This document shows, in pieces, positions 1 through 63,850 of a stretch of 63,850 bases of DNA (its first letter is position 1; each line of letters begins with the position of its first letter). Below the pieces are notes generated by a model that saw only the letters and a list, made by a program, of their open reading frames with translations, did no database searches and was not told the origin of the DNA. The stretch comes from Eubacterium sp. GTDB taxonomy: Bacteria; Bacillota; Clostridia; Lachnospirales; Lachnospiraceae. The translations under genes and the position numbers were made by a program. The DNA lies in the NCBI GenBank assembly GCA_017433295.1, contig JAFRHL010000042.1:1-63850 (forward strand). Reading direction: 5' to 3'.

Positions 1-10
1 GTTATGTGCT

Positions 11-90
11 CCTTCTGTCGCAACTCGCGCTCATTTCGGATGCTTCGCATCCTTCTGTCGCAACTCGCGCTCATTTCGGATGCTTCGCAT
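11..90. repeat. Perfect tandem repeat, two 40-bp units, beyond the 3' end of groEL
   Basis: Positions 11-50 and 51-90 are identical 40-base units. Each ends in a GGATGC-TTC-GCATCC palindrome that could form a 6-bp hairpin. The repeat lies about 110 bp downstream of the groEL stop codon. Bases 91-197 contain another short palindrome (GTCTGCAAGCAGAC, about 139-152) but no gene that I can support. Confidence 0.85.
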
Positions 91-197
91 CCTCAATGTT
101 CGTTGCACTCTCATGGAAACGATAGTAATTCCTGCCTGCTGTCTGCAAGCAGACGCAGTCAGTTCTTACTTTCGTTTCCGCGCTCGTTGCTATGCGA

Positions 198-1859
<1,662 letters not shown>

Positions 1860-2132
1860 TTATTCTACGATAGCAAGGATGTCGCCCTGTTTAACGATGA
1901 TATATTCTTCTTCACCCATCTTTACATTAGTTCCTGCATATTTGGAATAGATTACTTTCTGTCCCACAGCAACTTCCATCTTTACTTCCTCTGTTCCGGG
2001 GCCCACTGCGATCACTTCAGCCTCCTGGGGCTTCTCCTGAGCAGAACTGGTAAGAATAATACCGGACTGTGTCTTGGTCTCTGCTTCAAGCTGTTTTAAT
2101 ACAACTCTGTCTGCCAATGGTACTAACTTCAT
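1860..2132 (-). CDS. groES: Co-chaperonin GroES (Hsp10)
   Basis: This is the heptameric lid of the GroEL chamber. The 90-residue product has the normal length, the LVPLADRVVLK opening and the C-terminal EYIIVKQGDILAIVE beta strand. The middle contains the mobile-loop region (ETKTQSGIIL, about 18-27) that docks onto GroEL. It is the first gene of a two-gene operon. A GGAGG site lies just upstream of its ATG, and the CIRCE operator and promoter lie 47-113 bp upstream. Confidence 0.98.
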   Translation of the reverse strand: MKLVPLADRVVLKQLEAETKTQSGIILTSSAQEKPQEAEVIAVGPGTEEVKMEVAVGQKVIYSKYAGTNVKMGEEEYIIVKQGDILAIVE

Positions 2133-2178
2133 AACAAATGCCTCCTATAATCCATATTTATATTCTGTCTTAAGTCTG

Positions 2179-2205
2179 TTAGCACTCATTAAGTTTGAGT
2201 GCTAA
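2179..2205. promoter_or_regulatory. CIRCE operator (HrcA-binding inverted repeat)
   Basis: TTAGCACTC at 2179-2187 and GAGTGCTAA at 2197-2205 form a perfect 9-bp inverted repeat around a 9-bp spacer. This is the canonical CIRCE element bound by HrcA. It sits between the promoter and groES, where a bound repressor would block early transcription or act in the leader. Confidence 0.97.
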
Positions 2206-2216
2206 TCACTGGAACT

Positions 2217-2245
2217 ATAATAGGTTCTTTTCCAGATAAATGCAA
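2217..2245 (-). promoter_or_regulatory. Sigma-A promoter of groESL
   Basis: On the minus strand, TTGCAT (2240-2245) and TATTAT (2217-2222) are separated by exactly 17 bp, close to the housekeeping consensus. Transcription would start near 2210, placing the CIRCE element within the first 30 transcribed bases. Confidence 0.85.
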
Positions 2246-2884
2246 ATTGCAAAAAGGAATATATATGCTTATATAAGAATTTATCTCTTATAATCTTCTT
2301 TTTTCTTTTATTTTCTCATTATTTCTTTTTCTATGGCTGCTTCTTTCCAAGTGAGCTTTTCCTCCACTATGGAGAGGAAATCTGAATCTAATCAATCCAA
2401 ATCGCCTCGTCGATTTCTCGCGAGTTGCGCGGCAGCTTTAGCTGCCTTCCTTTGCGCAAGTCTGCGTCTCGTCTCCCGATCTACGCTCCGCTCCGGTCGG
2501 TTCTTATGTGTCTCTCCCGACTCGGTCCTTGCTCCTGCTACGCAGGGTCATCCATCGGATGACCGCAACCGTCGGAGACTCAATCTCAATCGCGGGTATG
2601 TATCCCACGTGTGAGATTAAAGTGCTGATGAAATCGTTGATGTATTCGGCTTACTTAAAAGCACTTCAATTTGATACAGTCTTCGGTTTTTTCAGCCAGG
2701 AGCAGGGCTGGCATCAGCTTTTTTCTATTTCTGGCCTGGAAAAAGGGACCTTTCATCAACCTTTTCGCAGAAAATTTTAATAATGAGGCTGTTTTAGCGC
2801 GATAGCTCCTTGATTATAAATAGAAAATGGAATCCTTGGAATAAGATCCTGGATAAGAGGGAGGAATGTAGACTATAAACCCCT
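2246..2884. other. Gene-free interval rich in short GC palindromes
   Basis: This stretch of more than 600 bp upstream of the groESL promoter holds no gene I can support. The open frames in it are low complexity and lack ribosome sites. Bases 2390-2620 are markedly more GC-rich than the flanks and contain several short palindromes: GCAGCTTTAGCTGC near 2431, GGTCATCCATCGGATGACC near 2548, and AAATCGCCTCGTCGATTT near 2400. The texture resembles the 1-197 interval on the other side of groESL. Confidence 0.55.
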
Positions 2885-2939
2885 CTAAAAAAGAAACCGT
2901 CAGATTCCATGTATAGATGTATACATGAAATCTGACGGT
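2885..2939 (-). terminator. Rho-independent terminator after the deacetylase unit
   Basis: ACCGTCAGATT (2896-2906) pairs with its complement at 2929-2939, and CCATGTATA/TATACATG extends the stem. On the minus strand the hairpin is followed by a T-rich tract (TTTCTTTTTT). It ends leftward transcription from the polysaccharide deacetylase region. Confidence 0.85.
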
Positions 2940-3001
2940 CCGGGGAGCAGTTCAGTTTTAATACGACAGTCCCTTTTATATAATTACATATTCGTCGCGA
3001 C

Positions 3002-3184
3002 TTACTGCTTCCTTTTCAGATTCCTGATATGCTCCCTTGCCTTTTCATAAATGTCATAGGGTTCTCTGTATCTCGGCCCGTAATCATTATGATAGACTGG
3101 TTTTCTCATGGTATCGCCAGTATTGTCACATTCTGTTCTTTTCAGATCAGTCTCTTTCAACGCTCTTCTGTCATGGGATACCAT
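3002..3184 (-). CDS. Small basic protein, possibly translationally coupled to the deacetylase
   Basis: The ATG at 3182-3184 lies 1 base beyond the deacetylase stop codon (TGATATG), an arrangement typical of coupled translation. The 60-residue product is charged and ends in Arg/Lys-rich sequence (REHIRNLKRKQ). I recognise no family and see no signal peptide. There is no strong independent ribosome site. It may be a coupled small protein or a non-coding tail before the terminator at 2.9 kb. Confidence 0.35.
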   Translation of the reverse strand: MVSHDRRALKETDLKRTECDNTGDTMRKPVYHNDYGPRYREPYDIYEKAREHIRNLKRKQ

Positions 3185-3185
3185 A

Positions 3186-4466
3186 TCAGTATCCTGAGTC
3201 ATCTGAATCAGAATCGTTTGCATTCTGACCCTGTTTTTTGGAAAAATCCATGCTGTCCAAATTCTCATCATCCGGTTCGTTTTCGTCTGACACGTAACCG
3301 GTCCCTTCTTCTGAAGCAGCGCCATCGGTTTTGTCCGCAGGTCCTGTTTCTCCATTACTCTCGGTGGTGGGATCCGTACGGAAATGCATGGTACCGGGAT
3401 CAAGGGTCTCGCCCCGGTTCTTATAAAGTTCGGAAACCGTTACCAGCTGGAATCCCTGTTCAATGAGATCAGGTACGAATCTCTGAACCGCTGCCACATT
3501 GTACTCATGGATGTCATGAAGGAGGACCACATCACCATCTGTAGCCTTCATGACCATCTGATATGTAGCATCCGCATTTTTGGTTTTCCAGTCCTCTGTA
3601 TCAAGGGACCAGTTAACGCAGCAGAGTCCGTAGCTGCCTACAGCATTAAGCACTGTCTTATCCGCTGAACCATAGGGTGGACGCATCAGCTTTGGTGCAA
3701 CCCCGATGGCATTTTTGTTGGCTTCCACTGCCTTGCTGATCTCCTCATCAAGGGTGGCTCCGGACAGCTTTGTAAGCTGAGAGTGACTGTATGTATGGGT
3801 TCCCACCTCCATGCCAAGGTCATACTCTCTCTGGACAACCTCGGGATAATAGTTCACATTCTGACCAAGGCAGAAAAAGGTTGCTTTGGCATAGTTCTCC
3901 TCCAGGGCATCCAGCATAACATTGGTGGTATCCGGGTTGGGACCATCATCAAATGTTATGGCCACCATGGGCTTTGAGGGATCTATCTCGGGAAGTATCC
4001 TGAGTTCAAAGGTCTGCTTGAGCTTGGATCCATCTGTTGCTTTTGCGGTAACCTTAACGGTTTTTCTGGCACTGTCCTCTGCCGGTTTAAGAATACCTTT
4101 GTCAGATACACTCACCATATCTTCTTCACTGCAGGTCCACTTAAGCTTTGTGTTGGTGGCATCTTTGGGCTGATATTTTATATCCAGCTTCATAGTCTCT
4201 CCCACCCGGATATAGCCCTGGGGCACAGTGATCTTCAGACTAGTCATGGGCTTGCTGTTATCTGCCTTTTCATCCTTTTCATTCTTGTCCTTGTTCTTTT
4301 TACTCTTCTGATCCTTTACATCGGAAGACTTCTTATTACTCTCCTTCGTAACCTCATCAGATGCAGAAGATCCGGTAAGACGTTTAACGATGGAAAAGAT
4401 TCCGCTTAGCAGAATAACCACCACCAGCCCGGAAACAATATACTTGGCGAGTTTAGCTTTATTCAT
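3186..4466 (-). CDS. Membrane-anchored polysaccharide deacetylase with Ig-like domain
   Basis: This is a carbohydrate esterase 4 (NodB-type) enzyme predicted to remove N- or O-acetyl groups from cell-wall glycans outside the membrane. The start at 4466 (MNKAKLAK) gives a short cytoplasmic segment, one N-terminal membrane anchor (about 10-27) and a Lys/Ser-rich linker. A bacterial Ig-like (BIG_2) domain follows at about residues 75-160, then the NodB domain. All five CE4 motifs are visible: TFDDGP, HTYSHSQL, RPPYG, DTEDW and LLHDIHE. The last 70 residues form an acidic, Asp/Ser/Glu-rich tail. The ATG sits 13 bp after AGGAGG, slightly far, and an upstream in-frame start at 4490 cannot be excluded. 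It follows efp but is separated by about 117 bp containing an imperfect hairpin. Confidence 0.9.
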   Translation of the reverse strand: MNKAKLAKYIVSGLVVVILLSGIFSIVKRLTGSSASDEVTKESNKKSSDVKDQKSKKNKDKNEKDEKADNSKPMTSLKITVPQGYIRVGETMKLDIKYQPKDATNTKLKWTCSEEDMVSVSDKGILKPAEDSARKTVKVTAKATDGSKLKQTFELRILPEIDPSKPMVAITFDDGPNPDTTNVMLDALEENYAKATFFCLGQNVNYYPEVVQREYDLGMEVGTHTYSHSQLTKLSGATLDEEISKAVEANKNAIGVAPKLMRPPYGSADKTVLNAVGSYGLCCVNWSLDTEDWKTKNADATYQMVMKATDGDVVLLHDIHEYNVAAVQRFVPDLIEQGFQLVTVSELYKNRGETLDPGTMHFRTDPTTESNGETGPADKTDGAASEEGTGYVSDENEPDDENLDSMDFSKKQGQNANDSDSDDSGY

Positions 4467-4583
4467 AATTATCTCAATACCTCCTGTCATAGGAACAGCT
4501 TCTTCTTAAAACCATAACAGCTTAACAGGCGAAAACCCCCATGTTGATTTCCGCCTGTGTTTATCCTTTATTTGTATAAAATT

Positions 4584-5141
4584 TTATACCCTTGACAGAT
4601 ATTCACCGGTTCTGGTGTCAATTTTTAACCGGTCTCCAAGGTTCACAAACAAGGGTACATAAACCACGGCGCCGGTCTCCACAGTACAGGGCTTGGTTGC
4701 GCCGGTTGCTGTATTGCCCTTCTCCCCGGGTTCACACTCGGTGACCTCAAGTTCCACAAACATGGGAGGCTCGATGGCGAAAATATCCCCATTATGGGAA
4801 ACCATCTTAACCTCGTCGTTCTCACGGACAAACTTAAGGGAATCGCCGATGATATCCCTTCCGAGTCCGATCTGATCATAGGTCTCTGTATTCATAAAGT
4901 AATACAGGTCGCCGTCATTATATAAATACTGCATATCGGTTCTCTCGATACGGGCCGGGTTGAACTTCTCGGTGGGACGGAAGCTTCTCTCAATGGCTCC
5001 GCCGTTCTTAATATTCTTAAGCTTTGTTCTTACAAAGGCGGCACCCTTTCCCGGTTTAACATGCTGGAACTCTATAACCTGATAAACGTTTCCTTCCATC
5101 TCAATAGTAAGGCCGTTCTTAAAATCGCCTGCAGAAATCAT
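4584..5141 (-). CDS. efp: Translation elongation factor P
   Basis: EF-P binds between the P and E sites of the ribosome and relieves stalling at polyproline stretches. The 185-residue product has the normal length with KOW-like N-terminal, OB central and C-terminal domains, ending in the typical [16 protein letters not shown]. The conserved tip loop reads KPGKGAAF, with Lys32 at the position modified in many bacteria. No modification enzyme gene is nearby. It is part of the leftward run sigK-yqeG-efp. Confidence 0.97.
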
Positions 5142-5208
5142 ATTCTAAATCCTCCTTATGTGTCTCATAACCATTCTTAAAATATTCTATAATAAATAAC
5201 CCCATTTT

Positions 5209-5715
5209 TCAACACTTTTTTTCCTTTTGCTGTCGGAGATAGAAAAAAAGTACGATTTTTTCCAGATACCTTTTCAGGACGATCTGAATCTCCTCTTTAG
5301 GATGAATGGGCTTTACAAGGATCGAGTATATCCCTGCCAGTTTAGCCCCCAGGACATCCGTAAAGATCTGGTCGCCTACAAACAGGGTATTTAATTCATC
5401 AGTACCCATCCGGTCCATGCCCTTCCTGTATCCCTCCGGTAGAGGTTTGCCTGCTTTATAAACATAATGACAGCCCACGGCCTCACTGAAGCTCTTCACT
5501 CTTGGTTCCTTGTTATTGGAGATCAGACATGCTTCAAAGCCGGTCTTCCTCAGGCGGTCAAATAATTCCACGGCCCTCTGGTCCGCAGGAGCATCATGAG
5601 GTACCAGTGTATTATCGATATCAAAAAGTACCCCCCTGTATCCTTTCCTGTAAAGCTGTTCAAAGGGGATCTCGTAGGTGGACTCCAGATATTCATCGGG
5701 ATAAAAAATGCTCAT
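5209..5715 (-). CDS. yqeG: YqeG-family HAD IIIA-type phosphatase
   Basis: This is a small haloacid-dehalogenase-type phosphatase of the YqeG family, related to mitochondrial PGP phosphatase GEP4. A role in phosphatidylglycerophosphate dephosphorylation is possible but not shown. The catalytic DxDNT motif is FDIDNTLVP (about 31-39), the Ser of motif II lies in CLISNNK, and GDQIFTDVLGA provides the motif III/IV acidic residues. At 168 residues it has the family length. It lies 21 bp downstream of sigK and about 70 bp upstream of efp, so it is probably cotranscribed. Confidence 0.88.
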   Translation of the reverse strand: MSIFYPDEYLESTYEIPFEQLYRKGYRGVLFDIDNTLVPHDAPADQRAVELFDRLRKTGFEACLISNNKEPRVKSFSEAVGCHYVYKAGKPLPEGYRKGMDRMGTDELNTLFVGDQIFTDVLGAKLAGIYSILVKPIHPKEEIQIVLKRYLEKIVLFFYLRQQKEKKC

Positions 5716-5736
5716 CTCGTGTTTCCTTCCTCAGGA

Positions 5737-6369
5737 TCATCCGGGACCCTGTTCATAAACATCCTTTAGCTTCTGCAAGGTTCTTTTCTCAATGCGGCTG
5801 ACGTATGACCTGGAGATATTCATAACTGCAGCCACTTCCTTCTGGGTATGGGGTCTGTACTGTCTGAGGCCGTACCGCATTAAAATGATCTCCCGGTCTC
5901 TTTCATTATCAAGAGACTCCACCGCCATATCCAGATATTGTAAATAAGACTTATAAATATATTGCTCCACGATCTCCATATCATCTGTGCAGAGAATATC
6001 CATCAGGCTGATATGGTTTCCCTCCTGATCTGTTCCCACAGGTTCATAGAGAGAAACCTCCCTGGAAAGCTTTTTTTCCTGCCTGAGCATCATCAGGAGC
6101 TCATTATCAATACATCTCGCTGCATAGGTGGCAAGTCTTTTGCCCTTCGTCTGGTCAAAGGTATTGACTGCTTTAATAAGACCAATGGTTCCAATGGAAA
6201 TCAGGTCATCCAGATCTCTTTCCGGAGAATGATATTTTTTTACGATGTGAGCAACCAGACGCAGATTATGTTCAATCAGTTTTTCCCTGGCAGACCGATC
6301 CCCTTCCCTGTATTTTTCCAGATACCGTTTTTCTTCTTCCGGACGCAAAGGCTTTTCAAAAGATTGCAT
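5737..6369 (-). CDS. sigK: Sporulation sigma factor SigK, no pro-sequence
   Basis: This sigma-70 family factor of the SigE/SigK group directs late mother-cell transcription in sporulation. Region 2 is clear (NLRLVAHIVKKY and DDLISIGTIGLIKA, core-binding and -10 recognition). Region 4 ends in a helix-turn-helix (TQKEVAAVMNISRSYVSRIE). The EVSLYEP/DQEGNHISLMDIL block resembles SigK more than SigE. The gene is intact, with no skin-type interruption. The product begins at the region equivalent to mature SigK. An in-frame TAA lies three codons upstream of the ATG, so the roughly 20-residue inhibitory pro-peptide of B. subtilis SigK cannot be encoded. The ribosome site is weak. Confidence 0.88.
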   Translation of the reverse strand: MQSFEKPLRPEEEKRYLEKYREGDRSAREKLIEHNLRLVAHIVKKYHSPERDLDDLISIGTIGLIKAVNTFDQTKGKRLATYAARCIDNELLMMLRQEKKLSREVSLYEPVGTDQEGNHISLMDILCTDDMEIVEQYIYKSYLQYLDMAVESLDNERDREIILMRYGLRQYRPHTQKEVAAVMNISRSYVSRIEKRTLQKLKDVYEQGPG

Positions 6370-6431
6370 GCCATACTCTTAAAACCGTATTCTTTATAGT
6401 ATATGCAGGATAGGATGGCCATTGTTCCGGA

Positions 6432-7670
6432 TTAGTGATTACCGGCCTGTTCTTTTCTTCGCAGGAGCCAACCTGCACCAAGCCTTTCGTCAAACTTTAT
6501 CCATATTTCCTGTTTGGGGTGGGGGGCAGATTCCACCGGCATGCGGTTTTCATCCTCCATCGCCCTGACAGTCAGGAGGCGGTTGGTTCCATCCGGAACC
6601 ATGACCTCCAGCTCCTCCCCCACGGAGAATTTATTTCTCTGATATATCTTATGATATCCCTTCTCGTCTATATCCTGAATGATGCCGATGTAGGTGTATT
6701 CTTTGATATAAGTAGAAGCATCATAGATCTGGGCGTTTTCATCGGGCTTTCCGTAAAAGAAGCCGGTGGTAAACCGCCGGTAGGTACACTTTGCGATCTC
6801 ATTCCGGTAATATTCCATGTTGGCCCGGTATTTTTCAGGGGACTCCAGATAATCATCGATGGCGCGCCGGTAGGTTCTCGTAACCGCTGCCACATAGAGG
6901 GCTGTCTTCATACGGCCTTCAATCTTAAGGCTGTCAATACCTGCCTCTATCAGATCCGGTATATGCTCGATCATACACAGGTCTCTGGAATTGAAAATAT
7001 AAGTACCCCGGTCGTTTTCTTCCACAGGAAGGTACTCGCCCGGTCTCTTTTCTTCCATCACATAGTATTTCCACCGGCATGGATGGGTGCAGGCACCCTT
7101 ATTGGCGTCCCTTCCGGTAAAATAACTGCTGAGCAGACATCTTCCGGAATGGGAGATGCACATGGCCCCATGGATAAATGCCTCGATCTCCATCTCCTCA
7201 GGGATCCGGGCCCGGATTTCCTTTAATTCCGTAAGGCTGAGTTCTCTGGCTGCCACAACTCTGCCGGCTCCCTGCCGGTACCAGAAATTATAAGTCATAT
7301 AATTGGTGCTGTTGGCCTGGGTACTGATATGTATCTGAATTTGGGGACATACTTCCCTGGCTATGGAAAAGACTCCGGGATCCGATATGATCAGTGCATC
7401 TGGCCCCATGGCCGAAAGCTCTGCAAAATAATCCCTTATTCCGTCAAGATCTGCGTTATGGGCTACAATGTTGGCTGTAACATACACTTTCACACCATGC
7501 TTATGGGCAAAGCCTATCCCCTCTTCCATATCTTCCCGGGAAAAATTCCTGGCCTTTACCCTCAGACCATACATTTCCCCTCCGATATATACGGCATCTG
7601 CCCCATATAAAACCGCTGCCTTCAGCACTTCCAGGCTGCTGGCAGGTATCAGTAACTCTGTATTTCTCAT
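6432..7670 (-). CDS. trhP: U32-family tRNA uridine-34 hydroxylase (TrhP-like)
   Basis: This peptidase U32 family member is best read today as a prephenate-dependent tRNA hydroxylase that converts U34 to 5-hydroxyuridine. The 412-residue product starts with the family signature (ELLIPASSLEVLKAAVLYG) and carries ADAVYIGG, the HISTQAN block and the four-cysteine region near residues 170-200 (GAMCISHSGRCLLS and GACTHPCRW), which is consistent with an Fe-S site. The start overlaps the upstream methyltransferase stop by 4 bp. That partner, TrmR-like, would O-methylate the hydroxyl, so the pair forms one wobble-modification pathway. Older annotation would call it a collagenase-like protease, which I consider unlikely. 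Confidence 0.88.
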   Translation of the reverse strand: MRNTELLIPASSLEVLKAAVLYGADAVYIGGEMYGLRVKARNFSREDMEEGIGFAHKHGVKVYVTANIVAHNADLDGIRDYFAELSAMGPDALIISDPGVFSIAREVCPQIQIHISTQANSTNYMTYNFWYRQGAGRVVAARELSLTELKEIRARIPEEMEIEAFIHGAMCISHSGRCLLSSYFTGRDANKGACTHPCRWKYYVMEEKRPGEYLPVEENDRGTYIFNSRDLCMIEHIPDLIEAGIDSLKIEGRMKTALYVAAVTRTYRRAIDDYLESPEKYRANMEYYRNEIAKCTYRRFTTGFFYGKPDENAQIYDASTYIKEYTYIGIIQDIDEKGYHKIYQRNKFSVGEELEVMVPDGTNRLLTVRAMEDENRMPVESAPHPKQEIWIKFDERLGAGWLLRRKEQAGNH

Positions 7671-8335
7671 TTTTCTCCTCTATATACTATGGTTTCTTTC
7701 ACACTGAGGGTCATACCGTCTCCTGTTTCCAGTATCACGGTGGAAAGCCCCTCCGTGTGGGTCAGTGCAAATAAATATTCCCTCATTCTGCTGTGGATGG
7801 TGTGGTTTCTCCTTCTGATGGCGTATCGCGATTCAAAAATATCACCGTCCTGCAGCACATTGTCAGAAACCAGGATGCCTTCCGGCGCCAGCAGACGCAT
7901 GACCTCCGGAAAATAATGAATGTACTGTCCTTTGGCCGCATCCATAAATATAAAATCGAAGTGACCCTGCAGGTCCTTCAGGATATCTGAAGCATCTCCG
8001 GCCAGCAGGGTGATACGGTCCCCCAACCCTGCCATGGCAATATTGGCTCTGGCCCGGGAAATACGGGGAGGGTAATTTTCAATGGTTACGATCCCGGTTT
8101 CCTCCGGAGTATGAAGAGCCATAAAAACCGAAGAGAATCCTATGGCAGCCCCGACCTCCAGGATCCTCTCCGGTTTTTTCATCATTAATAATACCTTGAG
8201 CAGGTCACGGGACTCCTTCCGTATGATGGGTACCTGGTCCTTTTGGGCTTCCTCTTCTATCCGGCAAAGAACCGGGGAAGCGGGATCTGTCCCGAAGGAT
8301 CTGATAAAATCAATGACCCGCTGCCTGTCTGTCAT
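7667..8335 (-). CDS. trmR: SAM-dependent O-methyltransferase, TrmR-like (tRNA 5-hydroxyuridine)
   Basis: A class I methyltransferase of the caffeoyl-CoA/catechol OMT-like fold. The SAM-binding motif is ILEVGAAIGFSSVFMA (about 56-71), an acidic second strand follows (IENYPPR), and FDFIFMDAAKGQYIHYF is the family's metal/acceptor segment. At 222 residues it matches B. subtilis YrrM/TrmR, which makes 5-methoxyuridine at tRNA position 34. It overlaps the U32 hydroxylase by 4 bp downstream and the MltG-like gene by 4 bp upstream, the same neighbourhood as yrrL-yrrM-yrrN/O. The tRNA substrate is inferred from this context. Confidence 0.85.
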   Translation of the reverse strand: MTDRQRVIDFIRSFGTDPASPVLCRIEEEAQKDQVPIIRKESRDLLKVLLMMKKPERILEVGAAIGFSSVFMALHTPEETGIVTIENYPPRISRARANIAMAGLGDRITLLAGDASDILKDLQGHFDFIFMDAAKGQYIHYFPEVMRLLAPEGILVSDNVLQDGDIFESRYAIRRRNHTIHSRMREYLFALTHTEGLSTVILETGDGMTLSVKETIVYRGEK

Positions 8336-8694
8336 TCCTCTTCCTCCTCATGAATCAGCATCTTCAGTATTTCCGAAGGTTTCATGGACGCCTTCATAAT
8401 ATACTCTCCCGGTACGATCTGGTCGTAGCCTTCCATACTGCGAAAAGCCATGGCGGTAATATAGGCATTTTTAACGATACCGGACCTCTCCAGATCTTTT
8501 GCTATATCTAATAGCGGTTCCTTCTCTCTTACCGTGATCACGCTTTCCGTGGCAGCCGGACTGCTGTCATAGGGTCTGTCGGCAAAAACCGCATAGCCCG
8601 TTTTCTCAGATTCACGAAACAGAAAAACGGCAAGAAGCAGGAGGAATATAAACAGCAGAGTTTTAATCAGAAAATGTGAAACTTTATCAAACAT
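8332..8694 (-). CDS. MltG-type LysM-like domain protein lacking the lytic domain
   Basis: The 120-residue product has one N-terminal membrane segment (about 10-26). An extracytoplasmic segment (ITVREKEPLLDIAKDL...VPGEYIMKASMKPSEILKML) corresponds to the LysM-like region of endolytic transglycosylase MltG. The large catalytic YceG domain with its glutamate, another 200 or more residues, is absent, and the protein ends in poly-Glu. The start at 8694 places a GGGGGGAG site 11 bp upstream; a GTG at 8706 would overlap that site. Its position before trmR mirrors mltG (yrrL) in B. subtilis. It may act as a wall-binding regulator or be a relic. Confidence 0.75.
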   Translation of the reverse strand: MFDKVSHFLIKTLLFIFLLLLAVFLFRESEKTGYAVFADRPYDSSPAATESVITVREKEPLLDIAKDLERSGIVKNAYITAMAFRSMEGYDQIVPGEYIMKASMKPSEILKMLIHEEEEE

Positions 8695-8715
8695 AATAAA
8701 AGGCACTCCCCCCGG

Positions 8716-9090
8716 TCAGTCCATGTAGGAAACATCAATCTGGATATCACCGGCAATACAGTTAAATACCCTGCGAAGCATCATATTAACATGCTCCTCC
8801 GAGGTCAGAAAATCCATAACCACCGGCTCCATAAGGATATCCTTGTATTCATCATAAAGGTTGTCTGCCATTTCAAAATATCTTTCATCCTTTTCATCAA
8901 GAGACAGGTTCTTCCTGCGGAATTCATTGAACTTATTGTAGGTCTCCTGCCTTTCCTTTAAGACCCTCAGACTTTTCTGGTATCTGCGGTAATCTTCAGT
9001 GCGGCACAGCATATCCGTCAGTTCCTTTGTCTTCTCCAGGACCATATCAGCCTCAGGCAAAAGGCCATATCCTTTTTTCTCAGACTGCAT
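8716..9090 (-). CDS. YlbF/YmcA-family regulator
   Basis: A 124-residue, almost entirely alpha-helical protein of the YlbF/YmcA family. In B. subtilis such proteins form the Y-complex that binds RNase Y and influences mRNA maturation, competence, sporulation and biofilm genes. The family pattern shows in ELTDMLCRTEDYRRYQKSL and the C-terminal MEPVVMDFLTSEEHVNMMLRR. The gene lies between RNase J and the mltG-like gene, which fits an RNA-decay context; RNase Y itself is at 34.7-36.2 kb. Confidence 0.8.
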   Translation of the reverse strand: MQSEKKGYGLLPEADMVLEKTKELTDMLCRTEDYRRYQKSLRVLKERQETYNKFNEFRRKNLSLDEKDERYFEMADNLYDEYKDILMEPVVMDFLTSEEHVNMMLRRVFNCIAGDIQIDVSYMD

Positions 9091-9126
9091 ACTATCAACT
9101 CCTTCACACAGTCATAAAGCATCTGC

Positions 9127-10788
9127 CTAAACTTCTGTAATAATAGGCAGGATCATAGGACTCCTCTTCATCCTTTTCCAGATAAAGTCACCCAGATCAT
9201 CCCTGATGGAAGACTTCATCCTGCCCCAGTCTGTTATCTTTTTACTCCTGCATCTGTCCAGAGTATCCCTTACCACATTTCTGGCTTCCTCCATAAGGTT
9301 TTCACTTTCCCTCACATAGACGAAGCCTCTTGAAACAATGTCCGGGCCGGCCAGAAGCATGTTATTATACCGGTCCAGTGTAACCACTACAATAAACAGA
9401 CCGTTCTGGGACAGCAGCTGGCGGTCCCTTAATACAATATTTCCGACGTCACCGACACCCAGGCCGTCTACAAATACACCGCCTGCCGGCACCTTTCCTG
9501 TAACCTTAGCCTGCTTTTCAGAGATGGACAGGACATCACCGGAATGAAGAATAATGACATTCTCCTTGGGAATTCCCATCTCAATGGCCAGATTCCTGTG
9601 GGTCATCAGATGATGGTACTCTCCGTGTACCGGAATGGCATACCTGGGCTTTGTCAGGGTATAGATCAGTTTGATCTCCTCTTCACAGGCATGTCCGGAT
9701 ACATGGGTATCCTGATAAATAACCTTGGCCCCCTTAAGAGCCAGGTCGTTCATTACTTTATTGACAGCTTTCTCGTTACCCGGAATGGGATGGGAGCTGA
9801 AAATGATCACATCGCCGGGATTAATGGAAACCTTCCGGTGAACTGATGCCGCCATACGGCTCAGGGCTGCCATGGTCTCACCCTGGCTGCCGGTGGTGAT
9901 CAGGACGATCTTATCATCCGGATAATTGCGCATCTCCTCAATGTCGATCAGAGTTTTCTTAGGAATGTTTATATAACCCAGCTCTGCCGCCGTAGAGATG
10001 GTGGTGACCATACTGCGCCCTTCCACCACAACCTTCTTTCCATACTTATGGGCACAGTTAATGATCTGCTGCACCCTGTCTACATTTGAAGCAAAGGTGG
10101 CCACTATGATACGATGATTAATGTGTTCGTTGAACAGATGATCCAAAGTTCTTCCCACAGTCCTCTCGGACGGCGTAAAGCCGGGTCTTTCACAGTTGGT
10201 ACTGTCACACATCAGAGCCAGGACACCTTTCTTTCCCAGTTCGGCAAAACGTCCCAGGTCAATGGCATCTCCAAATACCGGTGTGTAATCGATCTTAAAG
10301 TCACCTGTATGGACTATGACACCCGCCGGTGTATAAATGGCAAGGGCAGCCGCGTCAGAAATACTGTGATTTGTCTTTATAAATTCAATACGAAAGCAGC
10401 CCAGGTTAATAGACTGTCCATGTTTTACAACCTTTCTTTTTGTTGATTTTAAAAGATTATGCTCTCTTAACTTATTTTCAATCAGTCCCATCGTCAGCTT
10501 AGTGGCGTAGACGGGCATGTTGATCTCCTTTAATGCATAGGGAATTGCTCCGATATGATCCTCATGTCCATGGGTGATGACCAGGCCCTTCACCTTAGAT
10601 GCATTCTCCTTCAGATAAGTTATATCCGGGATAACCAGGTCAATTCCAAGCATATCCTCGTCCGGGAAGGCCAGGCCGCAGTCCACCACGATAATATGAT
10701 CCTCGTACTCAATCGCGGTAATATTCATACCGATCTGCTCCAGACCCCCCAGGGGAATTATTTTTACCGACTGATTATTTGCTTTCAA
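9127..10788 (-). CDS. rnjA: Ribonuclease J
   Basis: A metallo-beta-lactamase/beta-CASP ribonuclease with endonuclease and 5'-3' exonuclease activity, central to mRNA turnover in Firmicutes. The zinc motif HGHEDHIG is at residues 73-80, further metal ligands lie in VHTGDFKID, and the beta-CASP and KMTL-type C-terminal domains complete the 553 residues. The start is a TTG at 10786-10788, spaced 6 bp from GGAGG, with no better ATG near it. It is upstream of ylbF in the same leftward direction. Confidence 0.96.
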   Translation of the reverse strand: MKANNQSVKIIPLGGLEQIGMNITAIEYEDHIIVVDCGLAFPDEDMLGIDLVIPDITYLKENASKVKGLVITHGHEDHIGAIPYALKEINMPVYATKLTMGLIENKLREHNLLKSTKRKVVKHGQSINLGCFRIEFIKTNHSISDAAALAIYTPAGVIVHTGDFKIDYTPVFGDAIDLGRFAELGKKGVLALMCDSTNCERPGFTPSERTVGRTLDHLFNEHINHRIIVATFASNVDRVQQIINCAHKYGKKVVVEGRSMVTTISTAAELGYINIPKKTLIDIEEMRNYPDDKIVLITTGSQGETMAALSRMAASVHRKVSINPGDVIIFSSHPIPGNEKAVNKVMNDLALKGAKVIYQDTHVSGHACEEEIKLIYTLTKPRYAIPVHGEYHHLMTHRNLAIEMGIPKENVIILHSGDVLSISEKQAKVTGKVPAGGVFVDGLGVGDVGNIVLRDRQLLSQNGLFIVVVTLDRYNNMLLAGPDIVSRGFVYVRESENLMEEARNVVRDTLDRCRSKKITDWGRMKSSIRDDLGDFIWKRMKRSPMILPIITEV

Positions 10789-10897
10789 ACTACTACCTCC
10801 GTTCTCAATGTTCAGGCCTTCTTCGATATCTCTTTCTCATTAAAATAAAAGGCCCTTTTACAAAATAGCAGAATGAACTCAGCCGTTTGTCTGTACT

Positions 10898-10932
10898 CTT
10901 AAACAGCCGGGAGTGACATATTTGCTCCCGGC
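10898..10932 (-). terminator. Hairpin downstream of the DUF1292 gene, probable terminator
   Basis: GCCGGGAG (10906-10913) pairs perfectly with CTCCCGGC (10925-10932). On the minus strand it is followed only by TGTTTAAG, so the T-tract is weak. It probably ends transcription of ireB-ruvX-DUF1292 before rnjA. The rest of the 220-bp gap shows nothing else clear. Confidence 0.55.
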
Positions 10933-11008
10933 CGCTTAAGCTCCCTGCATGATTTCCTTATGAACTTTTATGCTCCGGGGCTTTCTAAGCCAGACATCCG
11001 GAGAAATT

Positions 11009-11287
11009 CTATTCTACCTCAATATCCAAATCTTCCATCAACTGTTCAAATACTTTTGACACAGACTCAAGTTCATCCTCGTCTTCAACGATCTCATAGG
11101 AAGCCAGGTCACTATCTGAATCTGATGTCTCTCTCATAATATAAACAATTGTATCTTCCTCTCCTGCGGTCTCTTCTTCAGAAACCAGCAGATAATTCCT
11201 TCCGTTGATCGTTGTCTGTTCCAGGATACCAAATTCCACCTCTGTTCCGTCATCCGTAAGAAATGGAATGCTGTCTGTCTTCTTCAT
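11009..11287 (-). CDS. DUF1292 (YrzB-like) protein
   Basis: A 92-residue, very acidic protein of the DUF1292 family. The family pattern is visible: an N-terminal strand segment (IPFLTDDGTEVEFGILE), the NGRNYLLV core and a C-terminal acidic helix. The function is unknown. It ends the conserved trio ireB-ruvX-yrzB found across Firmicutes, and it starts 18 bp after the ruvX stop. Confidence 0.88.
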   Translation of the reverse strand: MKKTDSIPFLTDDGTEVEFGILEQTTINGRNYLLVSEEETAGEEDTIVYIMRETSDSDSDLASYEIVEDEDELESVSKVFEQLMEDLDIEVE

Positions 11288-11305
11288 AGTTCTTCTCTCA
11301 CCCGT

Positions 11306-11758
11306 TCATCCGTTCAATTCACTTTTATCCATTACCGGATGAGCATCCATGTAGCTTTGCAGAATAAGGGCCGCAGCCATCTGGTCAATGCTTTTTTTCC
11401 GATGCTCTCTTCTGACTCCCGCTTCCTTTAAAATGCGCTCTGACTCCACTGTTGTAAGTCTTTCATCCCAGAGCTCCACAGCAAGCCCGGTTCTCTTTGT
11501 GAGCAGCTGCGCAAACTCCATGGTCGCCTGCGCTCTTTCTCCTAAAGTATTATTCATATTCTTCGGCAGACCCAGTATAATCCTGTCTACATGATACTGG
11601 TCAGCCAGTGCTTCGATCCTTGCAAGAGTCTGTCTTAACTTTCCGGGGGACTTCCTCGTTATTGTCTCCACAGCCTGCGCAGTGATGCCCAGATCATCGC
11701 TCACCGCCACACCTGTTGTTTTGCTTCCGAAATCAAGCCCCATCAACCGCTGCTTCAT
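11306..11758 (-). CDS. ruvX: RuvX/YqgF RNase H-fold protein
   Basis: A small RNase H-like nuclease of the YqgF family, linked to Holliday-junction resolution and/or 16S rRNA 5'-end processing. The start at 11758 gives MKQRLMGLDFGSKTTGVA, whose first strand carries the catalytic Asp. Further acidic residues occur in WDERLTTVES and KKSIDQMAA. The length of about 150 residues is typical; a longer frame to 11821 would overlap ireB and is rejected. The ATG lies 1 base after the ireB stop, indicating coupled translation. Confidence 0.93.
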   Translation of the reverse strand: MKQRLMGLDFGSKTTGVAVSDDLGITAQAVETITRKSPGKLRQTLARIEALADQYHVDRIILGLPKNMNNTLGERAQATMEFAQLLTKRTGLAVELWDERLTTVESERILKEAGVRREHRKKSIDQMAAALILQSYMDAHPVMDKSELNG

Positions 11759-11759
11759 A

Positions 11760-12017
11760 TTACGACAGCTTTGTATTGATATAATTCTCGAACAGCACCT
11801 CGAGGATCTCATCTCTTTCAACCTTCATAATAAGGCTTCTGGCGCCGTTATAACTGGTTATATATGTCGGATCTCCGGACATGATATACCCTACGATCTG
11901 GTTGATCGGATTATAACCCTTTTCCATAAGGGCTCCGTAAACATCTCTCAGGATAGATTCCACATCATACTGCTGTTCTTTTACCACCTGAAAGAACTGC
12001 GTATTATTCTTTCCCAT
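11760..12017 (-). CDS. ireB: IreB-family regulatory phosphoprotein (UPF0297/DUF965)
   Basis: A compact helical protein of the UPF0297 family. In Enterococcus the homologue IreB is phosphorylated by the PASTA kinase IreK and acts in cephalosporin tolerance. The family blocks [35 protein letters not shown] and YITSYNGAR are intact. The second of two adjacent ATGs (12017) is chosen because it is 6 bp from AGGAGG. It is the first gene of the ireB-ruvX-DUF1292 block. Confidence 0.92.
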
Positions 12018-12069
12018 CATAAGCCTCCTTTCTGGAATTCAATTTACAGTTATTCTACTATGACTCAGG

Positions 12070-13452
12070 TTAAAATTCAATCGAAACTTCTCCAAATAGT
12101 AAATTTTTATCCAAAAATCCTTCTACTTTAACCACAACTATATCATTTTGTGTCAGAATTGTGTCTTTTTCATTGATTTTCACGGCAATTCTAACATATC
12201 TTTCTGTATAGCCCTGCATATATCGGACCCCATCAATCACTGTCTCATCTTCCAGCAATACTTTCTGCAAAGTACCGATACACTTCTCTTCATACTCTCT
12301 TTTCAGTTGCGCGGCCAGCTTAAGAAGGGATGCGCTTCTCTGATTTTTTATTGTATCAGGAAGATGCCCGCTCATCCCTGCAGCCCTGGTTCCCTGACGA
12401 AGGGAGTATTTAAAAATGTGCATCTCATAAAGGCGAATCTTTTTCAGAAACTCTTCTGTCCTGCCGAATTCTTCTTCCGTTTCACCCACAAAACCTGCAA
12501 TAACATCTGTGGTCAGTGCCGGTTCCTCATAATATTTTCTTAAAATGTTCACGGCGGCTTCGTAATCGGCGGTGGTATAGTGCCGGTTCATCCTTGCAAG
12601 GGTCTCGTCACAGCCGCTTTGGAGAGAAAGATGAAAATGAGGACACAGCTTCCGGCATTCCAGCAGTTTCCGGACAAATTCTTCTGTGATGACCCTGGGC
12701 TCCAGGGATCCCAGCCGGATCCTCTCGATACCCGGTATACGGTCTACCCTCCTGATGATATCCGTCAGGTCCGTATCTCCCAGATCCTTTCCGTAGGAAC
12801 TCAGATGGATCCCGGTGAGGACCACTTCTTTATAACCGGAGACCGCCAGGGACGCTATTTCCTCCACCACTTTCTCAGGCTTCTTACTCCTTATCCTGCC
12901 CCTGGCATAGGGGATAATACAATAGGAACAGAACTGATTGCATCCGTCCTGAATCTTGACATAAGCCCTTGTATGTCCGTCGGTCCTGTGGATCGTCAGG
13001 TCTTCAAACTGCATCCTGCGGCTCATATCCGGCACTCTGGAAATGATCCTGCTTTCCCCGCTGCCTTCTGCCGGCCCGGAGTCAGCCCTGTTTTCCGCAA
13101 AAAAATCCTCCAGGATACTGACGATCTCTTTTTTCTTATTATTCCCAAGCAGGATATCCGCCATACCCTGCCGGATAATTTTTTCCCCGGCAGACTGGAC
13201 ATAACAGCCGGCGGCAACCACCACTGCCCGGGGATTGTTATTCCTGGCACGGTGTATCATCTGCCGGCTTTTCCTGTCTGCCATGTTGGTCACCGAACAG
13301 GTGTTGATTATATAAACATCGGCCCGGTCCCTGAAATCTACGATCTCATAACCGGCCTTCTCCAGGAGCTCCTGCATGGCATCTGTCTCATATTGATTTA
13401 CTTTGCAGCCCAGGGTAAGAAGCGCTGCTTTTCTGGGATTTTCGAGAAACAT
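12070..13452 (-). CDS. mtaB: tRNA t6A37 methylthiotransferase MtaB
   Basis: A radical SAM methylthiotransferase that turns t6A at position 37 of ANN-decoding tRNAs into ms2t6A. The N-terminal UPF0004 domain carries Fe-S cysteines 16, 52 and 83, and the radical SAM triad is Cys171, Cys175 and Cys178 (CNQFCSYC). A C-terminal TRAM-like domain completes the 460 residues. The opening TLGCKVNQYETDAM distinguishes MtaB from MiaB and RimO. It diverges from the HPr-like gene across a 97-bp promoter region. Confidence 0.95.
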   Translation of the reverse strand: MFLENPRKAALLTLGCKVNQYETDAMQELLEKAGYEIVDFRDRADVYIINTCSVTNMADRKSRQMIHRARNNNPRAVVVAAGCYVQSAGEKIIRQGMADILLGNNKKKEIVSILEDFFAENRADSGPAEGSGESRIISRVPDMSRRMQFEDLTIHRTDGHTRAYVKIQDGCNQFCSYCIIPYARGRIRSKKPEKVVEEIASLAVSGYKEVVLTGIHLSSYGKDLGDTDLTDIIRRVDRIPGIERIRLGSLEPRVITEEFVRKLLECRKLCPHFHLSLQSGCDETLARMNRHYTTADYEAAVNILRKYYEEPALTTDVIAGFVGETEEEFGRTEEFLKKIRLYEMHIFKYSLRQGTRAAGMSGHLPDTIKNQRSASLLKLAAQLKREYEEKCIGTLQKVLLEDETVIDGVRYMQGYTERYVRIAVKINEKDTILTQNDIVVVKVEGFLDKNLLFGEVSIEF

Positions 13453-13470
13453 TATCGCATTTTTCCTCTA

Positions 13471-13499
13471 TTGACTTTTGGGTATAAAACCGTTACACT
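13471..13499 (+). promoter_or_regulatory. Sigma-A promoter of the HPr-like gene
   Basis: TTGACT (13471-13476) and TACACT (13494-13499) are separated by 17 bp. The start codon of the HPr-like gene lies about 50 bp downstream of the -10 box, preceded by AGGAGGG. Confidence 0.75.
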
Positions 13500-13549
13500 A
13501 TTATTAAGAATTCAATCAGATCATGAATATATTACAGGAGGGATACCCT

Positions 13550-13789
13550 ATGAAAACAGTAAAAATATCTTTAGATTCTATCGATAAGGTAAAAACTTTT
13601 GTAAATGAGATCAACCGCTTTAATGCGGAATTCGATCTGGTTTCGGGCCGCTATGTGATTGACGCCAAGTCCATCATGGGTATCTTCAGTCTTGATATTT
13701 CCAGACCTATCGATCTTAATATCCACAACGCCGATAATCTTGATGAGATCATGGCCGCCTTACAGCCATACATCATTACAGAGGATTAA
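13550..13789 (+). CDS. HPr-like protein without the catalytic histidine
   Basis: A 79-residue protein with the size and fold pattern of the phosphotransferase carrier HPr. The segment VSGRYVIDAKSIMGIFSLDI matches the HPr region around regulatory Ser46, here Ser41. The N-terminal phospho-acceptor motif (GLHARPA-type, His15) is missing: residues 8-20 contain no histidine, and the only His is residue 59. It therefore cannot carry phosphate in the usual PTS way and may be a regulatory paralogue. It is one of the few plus-strand genes, with its own promoter and an AGGAGGG site 7 bp from the ATG. Confidence 0.75.
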   Translation: MKTVKISLDSIDKVKTFVNEINRFNAEFDLVSGRYVIDAKSIMGIFSLDISRPIDLNIHNADNLDEIMAALQPYIITED

Positions 13790-13798
13790 TCGCAAAGA

Positions 13799-13828
13799 GG
13801 ATTAGTCCCGAAAAGGACTAATCCCGGG
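13799..13828. terminator. Hairpin between convergent HPr-like and thiI genes
   Basis: GGATTAGTCC and GGACTAATCC form a perfect 10-bp stem with a 6-base CGAAAA loop. It lies where two genes converge and could end transcription from both sides. Neither strand has a long T-tract after the stem, so the function is inferred from position and stem strength. Confidence 0.5.
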
Positions 13829-13834
13829 AGAAGA

Positions 13835-15022
13835 TTAATCACAGGCTTTTATGAAAATTACCTCTTCTGTTTCAATTGCGGTCTTTAACAGATCGTCAAT
13901 ACAATCTTTTAATTTTTTCTCTGATCTTTCGATCACATCAAGCCTGGGCTTGGTGACCGGATGCTTCGCCACAAAGATGGTGCAGCAATCCTCATAAGGC
14001 AGGATGGAGGTCTCGAAGGTACCTATCTTCTCAGCCAGATGAATGATATCGTTTTTATCCATACCGATGCAGGGACGGAAAACCGGTAGTGTTGCCGCCG
14101 CATCTGTACAGTAAAGACTCTGCATGGTCTGGCTGGCCACCTGGCCGATACTCTCCCCTGTAACAAGTCCCAGACAGTCATTTTCCTTCGCAAAATACTC
14201 AGCAATCTTCATCATATAGCGACGCATGATAATAGTCAGCTCATCATGGGGACATTTCTCGTAGATCGCCATCTGTATATCCGTAAAATTAACAATGTGA
14301 AGATGAATGGGGCCTGTATACTTTGATATCAGCCTTGCAAGATCCACAACCTTCTGCTTTGCTCTCTCACTGGTATAGGGCGGAGCGTGAAAGTATGTCG
14401 CTTCAAGACGCACTCCCCTCTTGGAAATCATATAACCGGCCACGGGGCTGTCAATTCCCCCGGAGAGTAAGAGCATGGCTTTCCCGTTGGTGCCGATGGG
14501 CATACCGCCTGGACCGGGCAGCTCTTCTGTATAAATGTAGATTTTATCCCTTACCTCCACCGTCACATACACATCCGGATCATGTACATCCACCTTAAGA
14601 TCCCCAAATCTCTCCAGCAGCTTTTCTCCCAGGAAGGCTGCCAGCTCCATGGAAGTCATGGGAAAAGATTTATCCGCCCTCCTTACCATGACCTTAAAGG
14701 TAAAATGAAGATCATGGTAACGTTCAGCCATGTAATCTAACAGTATTTCTGTGATACTGTCAAGATCATTATCCTCTCCCACCACGATGGGACAGATCCC
14801 GGAAATTCCGAACACACAGGATAAGGCGGCTGTGGCTTCCTCAAAGTCATACTCTCCAAGAGCCTCGGCAAAAATCCTGCCGGATTCCTTCCGGATCTTA
14901 AAATCTCCCACCGGGTCCAGGGCATAGTGCATCTGGGTCACCAGGGCATCTTCAAAACGAAACCGGTTTTTCCCTTTCACACCGATCTCACCGTATTTTA
15001 TAAGAAATGCTTTGTATTCCAT
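13835..15022 (-). CDS. thiI: tRNA 4-thiouridine synthase ThiI
   Basis: This sulfurtransferase adenylates and thiolates U8 of tRNA and can supply sulfur for thiazole. The 395 residues hold an N-terminal ferredoxin-like/THUMP region (about 60-165) and a PP-loop ATPase domain with SGGIDSP at 187-193. The C-terminal rhodanese domain of E. coli ThiI is absent, as is usual in Firmicutes, where the partner cysteine desulfurase hands over sulfur directly. That partner gene lies 24 bp upstream in the same direction. Confidence 0.95.
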   Translation of the reverse strand: MEYKAFLIKYGEIGVKGKNRFRFEDALVTQMHYALDPVGDFKIRKESGRIFAEALGEYDFEEATAALSCVFGISGICPIVVGEDNDLDSITEILLDYMAERYHDLHFTFKVMVRRADKSFPMTSMELAAFLGEKLLERFGDLKVDVHDPDVYVTVEVRDKIYIYTEELPGPGGMPIGTNGKAMLLLSGGIDSPVAGYMISKRGVRLEATYFHAPPYTSERAKQKVVDLARLISKYTGPIHLHIVNFTDIQMAIYEKCPHDELTIIMRRYMMKIAEYFAKENDCLGLVTGESIGQVASQTMQSLYCTDAAATLPVFRPCIGMDKNDIIHLAEKIGTFETSILPYEDCCTIFVAKHPVTKPRLDVIERSEKKLKDCIDDLLKTAIETEEVIFIKACD

Positions 15023-15046
15023 AACGGTCTCCTCTTTGTCTCAGAC

Positions 15047-16195
15047 TTATCTGCGTTTAAATTTCCGAAGCAGAGGCAGCAGCTCTTTCAGCGCATCCAG
15101 ACACCTGTCCACTTCTTCCTTTGTATTATATATTGAAAATGAGAACCGCAGGGCAGACTCATAATGGTCTTTATCCAGGCCGATTCCCTTCAGGGTCCCG
15201 CTGACCTCAGGCTTGTTGGAGGAACAGGCGGAACCTGCCGAAACATAGATCCCCTTATCCTCCAGGGCATGAAGCAGCACCTCACTGCGGACTCCGGGAA
15301 ATGATATATTGGCAATATGGGGAGCCTCACCCGAATTATCACACACATTCTCAAGCTCGTCCATCACTCTGCCGGTGAAATACTCCTTCACCTCCCTGAT
15401 GGACCTTACCTTGTCTTCATGATCCTGATAGATCAGCTGGCAGGCCTTTCCCAGGCCGGCAATGCCGGGCATATTCTCCGTGCCGGACCGCATACCCTTC
15501 TGCTGGTTTCCTCCAAAGATCAAAGGTTTGATCCTGGTACCATTCTTTATATAGATAAAACCGGTCCCCTTGGGACCATGGATCTTATGACCGCTGACAG
15601 AGATCATATCTGCCTTCCATTTCTTAGGTCTTATTAACTGTTTTCCATAAGCCTGGATACAGTCAGTATGAAAAAGAATTGCCGGATCATAGTCCTTCAC
15701 GATCCTGCCTATCTCCTCCACCGGCTCCACGGCACCGATCTCATTATTAACCGCCATTATGGATACCAGCAGAGTATCCGGCCGCAAGGCCCCGGCCAAT
15801 GCCAGAAGATCCACAATACCATGACTGTCCACCGGCAGATAGGTCACCTCAAAGCCTTCATCCTCCAGAAAAGAAAGAGGGTTATAGACAGAAGCATGCT
15901 CAATACAGCTTGTGATGATATGCCTTCTGGTCCGTCTCCCTGCCAGGGCAGTTCCAATCAGGGCCAGATTATTTGCTTCTGTCCCGCCCGAAGTAAAGCA
16001 GATCTCCTTCGGATCCACCTTAAGGCTTTTTGCGATAATGTCTTTGCTCTGAATCAAATATTGTTCTGCCTCGAAGCCCTTCCTGTGCATGGAAGAAGGG
16101 TTGCCGTAAACCTTCTCCAGCATCTCATCCATGAGCTGTCTTACCTCGGGGAAGGCCCGGGTGGTGGCTCCGTTATCAAAATATATCTCAGTCAT
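15047..16195 (-). CDS. Cysteine desulfurase (NifS/IscS-like), partner of ThiI
   Basis: A PLP enzyme that removes sulfur from cysteine as a protein-bound persulfide. The 382 residues include the PLP-binding SGHKIHGPKG (Lys204), the phosphate-binding SGGTEANN (69-76) and a short catalytic loop with GSACSS. The genomic pairing with thiI parallels B. subtilis nifZ-thiI, so tRNA s4U is the likely destination rather than general Fe-S assembly, although the latter cannot be ruled out. A GGAGA site precedes the ATG. Confidence 0.93.
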   Translation of the reverse strand: MTEIYFDNGATTRAFPEVRQLMDEMLEKVYGNPSSMHRKGFEAEQYLIQSKDIIAKSLKVDPKEICFTSGGTEANNLALIGTALAGRRTRRHIITSCIEHASVYNPLSFLEDEGFEVTYLPVDSHGIVDLLALAGALRPDTLLVSIMAVNNEIGAVEPVEEIGRIVKDYDPAILFHTDCIQAYGKQLIRPKKWKADMISVSGHKIHGPKGTGFIYIKNGTRIKPLIFGGNQQKGMRSGTENMPGIAGLGKACQLIYQDHEDKVRSIREVKEYFTGRVMDELENVCDNSGEAPHIANISFPGVRSEVLLHALEDKGIYVSAGSACSSNKPEVSGTLKGIGLDKDHYESALRFSFSIYNTKEEVDRCLDALKELLPLLRKFKRR

Positions 16196-16327
16196 GAGAA
16201 GAATCTCCTATAATATTTCCCGTCATTTCATAACTTGTAAAGTCTAACATAAGGGGCGGGCTTTTGCAAGTGGATTTGTGGTTTGGCAGACAAATGCCGG
16301 TAGGGGAGGTATTCTTACAGACAGACG

Positions 16328-16452
16328 CCGGAAGGGGCCAAATATCTCCCCAGGTTCCGTTCCTCCTCGGAAAAAGAAGACATTAAAATAATTTTTGTCC
16401 TTGATTTCCTGCGGTGCAAAGTCACCTGGGGAGATATTTGGTCCCCTTCCGG
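16328..16452 (-). repeat. Palindromic element family, copy A
   Basis: Arms at 16328-16355 and 16424-16452 are complementary over about 28 bp with a single bulged base. On the minus strand the interior starts with GTGACTTTGCACCGCAGGAAA and ends with TTCCGAGGAGGAACGGAAC, shared with copy B about 280 bp away in the opposite orientation. Copies C and D share a weaker version of the same core. It lies in the 560-bp gap between the desulfurase and oadA, which holds no supportable gene. Confidence 0.8.
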
Positions 16453-16609
16453 CTGTTGGCTGGAAAATAAAGGATAGCGAGGCTGATAAAGAATTAATTG
16501 AGCAGATAATCTCAAGGATTCTTCATTCTTATCTGCCCGACATCCTTAAGAACATCGATTCTGGGCAAACAAATAACACTTTGATTTTATATTCTACAAT
16601 TAAAAAACA

Positions 16610-16741
16610 GACGGGAGGGGGTGCCTATATCTCAACAGGTGACTTTGCACCGCAGGAAATCAAAGAAAAAAGCATTCCAATGATTTCTTTTTCCGAGGAG
16701 CAACGGAACCTGTGAAGATATAGACACCCCCTCCCGGCGTC
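16610..16741 (+). repeat. Palindromic element family, copy B
   Basis: The left arm at 16610-16640 and right arm at 16708-16741 pair over about 30 bp with a few mismatches. The interior core (GTGACTTTGCACCGCAGGAAA ... TTCCGAGGAGCAACGGAAC) nearly matches copy A, but the arm sequence is different. The element sits just beyond the oadA stop codon (16758), where it may end transcription. Confidence 0.8.
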
Positions 16742-16757
16742 TGTCAAATGTTAAAAA

Positions 16758-18170
16758 TCAAACGGGATAAGCCCCATTTTCCTGATCCGCTTTTACCGGA
16801 TCGATCTTATTCTTCCGGGCGGCCCGGTATTTGAAGAAGTCTTCAGCCACCTGGGGGAACAGGGCATAGGTCAGGACGTCTTCATCCTGCTCCTTCCACT
16901 GGGCTATCTCCTTATCCAGCCTGTCAAGCTCGGGCTCAATAAGATCTGCCGGGCGGCAGGTGATGGGTTCTTCGTCACCGATGGCCATCTTCTGGACTTC
17001 GGGATTTACGGGAAGGGTGGTCTTACCGTATTCTCCCTTCAAAAGGGCTTTGGATTCCTTGGTTATCATTTTATAGCGCTGTCCGGTAAGGACATTTAAT
17101 ACTGCCTGGGTACCTACGATCTGGCTGGATGGTGTAACCAGGGGCGGTTCTCCGAAATCCTTGCGGACTCTCGGAACCTCTGCCAGCACTTCGTAATACT
17201 TATCTGAAGCTCCCTGCTCTTTCAGCTGGGAAACAAGGTTGGATAACATACCGCCGGGCACCTGGTACATGAGAGTTTTGATGTTTACTCCCATCACCTT
17301 CGGATTCAGCAGGCCTGTTTCCAGGGCTTCCTCCTGAATCGGCCTGAAATAATCTGCGATCTCACCCAGCAGCTTCTGGTCGAATCCCGGGTCATAGGGA
17401 GTGCCCCGGAAGGTCTCGGCCATTACCTCTGTTGCCGGCTGGCTGGTTCCCATGGCAAAGGGTGACATGGCTGTATCAATGACATCCACGCCGGCTTCCA
17501 CGGCCTTTAAGTAGGTCATTCCGCCAACGCCGCTGGTATAATGGGTGTGAAGCTCCACCGGAAGATCGGTGGCTTCTTTTAAGGCAGTCACAAGCCGGGT
17601 TGCCTCATAGGGCACCAGAAGACCGGCCATATCCTTGATGCAGAGTGAATCGGCACCCATCTCCTCGATCCGTTTCGCCTTATCCTTCCAGTATTCCAGG
17701 GTGTAAGGCTCTCCCAGGGTGTAGGAAAGAGCCACCTGGGCATGGGCTCCTTCTTTATTGGAGGCACTTACTGCCGTCTGAAGATTTCGAAGGTCGTTCA
17801 GGCAGTCAAAGATGCGGATAATATCTATTCCGTTGGCAACGGATTTCTGTACAAAATACTCTACCACATCGTCGGCATATGGACGGTATCCCAGGATATT
17901 CTGACCCCGGAAAAGCATCTGCAGCTTTGTTTTCTTGAATCCATCTTTGAGCTTTCTCAAACGATCCCAGGGATCCTCTTTAAGGAAACGCAGGGAAGCG
18001 TCAAAGGTGGCTCCTCCCCAGCACTCTACAGCATGGTATCCTACCTGATCCATCTTATCCACGATGGGAAGCATCTGCTCTGTTGTCATACGGGTGGCGA
18101 TCAGAGACTGATGGGCATCACGGAGGACGGTTTCCACGATTTTAATTGGTTTTTTCTTTATTTCTGACAT
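16758..18170 (-). CDS. oadA: Oxaloacetate decarboxylase alpha / 5S-type carboxyltransferase subunit
   Basis: A TIM-barrel carboxyltransferase that moves CO2 between biotin and pyruvate/oxaloacetate. The opening IVETVLRDAHQSLIATRM carries the metal-binding Asp, LFRGQNILGYRPYADD is the substrate segment, CIKDMAG holds the catalytic Lys region, and ELHTHYTSGVGGM provides the metal-binding histidines. At 470 residues it lacks the fused biotinyl domain of longer OadA proteins, matching the separate biotin carrier gene 1.2 kb upstream. It is the last gene of mmdA-oadG-carrier-oadB-oadA. A transcarboxylase 5S or PycB role is the alternative. Confidence 0.92.
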   Translation of the reverse strand: MSEIKKKPIKIVETVLRDAHQSLIATRMTTEQMLPIVDKMDQVGYHAVECWGGATFDASLRFLKEDPWDRLRKLKDGFKKTKLQMLFRGQNILGYRPYADDVVEYFVQKSVANGIDIIRIFDCLNDLRNLQTAVSASNKEGAHAQVALSYTLGEPYTLEYWKDKAKRIEEMGADSLCIKDMAGLLVPYEATRLVTALKEATDLPVELHTHYTSGVGGMTYLKAVEAGVDVIDTAMSPFAMGTSQPATEVMAETFRGTPYDPGFDQKLLGEIADYFRPIQEEALETGLLNPKVMGVNIKTLMYQVPGGMLSNLVSQLKEQGASDKYYEVLAEVPRVRKDFGEPPLVTPSSQIVGTQAVLNVLTGQRYKMITKESKALLKGEYGKTTLPVNPEVQKMAIGDEEPITCRPADLIEPELDRLDKEIAQWKEQDEDVLTYALFPQVAEDFFKYRAARKNKIDPVKADQENGAYPV

Positions 18171-18192
18171 TTGTCATTCTCCTTATTACCAC

Positions 18193-19320
18193 TTATTTAA
18201 CTCCAAATATTGCCATAAAGGTACCTGCTGCCACGGCTGTGCCGATAACGCCGGCGACATTGGGTCCCATGGCGTGCATCAGAAGGAAATTAGACGGGTC
18301 TGCTTCTGATCCCACCTTCTGGGAAACACGGGCTGCCATGGGCACTGCGGAAACACCCGCCGAACCGATCAGGGGGTTTACTTTTCCGCCGGTCACCTTG
18401 CACATCAGTTTACCGAAAAGCACTCCGGCACCGGTACCCACTGCAAAGGCCACCAGACCAAGGATAACGATCTTTATGGTATCCATATTCAGGAAGGCCT
18501 CGGCGCTGGTGGTCGCGCCTACGGAAGTACCGAGAATAATAACTACGATATACATTAAGGCGTTGGAAGCCGTCTCAGACAGCTGCTTAACCACGCCGGA
18601 TTCCCTGAAAAGATTACCCAGCATCAGCATACCGACAAGTGGTGCCGTTGTGGGAAGGATCAGGCAGACAATAATGGTAACAACTATGGGAAAGAGGATA
18701 CGCTCTGTCTTTGTTACCGGCCGGAGCTGCTCCATCTTGATCTTCCGTTCTTCTTCTGTGGTGAGAAGCTTCATGATGGGCGGCTGTATAATGGGAACCA
18801 GGGACATATAGGAATAGGCAGCCACCGCTATGGGACCCATAAGTCCGGTCTGTCCCAGTTTTCCTGCCAGGAAAATGGATGTAGGACCATCGGCTCCTCC
18901 AATGATGGAAATGGCCGCTGCGGCCTTGTCATTAAATCCCATAAAAATGGCCAGGAAATAGGCACTGTAGATACCAAACTGGGCCGCTGCTCCCAAAAGA
19001 AAGCTCATGGGATTGGCGATCAGCGGGCCGAAGTCGGTAAGGGCTCCTACCCCCAGAAAGATCAGGGAAGGCAGAATACTCCATTCATCCAGCAAATAAA
19101 AATAATGCAGCAGTCCGGTATCAGACATGATATCCGGAAACAGATTAACCAGAAGCATGCCAAAGGAGATCGGAACCAGCAAAAGAGGTTCGTACTCTTT
19201 TACAATAGCCAGATATAAGAAAATCAGGGCCACCAGGATCATAACAAAGTTGCCCGGTGTCAGATTGGCAAATCCGGTCTGTTCTGCAAGATGTCTTATG
19301 ATCTCAACAACTGTGTTCAT
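18193..19320 (-). CDS. oadB: Sodium-translocating decarboxylase beta subunit
   Basis: An integral membrane subunit that decarboxylates carboxybiotin and couples this to Na+ export. The 375 residues form about nine hydrophobic helices. The key segment GGADGPTSIFLAG carries the Asp implicated in Na+ binding, and NPLIGSAGVSAVPMAAR and MHAMGPNVAGVIG are further conserved loops. It sits between the biotin carrier and oadA and would serve both carboxyltransferases of the cluster. Confidence 0.95.
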   Translation of the reverse strand: MNTVVEIIRHLAEQTGFANLTPGNFVMILVALIFLYLAIVKEYEPLLLVPISFGMLLVNLFPDIMSDTGLLHYFYLLDEWSILPSLIFLGVGALTDFGPLIANPMSFLLGAAAQFGIYSAYFLAIFMGFNDKAAAAISIIGGADGPTSIFLAGKLGQTGLMGPIAVAAYSYMSLVPIIQPPIMKLLTTEEERKIKMEQLRPVTKTERILFPIVVTIIVCLILPTTAPLVGMLMLGNLFRESGVVKQLSETASNALMYIVVIILGTSVGATTSAEAFLNMDTIKIVILGLVAFAVGTGAGVLFGKLMCKVTGGKVNPLIGSAGVSAVPMAARVSQKVGSEADPSNFLLMHAMGPNVAGVIGTAVAAGTFMAIFGVK

Positions 19321-19356
19321 AGGTTTGTACCTCCAAATCAGACAAAGTCTGTCTCA

Positions 19357-19737
19357 TCAGTCCATGGTTGCGAGAAGATCTCCGCCCTCAACCTGATCTC
19401 CGACTGATACTTCAATGCCTGCGATGGTACCATCCTGGGGTGCACAGATTTCATTTTCCATCTTCATGGCTTCAAGGACCACTACCACATCGCCTTTCTT
19501 TACAGAGGCACCTGCGTCAGCCTTGATGGCCACGATCTTTCCGGGCATAGGGGAATTGATCTTCACACTGCCTGATCCGGAAGCCTTTCTGGAAGCTGCT
19601 TTTTTGGCAGCCGGCTTCGGAGCCGGTACAGCTGCCGGAACAGGGGCTGCAACACTTTCTGATACTTCTGCACCATCCAGCTCCTGTACTGCCACGTCAT
19701 AGGAAACACCATTTACAATAATTCTATAATTCTTCAT
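19357..19737 (-). CDS. Biotin carboxyl carrier protein of the decarboxylase
   Basis: A 126-residue biotin acceptor. An N-terminal segment is followed by an Ala/Pro/Lys-rich flexible linker (about 30-60) and a C-terminal biotinyl domain with the acceptor lysine in EAMKMEN. The ATG at 19737 is chosen because AGGAGG is 6 bp upstream, while the preceding ATG (19743) directly abuts it. The carrier shuttles carboxyl groups from the carboxyltransferases to the membrane beta subunit. Confidence 0.93.
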   Translation of the reverse strand: MKNYRIIVNGVSYDVAVQELDGAEVSESVAAPVPAAVPAPKPAAKKAASRKASGSGSVKINSPMPGKIVAIKADAGASVKKGDVVVVLEAMKMENEICAPQDGTIAGIEVSVGDQVEGGDLLATMD

Positions 19738-19772
19738 GATCATCCTCCTGAATCATTTCTTATCAAATAATA

Positions 19773-20144
19773 CTACCGTCTGTTTTTTGTTCTGACTCTC
19801 TTTATCGAGCGGACCACCAGCTTGTCGGCACTTACTGCTCCTCCCGTGGAAGCAAGGATCGCTGCGGTGATCACCGCCACCAGCTGGCCGTCAAGGATCA
19901 CGTTCTCCTCGTCTTCCTCTTCGTACACTTCCTCTTCAAGGATGGGTCTTTGGGGCGCCGGTCTTCCCGACTGTGACGCCATCTCGGCTTCCTTCTTTTT
20001 CTGTTTCCGGTTGGCAAGCCTGACCTGCATGGCCGGAATAAACTTAAACAGTGAGATCACCAGTGAGATAAAGATCAGAACCAGAAATACCGTGCCCATA
20101 CCCATCATGGTATTGAGAAGGGCTGTCATCATTTTTTCTGCCAT
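19773..20144 (-). CDS. oadG: OadG-family decarboxylase membrane subunit
   Basis: A small gamma/delta-type subunit that anchors and assembles the Na+-pumping complex. One N-terminal membrane helix (about 14-36) is followed by a basic stretch, a very acidic linker (EEEVYEEEDEEN) and a short C-terminal segment that recurs in the family (LVAVITAAILAS). It starts 12 bp after mmdA, consistent with one operon. Confidence 0.85.
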   Translation of the reverse strand: MAEKMMTALLNTMMGMGTVFLVLIFISLVISLFKFIPAMQVRLANRKQKKKEAEMASQSGRPAPQRPILEEEVYEEEDEENVILDGQLVAVITAAILASTGGAVSADKLVVRSIKRVRTKNRR

Positions 20145-20156
20145 AATCTCACCTCA

Positions 20157-21581
20157 CTAAACAGCACTGTGTTTTTTCTTTATACTGATGACCTTTTTTC
20201 CGAATAGCATCTCATAAGCCGCGATCAGGCGCTTTCTGGTGGCATCCGGTTCAATGATGTCATCGATATAACCCCGTCTGGCCGCTGCCAGGGCACTGCT
20301 CTGAAGCTCTCTGTATTCATCCGTTTTTTCCCGGATAAGTCCCATCTGGTCTTCATCGGCGGCGATCTCTGAAGCATACATGATGCGGACAGCCTGCTCC
20401 GCATCCATCATACCGACGGAAGCATCCGGCCAGGCCAGTACGAAATCTGAACCGATCACTTTGGAGTTCATGACGATGGCTGCTGTACCATAGGCCTCCC
20501 CGGCCACCAGGTTCACCCTGGGAACTGTGCTGCCGGAAAGAACGGCAGTAAACTGGGCCAGAAGTCCGGCCAATCTTCTCTCCTCATGCAGAGCCGGTTT
20601 CAGTCCTGTGACATTGGTCACTGTCAGAATGGGAATGTTGAAGCTGTCACAGAATTTTATAAATTTCACTGCCTTCTGAAGCCCCTTTGATGTCAGAAGC
20701 TTCTCGCCATCCACAGGCTGGTTGGCTATGGCACCCACTGTCTCACCGTTAAGGCGGATAAATGCGGTCACCATATCCGAGGCATACATTTCCTTTATTT
20801 CTATATAAGAAGCGTGATCAGATACTGAAGTCAGAAGAAATCTGGCATCATATTCAGATTCGTTCAGTTCGGGAATGATCCTGTTAAGGTCGTCCTTTGC
20901 CTCATCAAATGCATCATCCGCCTCGTAGTCTGAAGGCAGCATACTGATCAGACTGCGGACTTTAAGCAGCATCTCACTTTCATCCTCACAGACAAAGTCT
21001 ACATTACCGGCACGCCGGGCCTGATAATCCGCCTTTCCACTGTCCAGCTCAGCCCCTTTATTGTCTTCTAATGTATTGGGGCTGTTGACAAACAAAGCGC
21101 CATTCTCCCTTTCCATAAATGTAAAATCAGAAAGGGCGCTGATAACGGCACTGCCGCCGCCGCACTGTCCGAAGACCGCGCAGATCTGCGGAACCCTGCC
21201 GGAAGCCTGGGCCTGCTTTGCAAAAATAGTTCCGAAAGCCTGAAGAGCATCGTTGGCTTCCTGAAGTCTTAAGCCTGAAGAATCTATCATTCCGATGACC
21301 GGAGCTCCGGTTTTAATGGCCAGGTCATAGACAGCAGCGATCTTTTTAGCATGCATCTCACCCACAGACCCGCCAAGGACCGCTCCGTCCTGACTGTAAA
21401 CATAAACCATACGGTCACCTATTACCCCGTAACCGGTGATCACACCATCTCCGGGAAGCTTTTTGGCACCAAGATTGTAATCGGTGTTCCTGGCTGAAAC
21501 CAGACTGCCGATCTCAACAAAAGTGGAATCATCAAAAAGATTCTCGATCCTTTCTCTGGCACTCATTTTTGAATGACTCAT
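20157..21581 (-). CDS. mmdA: Acyl-CoA carboxyltransferase subunit (MmdA-type)
   Basis: A crotonase-fold carboxyltransferase of the methylmalonyl-CoA/propionyl-CoA type, transferring CO2 between acyl-CoA and biotin. The N-half carries DGAVLGGSVGEMHAKKI and FGQCGGGSAVISAL, which includes the Gly-rich oxyanion site. The C-half has VAGEAYGTAAIVMNSK. At 474 residues it is somewhat shorter than classic MmdA (about 510). The start at 21581 follows GGAGG by 7 bp. It is the first gene of the cluster, behind a good sigma-A promoter. The exact acyl-CoA is not determined. Confidence 0.88.
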   Translation of the reverse strand: MSHSKMSARERIENLFDDSTFVEIGSLVSARNTDYNLGAKKLPGDGVITGYGVIGDRMVYVYSQDGAVLGGSVGEMHAKKIAAVYDLAIKTGAPVIGMIDSSGLRLQEANDALQAFGTIFAKQAQASGRVPQICAVFGQCGGGSAVISALSDFTFMERENGALFVNSPNTLEDNKGAELDSGKADYQARRAGNVDFVCEDESEMLLKVRSLISMLPSDYEADDAFDEAKDDLNRIIPELNESEYDARFLLTSVSDHASYIEIKEMYASDMVTAFIRLNGETVGAIANQPVDGEKLLTSKGLQKAVKFIKFCDSFNIPILTVTNVTGLKPALHEERRLAGLLAQFTAVLSGSTVPRVNLVAGEAYGTAAIVMNSKVIGSDFVLAWPDASVGMMDAEQAVRIMYASEIAADEDQMGLIREKTDEYRELQSSALAAARRGYIDDIIEPDATRKRLIAAYEMLFGKKVISIKKKHSAV

Positions 21582-21631
21582 GTTAATTCCTCCATTTAAA
21601 TTTAAGTAGTAAAAACACAATAATTGGTCTT

Positions 21632-21660
21632 ATATTATCAAATGCACCTGGTAAAATCAA
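21632..21660 (-). promoter_or_regulatory. Sigma-A promoter of the decarboxylase cluster
   Basis: On the minus strand, TTGATT (21655-21660) and TAATAT (21632-21637) are spaced 17 bp apart, about 50 bp upstream of the mmdA start. The remaining AT-rich 390-bp divergent region shows no other clear gene. Confidence 0.7.
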
Positions 21661-21910
21661 TAGTATTATGTTACAAACTTAACATAAATCAAATGTTTTC
21701 TTACAGTATTTTTTCTAAAATATTTGTTTCAGCAGCCACTTTTCGTTATAATACCCGTTTAAAGAATCACTTTTATCCTTTTGCTTTCGATTGAAGCTGA
21801 TTATATTATCTTTTCACGGAAATATCCTGTTGTTTGCAAGAGTTTTTTTGTCCTTATCAAAAGAATTTTCTGTTAAATAGTTAACATTATGATTTTGCTG
21901 TGTTTTCCTC

Positions 21911-21939
21911 TTTTCATTTTGCTCTGTTTCTTATATAAT
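21911..21939 (+). promoter_or_regulatory. Promoter of the orotate PRTase-like gene
   Basis: A perfect TATAAT (21934-21939) is preceded at 17 bp by a weak -35 box, TTTTCA (21911-21916). An AAGGAGGAG ribosome site and ATG follow at about 21960-21976. Confidence 0.65.
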
Positions 21940-21973
21940 AATACTGCAGGATCAACAAGAAGGAGGAGATTTC

Positions 21974-22612
21974 ATGGAAAATCGTAAACTATCGTTCCGG
22001 TCCAGAAGCTGTAATCTGAATCTTTCAGTAATACCCGGTCATTTTGCCACCAGGAACTCTCATGTTAACTACTATATGGATATGACTACTTTGAAGAACC
22101 GCCAGTCCAATGCCTTAGAAGCCGCGGAAGCGCTGGTTCAGCTGTACAAACATAATACAGTTGTCGATACCATCGTATGTCTTGACGGCACTGAAGTCAT
22201 CGGCGCTTTTCTGGCAGAGAAGCTTACGGAAGCCGGTTTCTTTTCATATAACCGCCATAAATCCATTTATATCGTAACCCCTGAGATTGATACGGACGGC
22301 CAGATGTTTTTCAGAAAGAACATCCAGCCAATGATCCGTGATAAGAATGTTATCATTCTGATGGCTTCTATTACAACCGGAATCACTATCAATCGAAGCT
22401 GGGAATGCATCGAATTCTATGGGGGCAAGCTCCAGGGCATATCCTCCATATTCAGTGCCATCGAAGAGTATGGAAATCTGCCGGTTAATTCCCTTTTCAC
22501 CATAAAGGATATACCGACCTACCATACCTACACCAAGCACGATTGTCCCTACTGTAAGAATGGCCAGAAAATCGACGCCCTGGTAAATGGATACGGATAT
22601 TCGGAGTTATAA
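21974..22612 (+). CDS. Orotate phosphoribosyltransferase-like protein
   Basis: A type I phosphoribosyltransferase-fold protein of 212 residues. The PRPP-binding segment is degenerate: NVIILMASITTGITINRS replaces the classic acidic V(L/V)VDD-TTG motif, with no paired Asp/Asp before the TTG loop. The C-terminus adds a CPYC pair followed by KNGQKIDALVNGYG. Catalytic activity is therefore uncertain, and a regulatory or altered-substrate role is possible. It is monocistronic on the plus strand, divergent from mmdA, with an excellent ribosome site. Confidence 0.7.
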   Translation: MENRKLSFRSRSCNLNLSVIPGHFATRNSHVNYYMDMTTLKNRQSNALEAAEALVQLYKHNTVVDTIVCLDGTEVIGAFLAEKLTEAGFFSYNRHKSIYIVTPEIDTDGQMFFRKNIQPMIRDKNVIILMASITTGITINRSWECIEFYGGKLQGISSIFSAIEEYGNLPVNSLFTIKDIPTYHTYTKHDCPYCKNGQKIDALVNGYGYSEL

Positions 22613-22723
22613 TATAGCTGTTATAAACTAATCAACAGGCAGCAAAACCTTCTCCATGAGATCACATTTTGCTGTCATGGTTCAAACCGGGATTATCCTT
22701 TTCAACTTTTAAACATCGAAATA

Positions 22724-22842
22724 GGAGCCGGGGAAATATATCTGAAAGTGACTTTGTGACGAAGGAAAGGATATCTCTATCCTTTCAGTTTGTCTCCTGT
22801 TCCAAGGAACAACGGAACTTTCAGATATATTTCCCCGGCTCC
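22724..22842 (+). repeat. Palindromic element family, copy C
   Basis: Arms at 22724-22749 and 22817-22842 are perfect 26-bp inverted complements. The interior begins GTGACTTTGTGACGAAGGAAA and ends TTCCAAGGAACAACGGAAC, related to copies A and B. It contains a further internal hairpin (GGAAAGGATA...TATCCTTTC). It lies at the convergence of the PRTase-like gene and scpB and could act as a bidirectional terminator. Confidence 0.82.
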
Positions 22843-22882
22843 CTTTCTTGTTTCATCTGCCCAGGGATAATTCCGGTTTTCC

Positions 22883-23458
22883 CTACACTTCCACATCCAC
22901 GGTGGCTCCCACCTCTTCGATGGCCTCTTCCATAAATCCCTGTTTGGTTATCTCATCAATATCCGGGAGTTCTTCCAGGGATGAGACTCCGAAACATCGC
23001 AAGAACTCTTCCGTTGTCCCGAATACGATGGGACGGCCGATGGTATCAAGCCTTCCCAGTTCGCAGACCAGCCCGTATTCTATCAGTTTATTTACCGAGA
23101 AATCACTTTTTACTCCCCGGATGGCTTCGATCTCCTGTCTGGTGACAGGCTGCTTGTAAGCTATGATGGAAAGGGTCTCCAGCATGACATCAGTCAGAGA
23201 CCGCTTTCTGGGCTGAACCACCAGCTTACGGATATAGTCGTAGGTTTCTATTTTGGTGCAGAGCTGCCAGGCTCCGTCCAGTTCAATAAGAGTGATACCC
23301 CTGGAATCCCGGCTGTATTCTGCTTTCATTTCCATAAGAGTCATAAAGAGCTCTTCCTGGGAAATATCCAGGACTGCCGCCAGACGTTCCTTTTCTACAG
23401 ACTCTCCCATGGTAAACAGTATGCTCTCAATGATTCCTTTTAATTTTTCTTTATCCAT
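22883..23458 (-). CDS. scpB: Segregation and condensation protein ScpB
   Basis: A winged-helix kleisin-associated subunit of the Smc-ScpAB condensin complex. The conserved blocks KGIIESILFTMGE, LETLSIIAYKQPVTRQEIEAIRGV and LGRLDTIGRPIVFGTT are intact in 191 residues. The start at 23458 lies just after the scpA stop, indicating coupled translation; an upstream in-frame start at 23485 would run into scpA. Confidence 0.95.
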   Translation of the reverse strand: MDKEKLKGIIESILFTMGESVEKERLAAVLDISQEELFMTLMEMKAEYSRDSRGITLIELDGAWQLCTKIETYDYIRKLVVQPRKRSLTDVMLETLSIIAYKQPVTRQEIEAIRGVKSDFSVNKLIEYGLVCELGRLDTIGRPIVFGTTEEFLRCFGVSSLEELPDIDEITKQGFMEEAIEEVGATVDVEV

Positions 23459-23460
23459 TC

Positions 23461-24213
23461 TCAACCATCCTGTTCCTCTGTACAATCCAGATAGATCTCC
23501 CCGAAGTTGCCTTCCTGTACCACCTTTGCCTGTCCGGCCTTCATCATCTCCAGGACTGCCAGAAATGTCACTACGATCATTTCACGATTCGGCTGTATGT
23601 CAAGCAGGGTGCGGAAATTGATCCTTTTCATCCCCCGGATCTGCTGATGGATCTCTCTCATCCGGTCTTCTACCTTATATCGCTCCTTCCGGATCTTGCC
23701 GAAACGGCTTCTGACGGGATCCACCCGGTCCTTTCTGCGGCGCATTACCATCTGGAAGGTCAGGTTCAGTTTTTCAAGGCTGGTATCTCCTATGACCTCT
23801 TTCGGGTCCACCGGCTCCACATACTCCCGAATCTCCCTGGGAACCGTCTCAGGCTTATAGAATACCTTGTCTGCTTCCACACGAAGGTCCTTCAGCTCTC
23901 CGGCAGCGTACTTGTACATCTTATATTCCACCAGACGACGGACCAGCTCCTCTCTGGGATCCTCTGTCTCTTCCTCCTCCACTCCGGGAAGGAGCATCCT
24001 GGACTTAATGCGGAGCAGGGTTGCGGCCATCACCAGGAACTCACTTAAGGAATCCAGGGGGAAGGCTTCTTCCATGGCCGCCAGGTATTCCATGTATTGT
24101 TCTGTGATCAATACAATGGGAATGTCATAAATATTTATTTTATTCTTCTCTATTAAATGCAAAAGAAGGTCCAGAGGGCCTTCAAATGCATCCAATCGTA
24201 TATCAATCTTCAT
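23461..24213 (-). CDS. scpA: Segregation and condensation protein ScpA
   Basis: The kleisin subunit that bridges Smc heads in bacterial condensin. The N-terminal FEGPLDLLLHLIEKNKINIY block and the C-terminal winged-helix part (LAVLEMMKAGQAKVVQEGNFGEIYL) are typical, and the length of 250 residues is normal. It precedes scpB by 2 bp. The ribosome site is weak; it may be read through from glgB, 20 bp upstream. Confidence 0.95.
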   Translation of the reverse strand: MKIDIRLDAFEGPLDLLLHLIEKNKINIYDIPIVLITEQYMEYLAAMEEAFPLDSLSEFLVMAATLLRIKSRMLLPGVEEEETEDPREELVRRLVEYKMYKYAAGELKDLRVEADKVFYKPETVPREIREYVEPVDPKEVIGDTSLEKLNLTFQMVMRRRKDRVDPVRSRFGKIRKERYKVEDRMREIHQQIRGMKRINFRTLLDIQPNREMIVVTFLAVLEMMKAGQAKVVQEGNFGEIYLDCTEEQDG

Positions 24214-24233
24214 AATTGTTATTCATAGCTGCC

Positions 24234-26150
24234 CTATTTCCGCTTTTTCCCACGGGCCCTGGCCTTTTCAGCCTGGTTGAGGGAGGCTGCATCAATATGA
24301 CGAAGGGACGGCTTCTCAGGTTCCGGAAGCAGTTCCACCTTATATATGATGGCTGCCAGAGCAGGGATTGTCACGGAGAAGCTGTATCTCCACCATTTAT
24401 ATCCTTTATTCCTGGCTTCCAGGTCTTCTTTTGGTCCATTAAAGTATCCGTCATATTCCTGACGTTCTCCGGACAGCACTTCATGCAGGATGGCATTATG
24501 GTCATAGCCGAACTCAAAGCCGTTATACTGTTCTTCACTCATGTTAAGAACTACAATATAGCGGTTGTCACCGGCAATACGCTCATAAATATAGACTCTT
24601 TCCTCGACGGCATCAACCTCCAGCCACCGGAATCCCTCTTCGTTATAGTCATTCTGTGAGAAAGCCGGTTCGTTCAGGTAAAGGCTGTACAGCTCCCCGA
24701 GGAACTTGCGGAAGGCATCATGTTTGGGGTATTTCAGAAGGAACCAGTCACATTCCTTCATTTCATCCCACTCTCTGAAGTGCCCCAGTTCATTGCCCAT
24801 AAAGCTCAGCTTCTTGCCCGGATGGGTGTACATATAGGTATAGAGGGTCTTGGCCTGCTGGAACTTCACATCGTACTCACCCCACATTTTCTGAACGATG
24901 GTAGCCTTTCCATGGACCACCTCATCATGGGAGAAGGGCAGGAGATACCGTTCTTTATAAAAGTACATCATGGAGAAAGAAATATCATGATAATGATACT
25001 TTCTGTCATTGGGGTGAATGCGGAAATAATCCAGGGTATCATTCATCCATCCCATATCCCATTTATAATCAAATCCCAGTCCGCCATACTCTACCGGATG
25101 GGTCACCTTGGGAAAATTGGTGGAATCCTCAGCGATCAGCATGGCTGTAGGATGTCTCTTCTGTAATCCCTGATTCATACATTTGATAAAGTCCAGGGCT
25201 CCTTCATTGACCCCGCGCTCCGCATTGCCCTGCCAGTAGATGGCATTACTGATGGCATCCATACGGATTCCGTCAAAATGGAATCTGGTCATCCAGAAAT
25301 CCGCCGAAGACTGGAGCAGGGTCCTCACCTCTCCCCTGTAATAATTAAAATTGCAGGTTCCCCACTCGCTGTATCCCGTATCATTGTCATACTCATAAAG
25401 GGCTGTCCCGTCAAAGTTCATAAGAACATAATCATTCATTACAAAATGTACCGGTACGAAATCCATGATCACCCCGATACCCTCTTTGTGGAAGATATCG
25501 ACCATCTTCATAAGATCCTTTGCCGTCCCGTATCTGGAGGTAGGACAAAAATATCCGCTGACCTGGTAACCCCAGGACTGGTCGGAGGGGTGCTCGGACA
25601 GAGGAAGAAATTCCACGTGGGTATAACCCATTTTCTTTACGTACTCTGCCAGCTGCTCTCCCAGCTCGTCGTAGCGGTACCAGCCGTCAGGATCGTCTTC
25701 CCGCTCCGTATCCTTCTTTCTCCAGGAACCGGCATGGACTTCATAGATATTGACCGGACGGTCAAAGTTCTTGGTGCGTTTTTTCATCCACTCCTGGTCA
25801 CTGAACTGATATTCATCAATATCCACGATCTTCGTTGCCGTTCCGGGACGCAGCTCGGAGCCGAATCCATAGGGATCAAAATGGTCTGTGAAATAGTCTC
25901 CCTTTTTATGGATCCTGTATTTATACATCTGGCCGGCTTTGGCCTCCGGAATCTCCAGCTCATAGATGCCGGACAGACCGTCCTGCACCATCACGCTGCC
26001 GCTCTCCCAGTTATTGAACTCACCGATCACCTCTACCTTTTTGGCGCTGGGCGCATAAACACGAAACATTACCCCATTCCTGGTCAAATGGGCTCCGAAA
26101 AAATCATATGCATCAAAAGCCTGTCCTATATAAAACTGGTGTAATTCCAT
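24234..26150 (-). CDS. glgB: 1,4-alpha-glucan branching enzyme GlgB
   Basis: A GH13 enzyme that introduces alpha-1,6 branches in glycogen. The N-terminal CBM48 domain (about 20-110) precedes the catalytic barrel. Conserved regions are visible as MDFVPVHF, GIRMDAISNAIY (nucleophile Asp), LIAEDSTNFP (acid Glu) and FSHDEVVHG. The start at 26150 follows a GGGGGG-type site. The 638-residue product lacks the extra N1 domain of E. coli GlgB, as in many Firmicutes. No other glycogen gene is in the window. Confidence 0.94.
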   Translation of the reverse strand: MELHQFYIGQAFDAYDFFGAHLTRNGVMFRVYAPSAKKVEVIGEFNNWESGSVMVQDGLSGIYELEIPEAKAGQMYKYRIHKKGDYFTDHFDPYGFGSELRPGTATKIVDIDEYQFSDQEWMKKRTKNFDRPVNIYEVHAGSWRKKDTEREDDPDGWYRYDELGEQLAEYVKKMGYTHVEFLPLSEHPSDQSWGYQVSGYFCPTSRYGTAKDLMKMVDIFHKEGIGVIMDFVPVHFVMNDYVLMNFDGTALYEYDNDTGYSEWGTCNFNYYRGEVRTLLQSSADFWMTRFHFDGIRMDAISNAIYWQGNAERGVNEGALDFIKCMNQGLQKRHPTAMLIAEDSTNFPKVTHPVEYGGLGFDYKWDMGWMNDTLDYFRIHPNDRKYHYHDISFSMMYFYKERYLLPFSHDEVVHGKATIVQKMWGEYDVKFQQAKTLYTYMYTHPGKKLSFMGNELGHFREWDEMKECDWFLLKYPKHDAFRKFLGELYSLYLNEPAFSQNDYNEEGFRWLEVDAVEERVYIYERIAGDNRYIVVLNMSEEQYNGFEFGYDHNAILHEVLSGERQEYDGYFNGPKEDLEARNKGYKWWRYSFSVTIPALAAIIYKVELLPEPEKPSLRHIDAASLNQAEKARARGKKRK

Positions 26151-26320
26151 CCAATTATCCCCCCTGGTTAATTCTGACAGCCACTGGTGAATCTTTGTGC
26201 ATTCTATTCTCAACTGAAGAGTCGAGAATAGGGATACGTCTTAGAAAATAACTGTCGTATCACTAGAATCATACTGTTCTTTATTTTAGTTTAATTCCAA
26301 ATAAATGGCAACTATAAAAT

Positions 26321-26350
26321 GCATATTTCACTTAAAAAAGCATAAAATGT
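26321..26350 (+). promoter_or_regulatory. Candidate forespore-type promoter of dacF
   Basis: GCATA (26321-26325) is followed after 15 bp by CATAAAATGT (26341-26350), loosely resembling sigma-F/sigma-G sites. No good sigma-A pair is evident upstream of this plus-strand gene. B. subtilis dacF is transcribed by these forespore sigma factors, which is the main reason to note the match. Confidence 0.25.
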
Positions 26351-26374
26351 ATCAATTCTTTAGCGGAGTCAGCC

Positions 26375-27649
26375 ATGAACTTTTCTTTGTATACCCTGAT
26401 AAAAAAACACGCAGTCATCACTCTGGTCTTTCTGATCCTGTTATCTTCCGTTTTCCCGGCTGTACCTATTAAAGGGGCTAAAGCCCCGGAGGAATCACAG
26501 ACCTCTGTTTCTCCCCCGGATGAAAATACAACCGGTTTGAATGAAAAACCGGACGACAAAAACCCCGTCAGGTTCCACAGCCAAGCAAAAAGTGCTCTTT
26601 TAATGGAAGCCTCCACCGGTCAGGTTATCTTTGAACAGGATGCGGATACAAAAAGACCTCCCGCCAGCATCACAAAGATTATGACCCTGATCCTGATCTT
26701 TGATGCCATGAATTCCGGAACATTAAAACCGGAGGACAGCATTACCGTCAGTGAACATGCCGCCTCCATGGGTGGCTCCCAGGTATTTCTGGAAACAGGC
26801 GAGACCCAGACAGCAGATACCATGATCAAGTGCATCGCCGTTGCATCAGGCAATGACGCCTGCGTTGCCATGGCAGAACATATCGCAGGAACAGAAGAAG
26901 CCTTTGTGGAAAAAATGAATAAACGGGCAGTTGAGCTTGGAATGAAAAATACACATTTTGTAAACTGCTGCGGCCTGGATGCGGAATCCCACTATACAAC
27001 AGCCCGGGATATCGCCATCATGTCCCGGGAGCTCATCATAAAATATCCGGATATCTTCCGATATACTACGATATGGATGGATAAGATCACCCATGTCACC
27101 CGACGGGGATCCCAGGAATTCGGTCTGTCCAACACCAACAAACTGATCAGGCAATACAACGGAGCCACCGGCCTGAAAACCGGAAGCACCTCCAAAGCCG
27201 GGTTCTGTCTTTCCGGTACTGCCAGCAGGAATGACATCTCCCTTATTGCTGTCGTCATGGCCTGCAACAGCTCCAGGGACAGGGTCAGAGCCTGCAGTGC
27301 CCTGCTGGATTATGGCTTTGCCAACTGCCATCTTTACGAAGACAAGGCCATGCCCGCCCTGCCGGACCTGCCTGTAAAAAACGGCAAATCCGACAGTCTT
27401 CCCCTGATGTATGACAAAGAGTTTTCCTGTGTCACCACAAATCAGATGGATACCGGCAAAATACGCAGGAAAATGTCAATAAAAAAGAAGGTTACCGCCC
27501 CGGTCCGGAAGGGACAGTCAGTGGGAACACTCACCTATTATTACGGTGATACTGTTCTGGGCAAAACCATGGTCCTGGCGGGGGCTTCCGTAGAAAAAGC
27601 CGGCTACAGGGACTGCGCCGGCAAATTGATACAGGGACTGGTATTCTGA
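26375..27649 (+). CDS. D-alanyl-D-alanine carboxypeptidase (DacF-like)
   Basis: A secreted low-molecular-weight penicillin-binding protein that trims the terminal D-Ala of peptidoglycan stems. A signal peptide (about 10-35) and a Pro/Glu-rich spacer precede the S11 transpeptidase-fold domain. The active motifs are SITK (98-101), SGN (158-160) and KTG (268-270). A C-terminal beta-rich domain completes the 424 residues. The motifs fit DacF/DacB. Its stop codon abuts that of the opposing yqeB gene. Confidence 0.9.
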   Translation: MNFSLYTLIKKHAVITLVFLILLSSVFPAVPIKGAKAPEESQTSVSPPDENTTGLNEKPDDKNPVRFHSQAKSALLMEASTGQVIFEQDADTKRPPASITKIMTLILIFDAMNSGTLKPEDSITVSEHAASMGGSQVFLETGETQTADTMIKCIAVASGNDACVAMAEHIAGTEEAFVEKMNKRAVELGMKNTHFVNCCGLDAESHYTTARDIAIMSRELIIKYPDIFRYTTIWMDKITHVTRRGSQEFGLSNTNKLIRQYNGATGLKTGSTSKAGFCLSGTASRNDISLIAVVMACNSSRDRVRACSALLDYGFANCHLYEDKAMPALPDLPVKNGKSDSLPLMYDKEFSCVTTNQMDTGKIRRKMSIKKKVTAPVRKGQSVGTLTYYYGDTVLGKTMVLAGASVEKAGYRDCAGKLIQGLVF

Positions 27650-28510
27650 TTAGGGAGGAGACAGGGGACGGTTCTCTGTCTCCCAAATGGCCTCCAGAAC
27701 TCCTCCGGCCACGCACCTTGCCTTATCGGAGATCTTGCGGAAGTTATCCTTTTCACTGAGTCTGGGATCAATATCCGCCATCTTTAATCCCTCAGTCACC
27801 CGGAAGCCTTCCCTGATCATTCCCCGGATTATTCCGGGAATAGGGGCATATACCGATATATCATCTTTTATAATGGAACTATGCGGCATTTCCGGCCTGA
27901 TACAGGCAATCTCTTCCCCGGCAGTTACTACCTCCCCTATGTCCTTTAAGATATGAACAATTCCTTCTGCCGGAGCATGGATCACCCTCTCGGCTCCGTA
28001 CCCTGCGATCATACCGGGAATCCCTGTATTGGGGGCAGCGGTGCCTTCATGGATCACTCTTCCCAGGTCATGGCCTCTTTTTGTTTCTATCACTGCATGG
28101 ACGTCCTCTCCGGCCACAAAGCCGGGACCGAGGCCGATCACTACCGGGGCATCTGTAATGGAAGTGCCCAGATTTCTTTTGGCTAAAATGGCGTCCACCA
28201 CCACAGCCGGCCGGCATTCCCTGATCATAAGGCCCCGGGGGTCAACCATGACCGGCACTTTTCTTTCCCGATAGAACTTATAAGCCTCCTCCACCGTTTC
28301 TGCCAGTTTTGCAGTCACTCCCTCGACCTCAGTTTCCCCGAAGGTGACCGCTTCGCAAAAGCTAACTGTTCTCCGGATACAGGCCGGTGACTCCGTTTCA
28401 AGAACAAGAAGCGGAAAACCGCACCGGAACAGTTTATAAATGGTTCCGCTGGCGATGTCTCCGCCTCCCCGTATTATTACCAAATGTTTCAGCCAATCAG
28501 CAAATGTCAT
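27650..28510 (-). CDS. yqeB: Selenium-dependent molybdenum hydroxylase maturation protein YqeB (EF2563-like)
   Basis: A protein of the EF2563/YqeB family, linked to labile-selenium molybdenum hydroxylases. The N-terminal Rossmann-like segment (VIIRGGGDIASGTIYKLF) and the central GLGPGFVAGEDVHAVIET are characteristic, followed by a lipoyl/biotinyl-like beta barrel (HAPAEGIVHILKDIGE). The start at 28510 follows GGAGAG by about 8 bp. It lies downstream of xpt and the xdh genes, supporting a role in maturing that enzyme. Its last residues (ENRPLSPP) are encoded within a REP-like palindrome. Confidence 0.85.
   Translation of the reverse strand: MTFADWLKHLVIIRGGGDIASGTIYKLFRCGFPLLVLETESPACIRRTVSFCEAVTFGETEVEGVTAKLAETVEEAYKFYRERKVPVMVDPRGLMIRECRPAVVVDAILAKRNLGTSITDAPVVIGLGPGFVAGEDVHAVIETKRGHDLGRVIHEGTAAPNTGIPGMIAGYGAERVIHAPAEGIVHILKDIGEVVTAGEEIACIRPEMPHSSIIKDDISVYAPIPGIIRGMIREGFRVTEGLKMADIDPRLSEKDNFRKISDKARCVAGGVLEAIWETENRPLSPP
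27657..27683. repeat. REP-like palindrome at the dacF/yqeB junction
   Basis: GGAGACAG (27657-27664) and CTGTCTCC (27676-27683) bracket GGGACGGTTCT. Sequences of this kind (GACAGGGGACGGTTCTCTGTC) are familiar to me as dispersed palindromic repeats in Clostridia. Here it lies inside the 3' end of yqeB and contributes its terminal codons. Both opposing genes end within 8 bp of it. Confidence 0.6.
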
Positions 28511-28733
28511 TTTCACTCTCCTGCTTGTACATCTTTCGCAAATTTTTAAAGTGCGAATGTTTTGTTTGATAAAACTGTCTTCTGAAAGAGTCAGAAAGAT
28601 AATATATTTGTTTAAAAAATAATCCAAACTAAACATTAAGATTTAAGCATTTTTTCACTGACAAAGATCTTCTAAACAGACGAAATATTGATGTTATCGA
28701 CTGTTGATATGGGGCAACAGCAACCACAGAATG

Positions 28734-28839
28734 CGAGCCCTGTTTCTACGCTGGCGGCTATGCAGCCCGGGCAATCAAATAGTTTATTAAGACTATCTGC
28801 GGCCGGAAGGCAACAGAACCTGTGAAGCAACAGGGCTCG
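28734..28839 (+). repeat. Palindromic element family, copy D (divergent)
   Basis: Outer arms at 28734-28744 and 28829-28839 pair over 11 bp. The interior carries GGCAACAGAACCTGTGAAG, matching the right-hand core of copy B, and a left-hand core, TGCAGCCCGGGCAATC, related to GCACCGCAGGAAATC. It lies in the 400-bp gap between xpt and yqeB. The rest of the gap is AT-rich, with a short tandem TCTTCATTCTTACT repeat near 28870 and no gene. Confidence 0.6.
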
Positions 28840-28911
28840 ACATCTGTTATCTGTTCATCCTTATTATATCTTCATTCTTACTATCTCTTCATTCTTACTG
28901 CCAGCTCATTT

Positions 28912-29493
28912 TCATTCCACAAATTCAATAACTCCTGTATCCAGCCGGGCGATCTGGGCCTGGGAGTAAACATAGTAGCCCGCTTCCTCAAGTCGCTGTC
29001 TCCCCTTCTGGAAGGACTTTTCGATCAGGATACCGATACCGGCAAGGGTTGCCCCGGCTTCCCGGATCAGTCTGGCAGCTCCCGTGGCTGCCTCCCCGTT
29101 GGCCAGGAAATCATCGATCAGGAGGATTCTGTCGTCCTTATCAATGAACTCCGCAAAGAGGGTAAGCTCATAACTGGTCCCTTTGGTAAAGGACATGACT
29201 CTGGTCTGATAGACTTCGCCATCGAGTATCTTCGAGGTCTGCTTCTTTAAAATAACCATGGGCACATTAAGGTGCTTTGCCGCCATCAGAGCCGGAGCAA
29301 TTCCAGAGCTTTCTATGGTAAAGACCTTTGTAATACCATAGTCTGCAAAATGTTCGGCAAAATCCTTACCCAGCTCGTTCATGAAATCGGAATCTACCTG
29401 ATGGTTGATAAAACTGCCAACCTTTAATACAGTAGAGTCCACTGCAACTCCGTCTTTTCTGATCCTGTCTTCCAGTAATTTCACGCTTTTCAC
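28912..29493 (-). CDS. xpt: Xanthine phosphoribosyltransferase
   Basis: This salvages xanthine to XMP using PRPP. The PRPP loop [17 protein letters not shown] has the paired Asp of active phosphoribosyltransferases. The opening [12 protein letters not shown] and the family's [12 protein letters not shown] segment are intact in 193 residues. It lies 29 bp downstream of the MocA-like gene. A purine riboswitch, common upstream of xpt, is not possible here because there is no leader. The linkage to xanthine dehydrogenase subunits suggests purine catabolism and salvage are controlled together. Confidence 0.94.
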
Positions 29494-29522
29494 CCCATTG
29501 TATAAGATCGTAGTATTCTTTG

Positions 29523-30191
29523 TCAGGTTTTACTGTTGTTCTCCTTTTGAGTATATCTCAGGTCATCCATATAGTCAACGTCAAAAAGTTCTCCCTGATT
29601 CCCGGTCAGGATCCTGAGCACAATCTCCGGATGTCTGCGGGCTACTGTTTTTCCACCCTTGTCTCCTTCCAGGGAGAGCAATTCGCCATAAAGCCACCGG
29701 GGAAATACTGCAGGATTTCCTTCATGGTGTCCATCGGACAAAAGACATATCTTCTCCGGATTTGACCTGAAAGCCGAGAGCAGATTTTGCAGGCTTATGG
29801 CAGAAAGCAGGGGCTGGTCTCCCACCAGGAAGCAGCAGCCATCGGGACAGGCGGTACGCGCCTCCCCTGACAGAGAAACAACTTCCGTCTCTGCTTCTGT
29901 ATCTGCTTCCATCTTTGCCCCCATCTCCCGTCTCAGTCCCAGCTTCAGGGATTCTGAAATGCCCCGTTCGGGATGGTCGTTGTGCACTAGGTCCATCCAT
30001 GGATAGCTCTTCTCGCAGTGGTCCCGGATCTCTTCATAACAGGTAACCACCGTGATATGATCGGCTCCGCTTTCTTTTGCCTGAGCTAAAGCGATCTGGT
30101 AGAGGGGCTTTCCCTGATACCGGGCCAGTAGTTTATTTGCGCCAAATCTCCGGCTCCGGCCGGAAAGCATCAATACAAGCGAAATAGTCAT
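29523..30191 (-). CDS. MocA-like molybdenum cofactor nucleotidyltransferase
   Basis: A GT-A fold nucleotidyltransferase similar to MocA, which links CMP to molybdopterin for hydroxylases. The nucleotide-binding motif is [18 protein letters not shown] (usually LAAGxSxRMGxxK), so the canonical AAG is changed to [12 protein letters not shown] supplies the metal-binding Asp, and [10 protein letters not shown] is the typical downstream block. The position between xdh and xpt fits cofactor maturation for the neighbouring enzyme. Confidence 0.82.
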
Positions 30192-30211
30192 ACCCCTGTC
30201 TCCCCTATGCT

Positions 30212-32575
30212 TTATTCCAAAGAGGATAGATCACTGCCGTTGAAATAATCATTATCGGTGGATTGACTACCATCCTCCGGATGCTCATCCCTTTGGTGCA
30301 GGCCCATAAATACCTGCTCTGCTGTGATGGGCAGGGTCCGGAAGCGGAGCCCGGTGGCATTATAAACTGCATCTGCGATGGCGGGTCCCGGGGTGTTGAT
30401 TACGACTTCACCGATGGATTTGGCCCCAAAAGGTCCTGTGGATTCATAGCTTGGAGCGAATTCCACATGGACCGTACCTGTATCCAGTCTGCTGGGGATC
30501 TTGTAATTCATAAAATTACGGTTTTTCAGCTTTCCCTTTTCTGAATACTGAATATCTTCATAGAGGGCCATGCCTATCCCCTGGACGATGCCTCCCTCGG
30601 TCTGGACTCTGGCAAGGTTCGTGTTTATAACTGTACCGCAGTCCACCACCGCCGCATAATGGATCGGTGTAATTTTTCCTGTCAGAAGATCCACCTCTAT
30701 CTCGGCTGCCCCGCACATGAAAGGGGGAGGAGACACCGGTGAGGTGTTTGATTCTGTTGCCTCAAGAATATTTCCTGTTCCGGCCTGCAATGCATTTACC
30801 AGATCTGATAAATGTATATAGTGGTCCGGATCATTCTGATCGGTGATCAGGCTGCCGTCAAAGGACAAATCCCGGGCCGGCACTCCCATGATGGCGGCGG
30901 CCTCCCGGCAGATCTTTCTTTTCAGCGTTTCACAGGCCTTTACCACCGCTCCTCCTGTTACATAAGTGGTGCTGGAGGCATAGGAGCCGCTGTCATAGGG
31001 GGAGTGGTCCGTATCGACTCCTCTTACTATGATCTGGTCCATATCACATCCCAGGCAATCTGCCGCCATCTGTGAAAGTATGGTATCACAGCCGGTACCC
31101 ATGTCGGAACAGCCCACCGTCAGGACATAAAAACCGTCATCATTGAGTTTGATCCGGGCGGAACCCACGTCCACATTCTGGATACCGGATCCCTGCATGG
31201 ACAAGGACATCCCCACGGCTCTTACGGTATGGGGACCGGTTTTGATGCAGGGATACTTCTCATCCCAGCCGATCATTTCCTTAGTTTTGATAAGGCACTG
31301 GTCCAGATTACAGGCATTTGCTCTTTCCCCGTGATAGTCACTGAAGAGTTCTCCCTGCCTGATGATATTCATTTCCCTGAGTCCGGCAGGATCCATATTC
31401 ATCTTATGGGCCAGTTCATTTACCGCAGATTCCACCGCAAACATTCCCTGGGTCGCTCCATAACCCCGATAGGCTCCGGCAGACATGACGTTCGAATAAA
31501 CCACTTCCGACTTAAAACGATAGGCGTCAAGATCCCGGTAGAGGGAAATGGTCTTCGCCCCGGTCAGGTCCACTGTGGTGGGGCCATGCTCTCCGTAAGC
31601 CCCGGTATTGGAAAGTGTATGAAGATCGATTACCCGGATCTTCCCATTTTTATCAGCCCCGATCCGTACAGAAAGCTGCATCTCATGTCTGGGGGACCCA
31701 TTAATGAAACACTCCTCCCTTGTGAAGGTCAGCCTTGCAGGTTTTCCGGTCTTATAGGTTACAAACGCAGGATAAACCTCGATCACGGCCGTCTGTTTTG
31801 CACCGAAGCCACCGCCTATCCTGGGCTTTATGACCCGGACCATTGACTTTTTAATGTCCAGTCCTCTTGCAACGATTCTGCGCACATGAAAGGGAATCTG
31901 CGTTGAGGAAACCACCTCGATCCTCCCCTGGGGATCCATGCGTGTATAGGTAACAAAGGGCTCCATCATAGCCTGATTGACTGCCTTGGTATGATAGACC
32001 TCCTCCACCTTGTAATCACAGTCCGCCAAAACCTTTTCCACATCACCCCGTCCTCTTTCATTTGAGGCGCAGAGGTTGCGGAACTGGTCTGTTCCCTGGC
32101 CTTCTTTCGCGACAAAGCTTTCCTCCGGGTGGATCACCACCGGATTGTCCATGGCTTTTGTAAAGTCAAGAACGGCTTCCAGAACCTGGTATTTGACCTT
32201 GATCATTCTTAAAGCCCGGGAGACACATTTTCTGTCGGTTCCGGCAACGATGGCCACCGGATCCCCCACAAAGCGCACCCTCCTGTCGAGAATCAGCCTG
32301 TCATCAGGGCTGGGCTCGGGAAAGGTCTGTCCCGCCTGAGTAAATCTCTTTCCGGGTACATCCTTATAGGTGAAAACAGCTTCTATTCCCGGGATCCTTA
32401 AAGCTGTATCTGTCTGTATATCTTCTATCAGCGCATGGGCATGAGGGCTTCTCAAGAGCCCCACCACAAGACAGTTCTCCGGGGCAAGGTCGTCTGTGTA
32501 GACCGGTTTTCCCGATAGCAGGGCCGTGGAATCGATCTTTTTTATCCCCTGACTGACATATCTTTTGTTTTCCAT
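30212..32575 (-). CDS. Xanthine dehydrogenase-family molybdopterin-binding subunit
   Basis: The large molybdenum-binding subunit of a xanthine dehydrogenase/hydroxylase. Its 787 residues match the separate-subunit architecture. Conserved features include an N-terminal a/b hammerhead domain (VYTDDLAPENCLVVGLLRSPHAHA), GGGFGAKQ, YRGYGATQ, the QGSGIQNV segment and the C-terminal GAKSIGEVVINTPGPAIADA with the catalytic Glu. The start at 32575 follows GGAG by 6 bp. It is preceded by the Fe-S and FAD subunit genes and followed by maturation genes. Substrate xanthine is inferred from xpt linkage; a related purine hydroxylase is possible. Confidence 0.9.
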   Translation of the reverse strand: MENKRYVSQGIKKIDSTALLSGKPVYTDDLAPENCLVVGLLRSPHAHALIEDIQTDTALRIPGIEAVFTYKDVPGKRFTQAGQTFPEPSPDDRLILDRRVRFVGDPVAIVAGTDRKCVSRALRMIKVKYQVLEAVLDFTKAMDNPVVIHPEESFVAKEGQGTDQFRNLCASNERGRGDVEKVLADCDYKVEEVYHTKAVNQAMMEPFVTYTRMDPQGRIEVVSSTQIPFHVRRIVARGLDIKKSMVRVIKPRIGGGFGAKQTAVIEVYPAFVTYKTGKPARLTFTREECFINGSPRHEMQLSVRIGADKNGKIRVIDLHTLSNTGAYGEHGPTTVDLTGAKTISLYRDLDAYRFKSEVVYSNVMSAGAYRGYGATQGMFAVESAVNELAHKMNMDPAGLREMNIIRQGELFSDYHGERANACNLDQCLIKTKEMIGWDEKYPCIKTGPHTVRAVGMSLSMQGSGIQNVDVGSARIKLNDDGFYVLTVGCSDMGTGCDTILSQMAADCLGCDMDQIIVRGVDTDHSPYDSGSYASSTTYVTGGAVVKACETLKRKICREAAAIMGVPARDLSFDGSLITDQNDPDHYIHLSDLVNALQAGTGNILEATESNTSPVSPPPFMCGAAEIEVDLLTGKITPIHYAAVVDCGTVINTNLARVQTEGGIVQGIGMALYEDIQYSEKGKLKNRNFMNYKIPSRLDTGTVHVEFAPSYESTGPFGAKSIGEVVINTPGPAIADAVYNATGLRFRTLPITAEQVFMGLHQRDEHPEDGSQSTDNDYFNGSDLSSLE

Positions 32576-32602
32576 ATTTATCTCCATTTCACCAGATTCC
32601 GA

Positions 32603-33064
32603 TCAGGATTGACTATCATCGACGCCGAAATACCTGTACAGGGCGCGATGCTGTGCCTGATAACCTGTACAGCGGCACAGATTTCCCGAAAGATATTCCC
32701 TGATCTGGTTTTTATCGGGCTTTGCTATTTCATTCTTCAAAGCCAGGACATTCATGATAAGTCCCGGACTGCAAAAACCGCACTGGTCAGCTCCTTCTTC
32801 GGCCAGATAACGCGAGAAGGCTTCCGCCTCTTCCCGGACCCCTTCCAGAGTCGTTACGGAATGTCCATGAACCCTAAGGGCCGGAACACTGCAGGACAAA
32901 ACCGGTCTTTCATCCAGCCATACTGTACACAGACCGCAGTTTCCGGTATCGCAGCCGCATTTTACACTTTTCATGCCCAGGGACCGTAAAAGGTCTATCA
33001 GCATCATATCCGGCTCAGGCCGGGCCTGTACTTTTTTACCATTCAGAACAAACTCAGTCAGCAT
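32603..33064 (-). CDS. Xanthine dehydrogenase-family [2Fe-2S] subunit
   Basis: The small electron-transfer subunit of the molybdenum hydroxylase. A plant-type [2Fe-2S] site is formed by Cys36, 38, 43, 46 and/or 58 (CGCDTGNCGLC), and a second cluster by Cys95, 98, 130 and 132 (CGFC and CRC). At 153 residues it has the usual length. Its ATG overlaps the end of the FAD subunit gene by 7 bp, indicating one operon. Confidence 0.95.
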   Translation of the reverse strand: MLTEFVLNGKKVQARPEPDMMLIDLLRSLGMKSVKCGCDTGNCGLCTVWLDERPVLSCSVPALRVHGHSVTTLEGVREEAEAFSRYLAEEGADQCGFCSPGLIMNVLALKNEIAKPDKNQIREYLSGNLCRCTGYQAQHRALYRYFGVDDSQS

Positions 33065-33852
33065 AATTCATCCTCCGTAATCCTGTCAAGACAGCGGCCG
33101 ATCAGGATCTCAGATAATTCCCGACGATAGCCGGCGCTTCCCCTCATATTACTTCCATACTCCAGTCTGCTGATTACTTCACGGGCAAAAGCCTTACGAC
33201 AGTCGGAAGATTTTGGATCGGAAAGGCTGACACCCTCAACAAGCCGGGCACAGGCCGGGCGGGCACCGATCACCACGCTGAAGGCTTCTTCCTGCCTGGC
33301 GACTGCGCAGGTCAGCACAGGAAAGTCCGTCTCTGTGATCCGAAAGCTCTGGTAGGCTACCCTTCTCTGATCCTTGCGGACATAGATATGTGTCAATATA
33401 TCCTGGTCCGGAGCCATGTCTGTAAATTCTTTCAGAGGGACTGTTCCTCCATGGTACAATTCCACATAACTGTCACAGGCCAAAAAGGCAGTCAGCACAT
33501 CTGAAAATCCAAATCTCGGAAAAATGCTGCCTCCCACCGTCGCACAATTGCGAAACTGCACACCCACAATATGTCCCATGGCTTCTGAAAAAATGCCGCA
33601 AAATGTATTATTCAGCCCTTTGTCCATCTCCAGCTGTCTTAAGTTTACCATACAGCCGATACGAAATCCCTCTTCATCCTCTTCTATCTGGTCAAGCCCC
33701 AGCAAAGACAGATCAATGGCATTCATAATATTCCGGCTTCCCATCTTAAGCCAGAGATTTCCTCCTATGATCGTATTATTACGGTTTTTCTTCTTCAGCT
33801 CGTATGCCTCCTCCAGCGAAGAAACCATACAGTAATTTTTTATTGTATACAC
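33058..33852 (-). CDS. Xanthine dehydrogenase-family FAD-binding subunit
   Basis: The flavin subunit that passes electrons from the Fe-S clusters to NAD(P)+ or another acceptor. The FAD motif NTIIGGNLWLKMGSRN lies near residues 25-40, and QFRNCATVGGSIFPRFGFSD is the second family block. The start is a GTG at 33850-33852, spaced 5 bp from AAGGAG. It is the first gene of the operon FAD-FeS-Mo-mocA-xpt-yqeB. Confidence 0.92.
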   Translation of the reverse strand: MYTIKNYCMVSSLEEAYELKKKNRNNTIIGGNLWLKMGSRNIMNAIDLSLLGLDQIEEDEEGFRIGCMVNLRQLEMDKGLNNTFCGIFSEAMGHIVGVQFRNCATVGGSIFPRFGFSDVLTAFLACDSYVELYHGGTVPLKEFTDMAPDQDILTHIYVRKDQRRVAYQSFRITETDFPVLTCAVARQEEAFSVVIGARPACARLVEGVSLSDPKSSDCRKAFAREVISRLEYGSNMRGSAGYRRELSEILIGRCLDRITEDELC

Positions 33853-33902
33853 CTTTTCTCCTTCCCGTGTCCGGATTCTCGCTTCTTTTCACCAAAGAAC
33901 TA

Positions 33903-34505
33903 TCACAATGGCAGGAATCTTTTCAGTATAAAAAGATTAAGATAGCTTTCGCTGAAACAACCTGCACAGAACATGGTAATACACAAAGCCGATACAAAAA
34001 GCTTCTGCTCCATGACAGGATGTATTTTTAAGAGCTTCCCCTGCTGTTTCATCTTCATGATATAGAAATGCCCCTTTGTATTGTTATGGAATATATAAAA
34101 ATAAGCCGAAAATAACATAATACCGTAAAAGATAATCTGGGGCATGGTGAAGGCCAGTCCGTAAAGCATTCCTGTCCACCCGAAGCGGATCACCAGCAGA
34201 GAGATAAAACTCCCCAGAGCGATTGAAAAAACAGAAGTAAAGAGGCAGTAGGTCACATAAGGAGAGAAGATAAAAACCCCCATGATAAACATCAGCAGCT
34301 GGCGGATCCTCACCATGACAATATATGAGAATAAATCTCCTGCAGTCTTTCCTTCCAGAGATGCTATGTAACTGGTGTAATCCAGAAAATCATAAAAATG
34401 AAAGAAGCCGTTTCTGATACCTATATTGATGATCAGGCTACCCAGCAGAATGCCTGTAAAATATAATAACAGTAATAGTTTTTTTCCTTCAATGGTATAA
34501 TACAT
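33903..34505 (-). CDS. SpoIIM-like integral membrane protein
   Basis: A 200-residue protein with about five hydrophobic helices, resembling stage II sporulation protein M of the DMP (SpoIID-M-P) engulfment complex. Recognisable points are an N-terminal helix after a short basic start, FFHFYDF and the central YVTYCLFTSVFSIALGSF. The start at 34505 (MYYTIEGKK) follows AGGACGGG. A longer frame to 34580 has no ribosome site. It lies alone between rny and the xdh block. Confidence 0.6.
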   Translation of the reverse strand: MYYTIEGKKLLLLLYFTGILLGSLIINIGIRNGFFHFYDFLDYTSYIASLEGKTAGDLFSYIVMVRIRQLLMFIMGVFIFSPYVTYCLFTSVFSIALGSFISLLVIRFGWTGMLYGLAFTMPQIIFYGIMLFSAYFYIFHNNTKGHFYIMKMKQQGKLLKIHPVMEQKLFVSALCITMFCAGCFSESYLNLFILKRFLPL

Positions 34506-34586
34506 ATAATTTCCCGTCCTGTAAATAATATTTATGAGACTTGTTACTTCCCCTACCATTATATTCAGAAAAATACCCATAAATGC

Positions 34587-34624
34587 AAAAAAGCAAAATC
34601 CTCTTTCAAGAATTTTGCTTTTTT
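34587..34624 (-). terminator. Terminator-like hairpin upstream of the spoIIM-like gene
   Basis: AAAAAAGCAAAAT (34587-34599) and ATTTTGCTTTTTT (34612-34624) form a 13-bp stem with A- and T-tracts on either side, as in bidirectional terminators. It overlaps only the rejected longer start of the spoIIM-like gene. Confidence 0.75.
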
Positions 34625-34635
34625 ATACTAGGTAT

Positions 34636-34660
34636 TGTAAAACAGCGCTATAAGCGCTGT
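34636..34660 (-). terminator. Rho-independent terminator of rny
   Basis: ACAGCGCT (34642-34649) and AGCGCTGT (34653-34660) form a perfect 8-bp stem with a 3-base loop. On the minus strand it is followed by TTTTAC. It lies about 32 bp beyond the rny stop codon. Confidence 0.8.
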
Positions 34661-34691
34661 CTATGCAGGAGTCTTCTCTTTCAAGAAGCAA

Positions 34692-36248
34692 TTACCTGGC
34701 ATAGGCAACAGATCTGGATTCACGAATGACATTGACTTTGATCTGGCCCGGATAATCCAGTTCACTTTCGATCTGTTTGGAAATATCTCTGGCCATCAAT
34801 ACCATATCCGCATCGCTAACCTGTTCAGGAACTACCATTACACGAATTTCTCTACCCGCCTGAATGGCAAAAGTCTTATCGACACCCTTAAAGGAATCAG
34901 CTATCTCTTCCAGCTGTTTCAATCTCGTCGTGTACGTCTCCAATGTTTCACGTCTGGCACCTGGTCTTGCAGCAGAAATAGTATCGGCAGCCTGTACAAT
35001 ACAGGCAATCAGACTGGTAGGTTCAACATCTCCATGATGAGATTCCACAGCGTTTATTACGACTTGAGATTCTTTGTATCTCTTACATAAGTCCACACCT
35101 ATTGAAATATGAGAGCCTTCAATCTCATGATCTACGGATTTACCGATATCATGAAGTAAGCCGGCTCTTTTTGCCAAACGTACATCTTCCCCGATTTCCC
35201 CGGCAAGCAGCCCGGATAACTGTGCCACTTCAATGGAATGTTTCAGAGCATTCTGACCGTAGCTGGTTCGGAACTTCATCTTACCCAGCAGACGGACAAG
35301 TTCAGGACGAATTCCGTGGACGCCGGCCTCTATGACGGCAGCCTCTCCTTCTTCCTTCATAATCTGTTCTACTTCATTCTTGGCCTTCTCAACCATCTCT
35401 TCAATTCTGGCAGGATGTATCCTTCCATCAACGATCAGCTTCTCCAGAGCGATCCTGGCCACTTCTCTTCTGACAGGATCAAAGCTTGATAAAATAACCG
35501 CCTCCGGAGTATCATCGATGATCAGGTCAACTCCCGTTAATGTTTCAAGCGTCCGGATATTACGGCCTTCACGACCGATGATCCTTCCCTTCATCTCATC
35601 ATTGGGAAGCTGTACCAAAGAGATCGTTGTCTCAGCCACGTGATCGGCCGCGCACTTCTGAATGGCTGTGACAACATAATCCTTAGCCTTCTTGGATGCT
35701 TCTTCCCTGGCTCTGGTTTCCAGTTCCTTCACCAGAACAGCCATCTCACGCTTCACATCATCTTCGACAGTTTTAAGCAGATAATCTTTTGCTTGTTCAG
35801 AGGTTAAACCTGAAATTCTTTCCAGTTCCTGCAGTCTCTTGGCATGTAATTCCTCAACCTTTGCCCTTTGCTTATCAAGGGAACTCTCTTTATGAGAAAG
35901 AGACTGTTCTCTCTTCTCCAGAGCGTCAGCCTTACGGTCGACGGCCTCTTCCTTATTGAGAACACGTTTCTCATACTTCTGGAGTTCCGCTCTGCGTTCT
36001 TTGGTTTCCTTCTCGAAGTCGTTCTTGGCTCTGATGGATTCTTCCTTTGCCTCAAGCATTGCCTCTCTCTTTTTGGCATCGGCAGTCTTGACGGCATCGT
36101 CAATAATCTCTCTGGCCTTCTGTTCCGCGCTGCCTATCTTTGCCTCTGACACCTTTCTGTGATAATTCAGAGTCAGCACATAAGTCACGGCAACTGCAAT
36201 GAGAACCAGAACAACTGCAATAAGAACCGCAGCAATCATGGGAACCAT
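34692..36248 (-). CDS. rny: Ribonuclease Y
   Basis: The membrane-anchored endoribonuclease that starts mRNA decay in Firmicutes. The 518 residues comprise one N-terminal membrane helix (about 5-27), a long coiled coil rich in Lys/Glu (about 40-190), a KH domain ([15 protein letters not shown]) and a catalytic HD domain (AGLLHDIGK). An AGGAGG site lies 13 bp before the ATG. RNase J and a YlbF-family regulator are also encoded in this window, at 9 kb. Confidence 0.97.
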
Positions 36249-36335
36249 CTCTACAGGAGCACCTCCTTATGAAGTTTTCATTATACAAAAGTACAACATA
36301 TTGATTTTAATCTATTTTGACAAATAAGTCAAGCA

Positions 36336-36947
36336 CTAATCCTGCCATATTTCCCGCAAAATATCCCTTACCAGACCTGTATCGTAGCCTTTTCTGTGAA
36401 AATGGGCATATACTTTGTCCATAGAAGCCCTGTCGCGCTGATGAAATCTCCGGGCATACCTGGTCACCTGTTCTTCCAGATCTTCCCTTTTCTGCTCTCC
36501 TTCTTCCTCAAAAACAAGATCAATAATATCGGAGGAGATCCCTTTTCCCATTAATTCCTGTCGGATCATACGGAAACTTTTCCGCTTTCTCCTGGAATGA
36601 AGATAATCTCTGGCATAAGCAAGATCATCCACATAACCGGATTCCACAAGAAAATCCATTGCTGCCTGTATGGAGCGGCTGTCATTGCCGGACTTCTTAA
36701 GCTTAGTGATGATCTCTCCGGCTGTCTGGTCCTGCCGGACCAGAATACCCAGGGCCCTCTTTTTGGCCCGGGGAACCGCAAAAGTACTCCTCAGCTTCTC
36801 TATCTCTTCCAGGGAAAGCAGCATTCCGTCTTTCAAACCACACTTTTTTATCTCTCCGGGATACAGGTATATGCCTTCTTCTCCTTCAATATCCAGATAA
36901 ATCTTCTTCCCTTCAGTAGCAAGCAGTCTGATCCTGTGCTCCATCAT
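36336..36947 (-). CDS. recX: RecA regulator RecX
   Basis: A helical repeat protein that binds and restrains RecA filaments. The conserved segments are [21 protein letters not shown]-type sequence near residue 120 and the preceding [17 protein letters not shown], and the length of 203 residues is normal. Its ATG overlaps the recA stop by 4 bp (ATGA), so the pair is translationally coupled and shares the recA promoter. Confidence 0.93.
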
Positions 36948-38020
36948 CTGTCATGGCCGCTGCTTTCCTCAGTGCCGTCAGGATCCTTCCGGCCGGAGGA
37001 ATCTGCCTTCTTTGCCAGTACGTCTTCCGGAAGATTATAAAACTCCCTGACTTTGTTCTCCACATCCTGCATAACCTGGGGATGATCTCTTAAGTACATC
37101 TTGGCATTCTCCCGGCCCTGGCCGATCTTCTCCCCCTGATAGGAATACCAGGCTCCGCTCTTCTTAACTGCGTCAACCTTGACGCCCAGATCAAGCAGGT
37201 CTCCTTCTCTGGAGATCCCCTGGCCGAACATGATATCGAACTCTGCCTCCCTGAATGGCGGTGCCACCTTGTTCTTTACGACCTTCACCCGGGTATGGTT
37301 GCCGATGATCTCTCCGCCCTGCTTGATGGCCTCCACCCTTCTTACATCCAGCCTCACAGAGGAATAAAACTTCAGGGCCCGGCCTCCTGTGGTGGTTTCC
37401 GGATTGCCGAACATCACACCGACCTTCTCGCGAAGCTGGTTTATAAATACTACAACACAGTTGGACTTATCAATGACGCCGGTCAGCTTCCTCATGGCCT
37501 TGGACATGAGGCGGGCATGCAGTCCCACCTGAAGGTCATCCATGTCCCCGTCGATCTCTGCCTTGGGAACCAGAGCTGCCACAGAGTCGATGATAACGAT
37601 GTCAAGGGCTCCCGACCGGATCATGGTCTCTGCGATCTCCAGGGCCTGCTCTCCGTGGTCCGGCTGCGATATGTAAAGGTTGTCAATGTCCACGCCGATC
37701 TTCCTGGCGTACTGGGGATCCAGGGCATGCTCGGCGTCGATAAACCCGGCTATCCCGTCCCTTTTCTGTGCCTCTGCGATCATATGCAGGGCCACTGTGG
37801 TCTTGCCGCTGGACTCCGGACCATATATCTCGATGATCCTTCCTCTGGGAACGCCGCCGACTCCCAGGGCCACATCCAGACTGATGGAGCCTGTGGGTAT
37901 GGCCTCCACATTGATATTGGCACCCGCGTCTCCCAGCTTCATGATGGAACCGCGTCCGTAGCTCTTCTCTATAGCTGCCACCGCATTGTTAAGTGCGGCA
38001 ATCTTATCTTCTCTTCCCAT
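36944..38020 (-). CDS. recA: Recombinase A
   Basis: The DNA strand-exchange recombinase and SOS co-protease. The Walker A motif GPESSGKTT is at residues 67-75, and the L1/L2 DNA-binding loops and [20 protein letters not shown] are present. The C-terminus is acidic and charged. At 358 residues it is typical. Its promoter overlaps a candidate LexA site, and recX follows by 4-bp overlap. Confidence 0.98.
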
Positions 38021-38090
38021 AATAAAAAATCCTGAAAATCCTTTCTGTCCTGTTTGACTCTTTTGCCCTGTCTAAGGCTCTCTCAGATAT

Positions 38091-38125
38091 ACTATAACAC
38101 ACTCCGCAAAAGAAAACAAGTGTTC
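38091..38125 (-). promoter_or_regulatory. recA promoter with candidate LexA (SOS) box
   Basis: On the minus strand, TTGTTT (38114-38119) and TATAGT (38091-38096) have a 17-bp spacer. GAACACTTGTTT (38114-38125) overlaps the -35 box and matches the Gram-positive SOS box GAAC-N4-GTTY except for flanking bases. LexA binding there would block the -35 element. Confidence 0.7.
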
Positions 38126-38156
38126 TGAGAACATTTGTTTGTTTTAACATCTTAAA

Positions 38157-38654
38157 TTATCTGTTATCTACTCTTTCGGGATACATATCATGATGGGCGA
38201 GCCTGTCCTCCGCGATACGTTCCCATTTTGTTCCGGGACGGCCGTAATTGGTATAGGGATCAATGGATATGCCTCCCCGGGGAGTAAATTTGCCCCAGAC
38301 CTCTATATACTTGGGATCCATCAGCTTTATAAGGTCTTTCATAATAATGTTCACGCAGTCCTCATGAAAATCGCCATGATTACGAAAGCTGAATAGATAA
38401 AGCTTCAGGGACTTGCTTTCCACCATCTTCTCTCCCGGCACATAGGAAATTATGATATTGGCAAAATCCGGCTGTCCCGTCATGGGACAGAGGCTGGTAA
38501 ATTCCGGACAGTTAAATTTGACAAAGTAATCATGGTCCTGATGCTTATTGATAAAGGTCTCCAGGATATCCGGAGCGTAATCCGAAGGATAGCGCACCTT
38601 TTGATTCCCCAGCAAAGACAGGCCCGAAAGTTCTTCTTCTTTTCTTGTACTCAT
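38157..38654 (-). CDS. queF: 7-cyano-7-deazaguanine reductase QueF
   Basis: Reduces preQ0 to preQ1 with NADPH in queuosine biosynthesis. The 165-residue, single-domain (YkvM-type) protein carries the catalytic Cys56 in [14 protein letters not shown] and the [20 protein letters not shown] block that binds substrate and NADPH. No other queuosine genes (queC, queD, queE) are adjacent. It lies between recA and folA. Confidence 0.95.
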
Positions 38655-38684
38655 AATTGTTCTCTCCTCTGTAAATCCCTAAGA

Positions 38685-39191
38685 TCACGGCATGGGACGT
38701 ATATTATTATTTTTATAAATATGGAAATAGTAGATCAGGTCAAAGCAGGTCTGTTCCTCGCCTCTGCTTGTCAGGGTCCATTCCGGGTCCTTATCAAGGT
38801 CCGGCATCCATGTATCCGCTTCATAGGAATAATCCAGCCTGGTCACATAAGCAGTATCGCAGTAGGGCAGCAGCATCCGGTAGATGCTCTCTCCCCCTAT
38901 GACAAAGATCCTGTCCCTGTCACAGGACTTAAGCTTATCCCATAATTCTTCTTCTGTATGGACCACCACTGCTCCCCGGCCATCATAGTCCTTCTGTCTG
39001 GTTAAAACAATATTCACCCTTTTAGGCAGGGGCATTCCTCCCGGAAAGCTTTCCAGGGTCTTTCTCCCCATAACAACAATATTTCCCTCCGTCAGGAGCC
39101 GGAACTGTTTCATATCATTGGGTATCCTGACCAGAAGGGCATTGTTCTTTCCGATTGCCCAGTTTTTATCTGCCGCAACGATCAATTTCAT
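38685..39191 (-). CDS. folA: Dihydrofolate reductase
   Basis: Reduces dihydrofolate to tetrahydrofolate with NADPH. The start at 39191 gives MKLIVAADKNWAIGKNNALL, and the substrate-binding region follows in IPNDMKQFRLLT. NADPH-binding blocks VVMGRKTLESFPGGMPLPKR and IFVIGGESIYRMLLPY are intact. At 168 residues it is normal; a longer in-frame start at 39227 is rejected for lack of family match. Confidence 0.95.
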   Translation of the reverse strand: MKLIVAADKNWAIGKNNALLVRIPNDMKQFRLLTEGNIVVMGRKTLESFPGGMPLPKRVNIVLTRQKDYDGRGAVVVHTEEELWDKLKSCDRDRIFVIGGESIYRMLLPYCDTAYVTRLDYSYEADTWMPDLDKDPEWTLTSRGEEQTCFDLIYYFHIYKNNNIRPMP

Positions 39192-39280
39192 TTTTACTCT
39201 CCATTTCCGAACCGTTCTGCTCCCCAAAGCGCAGCGGCAGGGTCTCAGTAGTTCTGGTAAATAAGTCGCTGTTTGCAGTA

Positions 39281-39309
39281 TTGATTTTCTCCTGCAAAAG
39301 TATTACAAT
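39281..39309 (+). promoter_or_regulatory. Sigma-A promoter of a small membrane protein gene
   Basis: TTGATT (39281-39286) and TACAAT (39304-39309) are spaced 17 bp apart. A GAAAGGATG ribosome site and ATG follow within 35 bp. Confidence 0.7.
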
Positions 39310-39340
39310 AATAATATCCCATTACAGAAAGGATGTTATT

Positions 39341-39586
39341 ATGAAAAAGTCAAAAATCACCTTAATAGCTCTTATAATAGGTATTGCTGCCATTGCGGGA
39401 ATAGTGGCATATTATCTTATGAACAGGGGAGACCAGGAAGACAGCATACTGTCCTTTGACCAGGATTCCGGAGAGGAAACAGATTATCTTGATGATCTTG
39501 ATGCCCCCGAGTTTTCTGAAAAGGAAGAGAAAGCTCATACCAAAGTGCGCAGGGGATACATTCCCATCCGGCTGGGCAGACACTAA
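39341..39586 (+). CDS. Small single-pass membrane protein with acidic tail
   Basis: An 81-residue protein with a basic N-terminus, one membrane segment (about 6-26, LIALIIGIAAIAGIVAYYLM) and an acidic extracytoplasmic part. It ends in a basic KVRRGYIPIRLGRH motif. I recognise no family. It is monocistronic on the plus strand with its own promoter, between folA and hslO. Confidence 0.65.
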   Translation: MKKSKITLIALIIGIAAIAGIVAYYLMNRGDQEDSILSFDQDSGEETDYLDDLDAPEFSEKEEKAHTKVRRGYIPIRLGRH

Positions 39587-39645
39587 TCCTTCATACCATC
39601 TTCATTTATAATCACTATCGATTTAATTTGTATCAGGCCCTTTCA

Positions 39646-40524
39646 TCATTTGGCGGCCTGATACAATTCTTTTAACTCTTCCAGACTGAAATTATAGTGC
39701 GAATTGCAGAAATGACAGTTTACCTCTATGGGCTCGCCATCCTCTATCATGGAAGCCAGTTCTTCTTTTCCCACACTGATTACCGCTCTTTTTACCCTCT
39801 CTTTGGAACAATTACAGTAAAATCTTGCATCTATCTTATCTTCAACAGTATAATCATATCCTTTAAAGAGTTCTGCGATCATCTCCTCCGGACTTTGTCC
39901 TCGGTCAAGGTGGTCTGTGACAGAGGTAAAGCTTTTAAGTCTTTCCTCAAGAGCACTGATGATCTCTTCCCCGGCATAGGGCATCATCTGTATAATAAAA
40001 CCGCCGGCCTGTCTTACCGTATTCTCCCTGTTCATCAAAACACCCAGAGCTACTGATGTGGGTATCTGTTCTGACTCCGCGAAATAATATGTGAGGTCTT
40101 CGGCAATCTCTCCTGTCACCAGCTGAGTCTGTCCGGAATACGGCTCTTTCAGCCCCAGGTCTTTTATGACTGTCAGGACTCCCAGGTCCAGGGCCCTGCC
40201 AACATCCAGCTTCCCTGCGGGGCTTGGCGGGAGCATGACATCACTGTGAAATGCATAACCCTTTACGTTGGCTGCGGCATCCGCTGTCACAACCAGTCCT
40301 CCTATGGGCCCGCTGCACCTGATCTGTATGGTGACCAGGTCAGACTCATTTTTACACATGGTACCCATCATGGCACCGGCGGTCAGGAGCCGTCCCAGGG
40401 CGGCCGTTGCCACCGGGCTGGTATTGTGCTTCTGTCTTGCTGTTTCCACCAGGTTTTTGGTATATGCCGCAAAAAAGCGGACCTGGTTACCTGCCGCCAT
40501 TCCTCTTATCACATAATCCTGCAT
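39646..40524 (-). CDS. hslO: Redox-regulated chaperone Hsp33
   Basis: A holdase chaperone activated by oxidation. The N-terminal domain opens with QDYVIRGMAAGNQVRFFAA, and the C-terminal zinc site is CNC plus CHFC near residues 235-270, the redox switch. The start at 40524 is 7 bp after GAGG; an upstream GTG at 40536 overlaps that site. It follows a methyltransferase gene by 8 bp. Confidence 0.96.
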   Translation of the reverse strand: MQDYVIRGMAAGNQVRFFAAYTKNLVETARQKHNTSPVATAALGRLLTAGAMMGTMCKNESDLVTIQIRCSGPIGGLVVTADAAANVKGYAFHSDVMLPPSPAGKLDVGRALDLGVLTVIKDLGLKEPYSGQTQLVTGEIAEDLTYYFAESEQIPTSVALGVLMNRENTVRQAGGFIIQMMPYAGEEIISALEERLKSFTSVTDHLDRGQSPEEMIAELFKGYDYTVEDKIDARFYCNCSKERVKRAVISVGKEELASMIEDGEPIEVNCHFCNSHYNFSLEELKELYQAAK

Positions 40525-40532
40525 AGTATTCC

Positions 40533-41300
40533 TCACTCTTCTTTGTTCTTACTTTTCCCTTTCTCACGTGCCATGACCACAACTCTTTCACTGAAGGCAT
40601 CCGCCTCTTTTTCCGTGTATCCGTCATAGGCCGCCAGAAAGTCCATTCCGCTTTCCTCAAGTAATAACTTTATCTCATGAAGGGTATAACCCCTTTGTAT
40701 ATGCTCTTCTGTAAACTTACGGTATCTTCCGTCTGTCTCTCTGACAAAAACACTGAGGTCAATATAATTTAGATGGTTTTCCGTCTCATATTCATTATAC
40801 CAGATGAAGCTTACATCCTCCCGGTCTTCCGCTATCACCGAATCACCCATCAGGTCTTTATATTTATATTCCGTGTTAAAGTCAAAAATAAAAATACCTC
40901 CCGGATCCAGGTAATTATTAACAAGCCTGAAAACCCCGGTCAGCTCCTCCGGAGAAGTAATATAATTGACAGTATCACAGACACAGATCACGGATGCCAC
41001 AGTACCGTACAGTTCAAAATTTCTCATATCCTGCAAAAGAAGCAGCGGCGGGCGGTTGTCACCTGCCTTCTCCTCTGCGATCTGCAGCATCTCCACCGAA
41101 GAATCCACCCCGATCATATCAAAGCCTCTCCGGTCCATAATACTTAACATCTTTCCCGTACCACATCCCAGTTCCAGCATAAGACCATCCCGGATTCCTC
41201 CGGTCTTAAGAAGTTTCTGAATACGATCCGCCCACTGTTCATAGGGAACATTATCCATCAGTTCATCATAAACCCGGGCAAAACTTTCATAAGAAGCCAT
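40533..41300 (-). CDS. Class I SAM-dependent methyltransferase
   Basis: A 255-residue methyltransferase with the SAM motif MLELGCGTGKMLSIM (about 35-50) and an acidic strand (MIGVDSSVEML). The C-terminal region (EEHIQRGYTLHEIKLLLEESG) resembles small-molecule methyltransferases in this phylum. The substrate is unknown. The start at 41300 follows AAGGAG. It lies between cls and hslO in the same direction. Confidence 0.82.
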   Translation of the reverse strand: MASYESFARVYDELMDNVPYEQWADRIQKLLKTGGIRDGLMLELGCGTGKMLSIMDRRGFDMIGVDSSVEMLQIAEEKAGDNRPPLLLLQDMRNFELYGTVASVICVCDTVNYITSPEELTGVFRLVNNYLDPGGIFIFDFNTEYKYKDLMGDSVIAEDREDVSFIWYNEYETENHLNYIDLSVFVRETDGRYRKFTEEHIQRGYTLHEIKLLLEESGMDFLAAYDGYTEKEADAFSERVVVMAREKGKSKNKEE

Positions 41301-41313
41301 ATTTTCTCCTTTT

Positions 41314-42840
41314 TTACAGCAGGGGGGCAATAATCCGTAAAATTCCCTGGATCAGCTGGAAAAACATATTTTTCCGGCTGAGCTGCAGGGTAATCTCCGT
41401 GCAGCTCTCCAGGCTTGCTTCGAAATCCTTCCTGATATCTGTTACCGTGTCACAATCGTAAAGAAATACACCGTTTTCAAAATGATGATACAGGCTCCGG
41501 TAGTCCAGATTGATGGTACCCACCGTGGCAAAACGGTCATCACAGACAGCGCACTTACTGTGGACGAAGCCGGGCCTGAACTGGTATATCTTTACTCCCC
41601 CCTCCACCAGCTGCTGGTAATAGGACTGGGTCACCAGAAAAATGATCCTTTTGTCGGGGATACCAGGTGTAATGATCCTTACATCCACTCCCCTTTTTGA
41701 AGCCAGGATCAGAGAGGTCGCCAGTTCATTATCTATAATCAGGTAGGGTGTGAAAAAATAAATATAATTCCTGGCCGCGTCGATCATGTTAAGGTATACA
41801 TTTTCTCCTACATATTCCCTGTCGAGAGGATGGTCGGAATAGGGAAGCACCAGTCCTCTGCTTCCTTTGATAAGGCCTTCTGACGGAGGAAACATCCGGT
41901 AGTCCAGCCTGTCTTCCGAGAAGGCGTTCCACATCTGGAGAAACATCATTGTCATACTGTAGACGGCCTTTCCCGTGATTCGTATCCCGTTGTCCTTCCA
42001 GTAACCAAAACGCTCTTTCCGGTTAATATATTCATCCGCGAAATTGATTCCTCCGGTATAAGCCGTCTTCCCGTCAATGACCAGGATCTTCCTGTGGTCC
42101 CTGTTGTTAAATATTGTAGAGAAAACGGGAAAATATCTGTTAAAAACTACACATTTTATGCCCTGCTCCCTGAGTTCCCGGTCATAATGGCCGGAAAGAG
42201 CAAAGGCTGAACCCACATCATCATACATGACCCGGATATCCAGACCCTCTCTGGCCTTTTTAAGCAGGATCTCCAGTACGGAATTCCACATGATCCCTTC
42301 TTCTATGATGAAATATTCCAGGTAAATATATTGTTCTGCTCCTTTAAGATCCTCAAGCATCCTCTCAAAACAGCTTTCACCGCTGGAATAATAATCAGCC
42401 TCTGAATCACGGTACGCGGGGAACCCGGTCTGTTTCTCCAGATAGTAGACCTGTCCGGCTGCCCCGGGATCAATGAGTTTCAGCTCATTTTCAATAGATT
42501 CATCAAATTTGAGGAAGCTTACGCTCTCATCGATGGTGGGCTGAAGCTTTTTCCGCATATGCCTTACCGGCCTTTTTCCGCTTAAAAAGAGATACAGGAG
42601 GCCACCGAAGAGCGGCACCAGAAGGATCACAATGATCCAGGCAAGCTTAACTGCAGGATTATCGCTTTTGTTCATGATCCCTATGACCACCAGTATGCTC
42701 AGGATCCTGAGACCGATGGAAATATACCGGCTGTAGCTGGTAAACTGGAAAAACATCACTGCGATCCAGCCCATCTGCAGAAGGATCAGGAATGATGCGA
42801 TAAACATACGATGTGAAATTATCTTGAAAATCTTTCTCAT
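41314..42840 (-). CDS. cls: Cardiolipin synthase
   Basis: A phospholipase D superfamily membrane enzyme that joins two phosphatidylglycerols. Two N-terminal membrane helices (about 12-60) precede two HKD domains: DHRKILVIDG (with GGIN downstream) and VHSKCAVCDD (with GTIN downstream). At 508 residues it matches ClsA. It lies downstream of the isoprenoid/phospholipid block including cdsA, giving a lipid context. Confidence 0.94.
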   Translation of the reverse strand: MRKIFKIISHRMFIASFLILLQMGWIAVMFFQFTSYSRYISIGLRILSILVVIGIMNKSDNPAVKLAWIIVILLVPLFGGLLYLFLSGKRPVRHMRKKLQPTIDESVSFLKFDESIENELKLIDPGAAGQVYYLEKQTGFPAYRDSEADYYSSGESCFERMLEDLKGAEQYIYLEYFIIEEGIMWNSVLEILLKKAREGLDIRVMYDDVGSAFALSGHYDRELREQGIKCVVFNRYFPVFSTIFNNRDHRKILVIDGKTAYTGGINFADEYINRKERFGYWKDNGIRITGKAVYSMTMMFLQMWNAFSEDRLDYRMFPPSEGLIKGSRGLVLPYSDHPLDREYVGENVYLNMIDAARNYIYFFTPYLIIDNELATSLILASKRGVDVRIITPGIPDKRIIFLVTQSYYQQLVEGGVKIYQFRPGFVHSKCAVCDDRFATVGTINLDYRSLYHHFENGVFLYDCDTVTDIRKDFEASLESCTEITLQLSRKNMFFQLIQGILRIIAPLL

Positions 42841-42850
42841 ATATTATACT

Positions 42851-43912
42851 TTATTGGTCAGGCCAGTTAATCAGTTCCTCCCGTAATACCGGAAGCAGAT
42901 CAGCTTCGGGGACTTTTTTTACAACCTCGCCATGTTTGATCAGCAGGCCGACTCCTTTGCCTCCCGCAATTCCGATATCTGCCTCCTTTGCTTCTCCGGG
43001 TCCATTGACGACACATCCCATAACTGCAACCTTAATATTCAGGTGATCAAAGCCGGCCGCTAGCTTTTCCACTTCATTGGCCAGCCCGATCAGGTCGATA
43101 CTGGTCCTTCCGCAGGTGGGACAGGAGACAACCTCGATGCCTCCCTTCCTTAATCCAAGGGTCCTCAGGATCTGTCTGGCTGAAGCGATTTCATTTACCG
43201 GATCTCCGGTCAGGGAAACCCGGATGGTGTCACCGATTCCCTGATGAAGGATCAGCCCCAGTCCCAGGGCAGACTTAATGTTGCCGGAAAAAACTGTTCC
43301 CGCCTCTGTAATACCCACATGAAGAGGATAAGGACACAGGGGCGCCAGCAATTCATGGGCTTTGACACACATGAGGACATCTGAAGACTTGATGCTCACC
43401 ACCAGATCGTTAAATCCCATTTCTTCTATCATATGAACCTTATCCAGGGCGCTTTCTACCAGGCCTTCCGCCGTCACCCTGCCGTATTTCTCAATAATAT
43501 CCTTCTCCAGGGAGCCGCTGTTGACTCCCACACGGATGGGAATGTTATACTCACCGGCTTTATCTACCACCGCCCTGACCCGGTCCCTGGAGCCTATATT
43601 GCCGGGATTGATCCTGATCTTGTCAGCACCATTCTCTATGGCCGCTATGGCCATACGATAATCAAAATGAATATCCGCCACGATGGGGATGTGGATCTGC
43701 TTTTTTATCTCTCCGAGGGCCCTGGCCGCTTCCGGGGTGGGGACCGTGGATCTGATGATATCACATCCTGCAGCCTCCAGATCATGAATCTGCTTCACCG
43801 TCGCCTCGACATCTTCTGTCTTTGTGTTGGTCATGGACTGGATCAGAATGGGATTACCGCCGCCGATCTTCCTGTCGCCGATCGTGATCACCCTGGTGTG
43901 TTCTCTGTACAT
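42851..43912 (-). CDS. ispG: 4-hydroxy-3-methylbut-2-enyl-diphosphate synthase IspG
   Basis: A [4Fe-4S] enzyme of the MEP isoprenoid pathway converting MEcPP to HMBPP. The N-terminal TIM barrel begins with IGGGNPILIQSMTNTKTEDV, and the cluster cysteines lie in VVSCPTCGRTSID and MGCVVNGPGEA. At 353 residues it is the short bacterial form. It follows rseP by 15 bp. Confidence 0.97.
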   Translation of the reverse strand: MYREHTRVITIGDRKIGGGNPILIQSMTNTKTEDVEATVKQIHDLEAAGCDIIRSTVPTPEAARALGEIKKQIHIPIVADIHFDYRMAIAAIENGADKIRINPGNIGSRDRVRAVVDKAGEYNIPIRVGVNSGSLEKDIIEKYGRVTAEGLVESALDKVHMIEEMGFNDLVVSIKSSDVLMCVKAHELLAPLCPYPLHVGITEAGTVFSGNIKSALGLGLILHQGIGDTIRVSLTGDPVNEIASARQILRTLGLRKGGIEVVSCPTCGRTSIDLIGLANEVEKLAAGFDHLNIKVAVMGCVVNGPGEAKEADIGIAGGKGVGLLIKHGEVVKKVPEADLLPVLREELINWPDQ

Positions 43913-43927
43913 AAACTCTCCTTTGTC

Positions 43928-44959
43928 TTATAAAAGCTGCCTTATATCATTTGCCATGACAAATACCATAAATGCCAGCAAAATTACCAGGCCTGCCATG
44001 TGGATCATACCCTCCTTCTCCGGAGGTATCTTCTTTCTCCTGATCATCTCAATAATAATAAATACCAGTCTTCCGCCATCTAAGGCCGGTAAGGGCAGAA
44101 GGTTCATCACTCCCAGGTTGGCGCTTAACAATATGGCAAAGCTCAGCAGGTTCACCGCTGCAACCTTTATCCCGTAAACAATAGAATTATCAAAGGTTTC
44201 CCCTATCATATTAACGATACCCACGGGACCGGACATATCATTGATGGAAGCTTTCCCGCTGAAAAGATATCCCAGGCTCAGGAAGGTGGACTTGATCTGG
44301 TAGCGCACCTCCAGGAAGCTGTACTTTATAGTGCCGAGGAGTCCGGTCCTCACTCCCCCGGGAATACTGGTGATTCCCAATCTGTAATATCCATCCTCCT
44401 TCTTCCGATGGACAAGGGTAGTATTGACTTTACCGTCTCTCTTATAGGTAACTTCCACATCCGGCTCTGTATTATTCATAAAATTGTAAAGACTGATCTC
44501 CCTGTAATTATAGATACGGGAGCCCTGCAGCTTTAATATCTCATCCCCGGGCCGGAGGCCGGCCTCATAGGCACCGCTGTCAATACTGACATCGCCTATC
44601 ACCGCGGGATCCGCGCCTGCCAGCCCGATTACAAACAAAGAAAGTAGAAAAGCCAGAATAAAGTTAAAAAAGGGCCCTGCAAAGATTACGGAAAATCTGG
44701 CGGGAGCAGACTGGTTATTAAAGGCTCTGGGGTCGGAATCTTCCCCGTCTTCCCCCAGCATCATACAGCTTCCACCAAAGGGAAGCGCTTTTATACAGTA
44801 TTTCGTCTCTCCCCGCCGGACGCCGAAAAGTGTAGGACCGATACCAACGGAGAACTCCTCCACGCATATCCCGTTCTTTCTGGCCAGAAGAAAGTGACCC
44901 AGTTCATGAAAAATGACAATGGCACTGAACAGAATTATTGCAATTATAATCTTTAACAT
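43928..44959 (-). CDS. rseP: RIP metalloprotease RseP
   Basis: A site-2 intramembrane zinc protease that cleaves anti-sigma factors and signal-peptide remnants. The active HELGH is at residues 18-22 in the first membrane helix, and the third ligand is in MNLLPLPALDGGRL. One PDZ domain lies between (about 125-190). At 343 residues it is the Firmicute form. It sits directly behind cdsA with no dxr in between. Confidence 0.95.
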   Translation of the reverse strand: MLKIIIAIILFSAIVIFHELGHFLLARKNGICVEEFSVGIGPTLFGVRRGETKYCIKALPFGGSCMMLGEDGEDSDPRAFNNQSAPARFSVIFAGPFFNFILAFLLSLFVIGLAGADPAVIGDVSIDSGAYEAGLRPGDEILKLQGSRIYNYREISLYNFMNNTEPDVEVTYKRDGKVNTTLVHRKKEDGYYRLGITSIPGGVRTGLLGTIKYSFLEVRYQIKSTFLSLGYLFSGKASINDMSGPVGIVNMIGETFDNSIVYGIKVAAVNLLSFAILLSANLGVMNLLPLPALDGGRLVFIIIEMIRRKKIPPEKEGMIHMAGLVILLAFMVFVMANDIRQLL

Positions 44960-44980
44960 ATAAATCCTTTCATAAGCAGT

Positions 44981-45790
44981 TTATTTCATTCCCGCCACCA
45001 GCACCAGCAGGTAGTAGATGATCGGAGCCGTAAAAATGATGCTGTCAAACCGGTCCAGGATTCCTCCGTGCCCCGGTATCAGATTACTGTAATCCTTAAT
45101 ATCATAATTCCTCTTTATGGCGGAAGCTCCCAGGTCTCCGATAATACTGATCAGTCCGCCGGCAGCGCAGACCAGAGCAAAGATCAACGGCAGATTATAA
45201 TCCGCCGCAATGAGATGCTGTCCCGCCAGACCGTAAAGGGCGCCCAGAAGACCGGCTCCAAGAACACCTCCCACGGCTCCTTCTATGGTCTTTTTCGGAC
45301 TTAAGACCGGTGACATTTTATGCCTTCCCAATAATCTGCCGGCACAATATGCCAGAGTATCGTTGCCCCAGGCACTTAAAAATACAAGGGCTATCATGTA
45401 ACCCCCATTGTCCATGATCCTGATCCTGTAGATACAGGAAAGCATGACAGTCACATAAAAGAGTGAAAAATATGCCAGGGTAACCTGGTCAATCTTAAAA
45501 CGGGGAAAGGTGAATACATATACGGCAAACAGCATGATCAGTACCAGCAGGACCAGCGGAAGAATGTACTGTTCCAGATTCAGCCACAATATCAGGTAAT
45601 AGAGTATGGCCCCGGAATAGGCTGTCACAGCCAGGGCGGACTTCTCCTGATTGACCACCTTAAGCAGCTCATACATGCCCATCAGGGAAATGGCAGCTGT
45701 CGCAATCAGGGTGACTGTACCTCCAAAGTACAAAATGACCACCGCCAGTATGACCAGAACAATACCACTGAGCAATCTTTGTTTAAACAT
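44981..45790 (-). CDS. cdsA: Phosphatidate cytidylyltransferase
   Basis: A multi-pass membrane enzyme making CDP-diacylglycerol. It has about eight hydrophobic helices and the C-terminal signature SAIKRNYDIKDYSNLIPGHG with GGILDRFDSI. At 269 residues it is normal. It follows uppS by 11 bp. Confidence 0.96.
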   Translation of the reverse strand: MFKQRLLSGIVLVILAVVILYFGGTVTLIATAAISLMGMYELLKVVNQEKSALAVTAYSGAILYYLILWLNLEQYILPLVLLVLIMLFAVYVFTFPRFKIDQVTLAYFSLFYVTVMLSCIYRIRIMDNGGYMIALVFLSAWGNDTLAYCAGRLLGRHKMSPVLSPKKTIEGAVGGVLGAGLLGALYGLAGQHLIAADYNLPLIFALVCAAGGLISIIGDLGASAIKRNYDIKDYSNLIPGHGGILDRFDSIIFTAPIIYYLLVLVAGMK

Positions 45791-45801
45791 GAATATTCCT
45801 C

Positions 45802-46530
45802 CTACTTCACTCCCCCGAACCTTCTCTCTCTTGTATTATAGTATTCTACGGCCCGGATCAGTTGCTCTTTATTAAAATCAGGCCAGAGAATATCGGTAAA
45901 ATAGAACTCGGTGTATGCCATCTGCCATAAAAGCCAGTTGGAAAGCCTCTGTTCCCCGCTGGTGCGGATGAGCAGGTCGGGGTCAGGAATATCCTTTGTA
46001 TCCAGTCTCCGGGAGATCAGATCCTCGGTAATGTCATCGGCGGACAGCAGGCCGTCTTCCGAATCCCTGACAATACTCCTTACCGCCCTGACTATCTCAT
46101 CGCGGCTGCCGTAGTTTAAGGCGATGGTAAAATTCAGGCCGGTATTAACCGACGATACTTCTTCCAGTTCATCGATGGCTGCCCTGATATCTTCAGCCAG
46201 GCGGGACTTCTCCCCGATGATCCTGACTCTCATGTTATTCTTTGAAGTACGTTCGATACAGTCCCTCAGATACCGGCGTAAGAGCTTCATCAGGGCACTC
46301 ACTTCCTTTTCGGGCCGGCTCCAGTTCTCTGTGGAAAAGGCATACACAGTCAGGTACTTGATGCCGATATCCCAGGCATCCTCACAGATCTGTTCCACAG
46401 CCTTTGCCCCCTGGGAATGCCCTACATTGCGGGGCATAAAATGCTTCTTTGCCCAGCGTCCGTTCCCATCCAGTATTATGGCAACATGTTGCGGGATCTT
46501 CAGTAATTTACCATTTAACTCTTTTTCCAT
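45802..46530 (-). CDS. uppS: Undecaprenyl diphosphate synthase (isoprenyl transferase)
   Basis: A cis-prenyltransferase making the wall-lipid carrier. The substrate Asp is in HVAIILDGNGRWAKK (about 15-29), with the conserved VYAFSTENWSRP and RTSGEQRLSNWLLWQ blocks. At 242 residues it is typical. It is separated from frr by about 108 bp containing a strong hairpin. Confidence 0.96.
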   Translation of the reverse strand: MEKELNGKLLKIPQHVAIILDGNGRWAKKHFMPRNVGHSQGAKAVEQICEDAWDIGIKYLTVYAFSTENWSRPEKEVSALMKLLRRYLRDCIERTSKNNMRVRIIGEKSRLAEDIRAAIDELEEVSSVNTGLNFTIALNYGSRDEIVRAVRSIVRDSEDGLLSADDITEDLISRRLDTKDIPDPDLLIRTSGEQRLSNWLLWQMAYTEFYFTDILWPDFNKEQLIRAVEYYNTRERRFGGVK

Positions 46531-46554
46531 CTGTTATCTCCGTTACACAGTGAA

Positions 46555-46586
46555 CGCCAGGCTGCCAGTCTCCCGGCTGCCTGGCG
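46555..46586. other. Strong hairpin between frr and uppS
   Basis: CGCCAGGC (46555-46562) and GCCTGGCG (46579-46586) form a perfect 8-bp stem. There is no T-tract on either strand, so an RNA-processing or attenuation role is more likely than simple termination. Confidence 0.5.
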
Positions 46587-46638
46587 ATGTTATCCGTTAA
46601 GGCACAGTATACACCATCTTATAGGGTTTAACCATGCA

Positions 46639-47184
46639 TTATACCGTAAGAATCTCTTTCGATTTCTTGTCGATAGCTTCATCAACCTTCTTCACGTACA
46701 TATCTGTTTCTTTCTGAACTTTCGTCTGCTGTTCCTTCAGTTCATCTTCTGTAATCTCGTTGGCTTTATTGGCCTTCTTCAGGAATTCATTGGCATCCCG
46801 GCGGATGTTGCGGATAGCTACCTTGGCTCCCTCTCCCTTCTTCTTGACATCCTTAACCAGTTCCTTCCTTCGCTCTTCTGTAAGCTCAGGAAATACAAGA
46901 CGTATCATCCTGCCGTCATTGGAAGGATTGATCCCTATATCTGACTGGAGGATAGCCTTCTCGATGGCTTTAAGAAGAGAAGGTTCCCAGGGCTGGATGG
47001 TGATAAGCCTGGGCTCCGGAACCGTAACATTCCCAACCTGCTGAACCGGTGTGGGGGTTCCGTAATAATCGACCCTGATCCGGTCGAGCACATGGGGGTT
47101 GGCCCTGCCGGCCCGGATGGAGTTATACTCCCTTTCAAGATTATCAATTGACTTCTGCATCTTCTCAGTATACTTCTCAATCAT
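46639..47184 (-). CDS. frr: Ribosome recycling factor
   Basis: Splits post-termination ribosomes together with EF-G. The 181-residue product has the family blocks EYNSIRAGRANPHVLDRI and ITIQPWEPSLLKAIEKAI and the C-terminal three-helix bundle part. It follows pyrH by about 86 bp. Confidence 0.97.
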   Translation of the reverse strand: MIEKYTEKMQKSIDNLEREYNSIRAGRANPHVLDRIRVDYYGTPTPVQQVGNVTVPEPRLITIQPWEPSLLKAIEKAILQSDIGINPSNDGRMIRLVFPELTEERRKELVKDVKKKGEGAKVAIRNIRRDANEFLKKANKANEITEDELKEQQTKVQKETDMYVKKVDEAIDKKSKEILTV

Positions 47185-47270
47185 AGCTTACCTCCTGTCA
47201 TGATTTTACATTAATTTGTCAAATTTGTCAAGTCCTGTATCTGTATCTTTATAGAATAATAACTTACGCT

Positions 47271-47987
47271 CTAATCAGCTGTCACATAAGTGCCATGAAA
47301 AGCTCCATTCATTGTATTCACAATACCGTTCTCTTCATTCAGCCCGAAAATGACCAGAGGCATCTTATTCTCAAGGCACATGATGGTGGCGGTCAGGTCG
47401 ATCACCCCGAGCTTCTGCTCCAGCACTTCCTCCAGTGAAATCACATCATACTTCTTTGCTTCCGGATTGAGCTTTGGATCACTGTCATAAACACCGTCGA
47501 TGGCCTTGGCCAGAAGGATCGCGTCTGCCCCGATCTCAATGGCTCTTAAGGCTGTGGCTGTATCAGTGGAAAAATAGGGGTGGCCGGTCCCTCCCGCAAA
47601 GAAAGCAACACCACCCTCCTGCAGGTGAGCAACTGCATCATCTTTAGAATAAAGACTGGTGAAAGCACCGCATACAAATGGTGTATATACTTTTGTCTTC
47701 ATCCCCTTGTGTCTGAACATATCGGCCACATAGATACAGTTCATCACCGTAGCAAGCATACCGATCTGGTCAGCCTTTGTGCGGTCCATATTCTCACTGG
47801 TCCTGCCTCTCCAGAAATTGCCTCCGCCGATCACAATGGCCACCTGCACTCCGGAATCAACCACCTTCTTAACCTGTGCGGCCACATTCAGGACTGTTTT
47901 TTCGTCAAAGCCAGTCTTTTTGTCACCTGCCAGAGCTTCTCCGGATAATTTTAAAAGAATACGATTCAGTTTGGTCAAATCCTTCAT
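47271..47987 (-). CDS. pyrH: Uridylate kinase
   Basis: An amino-acid-kinase-fold UMP kinase. The N-terminal segment RILLKLSGEALAG, GGGNFWRGR and DATAT-type (STDTATALRA) blocks are present, in 238 residues. The start at 47987 is 5 bp from GGAGG; an upstream in-frame ATG at 47999 lacks a site. It heads pyrH-frr-uppS-cdsA-rseP-ispG behind a small gene; rpsB-tsf, often upstream, are not here. Confidence 0.96.
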   Translation of the reverse strand: MKDLTKLNRILLKLSGEALAGDKKTGFDEKTVLNVAAQVKKVVDSGVQVAIVIGGGNFWRGRTSENMDRTKADQIGMLATVMNCIYVADMFRHKGMKTKVYTPFVCGAFTSLYSKDDAVAHLQEGGVAFFAGGTGHPYFSTDTATALRAIEIGADAILLAKAIDGVYDSDPKLNPEAKKYDVISLEEVLEQKLGVIDLTATIMCLENKMPLVIFGLNEENGIVNTMNGAFHGTYVTAD

Positions 47988-48003
47988 AAATGCCTCCACA
48001 TCC

Positions 48004-48207
48004 TTAAGATTGAATCAGTAAAACTCTTCTGGTTCGGATATCATACTTAAGCGTAACCGTCTGAAATCCCTCATCAATATCAATAAATCTGAGCATATCA
48101 TCCCTGTGCGCCATCACAGGATAATTCATGCCGGACAGCGCAGAGTAAAATACATTAATGATCATATGTCCATTTTCTCTTGAAATACCAGACAATAAGA
48201 CTTTCAT
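48004..48207 (-). CDS. Small conserved-looking protein upstream of pyrH
   Basis: A 67-residue protein with an AGGGTGGAG site before its ATG and a consensus promoter upstream. It ends 16 bp before pyrH. I recognise no family and see neither membrane segment nor signal peptide; the sequence alternates hydrophobic and polar residues as in a small beta-rich protein. Its location as leader gene of the pyrH operon is the main information. Confidence 0.6.
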   Translation of the reverse strand: MKVLLSGISRENGHMIINVFYSALSGMNYPVMAHRDDMLRFIDIDEGFQTVTLKYDIRTRRVLLIQS

Positions 48208-48266
48208 GACTCCACCCTGATAAAAAACAAAATGCTAAATAAACGGTTACGGAATATTCCACATAT

Positions 48267-48295
48267 ATTATATCCGATTAGAGAAGCAATGTAAA
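48267..48295 (-). promoter_or_regulatory. Sigma-A promoter of the pyrH operon
   Basis: On the minus strand, TTTACA (48290-48295) and a perfect TATAAT (48267-48272) are separated by 17 bp. It lies 60 bp upstream of the small first gene. Confidence 0.8.
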
Positions 48296-48298
48296 GTA

Positions 48299-49042
48299 TC
48301 ATAAAACTTTACTCAAAAATCCTTTTGTCCTCTCATTCTTCGGATGGTCCATGACCTCCTCCGGCGTACCCTGCTCCATAATGACGCCCTCATCTATAAA
48401 GAACACGCGGTCTGCCACATCATGGGCAAATCCCATCTCATGGGTAACGATCACCATGGTCATTCCCTCTGCGGCCAGTTCTCTCATTACATCCAGAACC
48501 TCGCAGACCATCTCCGGGTCCAGAGCCGATGTGGGCTCATCAAAAAGCATGATATCCGGCTCCATGGCCAGGGCCCGGGCAATGGCGACTCTCTGCTGCT
48601 GGCCGCCTGACAGCTGTTTGGGCTTAACATCCGCTTTATCTGAAAGGCCGACCCGCTTAAGCAGCTGCAGGGCCTTCTCTTCCGCTTCCTTTTTCGACTT
48701 CAGCTTTAGTTCCACAGGAGCAAGCATCACATTCTCTTTCGCTGTATAATGGGGAAAGAGATTAAACTGCTGGAATACCATACCTATATGGCGGCGGATC
48801 TTGTTGATATCGGCTTTTTTGTCTGTAATGGACTCTCCATCCACCAGGATCTCACCACCCGTTGCTTCCTCAAGCCGGTTGAGACAGCGGAGAAAGGTGG
48901 ACTTTCCTGAACCGGAGGGTCCTATAACGCAAATTACTTCTCCTGCCTTGATCTCCGTGTCGATTCCCTTCAGGACCTGCAGCTTTCCAAAGGATTTCTT
49001 CAACCCTTTTACCGATATTTTTACTTCTCTGTTATCTGACAT
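48299..49042 (-). CDS. Polar amino-acid ABC transporter ATP-binding protein
   Basis: The ATPase of an uptake transporter of the GlnQ/ArtP type. Walker A is GPSGSGKST, the signature [16 protein letters not shown] is present, and Walker B with the D-loop reads [10 protein letters not shown]. The 247 residues are typical of the polar amino-acid subfamily. It shares its boundary base with the permease gene (49042). Confidence 0.95.
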
Positions 49043-49716
49043 CAGGAATTCAGCCTCCTTTCAACCAATTTTGAGACGAAGGAAAGAACCGTCACAATAG
49101 CCAGGAAGAAAATGGCAACCCAGGTATAAGTGGCGAAGGACTGCATGGTCCGGCCTACGTAGACCTTGGCCTGATTCATGATCTCCGCCAGCCCGATGGC
49201 ATAAAGTATGGTAGAATCCTTCAATGTGATAATGAACTGGTTGACAAGAGAAGGAAGGCATATCCTGATAGCCTGGGGAAGGATGATCTTCTGCATGGAC
49301 TTGGCATAGCTTAAGCCCAGACTTCTGGCAGCCTCCATCTGGCCCACATTGACAGCTTCAATAGATCCCCGGAATATCTCGGAAATGTATGCTCCGGCAT
49401 TCATGGAAAGTGTTATGACCCCTGCCGTAAATATATCAATTCGAAAAGGCGTCCCTGTAACGGCCTGGATCAGCTGGGGAACCGCAAAATAAAAATAAAA
49501 TGCCTGAACAAGCATGGGGGTACCTCGGATGATCCAGATGTAAAACTTGGCGATGGCTTTTAATATTCTATAGGGAGAAATATTCATCAGGCAGACAAAG
49601 ATACCTACTGCCAGGGCAATAATCAATGACAGTACAGTAATCTGCACTGTCATTTTCAGGCCATTAAAGAGGAGATCATGTGATTCATTAAAAACTTTGA
49701 TCAGATCAATGTTCAT
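49042..49716 (-). CDS. Polar amino-acid ABC transporter permease
   Basis: A HisM/GlnP-type permease of 224 residues with about five membrane helices. The first half contains the family block [18 protein letters not shown]. The EAA loop that docks the ATPase reads [22 protein letters not shown]-like sequence near residue 140. The start at 49716 is 5 bp after GGAGG. Confidence 0.94.
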
Positions 49717-49774
49717 TGTTTCCTCCAACAGGTCAGGCGGACAGATCTGCTGTCCGCCCTGACCCTATCATTCT

Positions 49775-50554
49775 TTAGTTGCTTCCGGTATATTTTGCCA
49801 CGATCTCATCATATTTTCCACTGTCCTTAAGACTCTTTAAGCCGGCATTAAACTTCTCAAGGAGTTCCTTGTTCTGTCCCTTTAATACGACGAAACCATA
49901 AGGTGTAGAATAGTCATCCTTCTGATCAGCTATGATCTTAAGACCATTACCCTGCTTGCAGTTATAAGCCATTACCGGCTGGTCCTCAAAGCAGGCCACG
50001 GTATTTCCGGTAACTACATCCTGATACATCATATCTGACTGGTCAAAATATGCAATCTCAAATCCATACTGATCCTTTAAGGATTCTGCACAGTCAGCAC
50101 CCATGGTACCGGTCTTGGCAGCCACTTTCTTTCCCTTTAAATCTTCCAGTCCCTTGATATCACTGTTCTCGGCAACAGCGATACATACGTAGGAATCATA
50201 ATATGCATCGGAGAAATCATAGGTCTCTTTCCTCTTGTCCGTGATGGAAGCACCTGCGATACAGCCGTCTGCCTGGCCGGCCTCTACTGCTGCCATGGCA
50301 GCATCAAATCCCAGGGATCTCCACTCAACCGTAAAGCCCTGATCTTCCGCGATGGCATTCATCAGATCAATATCGATACCGACAAATTCATTATTCTCAT
50401 CTGTAAACTCAAAGGGCGCAAATGCGGTATCAGTGGCAATTACATAAGAATCCCCCCCTGCTTCTGTAGACTGTTCCGCACCGCCGGCCCCCCCGCAGGC
50501 TGCCAGAGAAAGTGCCATGATTCCAACTAACATCATTGATAAAAACTTTTTCAT
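49775..50554 (-). CDS. Amino-acid ABC transporter substrate-binding lipoprotein
   Basis: A secreted solute-binding protein (SBP_bac_3 family). The lipoprotein signal peptide ends at LAAC (Cys20), followed by a Gly/Ser linker. The binding domain begins IATDTAFAPFEF, continues with GIDIDLMNAIAEDQGF, and includes GQADGCIAGASIT with the typical ligand region. The amino acid bound cannot be told from sequence alone. It is the first gene of a three-gene uptake operon with a consensus promoter. Confidence 0.95.
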   Translation of the reverse strand: MKKFLSMMLVGIMALSLAACGGAGGAEQSTEAGGDSYVIATDTAFAPFEFTDENNEFVGIDIDLMNAIAEDQGFTVEWRSLGFDAAMAAVEAGQADGCIAGASITDKRKETYDFSDAYYDSYVCIAVAENSDIKGLEDLKGKKVAAKTGTMGADCAESLKDQYGFEIAYFDQSDMMYQDVVTGNTVACFEDQPVMAYNCKQGNGLKIIADQKDDYSTPYGFVVLKGQNKELLEKFNAGLKSLKDSGKYDEIVAKYTGSN

Positions 50555-50601
50555 CGCTAATTCTTCCTTTCTGTATATCTATTACAACAAACTCCGGAAT
50601 T

Positions 50602-50630
50602 ATTATACATTTTTTATAAAAAAAATGCAA
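50602..50630 (-). promoter_or_regulatory. Sigma-A promoter of the amino-acid transporter
   Basis: On the minus strand, TTGCAT (50625-50630) and TATAAT (50602-50607) have a 17-bp spacer, about 48 bp upstream of the lipoprotein start. Confidence 0.8.
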
Positions 50631-50659
50631 TATAATTGTATCATATACCTAATGTAAGT

Positions 50660-50690
50660 AAAATTAAAGAAGGGGCTTTAACCCCTTCTT
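50660..50690 (-). terminator. Rho-independent terminator after the trigger-factor-like gene
   Basis: GAAGGGG (50669-50675) and CCCCTTC (50682-50688) form a 7-bp stem, followed on the minus strand by TTTAATTTT. It lies 10 bp past the stop codon of the gene ending at 50699. Confidence 0.85.
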
Positions 50691-50698
50691 CAGATCCA

Positions 50699-51799
50699 TT
50701 ACTTTACAACTGCATTATCCATCACATATTTGACCACCAGTGAATTCAGCACGGCCCTGTTAATATAGCTCTGTGAATAGGTCTCCACATAAGCGCTGTA
50801 ATCCTGTCCGTTAAAATACTCCTTCACATCATCCTCGGTCACTTTGATATTCTGCTCACCAGCAATTACGTCAGCAATCAGATAGGTTTTGATGGTCTTT
50901 TCACAGGTATCATAGTAGCTGGCTCTTAAATCTTTCTCATCTTTATAACCGTAGCTGCTCATATAATCTTCAATACTATAGCCCTGGGTTGCCATCTCTG
51001 ATTTCAGGCCGTCCATCACCACATCAACTCTGGCATTGACGATCTCTTCGGGAATATCCTTAAACTTGGAATTCTCCATCAGGTAGTTCCAGACATAATC
51101 ATTCTCTTTATTTTTCTCAAGGTTTTCCCTGATCTGCTTTTTCATATCCTTTACAGAAGTAAAGCCATAGGCAGCTGTCAGATTCTGTTTTACAAAATCA
51201 TCGGTGAGTTTGGCATCTTCCTTCTCGCTGATATAATTGATGGTCGTAGTGAAGACGGCATCCTTTCCCGCCAGGTCTTTTGACTGGTAGTCCTTGGGGA
51301 AGGTGACTTTAATCTCCACGGTCTCTCCGGGATTATGTCCCTCCAGCTGCTCTTCGAAATTATCAATAAAGGTTTTCGACCCTATGGTAAGATCATAGCC
51401 TTTGGCGGAGCCGCCATCAAACTCTTTTCCGTCCACCTTGCCTGTATAATCAATATTTACCGTATCACCATTTTCAACAGCCCTGTCCTTGACCTCCTTT
51501 GTGGTCTGATAGCTGGCCATAAGGCTGTCAATCTGGTCCTGGACTTCCTTATCAGTGGCAGCAACGTCCTTTTTGTTAATCTTAATGCCCTTATACTTGC
51601 ACACCGTCACATAATCTGAGGGTGTTACATCAGCCAGAGTACCGTCTTCATTCAGACCTTTCCCATAATCCACTGTAATAGCGGCAGTTTCTGCCTTTGC
51701 GGCCGTTGTCGCTTCCTCCGCCTTCTTACTGGTATTACACCCGGTAACCAGTGCGGCCGCAAGGACCAGCACACATCCGGCTGTCACTACTCTTCTCAT
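50699..51799 (-). CDS. Trigger-factor-like peptidyl-prolyl isomerase lipoprotein
   Basis: A lipoprotein (LVTGC at residues 17-21) that combines an FKBP-type isomerase domain (about 105-195, VNIDYTGKVDGKEFDGGSAK) with a trigger-factor-type C-terminal helical domain (about 205-350). The N-terminal ribosome-binding domain of cytoplasmic trigger factor is absent and replaced by the lipoprotein signal and a Thr/Ala-rich linker. It therefore probably folds proteins outside the membrane, in a role like PrsA. The standard trigger factor must be encoded elsewhere. Confidence 0.85.
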   Translation of the reverse strand: MRRVVTAGCVLVLAAALVTGCNTSKKAEEATTAAKAETAAITVDYGKGLNEDGTLADVTPSDYVTVCKYKGIKINKKDVAATDKEVQDQIDSLMASYQTTKEVKDRAVENGDTVNIDYTGKVDGKEFDGGSAKGYDLTIGSKTFIDNFEEQLEGHNPGETVEIKVTFPKDYQSKDLAGKDAVFTTTINYISEKEDAKLTDDFVKQNLTAAYGFTSVKDMKKQIRENLEKNKENDYVWNYLMENSKFKDIPEEIVNARVDVVMDGLKSEMATQGYSIEDYMSSYGYKDEKDLRASYYDTCEKTIKTYLIADVIAGEQNIKVTEDDVKEYFNGQDYSAYVETYSQSYINRAVLNSLVVKYVMDNAVVK

Positions 51800-51889
51800 G
51801 TAATCTCTTCCTTTCCGTAATAAAACACCTATAAATCATCCATATATCATCTTTTCAGGTTCACTGATAATCTCTGATCCGGCATGCTT

Positions 51890-52552
51890 TCAGGCATGCA
51901 TTGCCTCCAGGATCTCTTCCTCCAGGGCCTCGGCGATCCTTGCGCCGCGGGCCATCGCCGCCCTTGCGTGCAAGAGCGCCTTCTCCGGCGAAAGCTCCAC
52001 TCCCCTGCCGTCACGGTAAAGCAGGGCCATACTGTAATATCCCATACGATATTCCGCCATCTCTATGGTATTCATGAAAGCGGCTGCCGCCTGCTCATAA
52101 TCTCCGGAATGATAATACCTGGTGCCGGTCTGGTACATCTTCTTAACCCTGCCGGCAAGCTCTTCAGACATCTGTCCTCTTTCCAGCTCCCAGGCCTGAA
52201 CGATCTTACGTACCTTTACCAGGGACTTCTCATACTTCATATTGACAGAAAAAGTTCCATCTTCCTTCTTAAGAAGAAGTTTCTGCGTGGCCAGCCCTCC
52301 TGTCAGCTTGTCCATACAATCAGCGATATCACTCTCCAGGACATAAGCGCCCACCAGCTGTCTGGTTTTAGCCAGGTCAACGGTGTTGTTTTCATGAAGA
52401 GGCAGCTGTCCGACAAAAAAAACAGAATGCTTCATAACACCTGTCTTCTCCTCCGCTGTGGAAGCATTCTGAACCATCTGATACATATGTTCTATATTCT
52501 CTTTTGTTAATGTTTTTCCTTCCATCATGGCACTGATCTTTGACTGTTCCAT
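51890..52552 (-). CDS. Sel1-repeat-like helical protein
   Basis: A 220-residue, soluble, largely helical protein. The C-terminal third (YHSGDYEQAAAAFMNTIE and GYYSMALLYRDGRGVELSPE) looks like one or two Sel1/TPR-like repeats, which usually mediate protein interactions. The N-terminal part is not recognised. It follows trxA by 18 bp and has a GGGAGG site. Confidence 0.65.
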   Translation of the reverse strand: MEQSKISAMMEGKTLTKENIEHMYQMVQNASTAEEKTGVMKHSVFFVGQLPLHENNTVDLAKTRQLVGAYVLESDIADCMDKLTGGLATQKLLLKKEDGTFSVNMKYEKSLVKVRKIVQAWELERGQMSEELAGRVKKMYQTGTRYYHSGDYEQAAAAFMNTIEMAEYRMGYYSMALLYRDGRGVELSPEKALLHARAAMARGARIAEALEEEILEAMHA

Positions 52553-52570
52553 GCTGTTTTCCTCCCAGAA

Positions 52571-52882
52571 TCAATTATCAAGAAGCGCCAGCACCTGATC
52601 TTTGGAAATATAGCCCACAGACTTCCTTACGGCCCGGCCGTTCTTAAAGACCATCAGCATGGGAATGCTGGCAACCTTAAACTGTACCGCCAGAACCGCT
52701 TCCTCATCCACGTTCACCTTACATACCTTGATGTCGCTTCTTTCTGCCGCCACCTCATCAATAATGGGGGAAAGCATCTTGCAGGGTCCGCACCAGGCAG
52801 CCCAGAAATCCACCAGAACCGGCTTATCGGACTGTAATACTTCCTTTTCAAAATTATCCTTGGTAACCTTTACAATAGCCAT
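52571..52882 (-). CDS. trxA: Thioredoxin
   Basis: A classic 103-residue thioredoxin with the WCGPC active site (Cys31, Cys34), the cis-proline segment VASIPMLMVF and FKNG. It reduces protein disulfides with a thioredoxin reductase not seen in this window. It is followed by a Sel1-like gene. Confidence 0.97.
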   Translation of the reverse strand: MAIVKVTKDNFEKEVLQSDKPVLVDFWAAWCGPCKMLSPIIDEVAAERSDIKVCKVNVDEEAVLAVQFKVASIPMLMVFKNGRAVRKSVGYISKDQVLALLDN

Positions 52883-52996
52883 ATATATTCTTCCTTTCTT
52901 TTAATATGAAATAAATTCTCTTAAAATGTATCATACCACAATTCTTCCCTGTTTGTCCCCATAATACACAGAAAATTCAAAAATAACCGGCAGGTA

Positions 52997-54004
52997 TTAA
53001 GAAACGACAGTATGATCCCGGCTCTGCTCTTCCTCAGGATAAGTCAGACCCCATTCACCTCTCAGCTGTGTCATGATATCCATCACATCTTTTGAATAAG
53101 CCAGTTTCATGGCTGTCGGGTCTCCATTATTAATAGCTTCCTCCATGGCAGTATGCTCATAATATAGGGCATTTTCATATTGTCCGGCACAGATCTCCCT
53201 TCGCTCTCCTGTCCGGGCATCCACAAAGACTGCCCTGTCGGCCCGGGGGAATTCCATAATCTCGATATAACCCTTCTCACAGCTGATCATGGCCCTTTTC
53301 GGCTGTTTACTGTGCATGGTAAGGGCGACCGTGGCCATCTGTCCCCCGCTGTTCTTAAGCAGGACCGTGGCCTGTTCGTCAACACCTGTCGGCGCCGCTT
53401 TCCACTGGCTTAAGACTGCGTCGGGCTTTTCATCCATAAAGCTTCGCACGATACTGAGGGCATAGACTCCTATGTCAAGCATGGCGCCTCCCGCAAGATT
53501 CCGGTTAAAGAAACGGTTACTCATATCGTAGGTCTTAAAGCTGCCGAAATTTACGGTGATCATCTGGACCTTCCCGGTCTCACCCCTTTTTACCATTTCC
53601 CATAACTCCTTGTATACGGGCATATGCCAGATGGTCATTGCTTCTGCCAGAACGAGATTTTTACTCTCGGCCAGGGCGATCATCCGGTCCAGCTCGGAAG
53701 AATTGAGGGTGATCGACTTCTCCACCAGCAGGTGCTTGCCGTTTTCCAGGGCCTTTTTCATAAATTGGAAATGAGTGTTATGGGGGGTGGTTATATAGAT
53801 AATATCTACATTCTCATCCAAGAACATCTCATCAATGCTGTTATATACTTTCCCGATACCATATTTATCGGCAAAGGCGACCGCCTTTTCATGGGTTCTG
53901 TTGGCCACAGCATACAATGATTTACCCATCTTTTTAAGTCCCGCTGCCATCTCATTGGCGATCACGCCCGTTCCCAGGACCGCCCAATTTAATTCTCTGT
54001 GCAT
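52997..54004 (-). CDS. Gfo/Idh/MocA-family oxidoreductase
   Basis: An NAD(P)-dependent dehydrogenase of about 335 residues. The Rossmann motif is WAVLGTGVIANEMAAGL (about 6-22), the EKS-type catalytic block reads LLVEKSITL, and the C-terminal alpha/beta domain includes GGAMLDIGVY. Substrate is probably a sugar or inositol derivative, not determinable here. The start at 54004 follows AGGAGGG. It is monocistronic. Confidence 0.9.
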   Translation of the reverse strand: MHRELNWAVLGTGVIANEMAAGLKKMGKSLYAVANRTHEKAVAFADKYGIGKVYNSIDEMFLDENVDIIYITTPHNTHFQFMKKALENGKHLLVEKSITLNSSELDRMIALAESKNLVLAEAMTIWHMPVYKELWEMVKRGETGKVQMITVNFGSFKTYDMSNRFFNRNLAGGAMLDIGVYALSIVRSFMDEKPDAVLSQWKAAPTGVDEQATVLLKNSGGQMATVALTMHSKQPKRAMISCEKGYIEIMEFPRADRAVFVDARTGERREICAGQYENALYYEHTAMEEAINNGDPTAMKLAYSKDVMDIMTQLRGEWGLTYPEEEQSRDHTVVS

Positions 54005-54120
54005 TTTTCCCTCCTGAATAACCAATGATATATGCTATTATCAATCGCTAATAGTCTACTGAAAAACACCCAGTTTGTCAACTTGTGGATATCACGCCTG
54101 AAGACGGATCTGTTTTCATA

Positions 54121-54153
54121 AAGAAAAGGCCAGAGAAATTGTTCCCTCTGACC
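54121..54153 (-). terminator. Terminator downstream of the peptidase pseudogene
   Basis: GGCCAGAG (54128-54135) pairs with CTCTGACC (54146-54153), with one G-T pair. On the minus strand it is followed by TTTTCTTT. It would end transcription coming from the pseudogene. Confidence 0.7.
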
Positions 54154-54171
54154 CTCCGATAGGTTATAATC

Positions 54172-55073
54172 TTATATCACTTGACCGTCACCTTCGGTTT
54201 CCTTTGCGGTGACCTTTCCGTTTGCATCCACAGTCGCGACTGTCGGGTTATTGCTTGTGAACCTGAGAATCTTCGCATGATTTGTCGCGAGTTTCTTTTT
54301 GGTTCTTACCTTCGTCACTCTGCCCTTTATCGTCACGGTCTTATCCTTTCTTAGAGTGACAGAGATCTTGTTAAGCTTAAGGCTCTTCGGGTTCGTGTAT
54401 TTGCCCCTGTAGTATCGCAGCCCTTTGTTATTGAAGCTGCAGAGCTGTTTTCGGCCAGATGGTCTCATCTGTGCCAAAGATTTTGATGGAGAAGTTGTCC
54501 ACCACTATGGTGTCACCACTTCCGCTCTGGTCTGCGGCGATTCTCTTAGATGCGATGGACCAGTCGAGCCAGTGGTCATCCTTGAACAGGTAACTCTCTC
54601 CGGCGTTTACGACTGCTTTGTAATAGTAATTCTCTCCGATCATATCGAGCGTTTTTGAACCTTTATCAAATCCGGCATTGGCGGCATATCCGTATTTTTT
54701 ATTTCCATCGTCATCAGACAGGGTCTCGGTGCATACCACGGATATGACATCGCCTTTCTTCACATTCTGCTTTTCCCCTTTTCTATCGAACGCCGTCTCA
54801 GGCTGCTTGGCAAACCATGCGGTATGTCTCTCCGAGAGATCAAATCCCCTGCCGGTCCTGAGATCGATAGTCTCTTCATAGGTCTTACCTTCGAGAGACA
54901 GGATGCTGGACTCCGCCGCCGCCGTGCCGCCGAAAGCCCAGCAGGATCCCCATGGATCCTGTTTCTTTACCGGGGTAACAAGACCATACTTTCTCATATC
55001 ATATTTGCCTGGAAATCTTGCGGCATGCCCTGTAACAGGCACCGCGGTAAGGGCACTGCAAGAGACAACGCCT
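54172..55073 (-). pseudogene. Decayed C1-family (papain-like) surface peptidase
   Basis: The first frame (55073-54428) keeps the tail of a signal peptide (VSCSALTAVPVTGHAA) and the start of a C1 peptidase domain (FPGKYDMRKYGLVTPVKKQ, then WGSCWAF with the catalytic Cys). The catalytic His and Asn regions are missing. A frameshift or deletion near 54430-54477 leads into a second frame encoding an Ig-like beta domain (KILRFTSNNPTVATVDANG). An in-frame stop cuts the 5' end near 55075. It is a remnant of a cell-surface protein next to the prophage, and its 5' truncation may mark the integration boundary. Confidence 0.75.
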
Positions 55074-55149
55074 TATAATTCAAGATATGGTTTCTACCAA
55101 CCACAGATAACACATTTTTTCCTGATATTTTATGTTGCGCACCTGGAGC

Positions 55150-55185
55150 AAAAAAAACGAACCCCTGCATTTCTACAGAAGTTCG
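55150..55185 (-). terminator. Rho-independent terminator left of the macro-domain operon
   Basis: CGAAC (55158-55162) and GTTCG (55181-55185), with inner CTG/CAG pairs, form a hairpin. On the minus strand it is followed by eight T residues. Together with the stronger hairpin at 55310-55346 it forms a double terminator. The rest of 55074-55381 shows no gene. Confidence 0.65.
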
Positions 55186-55309
55186 CGAAAAAGTAATGGG
55201 GCAAGTGAAGCAACAAGCGAACCCTTTCTAGTATTCCTTAATGTGTTTTCAATAACACTTCCATACTCCAGAATATGATGAGTTGATTTCATCAATCTTC
55301 CCTAGCCGT

Positions 55310-55346
55310 ATCTAAAAACCCCAGGAGCCAGATGGTTCCTGGGGTT
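55310..55346 (-). terminator. Rho-independent terminator of the small-gene operon
   Basis: AACCCCAGGA (55317-55326) and TCCTGGGGTT (55337-55346) form a perfect 10-bp stem, followed on the minus strand by TTTTTAG. It lies about 35 bp after the macro-domain gene. Confidence 0.9.
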
Positions 55347-55381
55347 CTACATGTAACCCGTCATACCGAAAAGTTGTCAAT

Positions 55382-55846
55382 TCACAATTCTTTTTCCCAA
55401 TAAATTATCAATGCTTCTACATTCGATTCCTGAAAGACTCTGTCAATAATCTCCCTTACTTTGCCCCAATTACCTCCGGCAATTCCACAACCGATATATC
55501 CGGGGATGCACACGTCACACTGTTTCTTTTCTGCAACTGTCCTAATATCTTTAAAACATTTTTCCATGCAGGCATAATTTGTTAGACCATTATTGAAATG
55601 TTCATTCTGACAGAACATATTTGCGATTAGACCAATCTCTGTCTCACTGTATAAAACAGTCCCTAAAGCTTTTAAGCCTCTTGTGATACAGTATTTCTGA
55701 TAATCTCTGTACTGTTCCTCAGAAAGCAGCTTGTCACGGATAGAAGCTGCGACACCCCCTCCCATGACACCATGATAATTGACCTGATGACATATAATCC
55801 CATGCCCATCCCTGATAATATCTCCCATCATTTTTTTCACGCCCAT
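55382..55846 (-). CDS. Macro-domain protein (ADP-ribose binding)
   Basis: A 154-residue stand-alone macro domain, related to proteins that bind or hydrolyse ADP-ribose derivatives. The ligand loops are visible: GDIIRDGHGIICHQVNYHG (loop 1 with GGGVA after it) and IPGYIGCGIAGGNWG (loop 2). Prophage-borne macro domains may counter NAD-based or ADP-ribosylating host defences, but that is inference. It is the last gene of the small leftward operon. The GGAG site is 7 bp from its ATG. Confidence 0.85.
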   Translation of the reverse strand: MGVKKMMGDIIRDGHGIICHQVNYHGVMGGGVAASIRDKLLSEEQYRDYQKYCITRGLKALGTVLYSETEIGLIANMFCQNEHFNNGLTNYACMEKCFKDIRTVAEKKQCDVCIPGYIGCGIAGGNWGKVREIIDRVFQESNVEALIIYWEKEL

Positions 55847-55850
55847 GCCC

Positions 55851-56033
55851 TTACTCCTTTCCTACTGCCAGCTCAACTGTCAACTCCTGACCATCCTGCC
55901 ACCCCAACTCCTTCAGTGTAGCTTTCTGCACATACAACGATCCGATCTTAGCCGCATCCAGGCTATTGTCCAGTACCTCTGCAAATTTGATCGTATTCTT
56001 GGTAACTCTTTCCTGTTTAAATCTAACTGTCAT
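55851..56033 (-). CDS. Small prophage protein, AbrB-like fold suspected
   Basis: 60 residues: MTVRFKQERVTKNTIKF..., ending in QDGQELTVELAVGKE. The pattern of short strands and the closing TLKELGWQDGQELTVEL resembles swapped-hairpin AbrB/MazE-type or single-strand-binding-like small proteins, without a confident family match. A GAAAGGACGG site precedes the ATG. It lies 4 bp upstream of the macro-domain gene. Confidence 0.6.
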   Translation of the reverse strand: MTVRFKQERVTKNTIKFAEVLDNSLDAAKIGSLYVQKATLKELGWQDGQELTVELAVGKE

Positions 56034-56078
56034 GATTCCGTCCTTTCTACTGTCGTAACCTCCGTGGCGGGTTTTTTA

Positions 56079-56261
56079 TCAATCCTCTATCCTAACTTCT
56101 TTCAGTGCCTCAGTCAGCAGCCGATCTACCAACTGTTCCACCGTGATGCCGACCTCATGGGCCAGCTGATAAACAGATACATACGTATCAGGTGATACAA
56201 CTACAGATGTCCTTTTGGGTTTCCTGTCCTTGGTTTGTCGTTTTAAAACAATCTCTGCCAT
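56079..56261 (-). CDS. Small ribbon-helix-helix-like protein
   Basis: 60 residues with a basic N-terminus (KRQTKDRKPKR), a short strand (TSVVVSPDTYVSV) and two helices (YQLAHEVGITVEQLVDRLLTEALKEV), the layout of ribbon-helix-helix DNA-binding proteins. It could autoregulate the small-gene operon through the AGCTAAA repeats around its promoter. The ribosome site is GTAGGAGGGG. Confidence 0.65.
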   Translation of the reverse strand: MAEIVLKRQTKDRKPKRTSVVVSPDTYVSVYQLAHEVGITVEQLVDRLLTEALKEVRIED

Positions 56262-56270
56262 GTTCCCCTC

Positions 56271-56486
56271 CTACATCAAGGCGGCCTTGTAAAAACTGAA
56301 TGCCTTGCTGATTCCGTCAAATGTCCGTATCACGTAGTGATGTCTGGTCCTCATGTTGGTCACAATCACCGCATAGATTATCTTTCCTGCGATAGTCATT
56401 TTGCGAGTAAGTTCTACCCGGATGCCGATGATCCTGTTCTCGTGCTTCTTTAAAACCTTTACTTCTCTGTTTCCAATCTTTGTCAT
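56271..56486 (-). CDS. Small basic prophage protein, unknown
   Basis: 71 residues, lysine/arginine-rich, mainly beta by pattern (IIGIRVELTRKMTIAGKIIYAVIV), with C-terminal FDGISKAFSFYKAALM. I recognise no family. A strong GAGGAG site precedes the ATG, and the gene is 9 bp upstream of the RHH-like gene, so it is probably expressed with its neighbours. Confidence 0.6.
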   Translation of the reverse strand: MTKIGNREVKVLKKHENRIIGIRVELTRKMTIAGKIIYAVIVTNMRTRHHYVIRTFDGISKAFSFYKAALM

Positions 56487-56537
56487 GGTATTCTCCTCTC
56501 TACCGGTATAGCCCGACCGGCGACGGGATTAAATTGA

Positions 56538-56765
56538 TTAACAATAAACAATACAACCTTTTCTAACTTCCTGCATTTCAGATCCTACGATCTCAGCTCC
56601 TGGCCATTCCTCCCGGAAAGCATCGTAAGTATCAAATGTCTTTTCGTGTTTGCCAGTATAGCTGTCATGTGCGATCACCGGGCCGTTGCTTCCATACTGC
56701 TTTTTCTCTTCCTGATACCAGTATGCTTCGGTCCGGATATATTCGTCTGCAGAATTGTCTGCCAA
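56538..56765 (-). CDS. Small acidic prophage protein, possibly frameshifted at its start
   Basis: 75 residues from a TTG at 56763-56765, with no good ribosome site for that start. A strong AGGAGGAG site and ATG (56792-56794) lie just upstream in another frame, encoding MNFDLEMVA before diverging. A 1-base change near 56767 would join the two, so the real gene may span 56538-56794 with a frameshift. The body (HDSYTGKHEKTFDTYDAFREEWPGA, split here as two blocks) is acidic and not recognised. Confidence 0.45.
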   Translation of the reverse strand: MADNSADEYIRTEAYWYQEEKKQYGSNGPVIAHDSYTGKHEKTFDTYDAFREEWPGAEIVGSEMQEVRKGCIVYC

Positions 56766-56804
56766 GCGGCAACCATTTCCAAGTCAAAATTCATTGTTCT
56801 CCTC

Positions 56805-57203
56805 CTAACCTATCCTACGAATACTCTTGTCTGCATGTATCTCAAAATAACAATATCCCAACTCACTGTTATAAGGATATGTGGGAACATATACGTAAGC
56901 AAGAAACCCATTCCGGCTCAGTATGTTACTTTGTGTAGCCGGAAACTCCGGACAGTCAAGCAACAGCCCGATATGGATGTCTCCTTCAACAGTGTTAACG
57001 ATAATATGTGATATCCTTGTATCAGCATCGCTAAATCTCAATGCTCTTCTTTCAGTATCCTCAGGTTTGTCCGGCAAAGATACGCCGCCAATATTCCAGA
57101 ATTCCCGCAGGACATCTGCCGCACTGATACCTGTAGGAATGGCAGTCAATCTGCCCCTCAATGCATTCATGGCTAATACATCGATCATTGCTTTTCTACT
57201 CAT
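56805..57203 (-). CDS. Hypothetical prophage protein, 132 residues
   Basis: A soluble 132-residue protein with an excellent AGGAGG site 7 bp before the ATG. The N-terminal half is helical (IDVLAMNALRGRLTAIPTG) and the C-terminal half strand-rich (ISHIIVNTVEGDIHIGLLLD and GYCYFEIHADKSIRRIG). I recognise no family. It is the longest gene of the small-gene operon apart from the macro-domain gene. Confidence 0.65.
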   Translation of the reverse strand: MSRKAMIDVLAMNALRGRLTAIPTGISAADVLREFWNIGGVSLPDKPEDTERRALRFSDADTRISHIIVNTVEGDIHIGLLLDCPEFPATQSNILSRNGFLAYVYVPTYPYNSELGYCYFEIHADKSIRRIG

Positions 57204-57213
57204 AGCACACCTC

Positions 57214-57378
57214 CTACTGTACCCAGATAACCATATTACCCATCATCGTAATCTCCTCGTTTAAATACTTAAATCCATCCCGATCTATATCTGCCAAGGC
57301 ATTTTCATAGGCACCTGTGGCCCATGCCTCATACCTGGCGATCACAGCATTATCAGCTTTTCTCACAACCATAATCAT
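57214..57378 (-). CDS. Very small prophage protein, 54 residues
   Basis: ATG at 57376-57378, with GAGGAG 8 bp upstream, and stop at 57214. The product begins MIMVVRKADNAVIARYEAWA and ends GNMVIWVQ. It fits exactly between its neighbours, 22 bp after the frameshifted gene and 10 bp before the next. The spacing and ribosome site support it as real; function unknown. Confidence 0.6.
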   Translation of the reverse strand: MIMVVRKADNAVIARYEAWATGAYENALADIDRDGFKYLNEEITMMGNMVIWVQ

Positions 57379-57400
57379 TTAATTTTCTCCTCGTTATCTC

Positions 57401-57570
57401 TCATTTGAAAACAAACACTTCTCTGTGAAATTTCCCGTCTTTGCCCTCGTAGTTGAATCGGTAAATCTCTGATTTCTTGTACCCCTTCTTTACGAGCTCA
57501 AGCCACTTTTCTCTCTCTCTTCTTTTTCATTCCTTACTTCGTAAAACTCTCTGTAGATTCCATTTGCCAT
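57401..57570 (-). pseudogene. Small prophage gene frameshifted at an AG dinucleotide repeat
   Basis: An AGGAGG site and ATG (57568-57570) start MANGIYREFYEVRNEKEERE, then the frame runs into a stop within about 10 codons. In the next frame the sequence continues sensibly as EKWLELVKKGYKKSEIYRF and onward to a TGA at 57401. Removing one AG unit from the (AG)5 tract at 57511-57520 restores a single 56-codon reading frame. This is a true mutation, a phase-variable switch or a sequencing slip. Confidence 0.7.
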
Positions 57571-57582
57571 CTCAGTTCCTCC

Positions 57583-57795
57583 TTACCATGCTGTTGCAGC
57601 TATGTCGTCGTACATTGCCTTGTCGAGCCGGAACATCTCCAGGGCCTTCTTCTTTGTTATCGGCCCAAACAGTTCTACATAGTCGTTGAACTGGTACTCT
57701 TCCCAACACTCATATGTCTGATCTCCGCCCTCGTTGTAATGCTCCTTTGCCAGAGCCATCAGCTCTTCGTATGTCAATGCCTTTGCCTTTGCCAT
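57583..57795 (-). CDS. Small acidic prophage protein, 70 residues
   Basis: A helical 70-residue protein starting MAKAKALTYEELMALAKEHY, rich in acidic and aromatic residues (CWEEYQFNDYVELFGPITKK). No family recognised. A CAAGGAGGG site precedes the ATG. It begins 2 bp after the preceding gene's stop. Confidence 0.6.
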   Translation of the reverse strand: MAKAKALTYEELMALAKEHYNEGGDQTYECWEEYQFNDYVELFGPITKKKALEMFRLDKAMYDDIAATAW

Positions 57796-57797
57796 CG

Positions 57798-57998
57798 TTA
57801 TGCCCTCCTTGTCATTTCTGCCAGGAACCGCTTCATGTATGCGGACCGTTCTGATTTATTCATGTAGTTCATTGCTGTTGTATAAGCTTTGCAAAATCTT
57901 TCCTTGTCTGCAGCTTCGATCGCTTTGTCCATCTCTGCTGCAAGGACTGAAGATCTTCTTTTCCGATACTCTTTTTCCTGATCCCATGTTCTTTTCAT
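57798..57998 (-). CDS. Small basic helical prophage protein, 66 residues
   Basis: First gene of the leftward small-gene operon. 66 residues, strongly helical and charged (EKEYRKRRSSVLAAEMDKAIEA as the core), ending KRFLAEMTRRA. No family recognised. An AAAGGAGAG site precedes the ATG. A consensus sigma-A promoter lies about 50 bp upstream. Confidence 0.6.
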   Translation of the reverse strand: MKRTWDQEKEYRKRRSSVLAAEMDKAIEAADKERFCKAYTTAMNYMNKSERSAYMKRFLAEMTRRA

Positions 57999-58022
57999 TT
58001 TGTTGTCTCTCCTTTTTGTTTT

Positions 58023-58094
58023 TCAGCTAAATGTTTTTTACTAACACAAATATAGCAAAATTTATTTTTCTTGTCAATGCTTTTAGCTAAATTT
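58023..58094 (-). promoter_or_regulatory. Consensus promoter of the small-gene operon with flanking AGCTAAA repeats
   Basis: On the minus strand a perfect TTGACA (58072-58077) and TATATT (58049-58054) have a 17-bp spacer. AGCTAAA occurs at about 58025-58031, near the expected start site, and again inside the palindrome TTTAGCTAAA at 58082-58091, just upstream of the -35 box. Their symmetric placement suggests operators for a repressor, possibly the RHH-like protein of the operon. Confidence 0.75.
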
Positions 58095-58222
58095 TTTCAT
58101 CTGTATTTAAACACGGGAAAATTACTTTATTTGCGCGCGCGTATAGATATGTACGCATCAGGAACGACAGGCGGAGCTATTCCTCTCTAATTTACCTTTT
58201 TCATATACTCTATAGAAATTTT

Positions 58223-58373
58223 TGTAATAATGTAATAATCTTTGAAGAGCCTTTATTGATGCGGTTTTAAGAGATTACAAGAAATGTAATATCATGTAAT
58301 ATTGTAAGAAAAAAATATTACAATATTACATTTTGAAATGCTTTGTAATATGGTTTGTAATGAATTTTGTAAT
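58223..58373. repeat. Cluster of ten TGTAAT hexamers
   Basis: TGTAAT or its complement occurs at 58223, 58231, 58274, 58285, 58295, 58317, 58325, 58344, 58356 and 58368, seven in one orientation and three inverted. The 150-bp, very AT-rich interval lies between the endolysin terminator and the small-gene operon promoter and encodes nothing. Multiple binding sites for a phage regulator are possible. Confidence 0.75.
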
Positions 58374-58400
58374 AAAAAAAAGAAGCCCCGAAGGGCTTCT
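58372..58400 (-). terminator. Rho-independent terminator of the lysis operon
   Basis: AGAAGCCC (58381-58388) and GGGCTTCT (58393-58400) form an 8-bp stem with a 4-base loop, followed on the minus strand by nine T residues. It lies 24 bp after the endolysin stop. Confidence 0.93.
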
Positions 58401-58423
58401 AAAAGTTAGCTGGATATGATTTT

Positions 58424-59716
58424 TTATGGTTTGATAAGCTTCCCGGCCTTAAGCAAGGTCAGCAATTTTGTGTTCTGGGCGGCAGATCCTGAGTATGAAC
58501 TAATCCCATTCTTTGCGGCGATCTTCTTTCTGACCGTCATGGATCTGTCTCTTACTCCAACGTCTCCCAGGGCATCCACAAGGGATCCTGATTTGCCGGT
58601 GTACTTCTTATAGTAGGAAACGGCAACGGCTGCAGATGAGGCTGTGGATGTCACAGAGGGCTGACCACACACGGCGCTGTAGTCAGGTCTGCCGTATCCA
58701 AGGATCCTGGAGTATCCAGCGGTGTAGCTCTTCTCGCACACTCCGCCACCATTGTCGATGACGGATGATGCTCCGCTCGTGTTGCCTTCTACGGTATAGA
58801 CCTTGCCACCATTCACCTTATAGACAAATCCGATGTGATTTGCCCCACTGTGGCGGGTACCAGAAAAGAAGATCACATCACCAGCTTTCGGACTGGAAGT
58901 GTGATACCTTTTCTTCTTTATAAAGTTCTGTCTGATCGTCTCACAGGCAGCAGAATAAGCACCACAAAGAAGTTGTCTGCCTGCAGTATTGCCAAAGGCC
59001 GTATAGAAAAGCCAGGACAGGAAGGAAGCGCACCAATAGGTACCGTTCATACCCATCCATTTCCCATACTTTGTATAGTTGTTGCTGCCGGCATTGGCGG
59101 TCTTGCTGTCAAGGTTACTGTTAGATCTCTTCTCCAGGTATCCGACTTCACCGAATGCGATCTCTTTCAGCCAGTCCGCGGGAGCCATTGCATCCAGCAC
59201 GGTGTAGCACTCATCCCCCCACTTATCCCGATAGGCCTGTCTGGTGTATCCAAAAGGATCCACACCGGTATTATAGCCGCCTGGGAAATCATAGAAGGTG
59301 TATGTACTGCCCATCTTATTCTTGATGACGGTCTTATGTCTCTTCCACTTTGACTTGTCAGCCTTGACAGAGGTACTGCCTGTCTTGACCGTAGACAGAT
59401 CACTCATGCAGTCATGCTCATCAATGTATCTGGGAAGAGTACGCAGGCCTTCACAGAATACCTTTTTGACGATCCAGATTACAAGAGGATTTGTCGTACC
59501 TGCATTGAATCGGGCGCTTCCTTTAGCATACCACCCGGATGTCAGGACCTTTACAAGATTAGCAGCAGTTGCATGCTCATCTCCTCTAATGTCGGTACGA
59601 TTGGCGATCTGGGAGGCCTCAGCGAACCATCCTGCGATGGTACCTTGTTCATGTAAGACTATATTAGCCACGCCCCTGATCTGTTTATCGGTCAATTTAT
59701 ACTTTGGAAACTTCAT
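58424..59716 (-). CDS. Phage endolysin with CHAP and Cpl-7-like wall-binding domains
   Basis: A modular peptidoglycan hydrolase of 430 residues that opens the wall at lysis. Residues 1-105 resemble a SleB-type cell-wall hydrolase domain (GVANIVLHEQGTIAGW and ASQIANR). Residues about 185-345 form a CHAP amidase/endopeptidase domain with Cys229 (YWCASF), His294 and Glu310. Residues 366-430 match a Cpl-7-type wall-binding repeat (SLVDALGDVGVRDRS ... LLKAGKLIKP). The start at 59716 overlaps the holin gene by 20 bp, typical for lysis cassettes. Confidence 0.88.
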   Translation of the reverse strand: MKFPKYKLTDKQIRGVANIVLHEQGTIAGWFAEASQIANRTDIRGDEHATAANLVKVLTSGWYAKGSARFNAGTTNPLVIWIVKKVFCEGLRTLPRYIDEHDCMSDLSTVKTGSTSVKADKSKWKRHKTVIKNKMGSTYTFYDFPGGYNTGVDPFGYTRQAYRDKWGDECYTVLDAMAPADWLKEIAFGEVGYLEKRSNSNLDSKTANAGSNNYTKYGKWMGMNGTYWCASFLSWLFYTAFGNTAGRQLLCGAYSAACETIRQNFIKKKRYHTSSPKAGDVIFFSGTRHSGANHIGFVYKVNGGKVYTVEGNTSGASSVIDNGGGVCEKSYTAGYSRILGYGRPDYSAVCGQPSVTSTASSAAVAVSYYKKYTGKSGSLVDALGDVGVRDRSMTVRKKIAAKNGISSYSGSAAQNTKLLTLLKAGKLIKP

Positions 59717-60158
59717 CCTTATCACTATCCTTTCCAGGCACACTGCTCATCTCATCCGTCATCTCGTCCAGAAATTTCTCGATGCATTTCTTCACTTTGA
59801 GCGGGACTGGTAATTCCAGTAAAGTCATATTTTTAAGAATTGACACCGCTTCATATAAGATGAAAAGTAAACAGAAAAATTCACTCATTCCAAGTTTCGC
59901 GATACCGAGAACCTTGATATATTCTTCCGGAACCATGAACAAAGCATTGACGTGAACGATCACGTCAACGGCCATCAGGGCCACGATACTGACCAGCATA
60001 GCCACTTTACGAATGGCCCCGTCAATCCCAAAAGCGGAATTGAATTTGTGGTACTTGATTGCTCTGAGAACTCCTAAAATAGTATCCAGAACGATTGCAA
60101 TCAAAAGGATCTTTAAAAAACTGCTAGAACTTAATAATGAGACTATCTTCATAGGCAT
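59697..60158 (-). CDS. Phage holin (Phage_holin_4 family)
   Basis: A 153-residue holin of the TcdE/toxin-secretion-lysis type that permeabilises the membrane to release endolysin. Three hydrophobic segments are visible (about 12-30, 50-66 and 85-110), and the family block LGIAKLGMSEFFCLLFILYEAVS lies in the third. The tail is acidic. The start at 60158 follows AGGAGG; the preceding gene ends 11 bp upstream. Confidence 0.88.
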   Translation of the reverse strand: MPMKIVSLLSSSSFLKILLIAIVLDTILGVLRAIKYHKFNSAFGIDGAIRKVAMLVSIVALMAVDVIVHVNALFMVPEEYIKVLGIAKLGMSEFFCLLFILYEAVSILKNMTLLELPVPLKVKKCIEKFLDEMTDEMSSVPGKDSDKDEVSKV

Positions 60159-60169
60159 ATTTGAACCTC

Positions 60170-60982
60170 CTATTTCCATCGCAGGATCTCACTGATCTTA
60201 CGATTCTTGTGATAAACTTTGCTATAATCAGGCATAATACCTTTTGAATAATTACCATTAGCATGGCCGCCCTCGTACATGATGTATCCTTTGCCTGTGT
60301 AGGTAAACGTGTGAGTCACACCCTCAAAGGCGATGATGTCCCCTGGCTTCAGAAGACCAGCATCCACAGCCTGTTTTACGGTCATACCGATGGGATCGCC
60401 TTTTGTTATACGAGTAAACTTATTCTTGAAATCACCAGTATAATATGACTTAAAGGTTCCATTTGCACCGGATACCCAGGACTTCCCGTCCTTCCGTTTG
60501 ATCCCCAGGGTCTTCAGTGCCCAGCTGATAGGCACAAGGCAGGTAATCCCTACTACCTTTTTTGTGGTAACCATATCTATGACAGTCTGAAAACTGCCGT
60601 TATTTATGGCTGATACGTAGTGGTATTTAAAATATTTGTAATGGGCTTTGATGTATTCGTGGTAGGTTCCCAGATAACCCAGGAACTGCAGGACGACATC
60701 CGAGACATACTCAACATAGGCCGCATTCAAAAAGCCGTATTTGCCACCATAGCAAATGTAATACCAGATCTTCCCGTCTTCCGACAAGATTGCATCACAG
60801 ACCTCAACGACATCACCCTGCGCCAGTGGAGAGAAGGAACACAGGCTCTTGTCAGCCCCCGCCCAGTTGCGGACATTGAGCCCTTTGGCTTTCACCCACG
60901 CTTTAAAGACTGCTTTTTTACTTGGGCTCGTCTGCTCCGACAGTTTGAATATCGTCCGGCTCCCCGCTGTTATCTTCGTCAT
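60170..60982 (-). CDS. Phage wall-active protein with SH3-like and NlpC/P60-like regions
   Basis: 270 residues. Residues about 27-90 look like a bacterial SH3 domain (VKAKGLNVRNWAG and GDVVEVCDAIL). The C-terminal half (GITCLVPISWALKTLGI and LLKPGDIIAFEGVTHTF with a following HANGNY) has the layout of an NlpC/P60 cysteine peptidase with candidate Cys and His. It may be an accessory lysin or tail-associated wall hydrolase. The start at 60982 follows GGAGAG and lies inside the upstream gene by 65 bp. Confidence 0.6.
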   Translation of the reverse strand: MTKITAGSRTIFKLSEQTSPSKKAVFKAWVKAKGLNVRNWAGADKSLCSFSPLAQGDVVEVCDAILSEDGKIWYYICYGGKYGFLNAAYVEYVSDVVLQFLGYLGTYHEYIKAHYKYFKYHYVSAINNGSFQTVIDMVTTKKVVGITCLVPISWALKTLGIKRKDGKSWVSGANGTFKSYYTGDFKNKFTRITKGDPIGMTVKQAVDAGLLKPGDIIAFEGVTHTFTYTGKGYIMYEGGHANGNYSKGIMPDYSKVYHKNRKISEILRWK

Positions 60983-61253
60983 CTTTGATCTCTCCTTCCA
61001 TGTAGAAATGGCCAATCAGGCTGCCATCCGGCTGATTCACAGTCTGAGTCCCGGCCAGATGGGAATTAAGAAGAGTAACCACAGTCTCTCCCTCCTCTCT
61101 GATCTGAATCTCAGAAAGATTATCCTCCGTCATCTTGTTCCATGCCTTTTTAAAAGCTGCTGCGTTTTTGCAGGCCATGACATAGTGCTTCGGATATGAG
61201 GCCTCAATCAATTCGATAGTAGTCCCATCTTTCAGTATCATTTCCAGTTTCAT
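60918..61253 (-). CDS. Hypothetical phage protein between the RT and lysis genes
   Basis: 111 residues, acidic C-terminus (EIKDDEDNSGEPDD). The first 50 residues suggest a small alpha/beta domain (MKLEMILKDGTTIELIEASY); proteins of this sort follow tail-fibre genes in many Firmicute phages. No family is claimed. It starts 15 bp after the reverse transcriptase stop, with a GGAGGACG site, so the DGR and lysis genes appear to share one transcript. Confidence 0.65.
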   Translation of the reverse strand: MKLEMILKDGTTIELIEASYPKHYVMACKNAAAFKKAWNKMTEDNLSEIQIREEGETVVTLLNSHLAGTQTVNQPDGSLIGHFYMEGEIKDDEDNSGEPDDIQTVGADEPK

Positions 61254-61268
61254 ACTTTCGTCCTCCTT

Positions 61269-62462
61269 TCAGAGCATTAAAAAAGCACCTCCCATTGGAA
61301 GATGCTTCTTGTGTAGCAGTTTTATGTCACCCCCCGATATTATCCAGGGGTCGATGAACAGCTGATTATATAGTTTACACATATTTTGTAGAGTGTGCCA
61401 TGCGTTGAAATTCTTAGCATATGCGCTCCATGATTGAAATGACGTATAGATGTCTGTGTAAGTCATTACACCTGATTCAAGCAGTGGCACAAACTTTTTC
61501 AGTTTTCGTCTTTCCCGGACCACAGACTTTTTATATATCCGGCGTACTACTTTCCCTGTCTTTGTCAGGGTAAATCTGGTCTTCAGGAAGGTAAATCCGT
61601 GGGAAATCTTCACGATTTGCGTCTTCTTCTCATTGAGCGTGATACCAAGCTCTTTGCAGATCTTTCTGATCTCATCCATGCAGTGATGCAGATACTCTTT
61701 GCTCTCATGGATAAGATATCCATCATCCATATACCGGCCATAGCCTCTGATCCGCAGCACCTCTTTGACATAGTGGTCAAGTCGGTTTGCAGATGCCAGG
61801 GCGAATGTCTGGCTGATCTGACTTCCCAGTCCAAGGCCAATATCACCAAAGCAGTCAATAAAATGTTCTGTCAGCGCAATGATCCTTTCATCCGTGAACT
61901 GTTCCTTCATGATTTGTTTGCAAAGCTCATGGGACACATTATCGAAGAATTTTGAAAAGTCAAACAGGAGAATATAACCTTCCGTTCCATGCTTCTGGTA
62001 ATGCTCATGAAGATGCCGGCACATTCTGCGAATAGAAAAATGATATCCCCTGTTTTCCAACGATGCAGCATTATCATAGATGAAGGTCGGAGCCAACATT
62101 GGGACCAATGCATTATCGCAAAGACAGCGTTGAACAACCCTCTCAACGACTGTCACGGACTTTATATGCCGGATCTTTCCCCGTTCGTTGATATCAAACT
62201 CGTAAAAGCCGCTGGATTTGAACTTGCCTTCCTGCAGCCGGGTGTAAGTCTGATTCACCATCATCGGGGCCTGTGTGATATACTTCTGTACAGATGCTTT
62301 CCATGCCACATTCCTGCGGCACTTTTTATATGACTTATAAAGGTTGTCGTAGGAAAATACGATATCAAAGTCATCAAAACAAGCACGGCTCTGTATCTTC
62401 TTTGCCGTGCGTCTTTCAACCCTTCTCTGATATCTTGCTTCCCGTCTTTCCTCGCTTGTCAT
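61269..62462 (-). CDS. Reverse transcriptase of a diversity-generating retroelement
   Basis: A 397-residue DGR-type reverse transcriptase that copies the template repeat with errors at adenines and feeds cDNA to the variable repeat. The finger/palm motifs are visible: FDFSKFFD (167-174), LGSQISQ (212-218) and the catalytic YMDD (244-247). The LGSQISQ segment has SQ where group II intron enzymes have SP, which is the hallmark of DGRs. There is no endonuclease or maturase domain, and the length is typical. It lies directly behind the template repeat, with avd and the target gene upstream in transcription order. The ATG follows AAAGGAACC. Confidence 0.96.
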   Translation of the reverse strand: MTSEERREARYQRRVERRTAKKIQSRACFDDFDIVFSYDNLYKSYKKCRRNVAWKASVQKYITQAPMMVNQTYTRLQEGKFKSSGFYEFDINERGKIRHIKSVTVVERVVQRCLCDNALVPMLAPTFIYDNAASLENRGYHFSIRRMCRHLHEHYQKHGTEGYILLFDFSKFFDNVSHELCKQIMKEQFTDERIIALTEHFIDCFGDIGLGLGSQISQTFALASANRLDHYVKEVLRIRGYGRYMDDGYLIHESKEYLHHCMDEIRKICKELGITLNEKKTQIVKISHGFTFLKTRFTLTKTGKVVRRIYKKSVVRERRKLKKFVPLLESGVMTYTDIYTSFQSWSAYAKNFNAWHTLQNMCKLYNQLFIDPWIISGGDIKLLHKKHLPMGGAFLML

Positions 62463-62696
62463 TGTCTATAGGTTCCTTTTCTCTCTGATCACTTTTGTAC
62501 AGCTGTCGGATGGTTACATATAGCCGTATAAGGTCAGCTGGCATGAAACAGCGCATCACCATCAAGCACTGCCATGCAAGCAGCGTCCGCCAGGACCTAT
62601 CAAAAGTGTTATTTACCATGCTCTCACATGGAGGGTCTTGCTCTCCTTCTCATCCTCTTGCACTGATTTCACCACAAGGTTACTTTGTCTCGCAGA

Positions 62697-62815
62697 TGAG
62701 GATCCCACGGGGAGCGCATTAGAGTTGTTGGCGTTATTATTGTTATTGTTGCCGTTGCTGTTCACGCCATTGAAGTTATTGTTGTTATTAGCAGACCGAC
62801 ACCACCAGAACTCGG
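62697..62815 (-). other. DGR template repeat (TR)
   Basis: Read on the minus strand this non-coding segment is the donor of diversity. The stretch 62704-62815 (112 bp) aligns gap-free to the variable repeat at 63419-63530, offset 715 bp. It contains 17 AAY codons in the target's frame, giving runs of asparagine. It differs from VR at 16 positions, 15 of them template adenines. It lies between avd and the RT gene. The rest of the 390-bp gap (62463-62850) encodes no gene and probably belongs to the structured DGR RNA. Confidence 0.97.
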
Positions 62816-62850
62816 TACGTCACAGTGTATAGAACAAAACCCAAAGTAGA

Positions 62851-63255
62851 TTACACGATGTTTTTATAACGTGCCTTGTCTTTTTTCAGTGTACCTTTTA
62901 CAAGCCGAAGTTCCTTTTCTACAAGGTCCATCCAGAATTTTATGACATTCGGCTCTAATCCAAAAAGCTCATGGGCAACCTCGATCTGTGAGATGAGGCT
63001 GTTCAGTTCCGCATTTGCCCGGAGTAGATAGTCCCTCCGGAGCTGGACTTCATGGGCATTGGTCGGATAAATGCTGTTCGCCATCTTCGTGTACTGATGC
63101 ACCCGTGTAGCTGAGTTAGCAATAGGCTGCGCGATGTAAAAAGTATACCGTTTGGGGAAGCCGACACACTTCTGTATCGTATAGATCTGAAGTTGCCGGG
63201 CAGTGTGGATGAATTCCATCTCAGACTCCGCACGTTGACTTCGGATAACTGACAT
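62851..63255 (-). CDS. avd: DGR accessory protein (Avd-like four-helix bundle)
   Basis: A basic, helical protein of about 134 residues located between target gene and template repeat, as avd is in Bordetella phage BPP-1. Avd forms a pentameric barrel that binds the RT and the DGR RNA and is needed for mutagenic copying. The helices are suggested by EMEFIHTARQLQIYTIQK, VQLRRDYLLRANAELNSLI and VIKFWMDLVEKELRLVK. The ATG at 63255 is preceded by AGGTG; a GTG at 63264 behind GGAG is an alternative. Confidence 0.85.
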   Translation of the reverse strand: MSVIRSQRAESEMEFIHTARQLQIYTIQKCVGFPKRYTFYIAQPIANSATRVHQYTKMANSIYPTNAHEVQLRRDYLLRANAELNSLISQIEVAHELFGLEPNVIKFWMDLVEKELRLVKGTLKKDKARYKNIV

Positions 63256-63281
63256 TGTTTTCACCTACTTTCTCCAAACGG

Positions 63282-63287
63282 ATTATA
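63282..63287 (-). promoter_or_regulatory. Candidate -10 box for avd-TR-RT
   Basis: A perfect TATAAT on the minus strand lies about 27 bp upstream of avd, in an AT-rich segment after the terminator-like hairpin. No good -35 box stands at 17 bp, so the call is tentative. Confidence 0.35.
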
Positions 63288-63311
63288 CTTTATACAATGC
63301 AAAAATTCCAG

Positions 63312-63336
63312 AAAAATTTTCGCCGCTTACGCGGCG
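63312..63336 (-). terminator. Terminator-like hairpin between target gene and avd
   Basis: CGCCGC (63321-63326) and GCGGCG (63331-63336) form a GC-rich stem with a TTAC/GTAA loop, followed on the minus strand by AAAATTTTT. A further short stem, GGGC/GCCC, lies at about 63340-63352. Confidence 0.55.
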
Positions 63337-63365
63337 TCTGGGCGTAATGCCCCATAGGCTCCTAT

Positions 63366-63391
63366 ATCTGGCCCCACAAAGGGGGCCAGAT
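63366..63391. other. Inverted repeat just after the target gene (candidate DGR cruciform)
   Basis: ATCTGGCCCC (63366-63375) and GGGGCCAGAT (63382-63391) form a perfect 10-bp stem with a 6-base loop, 14 bp after the target stop codon and 27 bp after the end of VR. In BPP-1 and other DGRs a hairpin/cruciform a short distance downstream of VR increases retrohoming efficiency. A short ATAGG/CCTAT pair abuts it at 63354-63365. Confidence 0.75.
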
Positions 63392-63405
63392 GAACAGATG
63401 TTCGA

Positions 63406-63850
63406 TTATAGTGAGAAGCCCACGGGGAGCGCATTAGAGTTGGAGGCGTAATTAAAGCTATTGTCGCCGCTGCTGTTCACGCCATTGAAGGTACCGCTGG
63501 TACCAGCCGACCGACACCACCAGAACTCGGCGCTTGACGCGCCGACTTTCTTCTTCACACGGCTTGCACTATCAGGAAATACGCCGTCGTAAATTGGTCC
63601 CATCGTCTCTGCATTACTGATTGCCCCAAACATCTCACGCCTAGATGGAAGCCACAGATCCTCTGTGGACGGAACATCATTGACAGCTGTTCCACTTGTA
63701 TCGAATATACGTGAATACTTTGTAACCTCTTTGATAGCATTTCTAACCGTCTCAGGAATGAGGGGTTTAATAGTTTCTTTGAGGTAAGTGCGCATTTCAC
63801 ATTTCTCCCAACCACCGATAGATCCTGTTCCTTCAGCATTGTTATTATTA
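63406..63850 (-). CDS. DGR target protein with C-terminal variable lectin-like domain (partial, 5' end outside window)
   Basis: Only the C-terminal part of at least 147 residues is in the window; the frame stays open through the right edge, so the ATG at 63795 is probably internal. The visible sequence (GWEKCEMRTYL, DLWLPSRREMFG, FWWCRSA, closing ALPVGFSL) matches DUF6273-type domains, which share the C-type-lectin/formylglycine-enzyme-like fold used by many DGR targets. The variable residues fall between WWCRSA and NALPVG. The protein is probably a phage tip or fibre adhesin; a bacterial surface role cannot be excluded without the N-terminus. Confidence 0.88.
   Translation of the reverse strand, partial: NNNNAEGTGSIGGWEKCEMRTYLKETIKPLIPETVRNAIKEVTKYSRIFDTSGTAVNDVPSTEDLWLPSRREMFGAISNAETMGPIYDGVFPDSASRVKKKVGASSAEFWWCRSAGTSGTFNGVNSSGDNSFNYASNSNALPVGFSL
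63419..63530 (-). other. DGR variable repeat (VR) in the target gene
   Basis: This segment encodes the last part of the target up to eight bases before the final three codons. Against TR, 11 of 17 asparagine codons have changed to Gly, Thr, Ser, Asp, Phe or Tyr codons. The 3' end (GCGCTCCCCGTGGG, minus strand) is an invariant GC-rich block like the initiation-of-mutagenic-homing site. TR and VR diverge immediately beyond it (GGCTTC in VR against GGATCC in TR), as IMH and IMH* do. Confidence 0.96.

Follow-up and report, generated by a model that had tools for sequence, protein, structure and literature searches.

Retroelements with one and two recipients

Diversity-generating retroelements (DGRs) in which one template repeat (TR) is paired with more than one recipient repeat (VR) have been described in phages. 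Published accounts cover remote second VRs near methyltransferase genes (PMC8008677, PMC12629997) and two-target DGRs with DUF6273 targets (PMC11792537, PMC10743442), DUF6273-like domains being described as C-lectin-like in the latter. The phage described here, found in a 63,850-nt stretch of Eubacterium sp. DNA (contig JAFRHL010000042.1; this whole stretch is hereafter the window, or C32), therefore adds a Clostridia example to a kind already known. It resembles Quimbyvirus in having a second VR distant from the reverse transcriptase (RT) and near DNA methyltransferase genes, and the Quimbyvirus authors propose a role in phage-host conflict; Quimbyvirus, compared here by its description, differs in its Bacteroides host and in an RT spread over three overlapping frames. 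Like the tentaclin phages nd4 and nd12, as portrayed in PMC10743442, it has one TR and two DUF6273 targets, although in those phages one target has its VR near the 5' end and carries Ig-like domains.

Two-VR DGRs with a large and a small DUF6273 target are reported for the Faecalibacterium phages Lelie and CP11, the latter compared here through PMC11792537. Lelie and Toutatis share this arrangement with our phage, the small target lying upstream of a replication protein gene, but differ in that VR1 is downstream of the RT, and their RTs are about 30% identical to ours. Closer is Roseburia phage Shimadzu (LR596903; RT 48% identical), which shares the VR-avd-TR-RT order and likewise has a second VR far from the RT. 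The 209-aa gene carrying that VR adjoins a DNA methyltransferase gene, with an Erf recombinase gene on its other side, and its product was reported as a protein of unknown function (PMC11792537). Shimadzu differs in that a tail sheath is annotated in its record. The DGR of Bordetella phage BPP-1 (mtd-avd-TR-brt) is like ours in order and in the hairpin that follows the VR, which has a 4-nt GRNA loop in PMC3240598; its target is Mtd rather than a DUF6273 protein, the loop at our VR1 is the 6-nt CTTTGT, and our phage has two recipients, BPP-1 being compared in this respect at its mtd-avd-TR-brt set.

The DGR locus and its prophage

The initial annotation had described a target gene with VR, an avd-like gene, a TR and an RT with YMDD and LGSQISQ motifs on the minus strand within 2.6 kb. 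All four were found there (61269-63850), in the BPP-1 order target/VR1-avd-TR-RT:

63406..63849, minus strand: target 1, C-terminal 147 codons, DUF6273 domain (PF19789, E 3e-10)
63412..63530, minus strand: VR1, 3' end of target 1 (119 nt against the TR, 18 mismatches, 16 at TR A)
63366..63391, minus strand: hairpin/cruciform-type element, 20 nt downstream of VR1 (10-bp GC-rich stem, 6-nt loop CTTTGT)
62851..63264, minus strand: avd-like accessory gene, 137 aa (phrog_3206 'Avd protein of DGR', E 5e-11)
62697..62815, minus strand: TR (17 AAY codons in the VR1 frame)
61269..62462, minus strand: DGR reverse transcriptase, 397 aa, YMDD / LGSQISQ (PF00078, RVT_1, E 1e-18)
59697..60179, minus strand: holin of the lysis cassette downstream of the DGR (PF05105, E 2e-22)
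58424..59743, minus strand: CHAP endolysin of the same cassette (PF05257, E 7e-11)

Plain BLAST aligned TR and VR1 over 119 nt with 101 identities, the mismatches falling at TR adenines as listed and none at VR adenines (P 9e-7, given 38 A in 119); VR1 has 11 of the 17 AAY codons altered. This adenine bias, together with an RT in the DGR clade, upholds the claim that a Clostridia prophage carries a complete DGR. The avd-like protein scored just 16 bits against NCBIfam DivGenRetAVD (cut-off 80), and a sequence search of solved structures gave no useful match for it or for the second target described below. The lysis cassette spans 58424..60179. Its position beside a DUF6273 target had been called unusual, which did not hold: DUF6273 DGR targets are published (PMC11792537, PMC10743442), and in the BPP-1 record, whose order is the same, an endolysin gene follows brt, which makes a lysis cassette an ordinary neighbour.

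The RT matched phrog_1423 (E 2e-86) and the PDB entry 8ub7, 'Reverse transcriptase' (E 7e-16). In a tree that took in 16 of the 45 viral RTs it shares a 100/100 branch with the RTs of DGRs, BPP-1 Brt among them, apart from eight group II-type (YADD-type) RTs, and thus groups with DGR RTs in the placement that the initial annotation had proposed as a check. Two unlabelled cellular sequences on the DGR side have their own TR/VR; one of the viral RTs (L045) is a fragment, since there is a stop in its frame. A group II intron or retron RT with coincidental repeats would be in keeping with NCBIfam listing group_II_RT_mat (TIGR04416, 91 bits) and retron RT NF038233 (44 bits), but these scores are far below the cut-offs of 300 and 235, Pfam finds RVT_1 plus a viral polymerase match below threshold and no maturase domain, and the adenine bias of TR/VR argues the same way. 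The scores below cut-off and the tree placement led us to reject this explanation, which we regard as extremely improbable. No close RT was found in the 23 same-genus genomes searched (best E 6e-16).

The target gene in the window has the DUF6273 C-terminus with its VR, as annotated, but comprises the last 147 codons only, because the contig ends inside a gene of roughly 2000 aa. The 5' part lies on another contig of the same genome, C23, and in a relative (L013) the gene is a single unbroken 2009-aa ORF, which aligns at the DNA level to C23:4840-19 and to C32 from 63837 downward. Target 1 is probably, from the sequence, the end of a very long tail fibre, and would be its receptor-binding tip. 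C23 holds the remaining prophage, with genes for head, tail and replication and with an integrase located at a tmRNA gene. In five of seven stretches from relatives, the DNA beyond an RNase R-like gene can be aligned to C32; since the fibre gene crosses the gap in the relative and synteny is kept, C23 and C32 represent one prophage. No exact att repeat was found to be shared by the flanks on the two contigs, whose longest match is 14 nt and differs in position, and the prophage edge on C32 is therefore not fixed. Nor did the RNase R-like gene and an oxidoreductase gene at 52997-54025 prove informative as a pair of flanks: the best matches examined lie on different contigs of relatives, and in the one closed relative they are separated by about 347 kb, the match to the oxidoreductase being partial there.

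A second repeat for the same template

The initial annotation placed the DGR set within 2.6 kb; the four parts are there, but this TR has a further VR (VR2) on C23, some 45 kb away from the one RT, where it forms the end of a separate DUF6273 protein of 199 aa (target 2). VR2 covers 109 nt with 18 of 19 mismatches at TR adenines and has its own hairpin; over a wider plain BLAST span (115 nt) the count is 17/21 at TR A (P 6e-6), and its 5' edge has three more mismatches, none at A. A related virus (G101) retains both VRs, with 18/19 and 15/16 mismatches at A. That VR2 belongs to a second prophage was rejected, as the RT locus is the genome's sole match to the RT protein at E <= 0.001 and the contigs are joined by gene continuity and host synteny.

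In DGRs the VR 3' element (IMH) is unlike the TR copy (IMH*). Here VR1 and VR2 both read GGCTTC towards the 3' end and the TR GGATCC, a difference at the same two sites that is a candidate for such a pair of elements. The hairpin of VR1 has a stem of 10 bp and that of VR2 a stem of 7 bp with loop CTTGT; neither has the 4-nt GRNA loop of BPP-1 type. The two loops differ from each other by a single base. A stem of at least 7 bp lies downstream of 28 of 33 related local VRs (some near-copies of one another) and of none of the 33 TRs, against a background of 95 in 2700 random 70-nt windows; 25 of these 28 have loops of 5-6 nt and three of 4 nt, one of the latter GRNA.

Because both VRs show adenine bias and a hairpin, share a 3' signature and are kept together in the related virus, we consider it very likely (probability roughly 0.88), from sequence comparison, that this is an intact-looking phage DGR in which one template serves two recipients, VR1 at the fibre end and VR2 in the early-region DUF6273 protein. 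By analogy with BPP-1, TR RNA would be reverse transcribed by the RT with Avd, adenines being miscopied, and the mutated cDNA would replace VR1 at the end of the long probable tail-fibre gene and also VR2 at the end of the target 2 gene. This copy may be active, in which case the prophage could, as first suggested, alter a surface protein at very high frequency.

Alternatively, the element may be a single-target DGR of BPP-1 type, with VR2 an old relic seeded by recombination and no longer rewritten. The distance of VR2 from the RT, the non-A mismatches at its 5' edge and the many host genomes and viral records in which no second VR was seen, as far as scanned (9/11 and 36/45), would suit such a relic. 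It is harder to reconcile with the hairpin, the 3' signature shared with VR1 and the adenine-focused core of VR2, with its retention in a virus whose RT is 83% identical, or with sister phages of other lineages that vary in second VRs mainly at TR adenines, and we think it improbable.

Remote second VRs were found in 9/45 viral records, 5/9 phage records and 2/11 host genomes; none was seen in the other 36, 4 and 9, many of which are fragments or were scanned in part. Viral records were scanned around the RT and some also around other DUF6273 matches. The nine phage records, from 119 with an RT match, were picked by rank, annotation or publication, the scan covering part of each record for Roos, Toutatis, Lelie and MT835491, and 11 of 17 genome loci entered a whole-genome DUF6273 search in which loci were obtained for 30 of 42 matches. 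One second VR (G121) is near a contig end. The finder was lenient in scoring mismatches at A, and the pairs retained were those reaching 75% at A (70% in some runs) above a score floor of 26 to 40, by run; part of the adenine bias in this set therefore comes from the method itself. TR/VR differences in relatives, proposed in the initial annotation as a further check, are adenine-focused in 34/45 viral loci at the 75% filter, which itself selects for such bias, and also between sister phages. Without the filter a pair is found in 35/45 viral loci; the best pair of one locus (L038) has 10/14 mismatches at A, and the top pair of another (L034) is an unrelated repeat.

Early-region second VRs have 15/15 mismatches at A in both Dulem virus 34 and Shimadzu, 15/16 in Lelie and 13/13 in Toutatis. 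Between Lelie and Toutatis a 101-nt TR stretch is identical while VR2 differs at 17/101 sites, 16 of them at TR A, compared to 12/547 sites in the target gene outside VR2. Another record (G124) differs from its sister at 15/115 VR2 sites, 14 at G124's TR A, and at 31/527 outside.

The role of the early-region target

The target 2 gene lies between DNA methyltransferase and helicase-type genes, in a replication/DNA-modification region. Target 2 may act within the infected cell; that its action there is directed at host defences we hold as possible rather than probable. Equally tentatively, both VRs may be live, with target 2 belonging to the virion as a second binding tip or as decoration and its gene lying outside the structural module. 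DUF6273 is common to both targets, the second targets of other phages are proposed as host-binding virion proteins in PMC10743442, and a hydropathy scan of 12 second targets, which found a strongly hydrophobic stretch in none, would fit a virion protein as well. The position of the gene among DNA methyltransferase and helicase-type genes, echoed in Shimadzu, speaks against it, as does the finding of DUF6273 as the only Pfam domain in target 2. The neighbour check covered second targets other than those of MT835491, G121, G130 and G135, and a viral scan with Shimadzu's second target found no relative.

A broader proposal, which we consider rather unlikely, is that in Clostridia temperate phages one DGR diversifies both the adsorption tip and an early intracellular DUF6273 binder (for counter-defence or superinfection-blocking), kept beside methyltransferase and replication genes; the early protein would then correspond, on the phage side, to diversified antigen sensors, and related hairpin loops on differing stems would let a single RT address both VRs. 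When a DGR is read from one contig, a second recipient tens of kilobases away can be missed. The published phages with a DGR target outside the structural module are joined here by a lineage from Clostridia in which a close relative has kept both sites, and relatives with cultured hosts (the Roseburia and Faecalibacterium phages) make the reason for hypermutation of an early protein testable.

The cassette and its second variable repeat

The diversity-generating retroelement (DGR) described in the initial annotation on the minus strand of this window, which is the entire contig C32 of a 2.9 Mb genome in 56 contigs, was confirmed in its parts. Downward from the right end these are the end of a DUF6273 target gene, an Avd-like ORF, the template repeat (TR) and the reverse transcriptase (RT), with an adenine-biased variable repeat (VR1) in the target. 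The features here and on a second contig of the same genome, C23, are as follows.

Features of the two-target DGR
63406-63849, minus: C-terminal 147 codons of target 1 (PF19789 DUF6273, E 3e-10)
63412-63530, minus: VR1 (ungapped plain BLAST against the TR)
62851-63264, minus: Avd-like ORF (phrog_3206, E 5e-11)
62697-62815, minus: TR (TR/VR alignment)
61269-62462, minus: RT, 397 aa (RVT_1, E 1e-18)
C23:44034-44633: target 2 ORF, 199 aa, with VR2 at its end (DUF6273, E 5e-8)
C23:44039-44147: VR2 core, 109 nt (TR alignment)

Plain BLAST aligns TR and VR1 over 119 nt without gaps and with 18 mismatches, 16 at TR adenines and none at VR adenines (P 9e-7). Searching the DNA of the genome with window positions 62000-63850 gave a single other match, 115 nt at 82% on C23, and a relaxed pattern occurs in exactly three places, TR, VR1 and VR2, with no control hits. 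The VR2 core has 19 mismatches to the TR, 18 at adenines (P 5e-8); over the plain BLAST span 17 of 21 are at TR adenines and one is at a VR adenine (P 6e-6), and three of the four that are not at TR adenines sit at the 5' edge. The TR carries 17 in-frame AAY codons, 11 of which are altered in VR1 and 13 in VR2. Both VRs depart from the TR at the 3' end in the same way (GGCTTC against GGATCC), as do both VRs of the viral record G101 (IMG/VR 3300021256_000106), a contrast which we take to resemble the IMH/IMH* pair of BPP-1. This second target is beyond what the initial annotation could see.

The same annotation had named a grouping of the RT with group II introns or retrons as grounds for rejection. 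In a tree of 32 RTs (16 of 45 viral, five phage, ten cellular and that of the window), the window RT instead groups with the viral RTs, those of Shimadzu, Lelie, Roos and Dulem virus 34, and BPP-1 Brt, and a branch with 100/100 support separates them from eight cellular RTs, all with YADD and seven with QGG..SP. The only cellular RTs on the DGR side, L075 (which drew a long-branch warning) and L062, have TR/VR differences at adenines in 13 of 13 and 11 of 11 cases; these are two further DGRs with adenine-only differences in relatives of the host, L062 in a genome of the same family and L075 in one of the same order. Group II and retron models both score far below their cut-offs on the window RT. 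In the PDB its top hit is 8ub7 ('Reverse transcriptase', E 7e-16), presumably the BPP-1 enzyme.

One prophage across two contigs

In G101, whose RT is 83% identical to that of the window, target 1 is a single ORF of 2009 aa with DUF6273 at its end, and the DNA of this ORF aligns to C23:4840-19 and then to C32 from 63837 downward; the window therefore holds only the end of its target gene, and C23 carries the rest of the prophage. By PHROGs, C23 encodes tape measure, tail, portal, scaffold, terminase, DNA polymerase (81% in G101), helicase/primase and integrase proteins. The integrase is probably of the serine type, judging by DNA-invertase matches; its ORF and the end of a tmRNA gene overlap, and a gene with an RNB domain (RNase R-like) lies further on. 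Past the RNase R-like gene, five of seven stretches from same-genus relatives continue into C32-like sequence. It begins near C32 position 52.9 kb in two of them, near 52.6 kb in two more and near 48.3 kb in the fifth, and runs downward from there; the remaining two stretches stop within 2 kb. ARAGORN finds tmRNA in four of the seven. Gene continuity and host synteny thus join C23 and C32 into one prophage at the tmRNA locus, summing to some 63-69 kb, a range that reflects an edge on C32 that is not fixed.

The tmRNA at the prophage edge (C23:57782-58127; L168:3782-4127, on a stretch of C23) encodes the tag ADKTELAFAA, and the four same-genus tmRNAs encode AEDNNLAYAA (three) or AEDNLAYAA (one). 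Close to the prophage boundary, a 204-aa ORF at window 54428-55042 (minus) matches a papain-family peptidase over roughly its first 40 positions alone and is possibly a truncated gene. Macro-domain models match weakly (20 and 22 bits against a cut-off of 22) at window 55382-55846 (minus), near the phage end of the window, and at L045:9824-10273, near the second target of viral record G133. Elsewhere on C23, a 296-aa phage protein (C23:40382-41272; L003:6283-7173, minus) carries on a single polypeptide a repressor-type HTH together with sigma-70 region 4 and the C-terminal domain of RNA polymerase alpha, a combination that looks unusual, and a 226-aa tail-region protein (L166:5965-6645, minus) has a sub-threshold match to the Mtd N-terminal domain (19 bits, cut-off 26).

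Second variable repeats in related phages

In 34 of 45 viral loci there was a TR/VR pair in which 75% or more of the mismatches fall at A, and in 35 there was a pair of any kind. A remote second VR is present in at least nine of 45 viral records (G101, G121, G122, G124, G129, G130, G133, G134, G135), at least two of 11 genomes (G148 and G151, the latter with what looks like the phage of G124), and at least five of the nine phage records examined (Dulem virus 34, Shimadzu, Lelie, Toutatis, MT835491). These nine come from 119 phage records that match the RT, and none was found in the other four (Roos, MT835543, MT835552, MT835664). These counts are lower bounds since many of the records are fragmentary or were only partly scanned. 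Published surveys cited in PMC10743442 put two targets in ~13% of DGR cassettes. G101 keeps both VRs, with 18 of 19 (VR1) and 15 of 16 (VR2) mismatches at A.

A perfectly paired stem of 7 bp or more lies in the 70 nt that follow 28 of 33 related local VRs (a few being near-copies) and follows none of 33 TRs; among random windows the count is 95 of 2700. Of 15 two-VR phages, 13 have stems of 6 bp or more after both VRs, and 12 have stems of 7 bp or more. The two that fall short of 6 bp are Dulem, with 5 bp after VR2, and Lelie, with 5 and 4 bp. Loops of VR1 and VR2 are identical in seven of the 15, on unlike stems in G101, Dulem, G122 and G148 and as part of an identical hairpin in G130, G133 and MT835491, and different in eight, including the window phage (CTTTGT and CTTGT). 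PMC3240598 reports that both stem structure and loop sequence matter; the fit is partial, as most loops here are of 5-6 nt rather than the 4-nt GRNA described there. Downstream of the VR in L021 (IMGVR 3300011008_000130), the loop ACAAAG is the reverse complement of its relatives' CTTTGT, as would be expected of an inverted element.

Over a 101-nt stretch the TRs of Lelie and Toutatis are identical. The small target genes of these two phages show 17 differences within the 101 VR sites, 16 of them at TR A, and 12 in the other 547 sites of the gene. In an alignment of four such genes, 27 of the 33 columns at TR A vary, as do 10 of 68 other VR sites and 68 of 547 outside. G124 and a sister record differ at 15 of 115 VR sites (14 at A, judged by the TR of G124) and 31 of 527 outside. 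These comparisons are evidence that second VRs are probably rewritten, and concern these other phages, not the window prophage.

Proposed mechanism and roles of the targets

By analogy with BPP-1, TR RNA, RT and Avd would yield cDNA with adenine errors, which would replace a VR that bears the 3' element and the hairpin as marks. Two marked sites served by one machine would account for the parts seen.

Target 1 is a probable tail fibre, given its length and its position after the tail genes; Pfam gives DUF6273 and, below threshold, an Ig domain, and nothing else. It most likely contacts the host surface.

The gene that ends 59 nt ahead of target 2 encodes a DNA methyltransferase (phrog_116, E 1e-85; NCBIfam dcm below cut-off, 84 of 101 bits). 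A small gene 56 nt beyond target 2 has a sub-threshold HAD match only (17 of 27.6 bits) and precedes a helicase-type gene, all four on a common strand. The methyltransferase and target 2 of G101 align adjacently to C23, and the DNA just past target 2 does not align. Neighbours were compared, as a plain tally of positions, in a set of phages without MT835491, G121, G130 and G135. In several of them the second target lies beside or close to genes for DNA methyltransferases, replication or recombination. This holds for the window phage and G101; for Dulem, with an adenine methyltransferase; for Shimadzu, with methyltransferases followed by Erf; for G124, with Rep, RNase H, PemK and a cytosine methylase; for Lelie and Toutatis, with Band_7/prohibitin upstream and a replication protein 2.6 kb further along; and for G122, with a cell wall hydrolase and a Rep match below threshold. 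Others lie by a small terminase (G129), a serine recombinase (G133) or DUF7659 (G148), or near DUF6291 (G134). No membrane stretch was apparent in 12 second-target proteins (highest 19-residue hydropathy mean 1.19). Target 2 may be an early intracellular binder, to which we give roughly one chance in three, and a role in the virion is about equally likely on this evidence; we lean towards the intracellular binder because of the gene neighbours.

A second target in a methyltransferase-rich island is described for Quimbyvirus in PMC8008677, two VRs with DUF6273 targets for Lelie and CP11 in PMC11792537 (where Shimadzu is cited), and two DUF6273 targets for nd4 and nd12 in PMC10743442; the kind is therefore already known. 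PMC8144416 describes the viral targets of three DGR clades as mostly tail proteins. PMC5883640 reports DGRs in many Faecalibacterium prophages and gives the Toutatis target no function. A literature search, in which the loop class was never the sole aim and subscription papers lay mostly outside, returned no report of this phage lineage or loop class. It is well supported that the DGR is real and adds a Clostridia lineage to the known two-target kind: what is new here is this phage lineage, and not two-target DGRs themselves.
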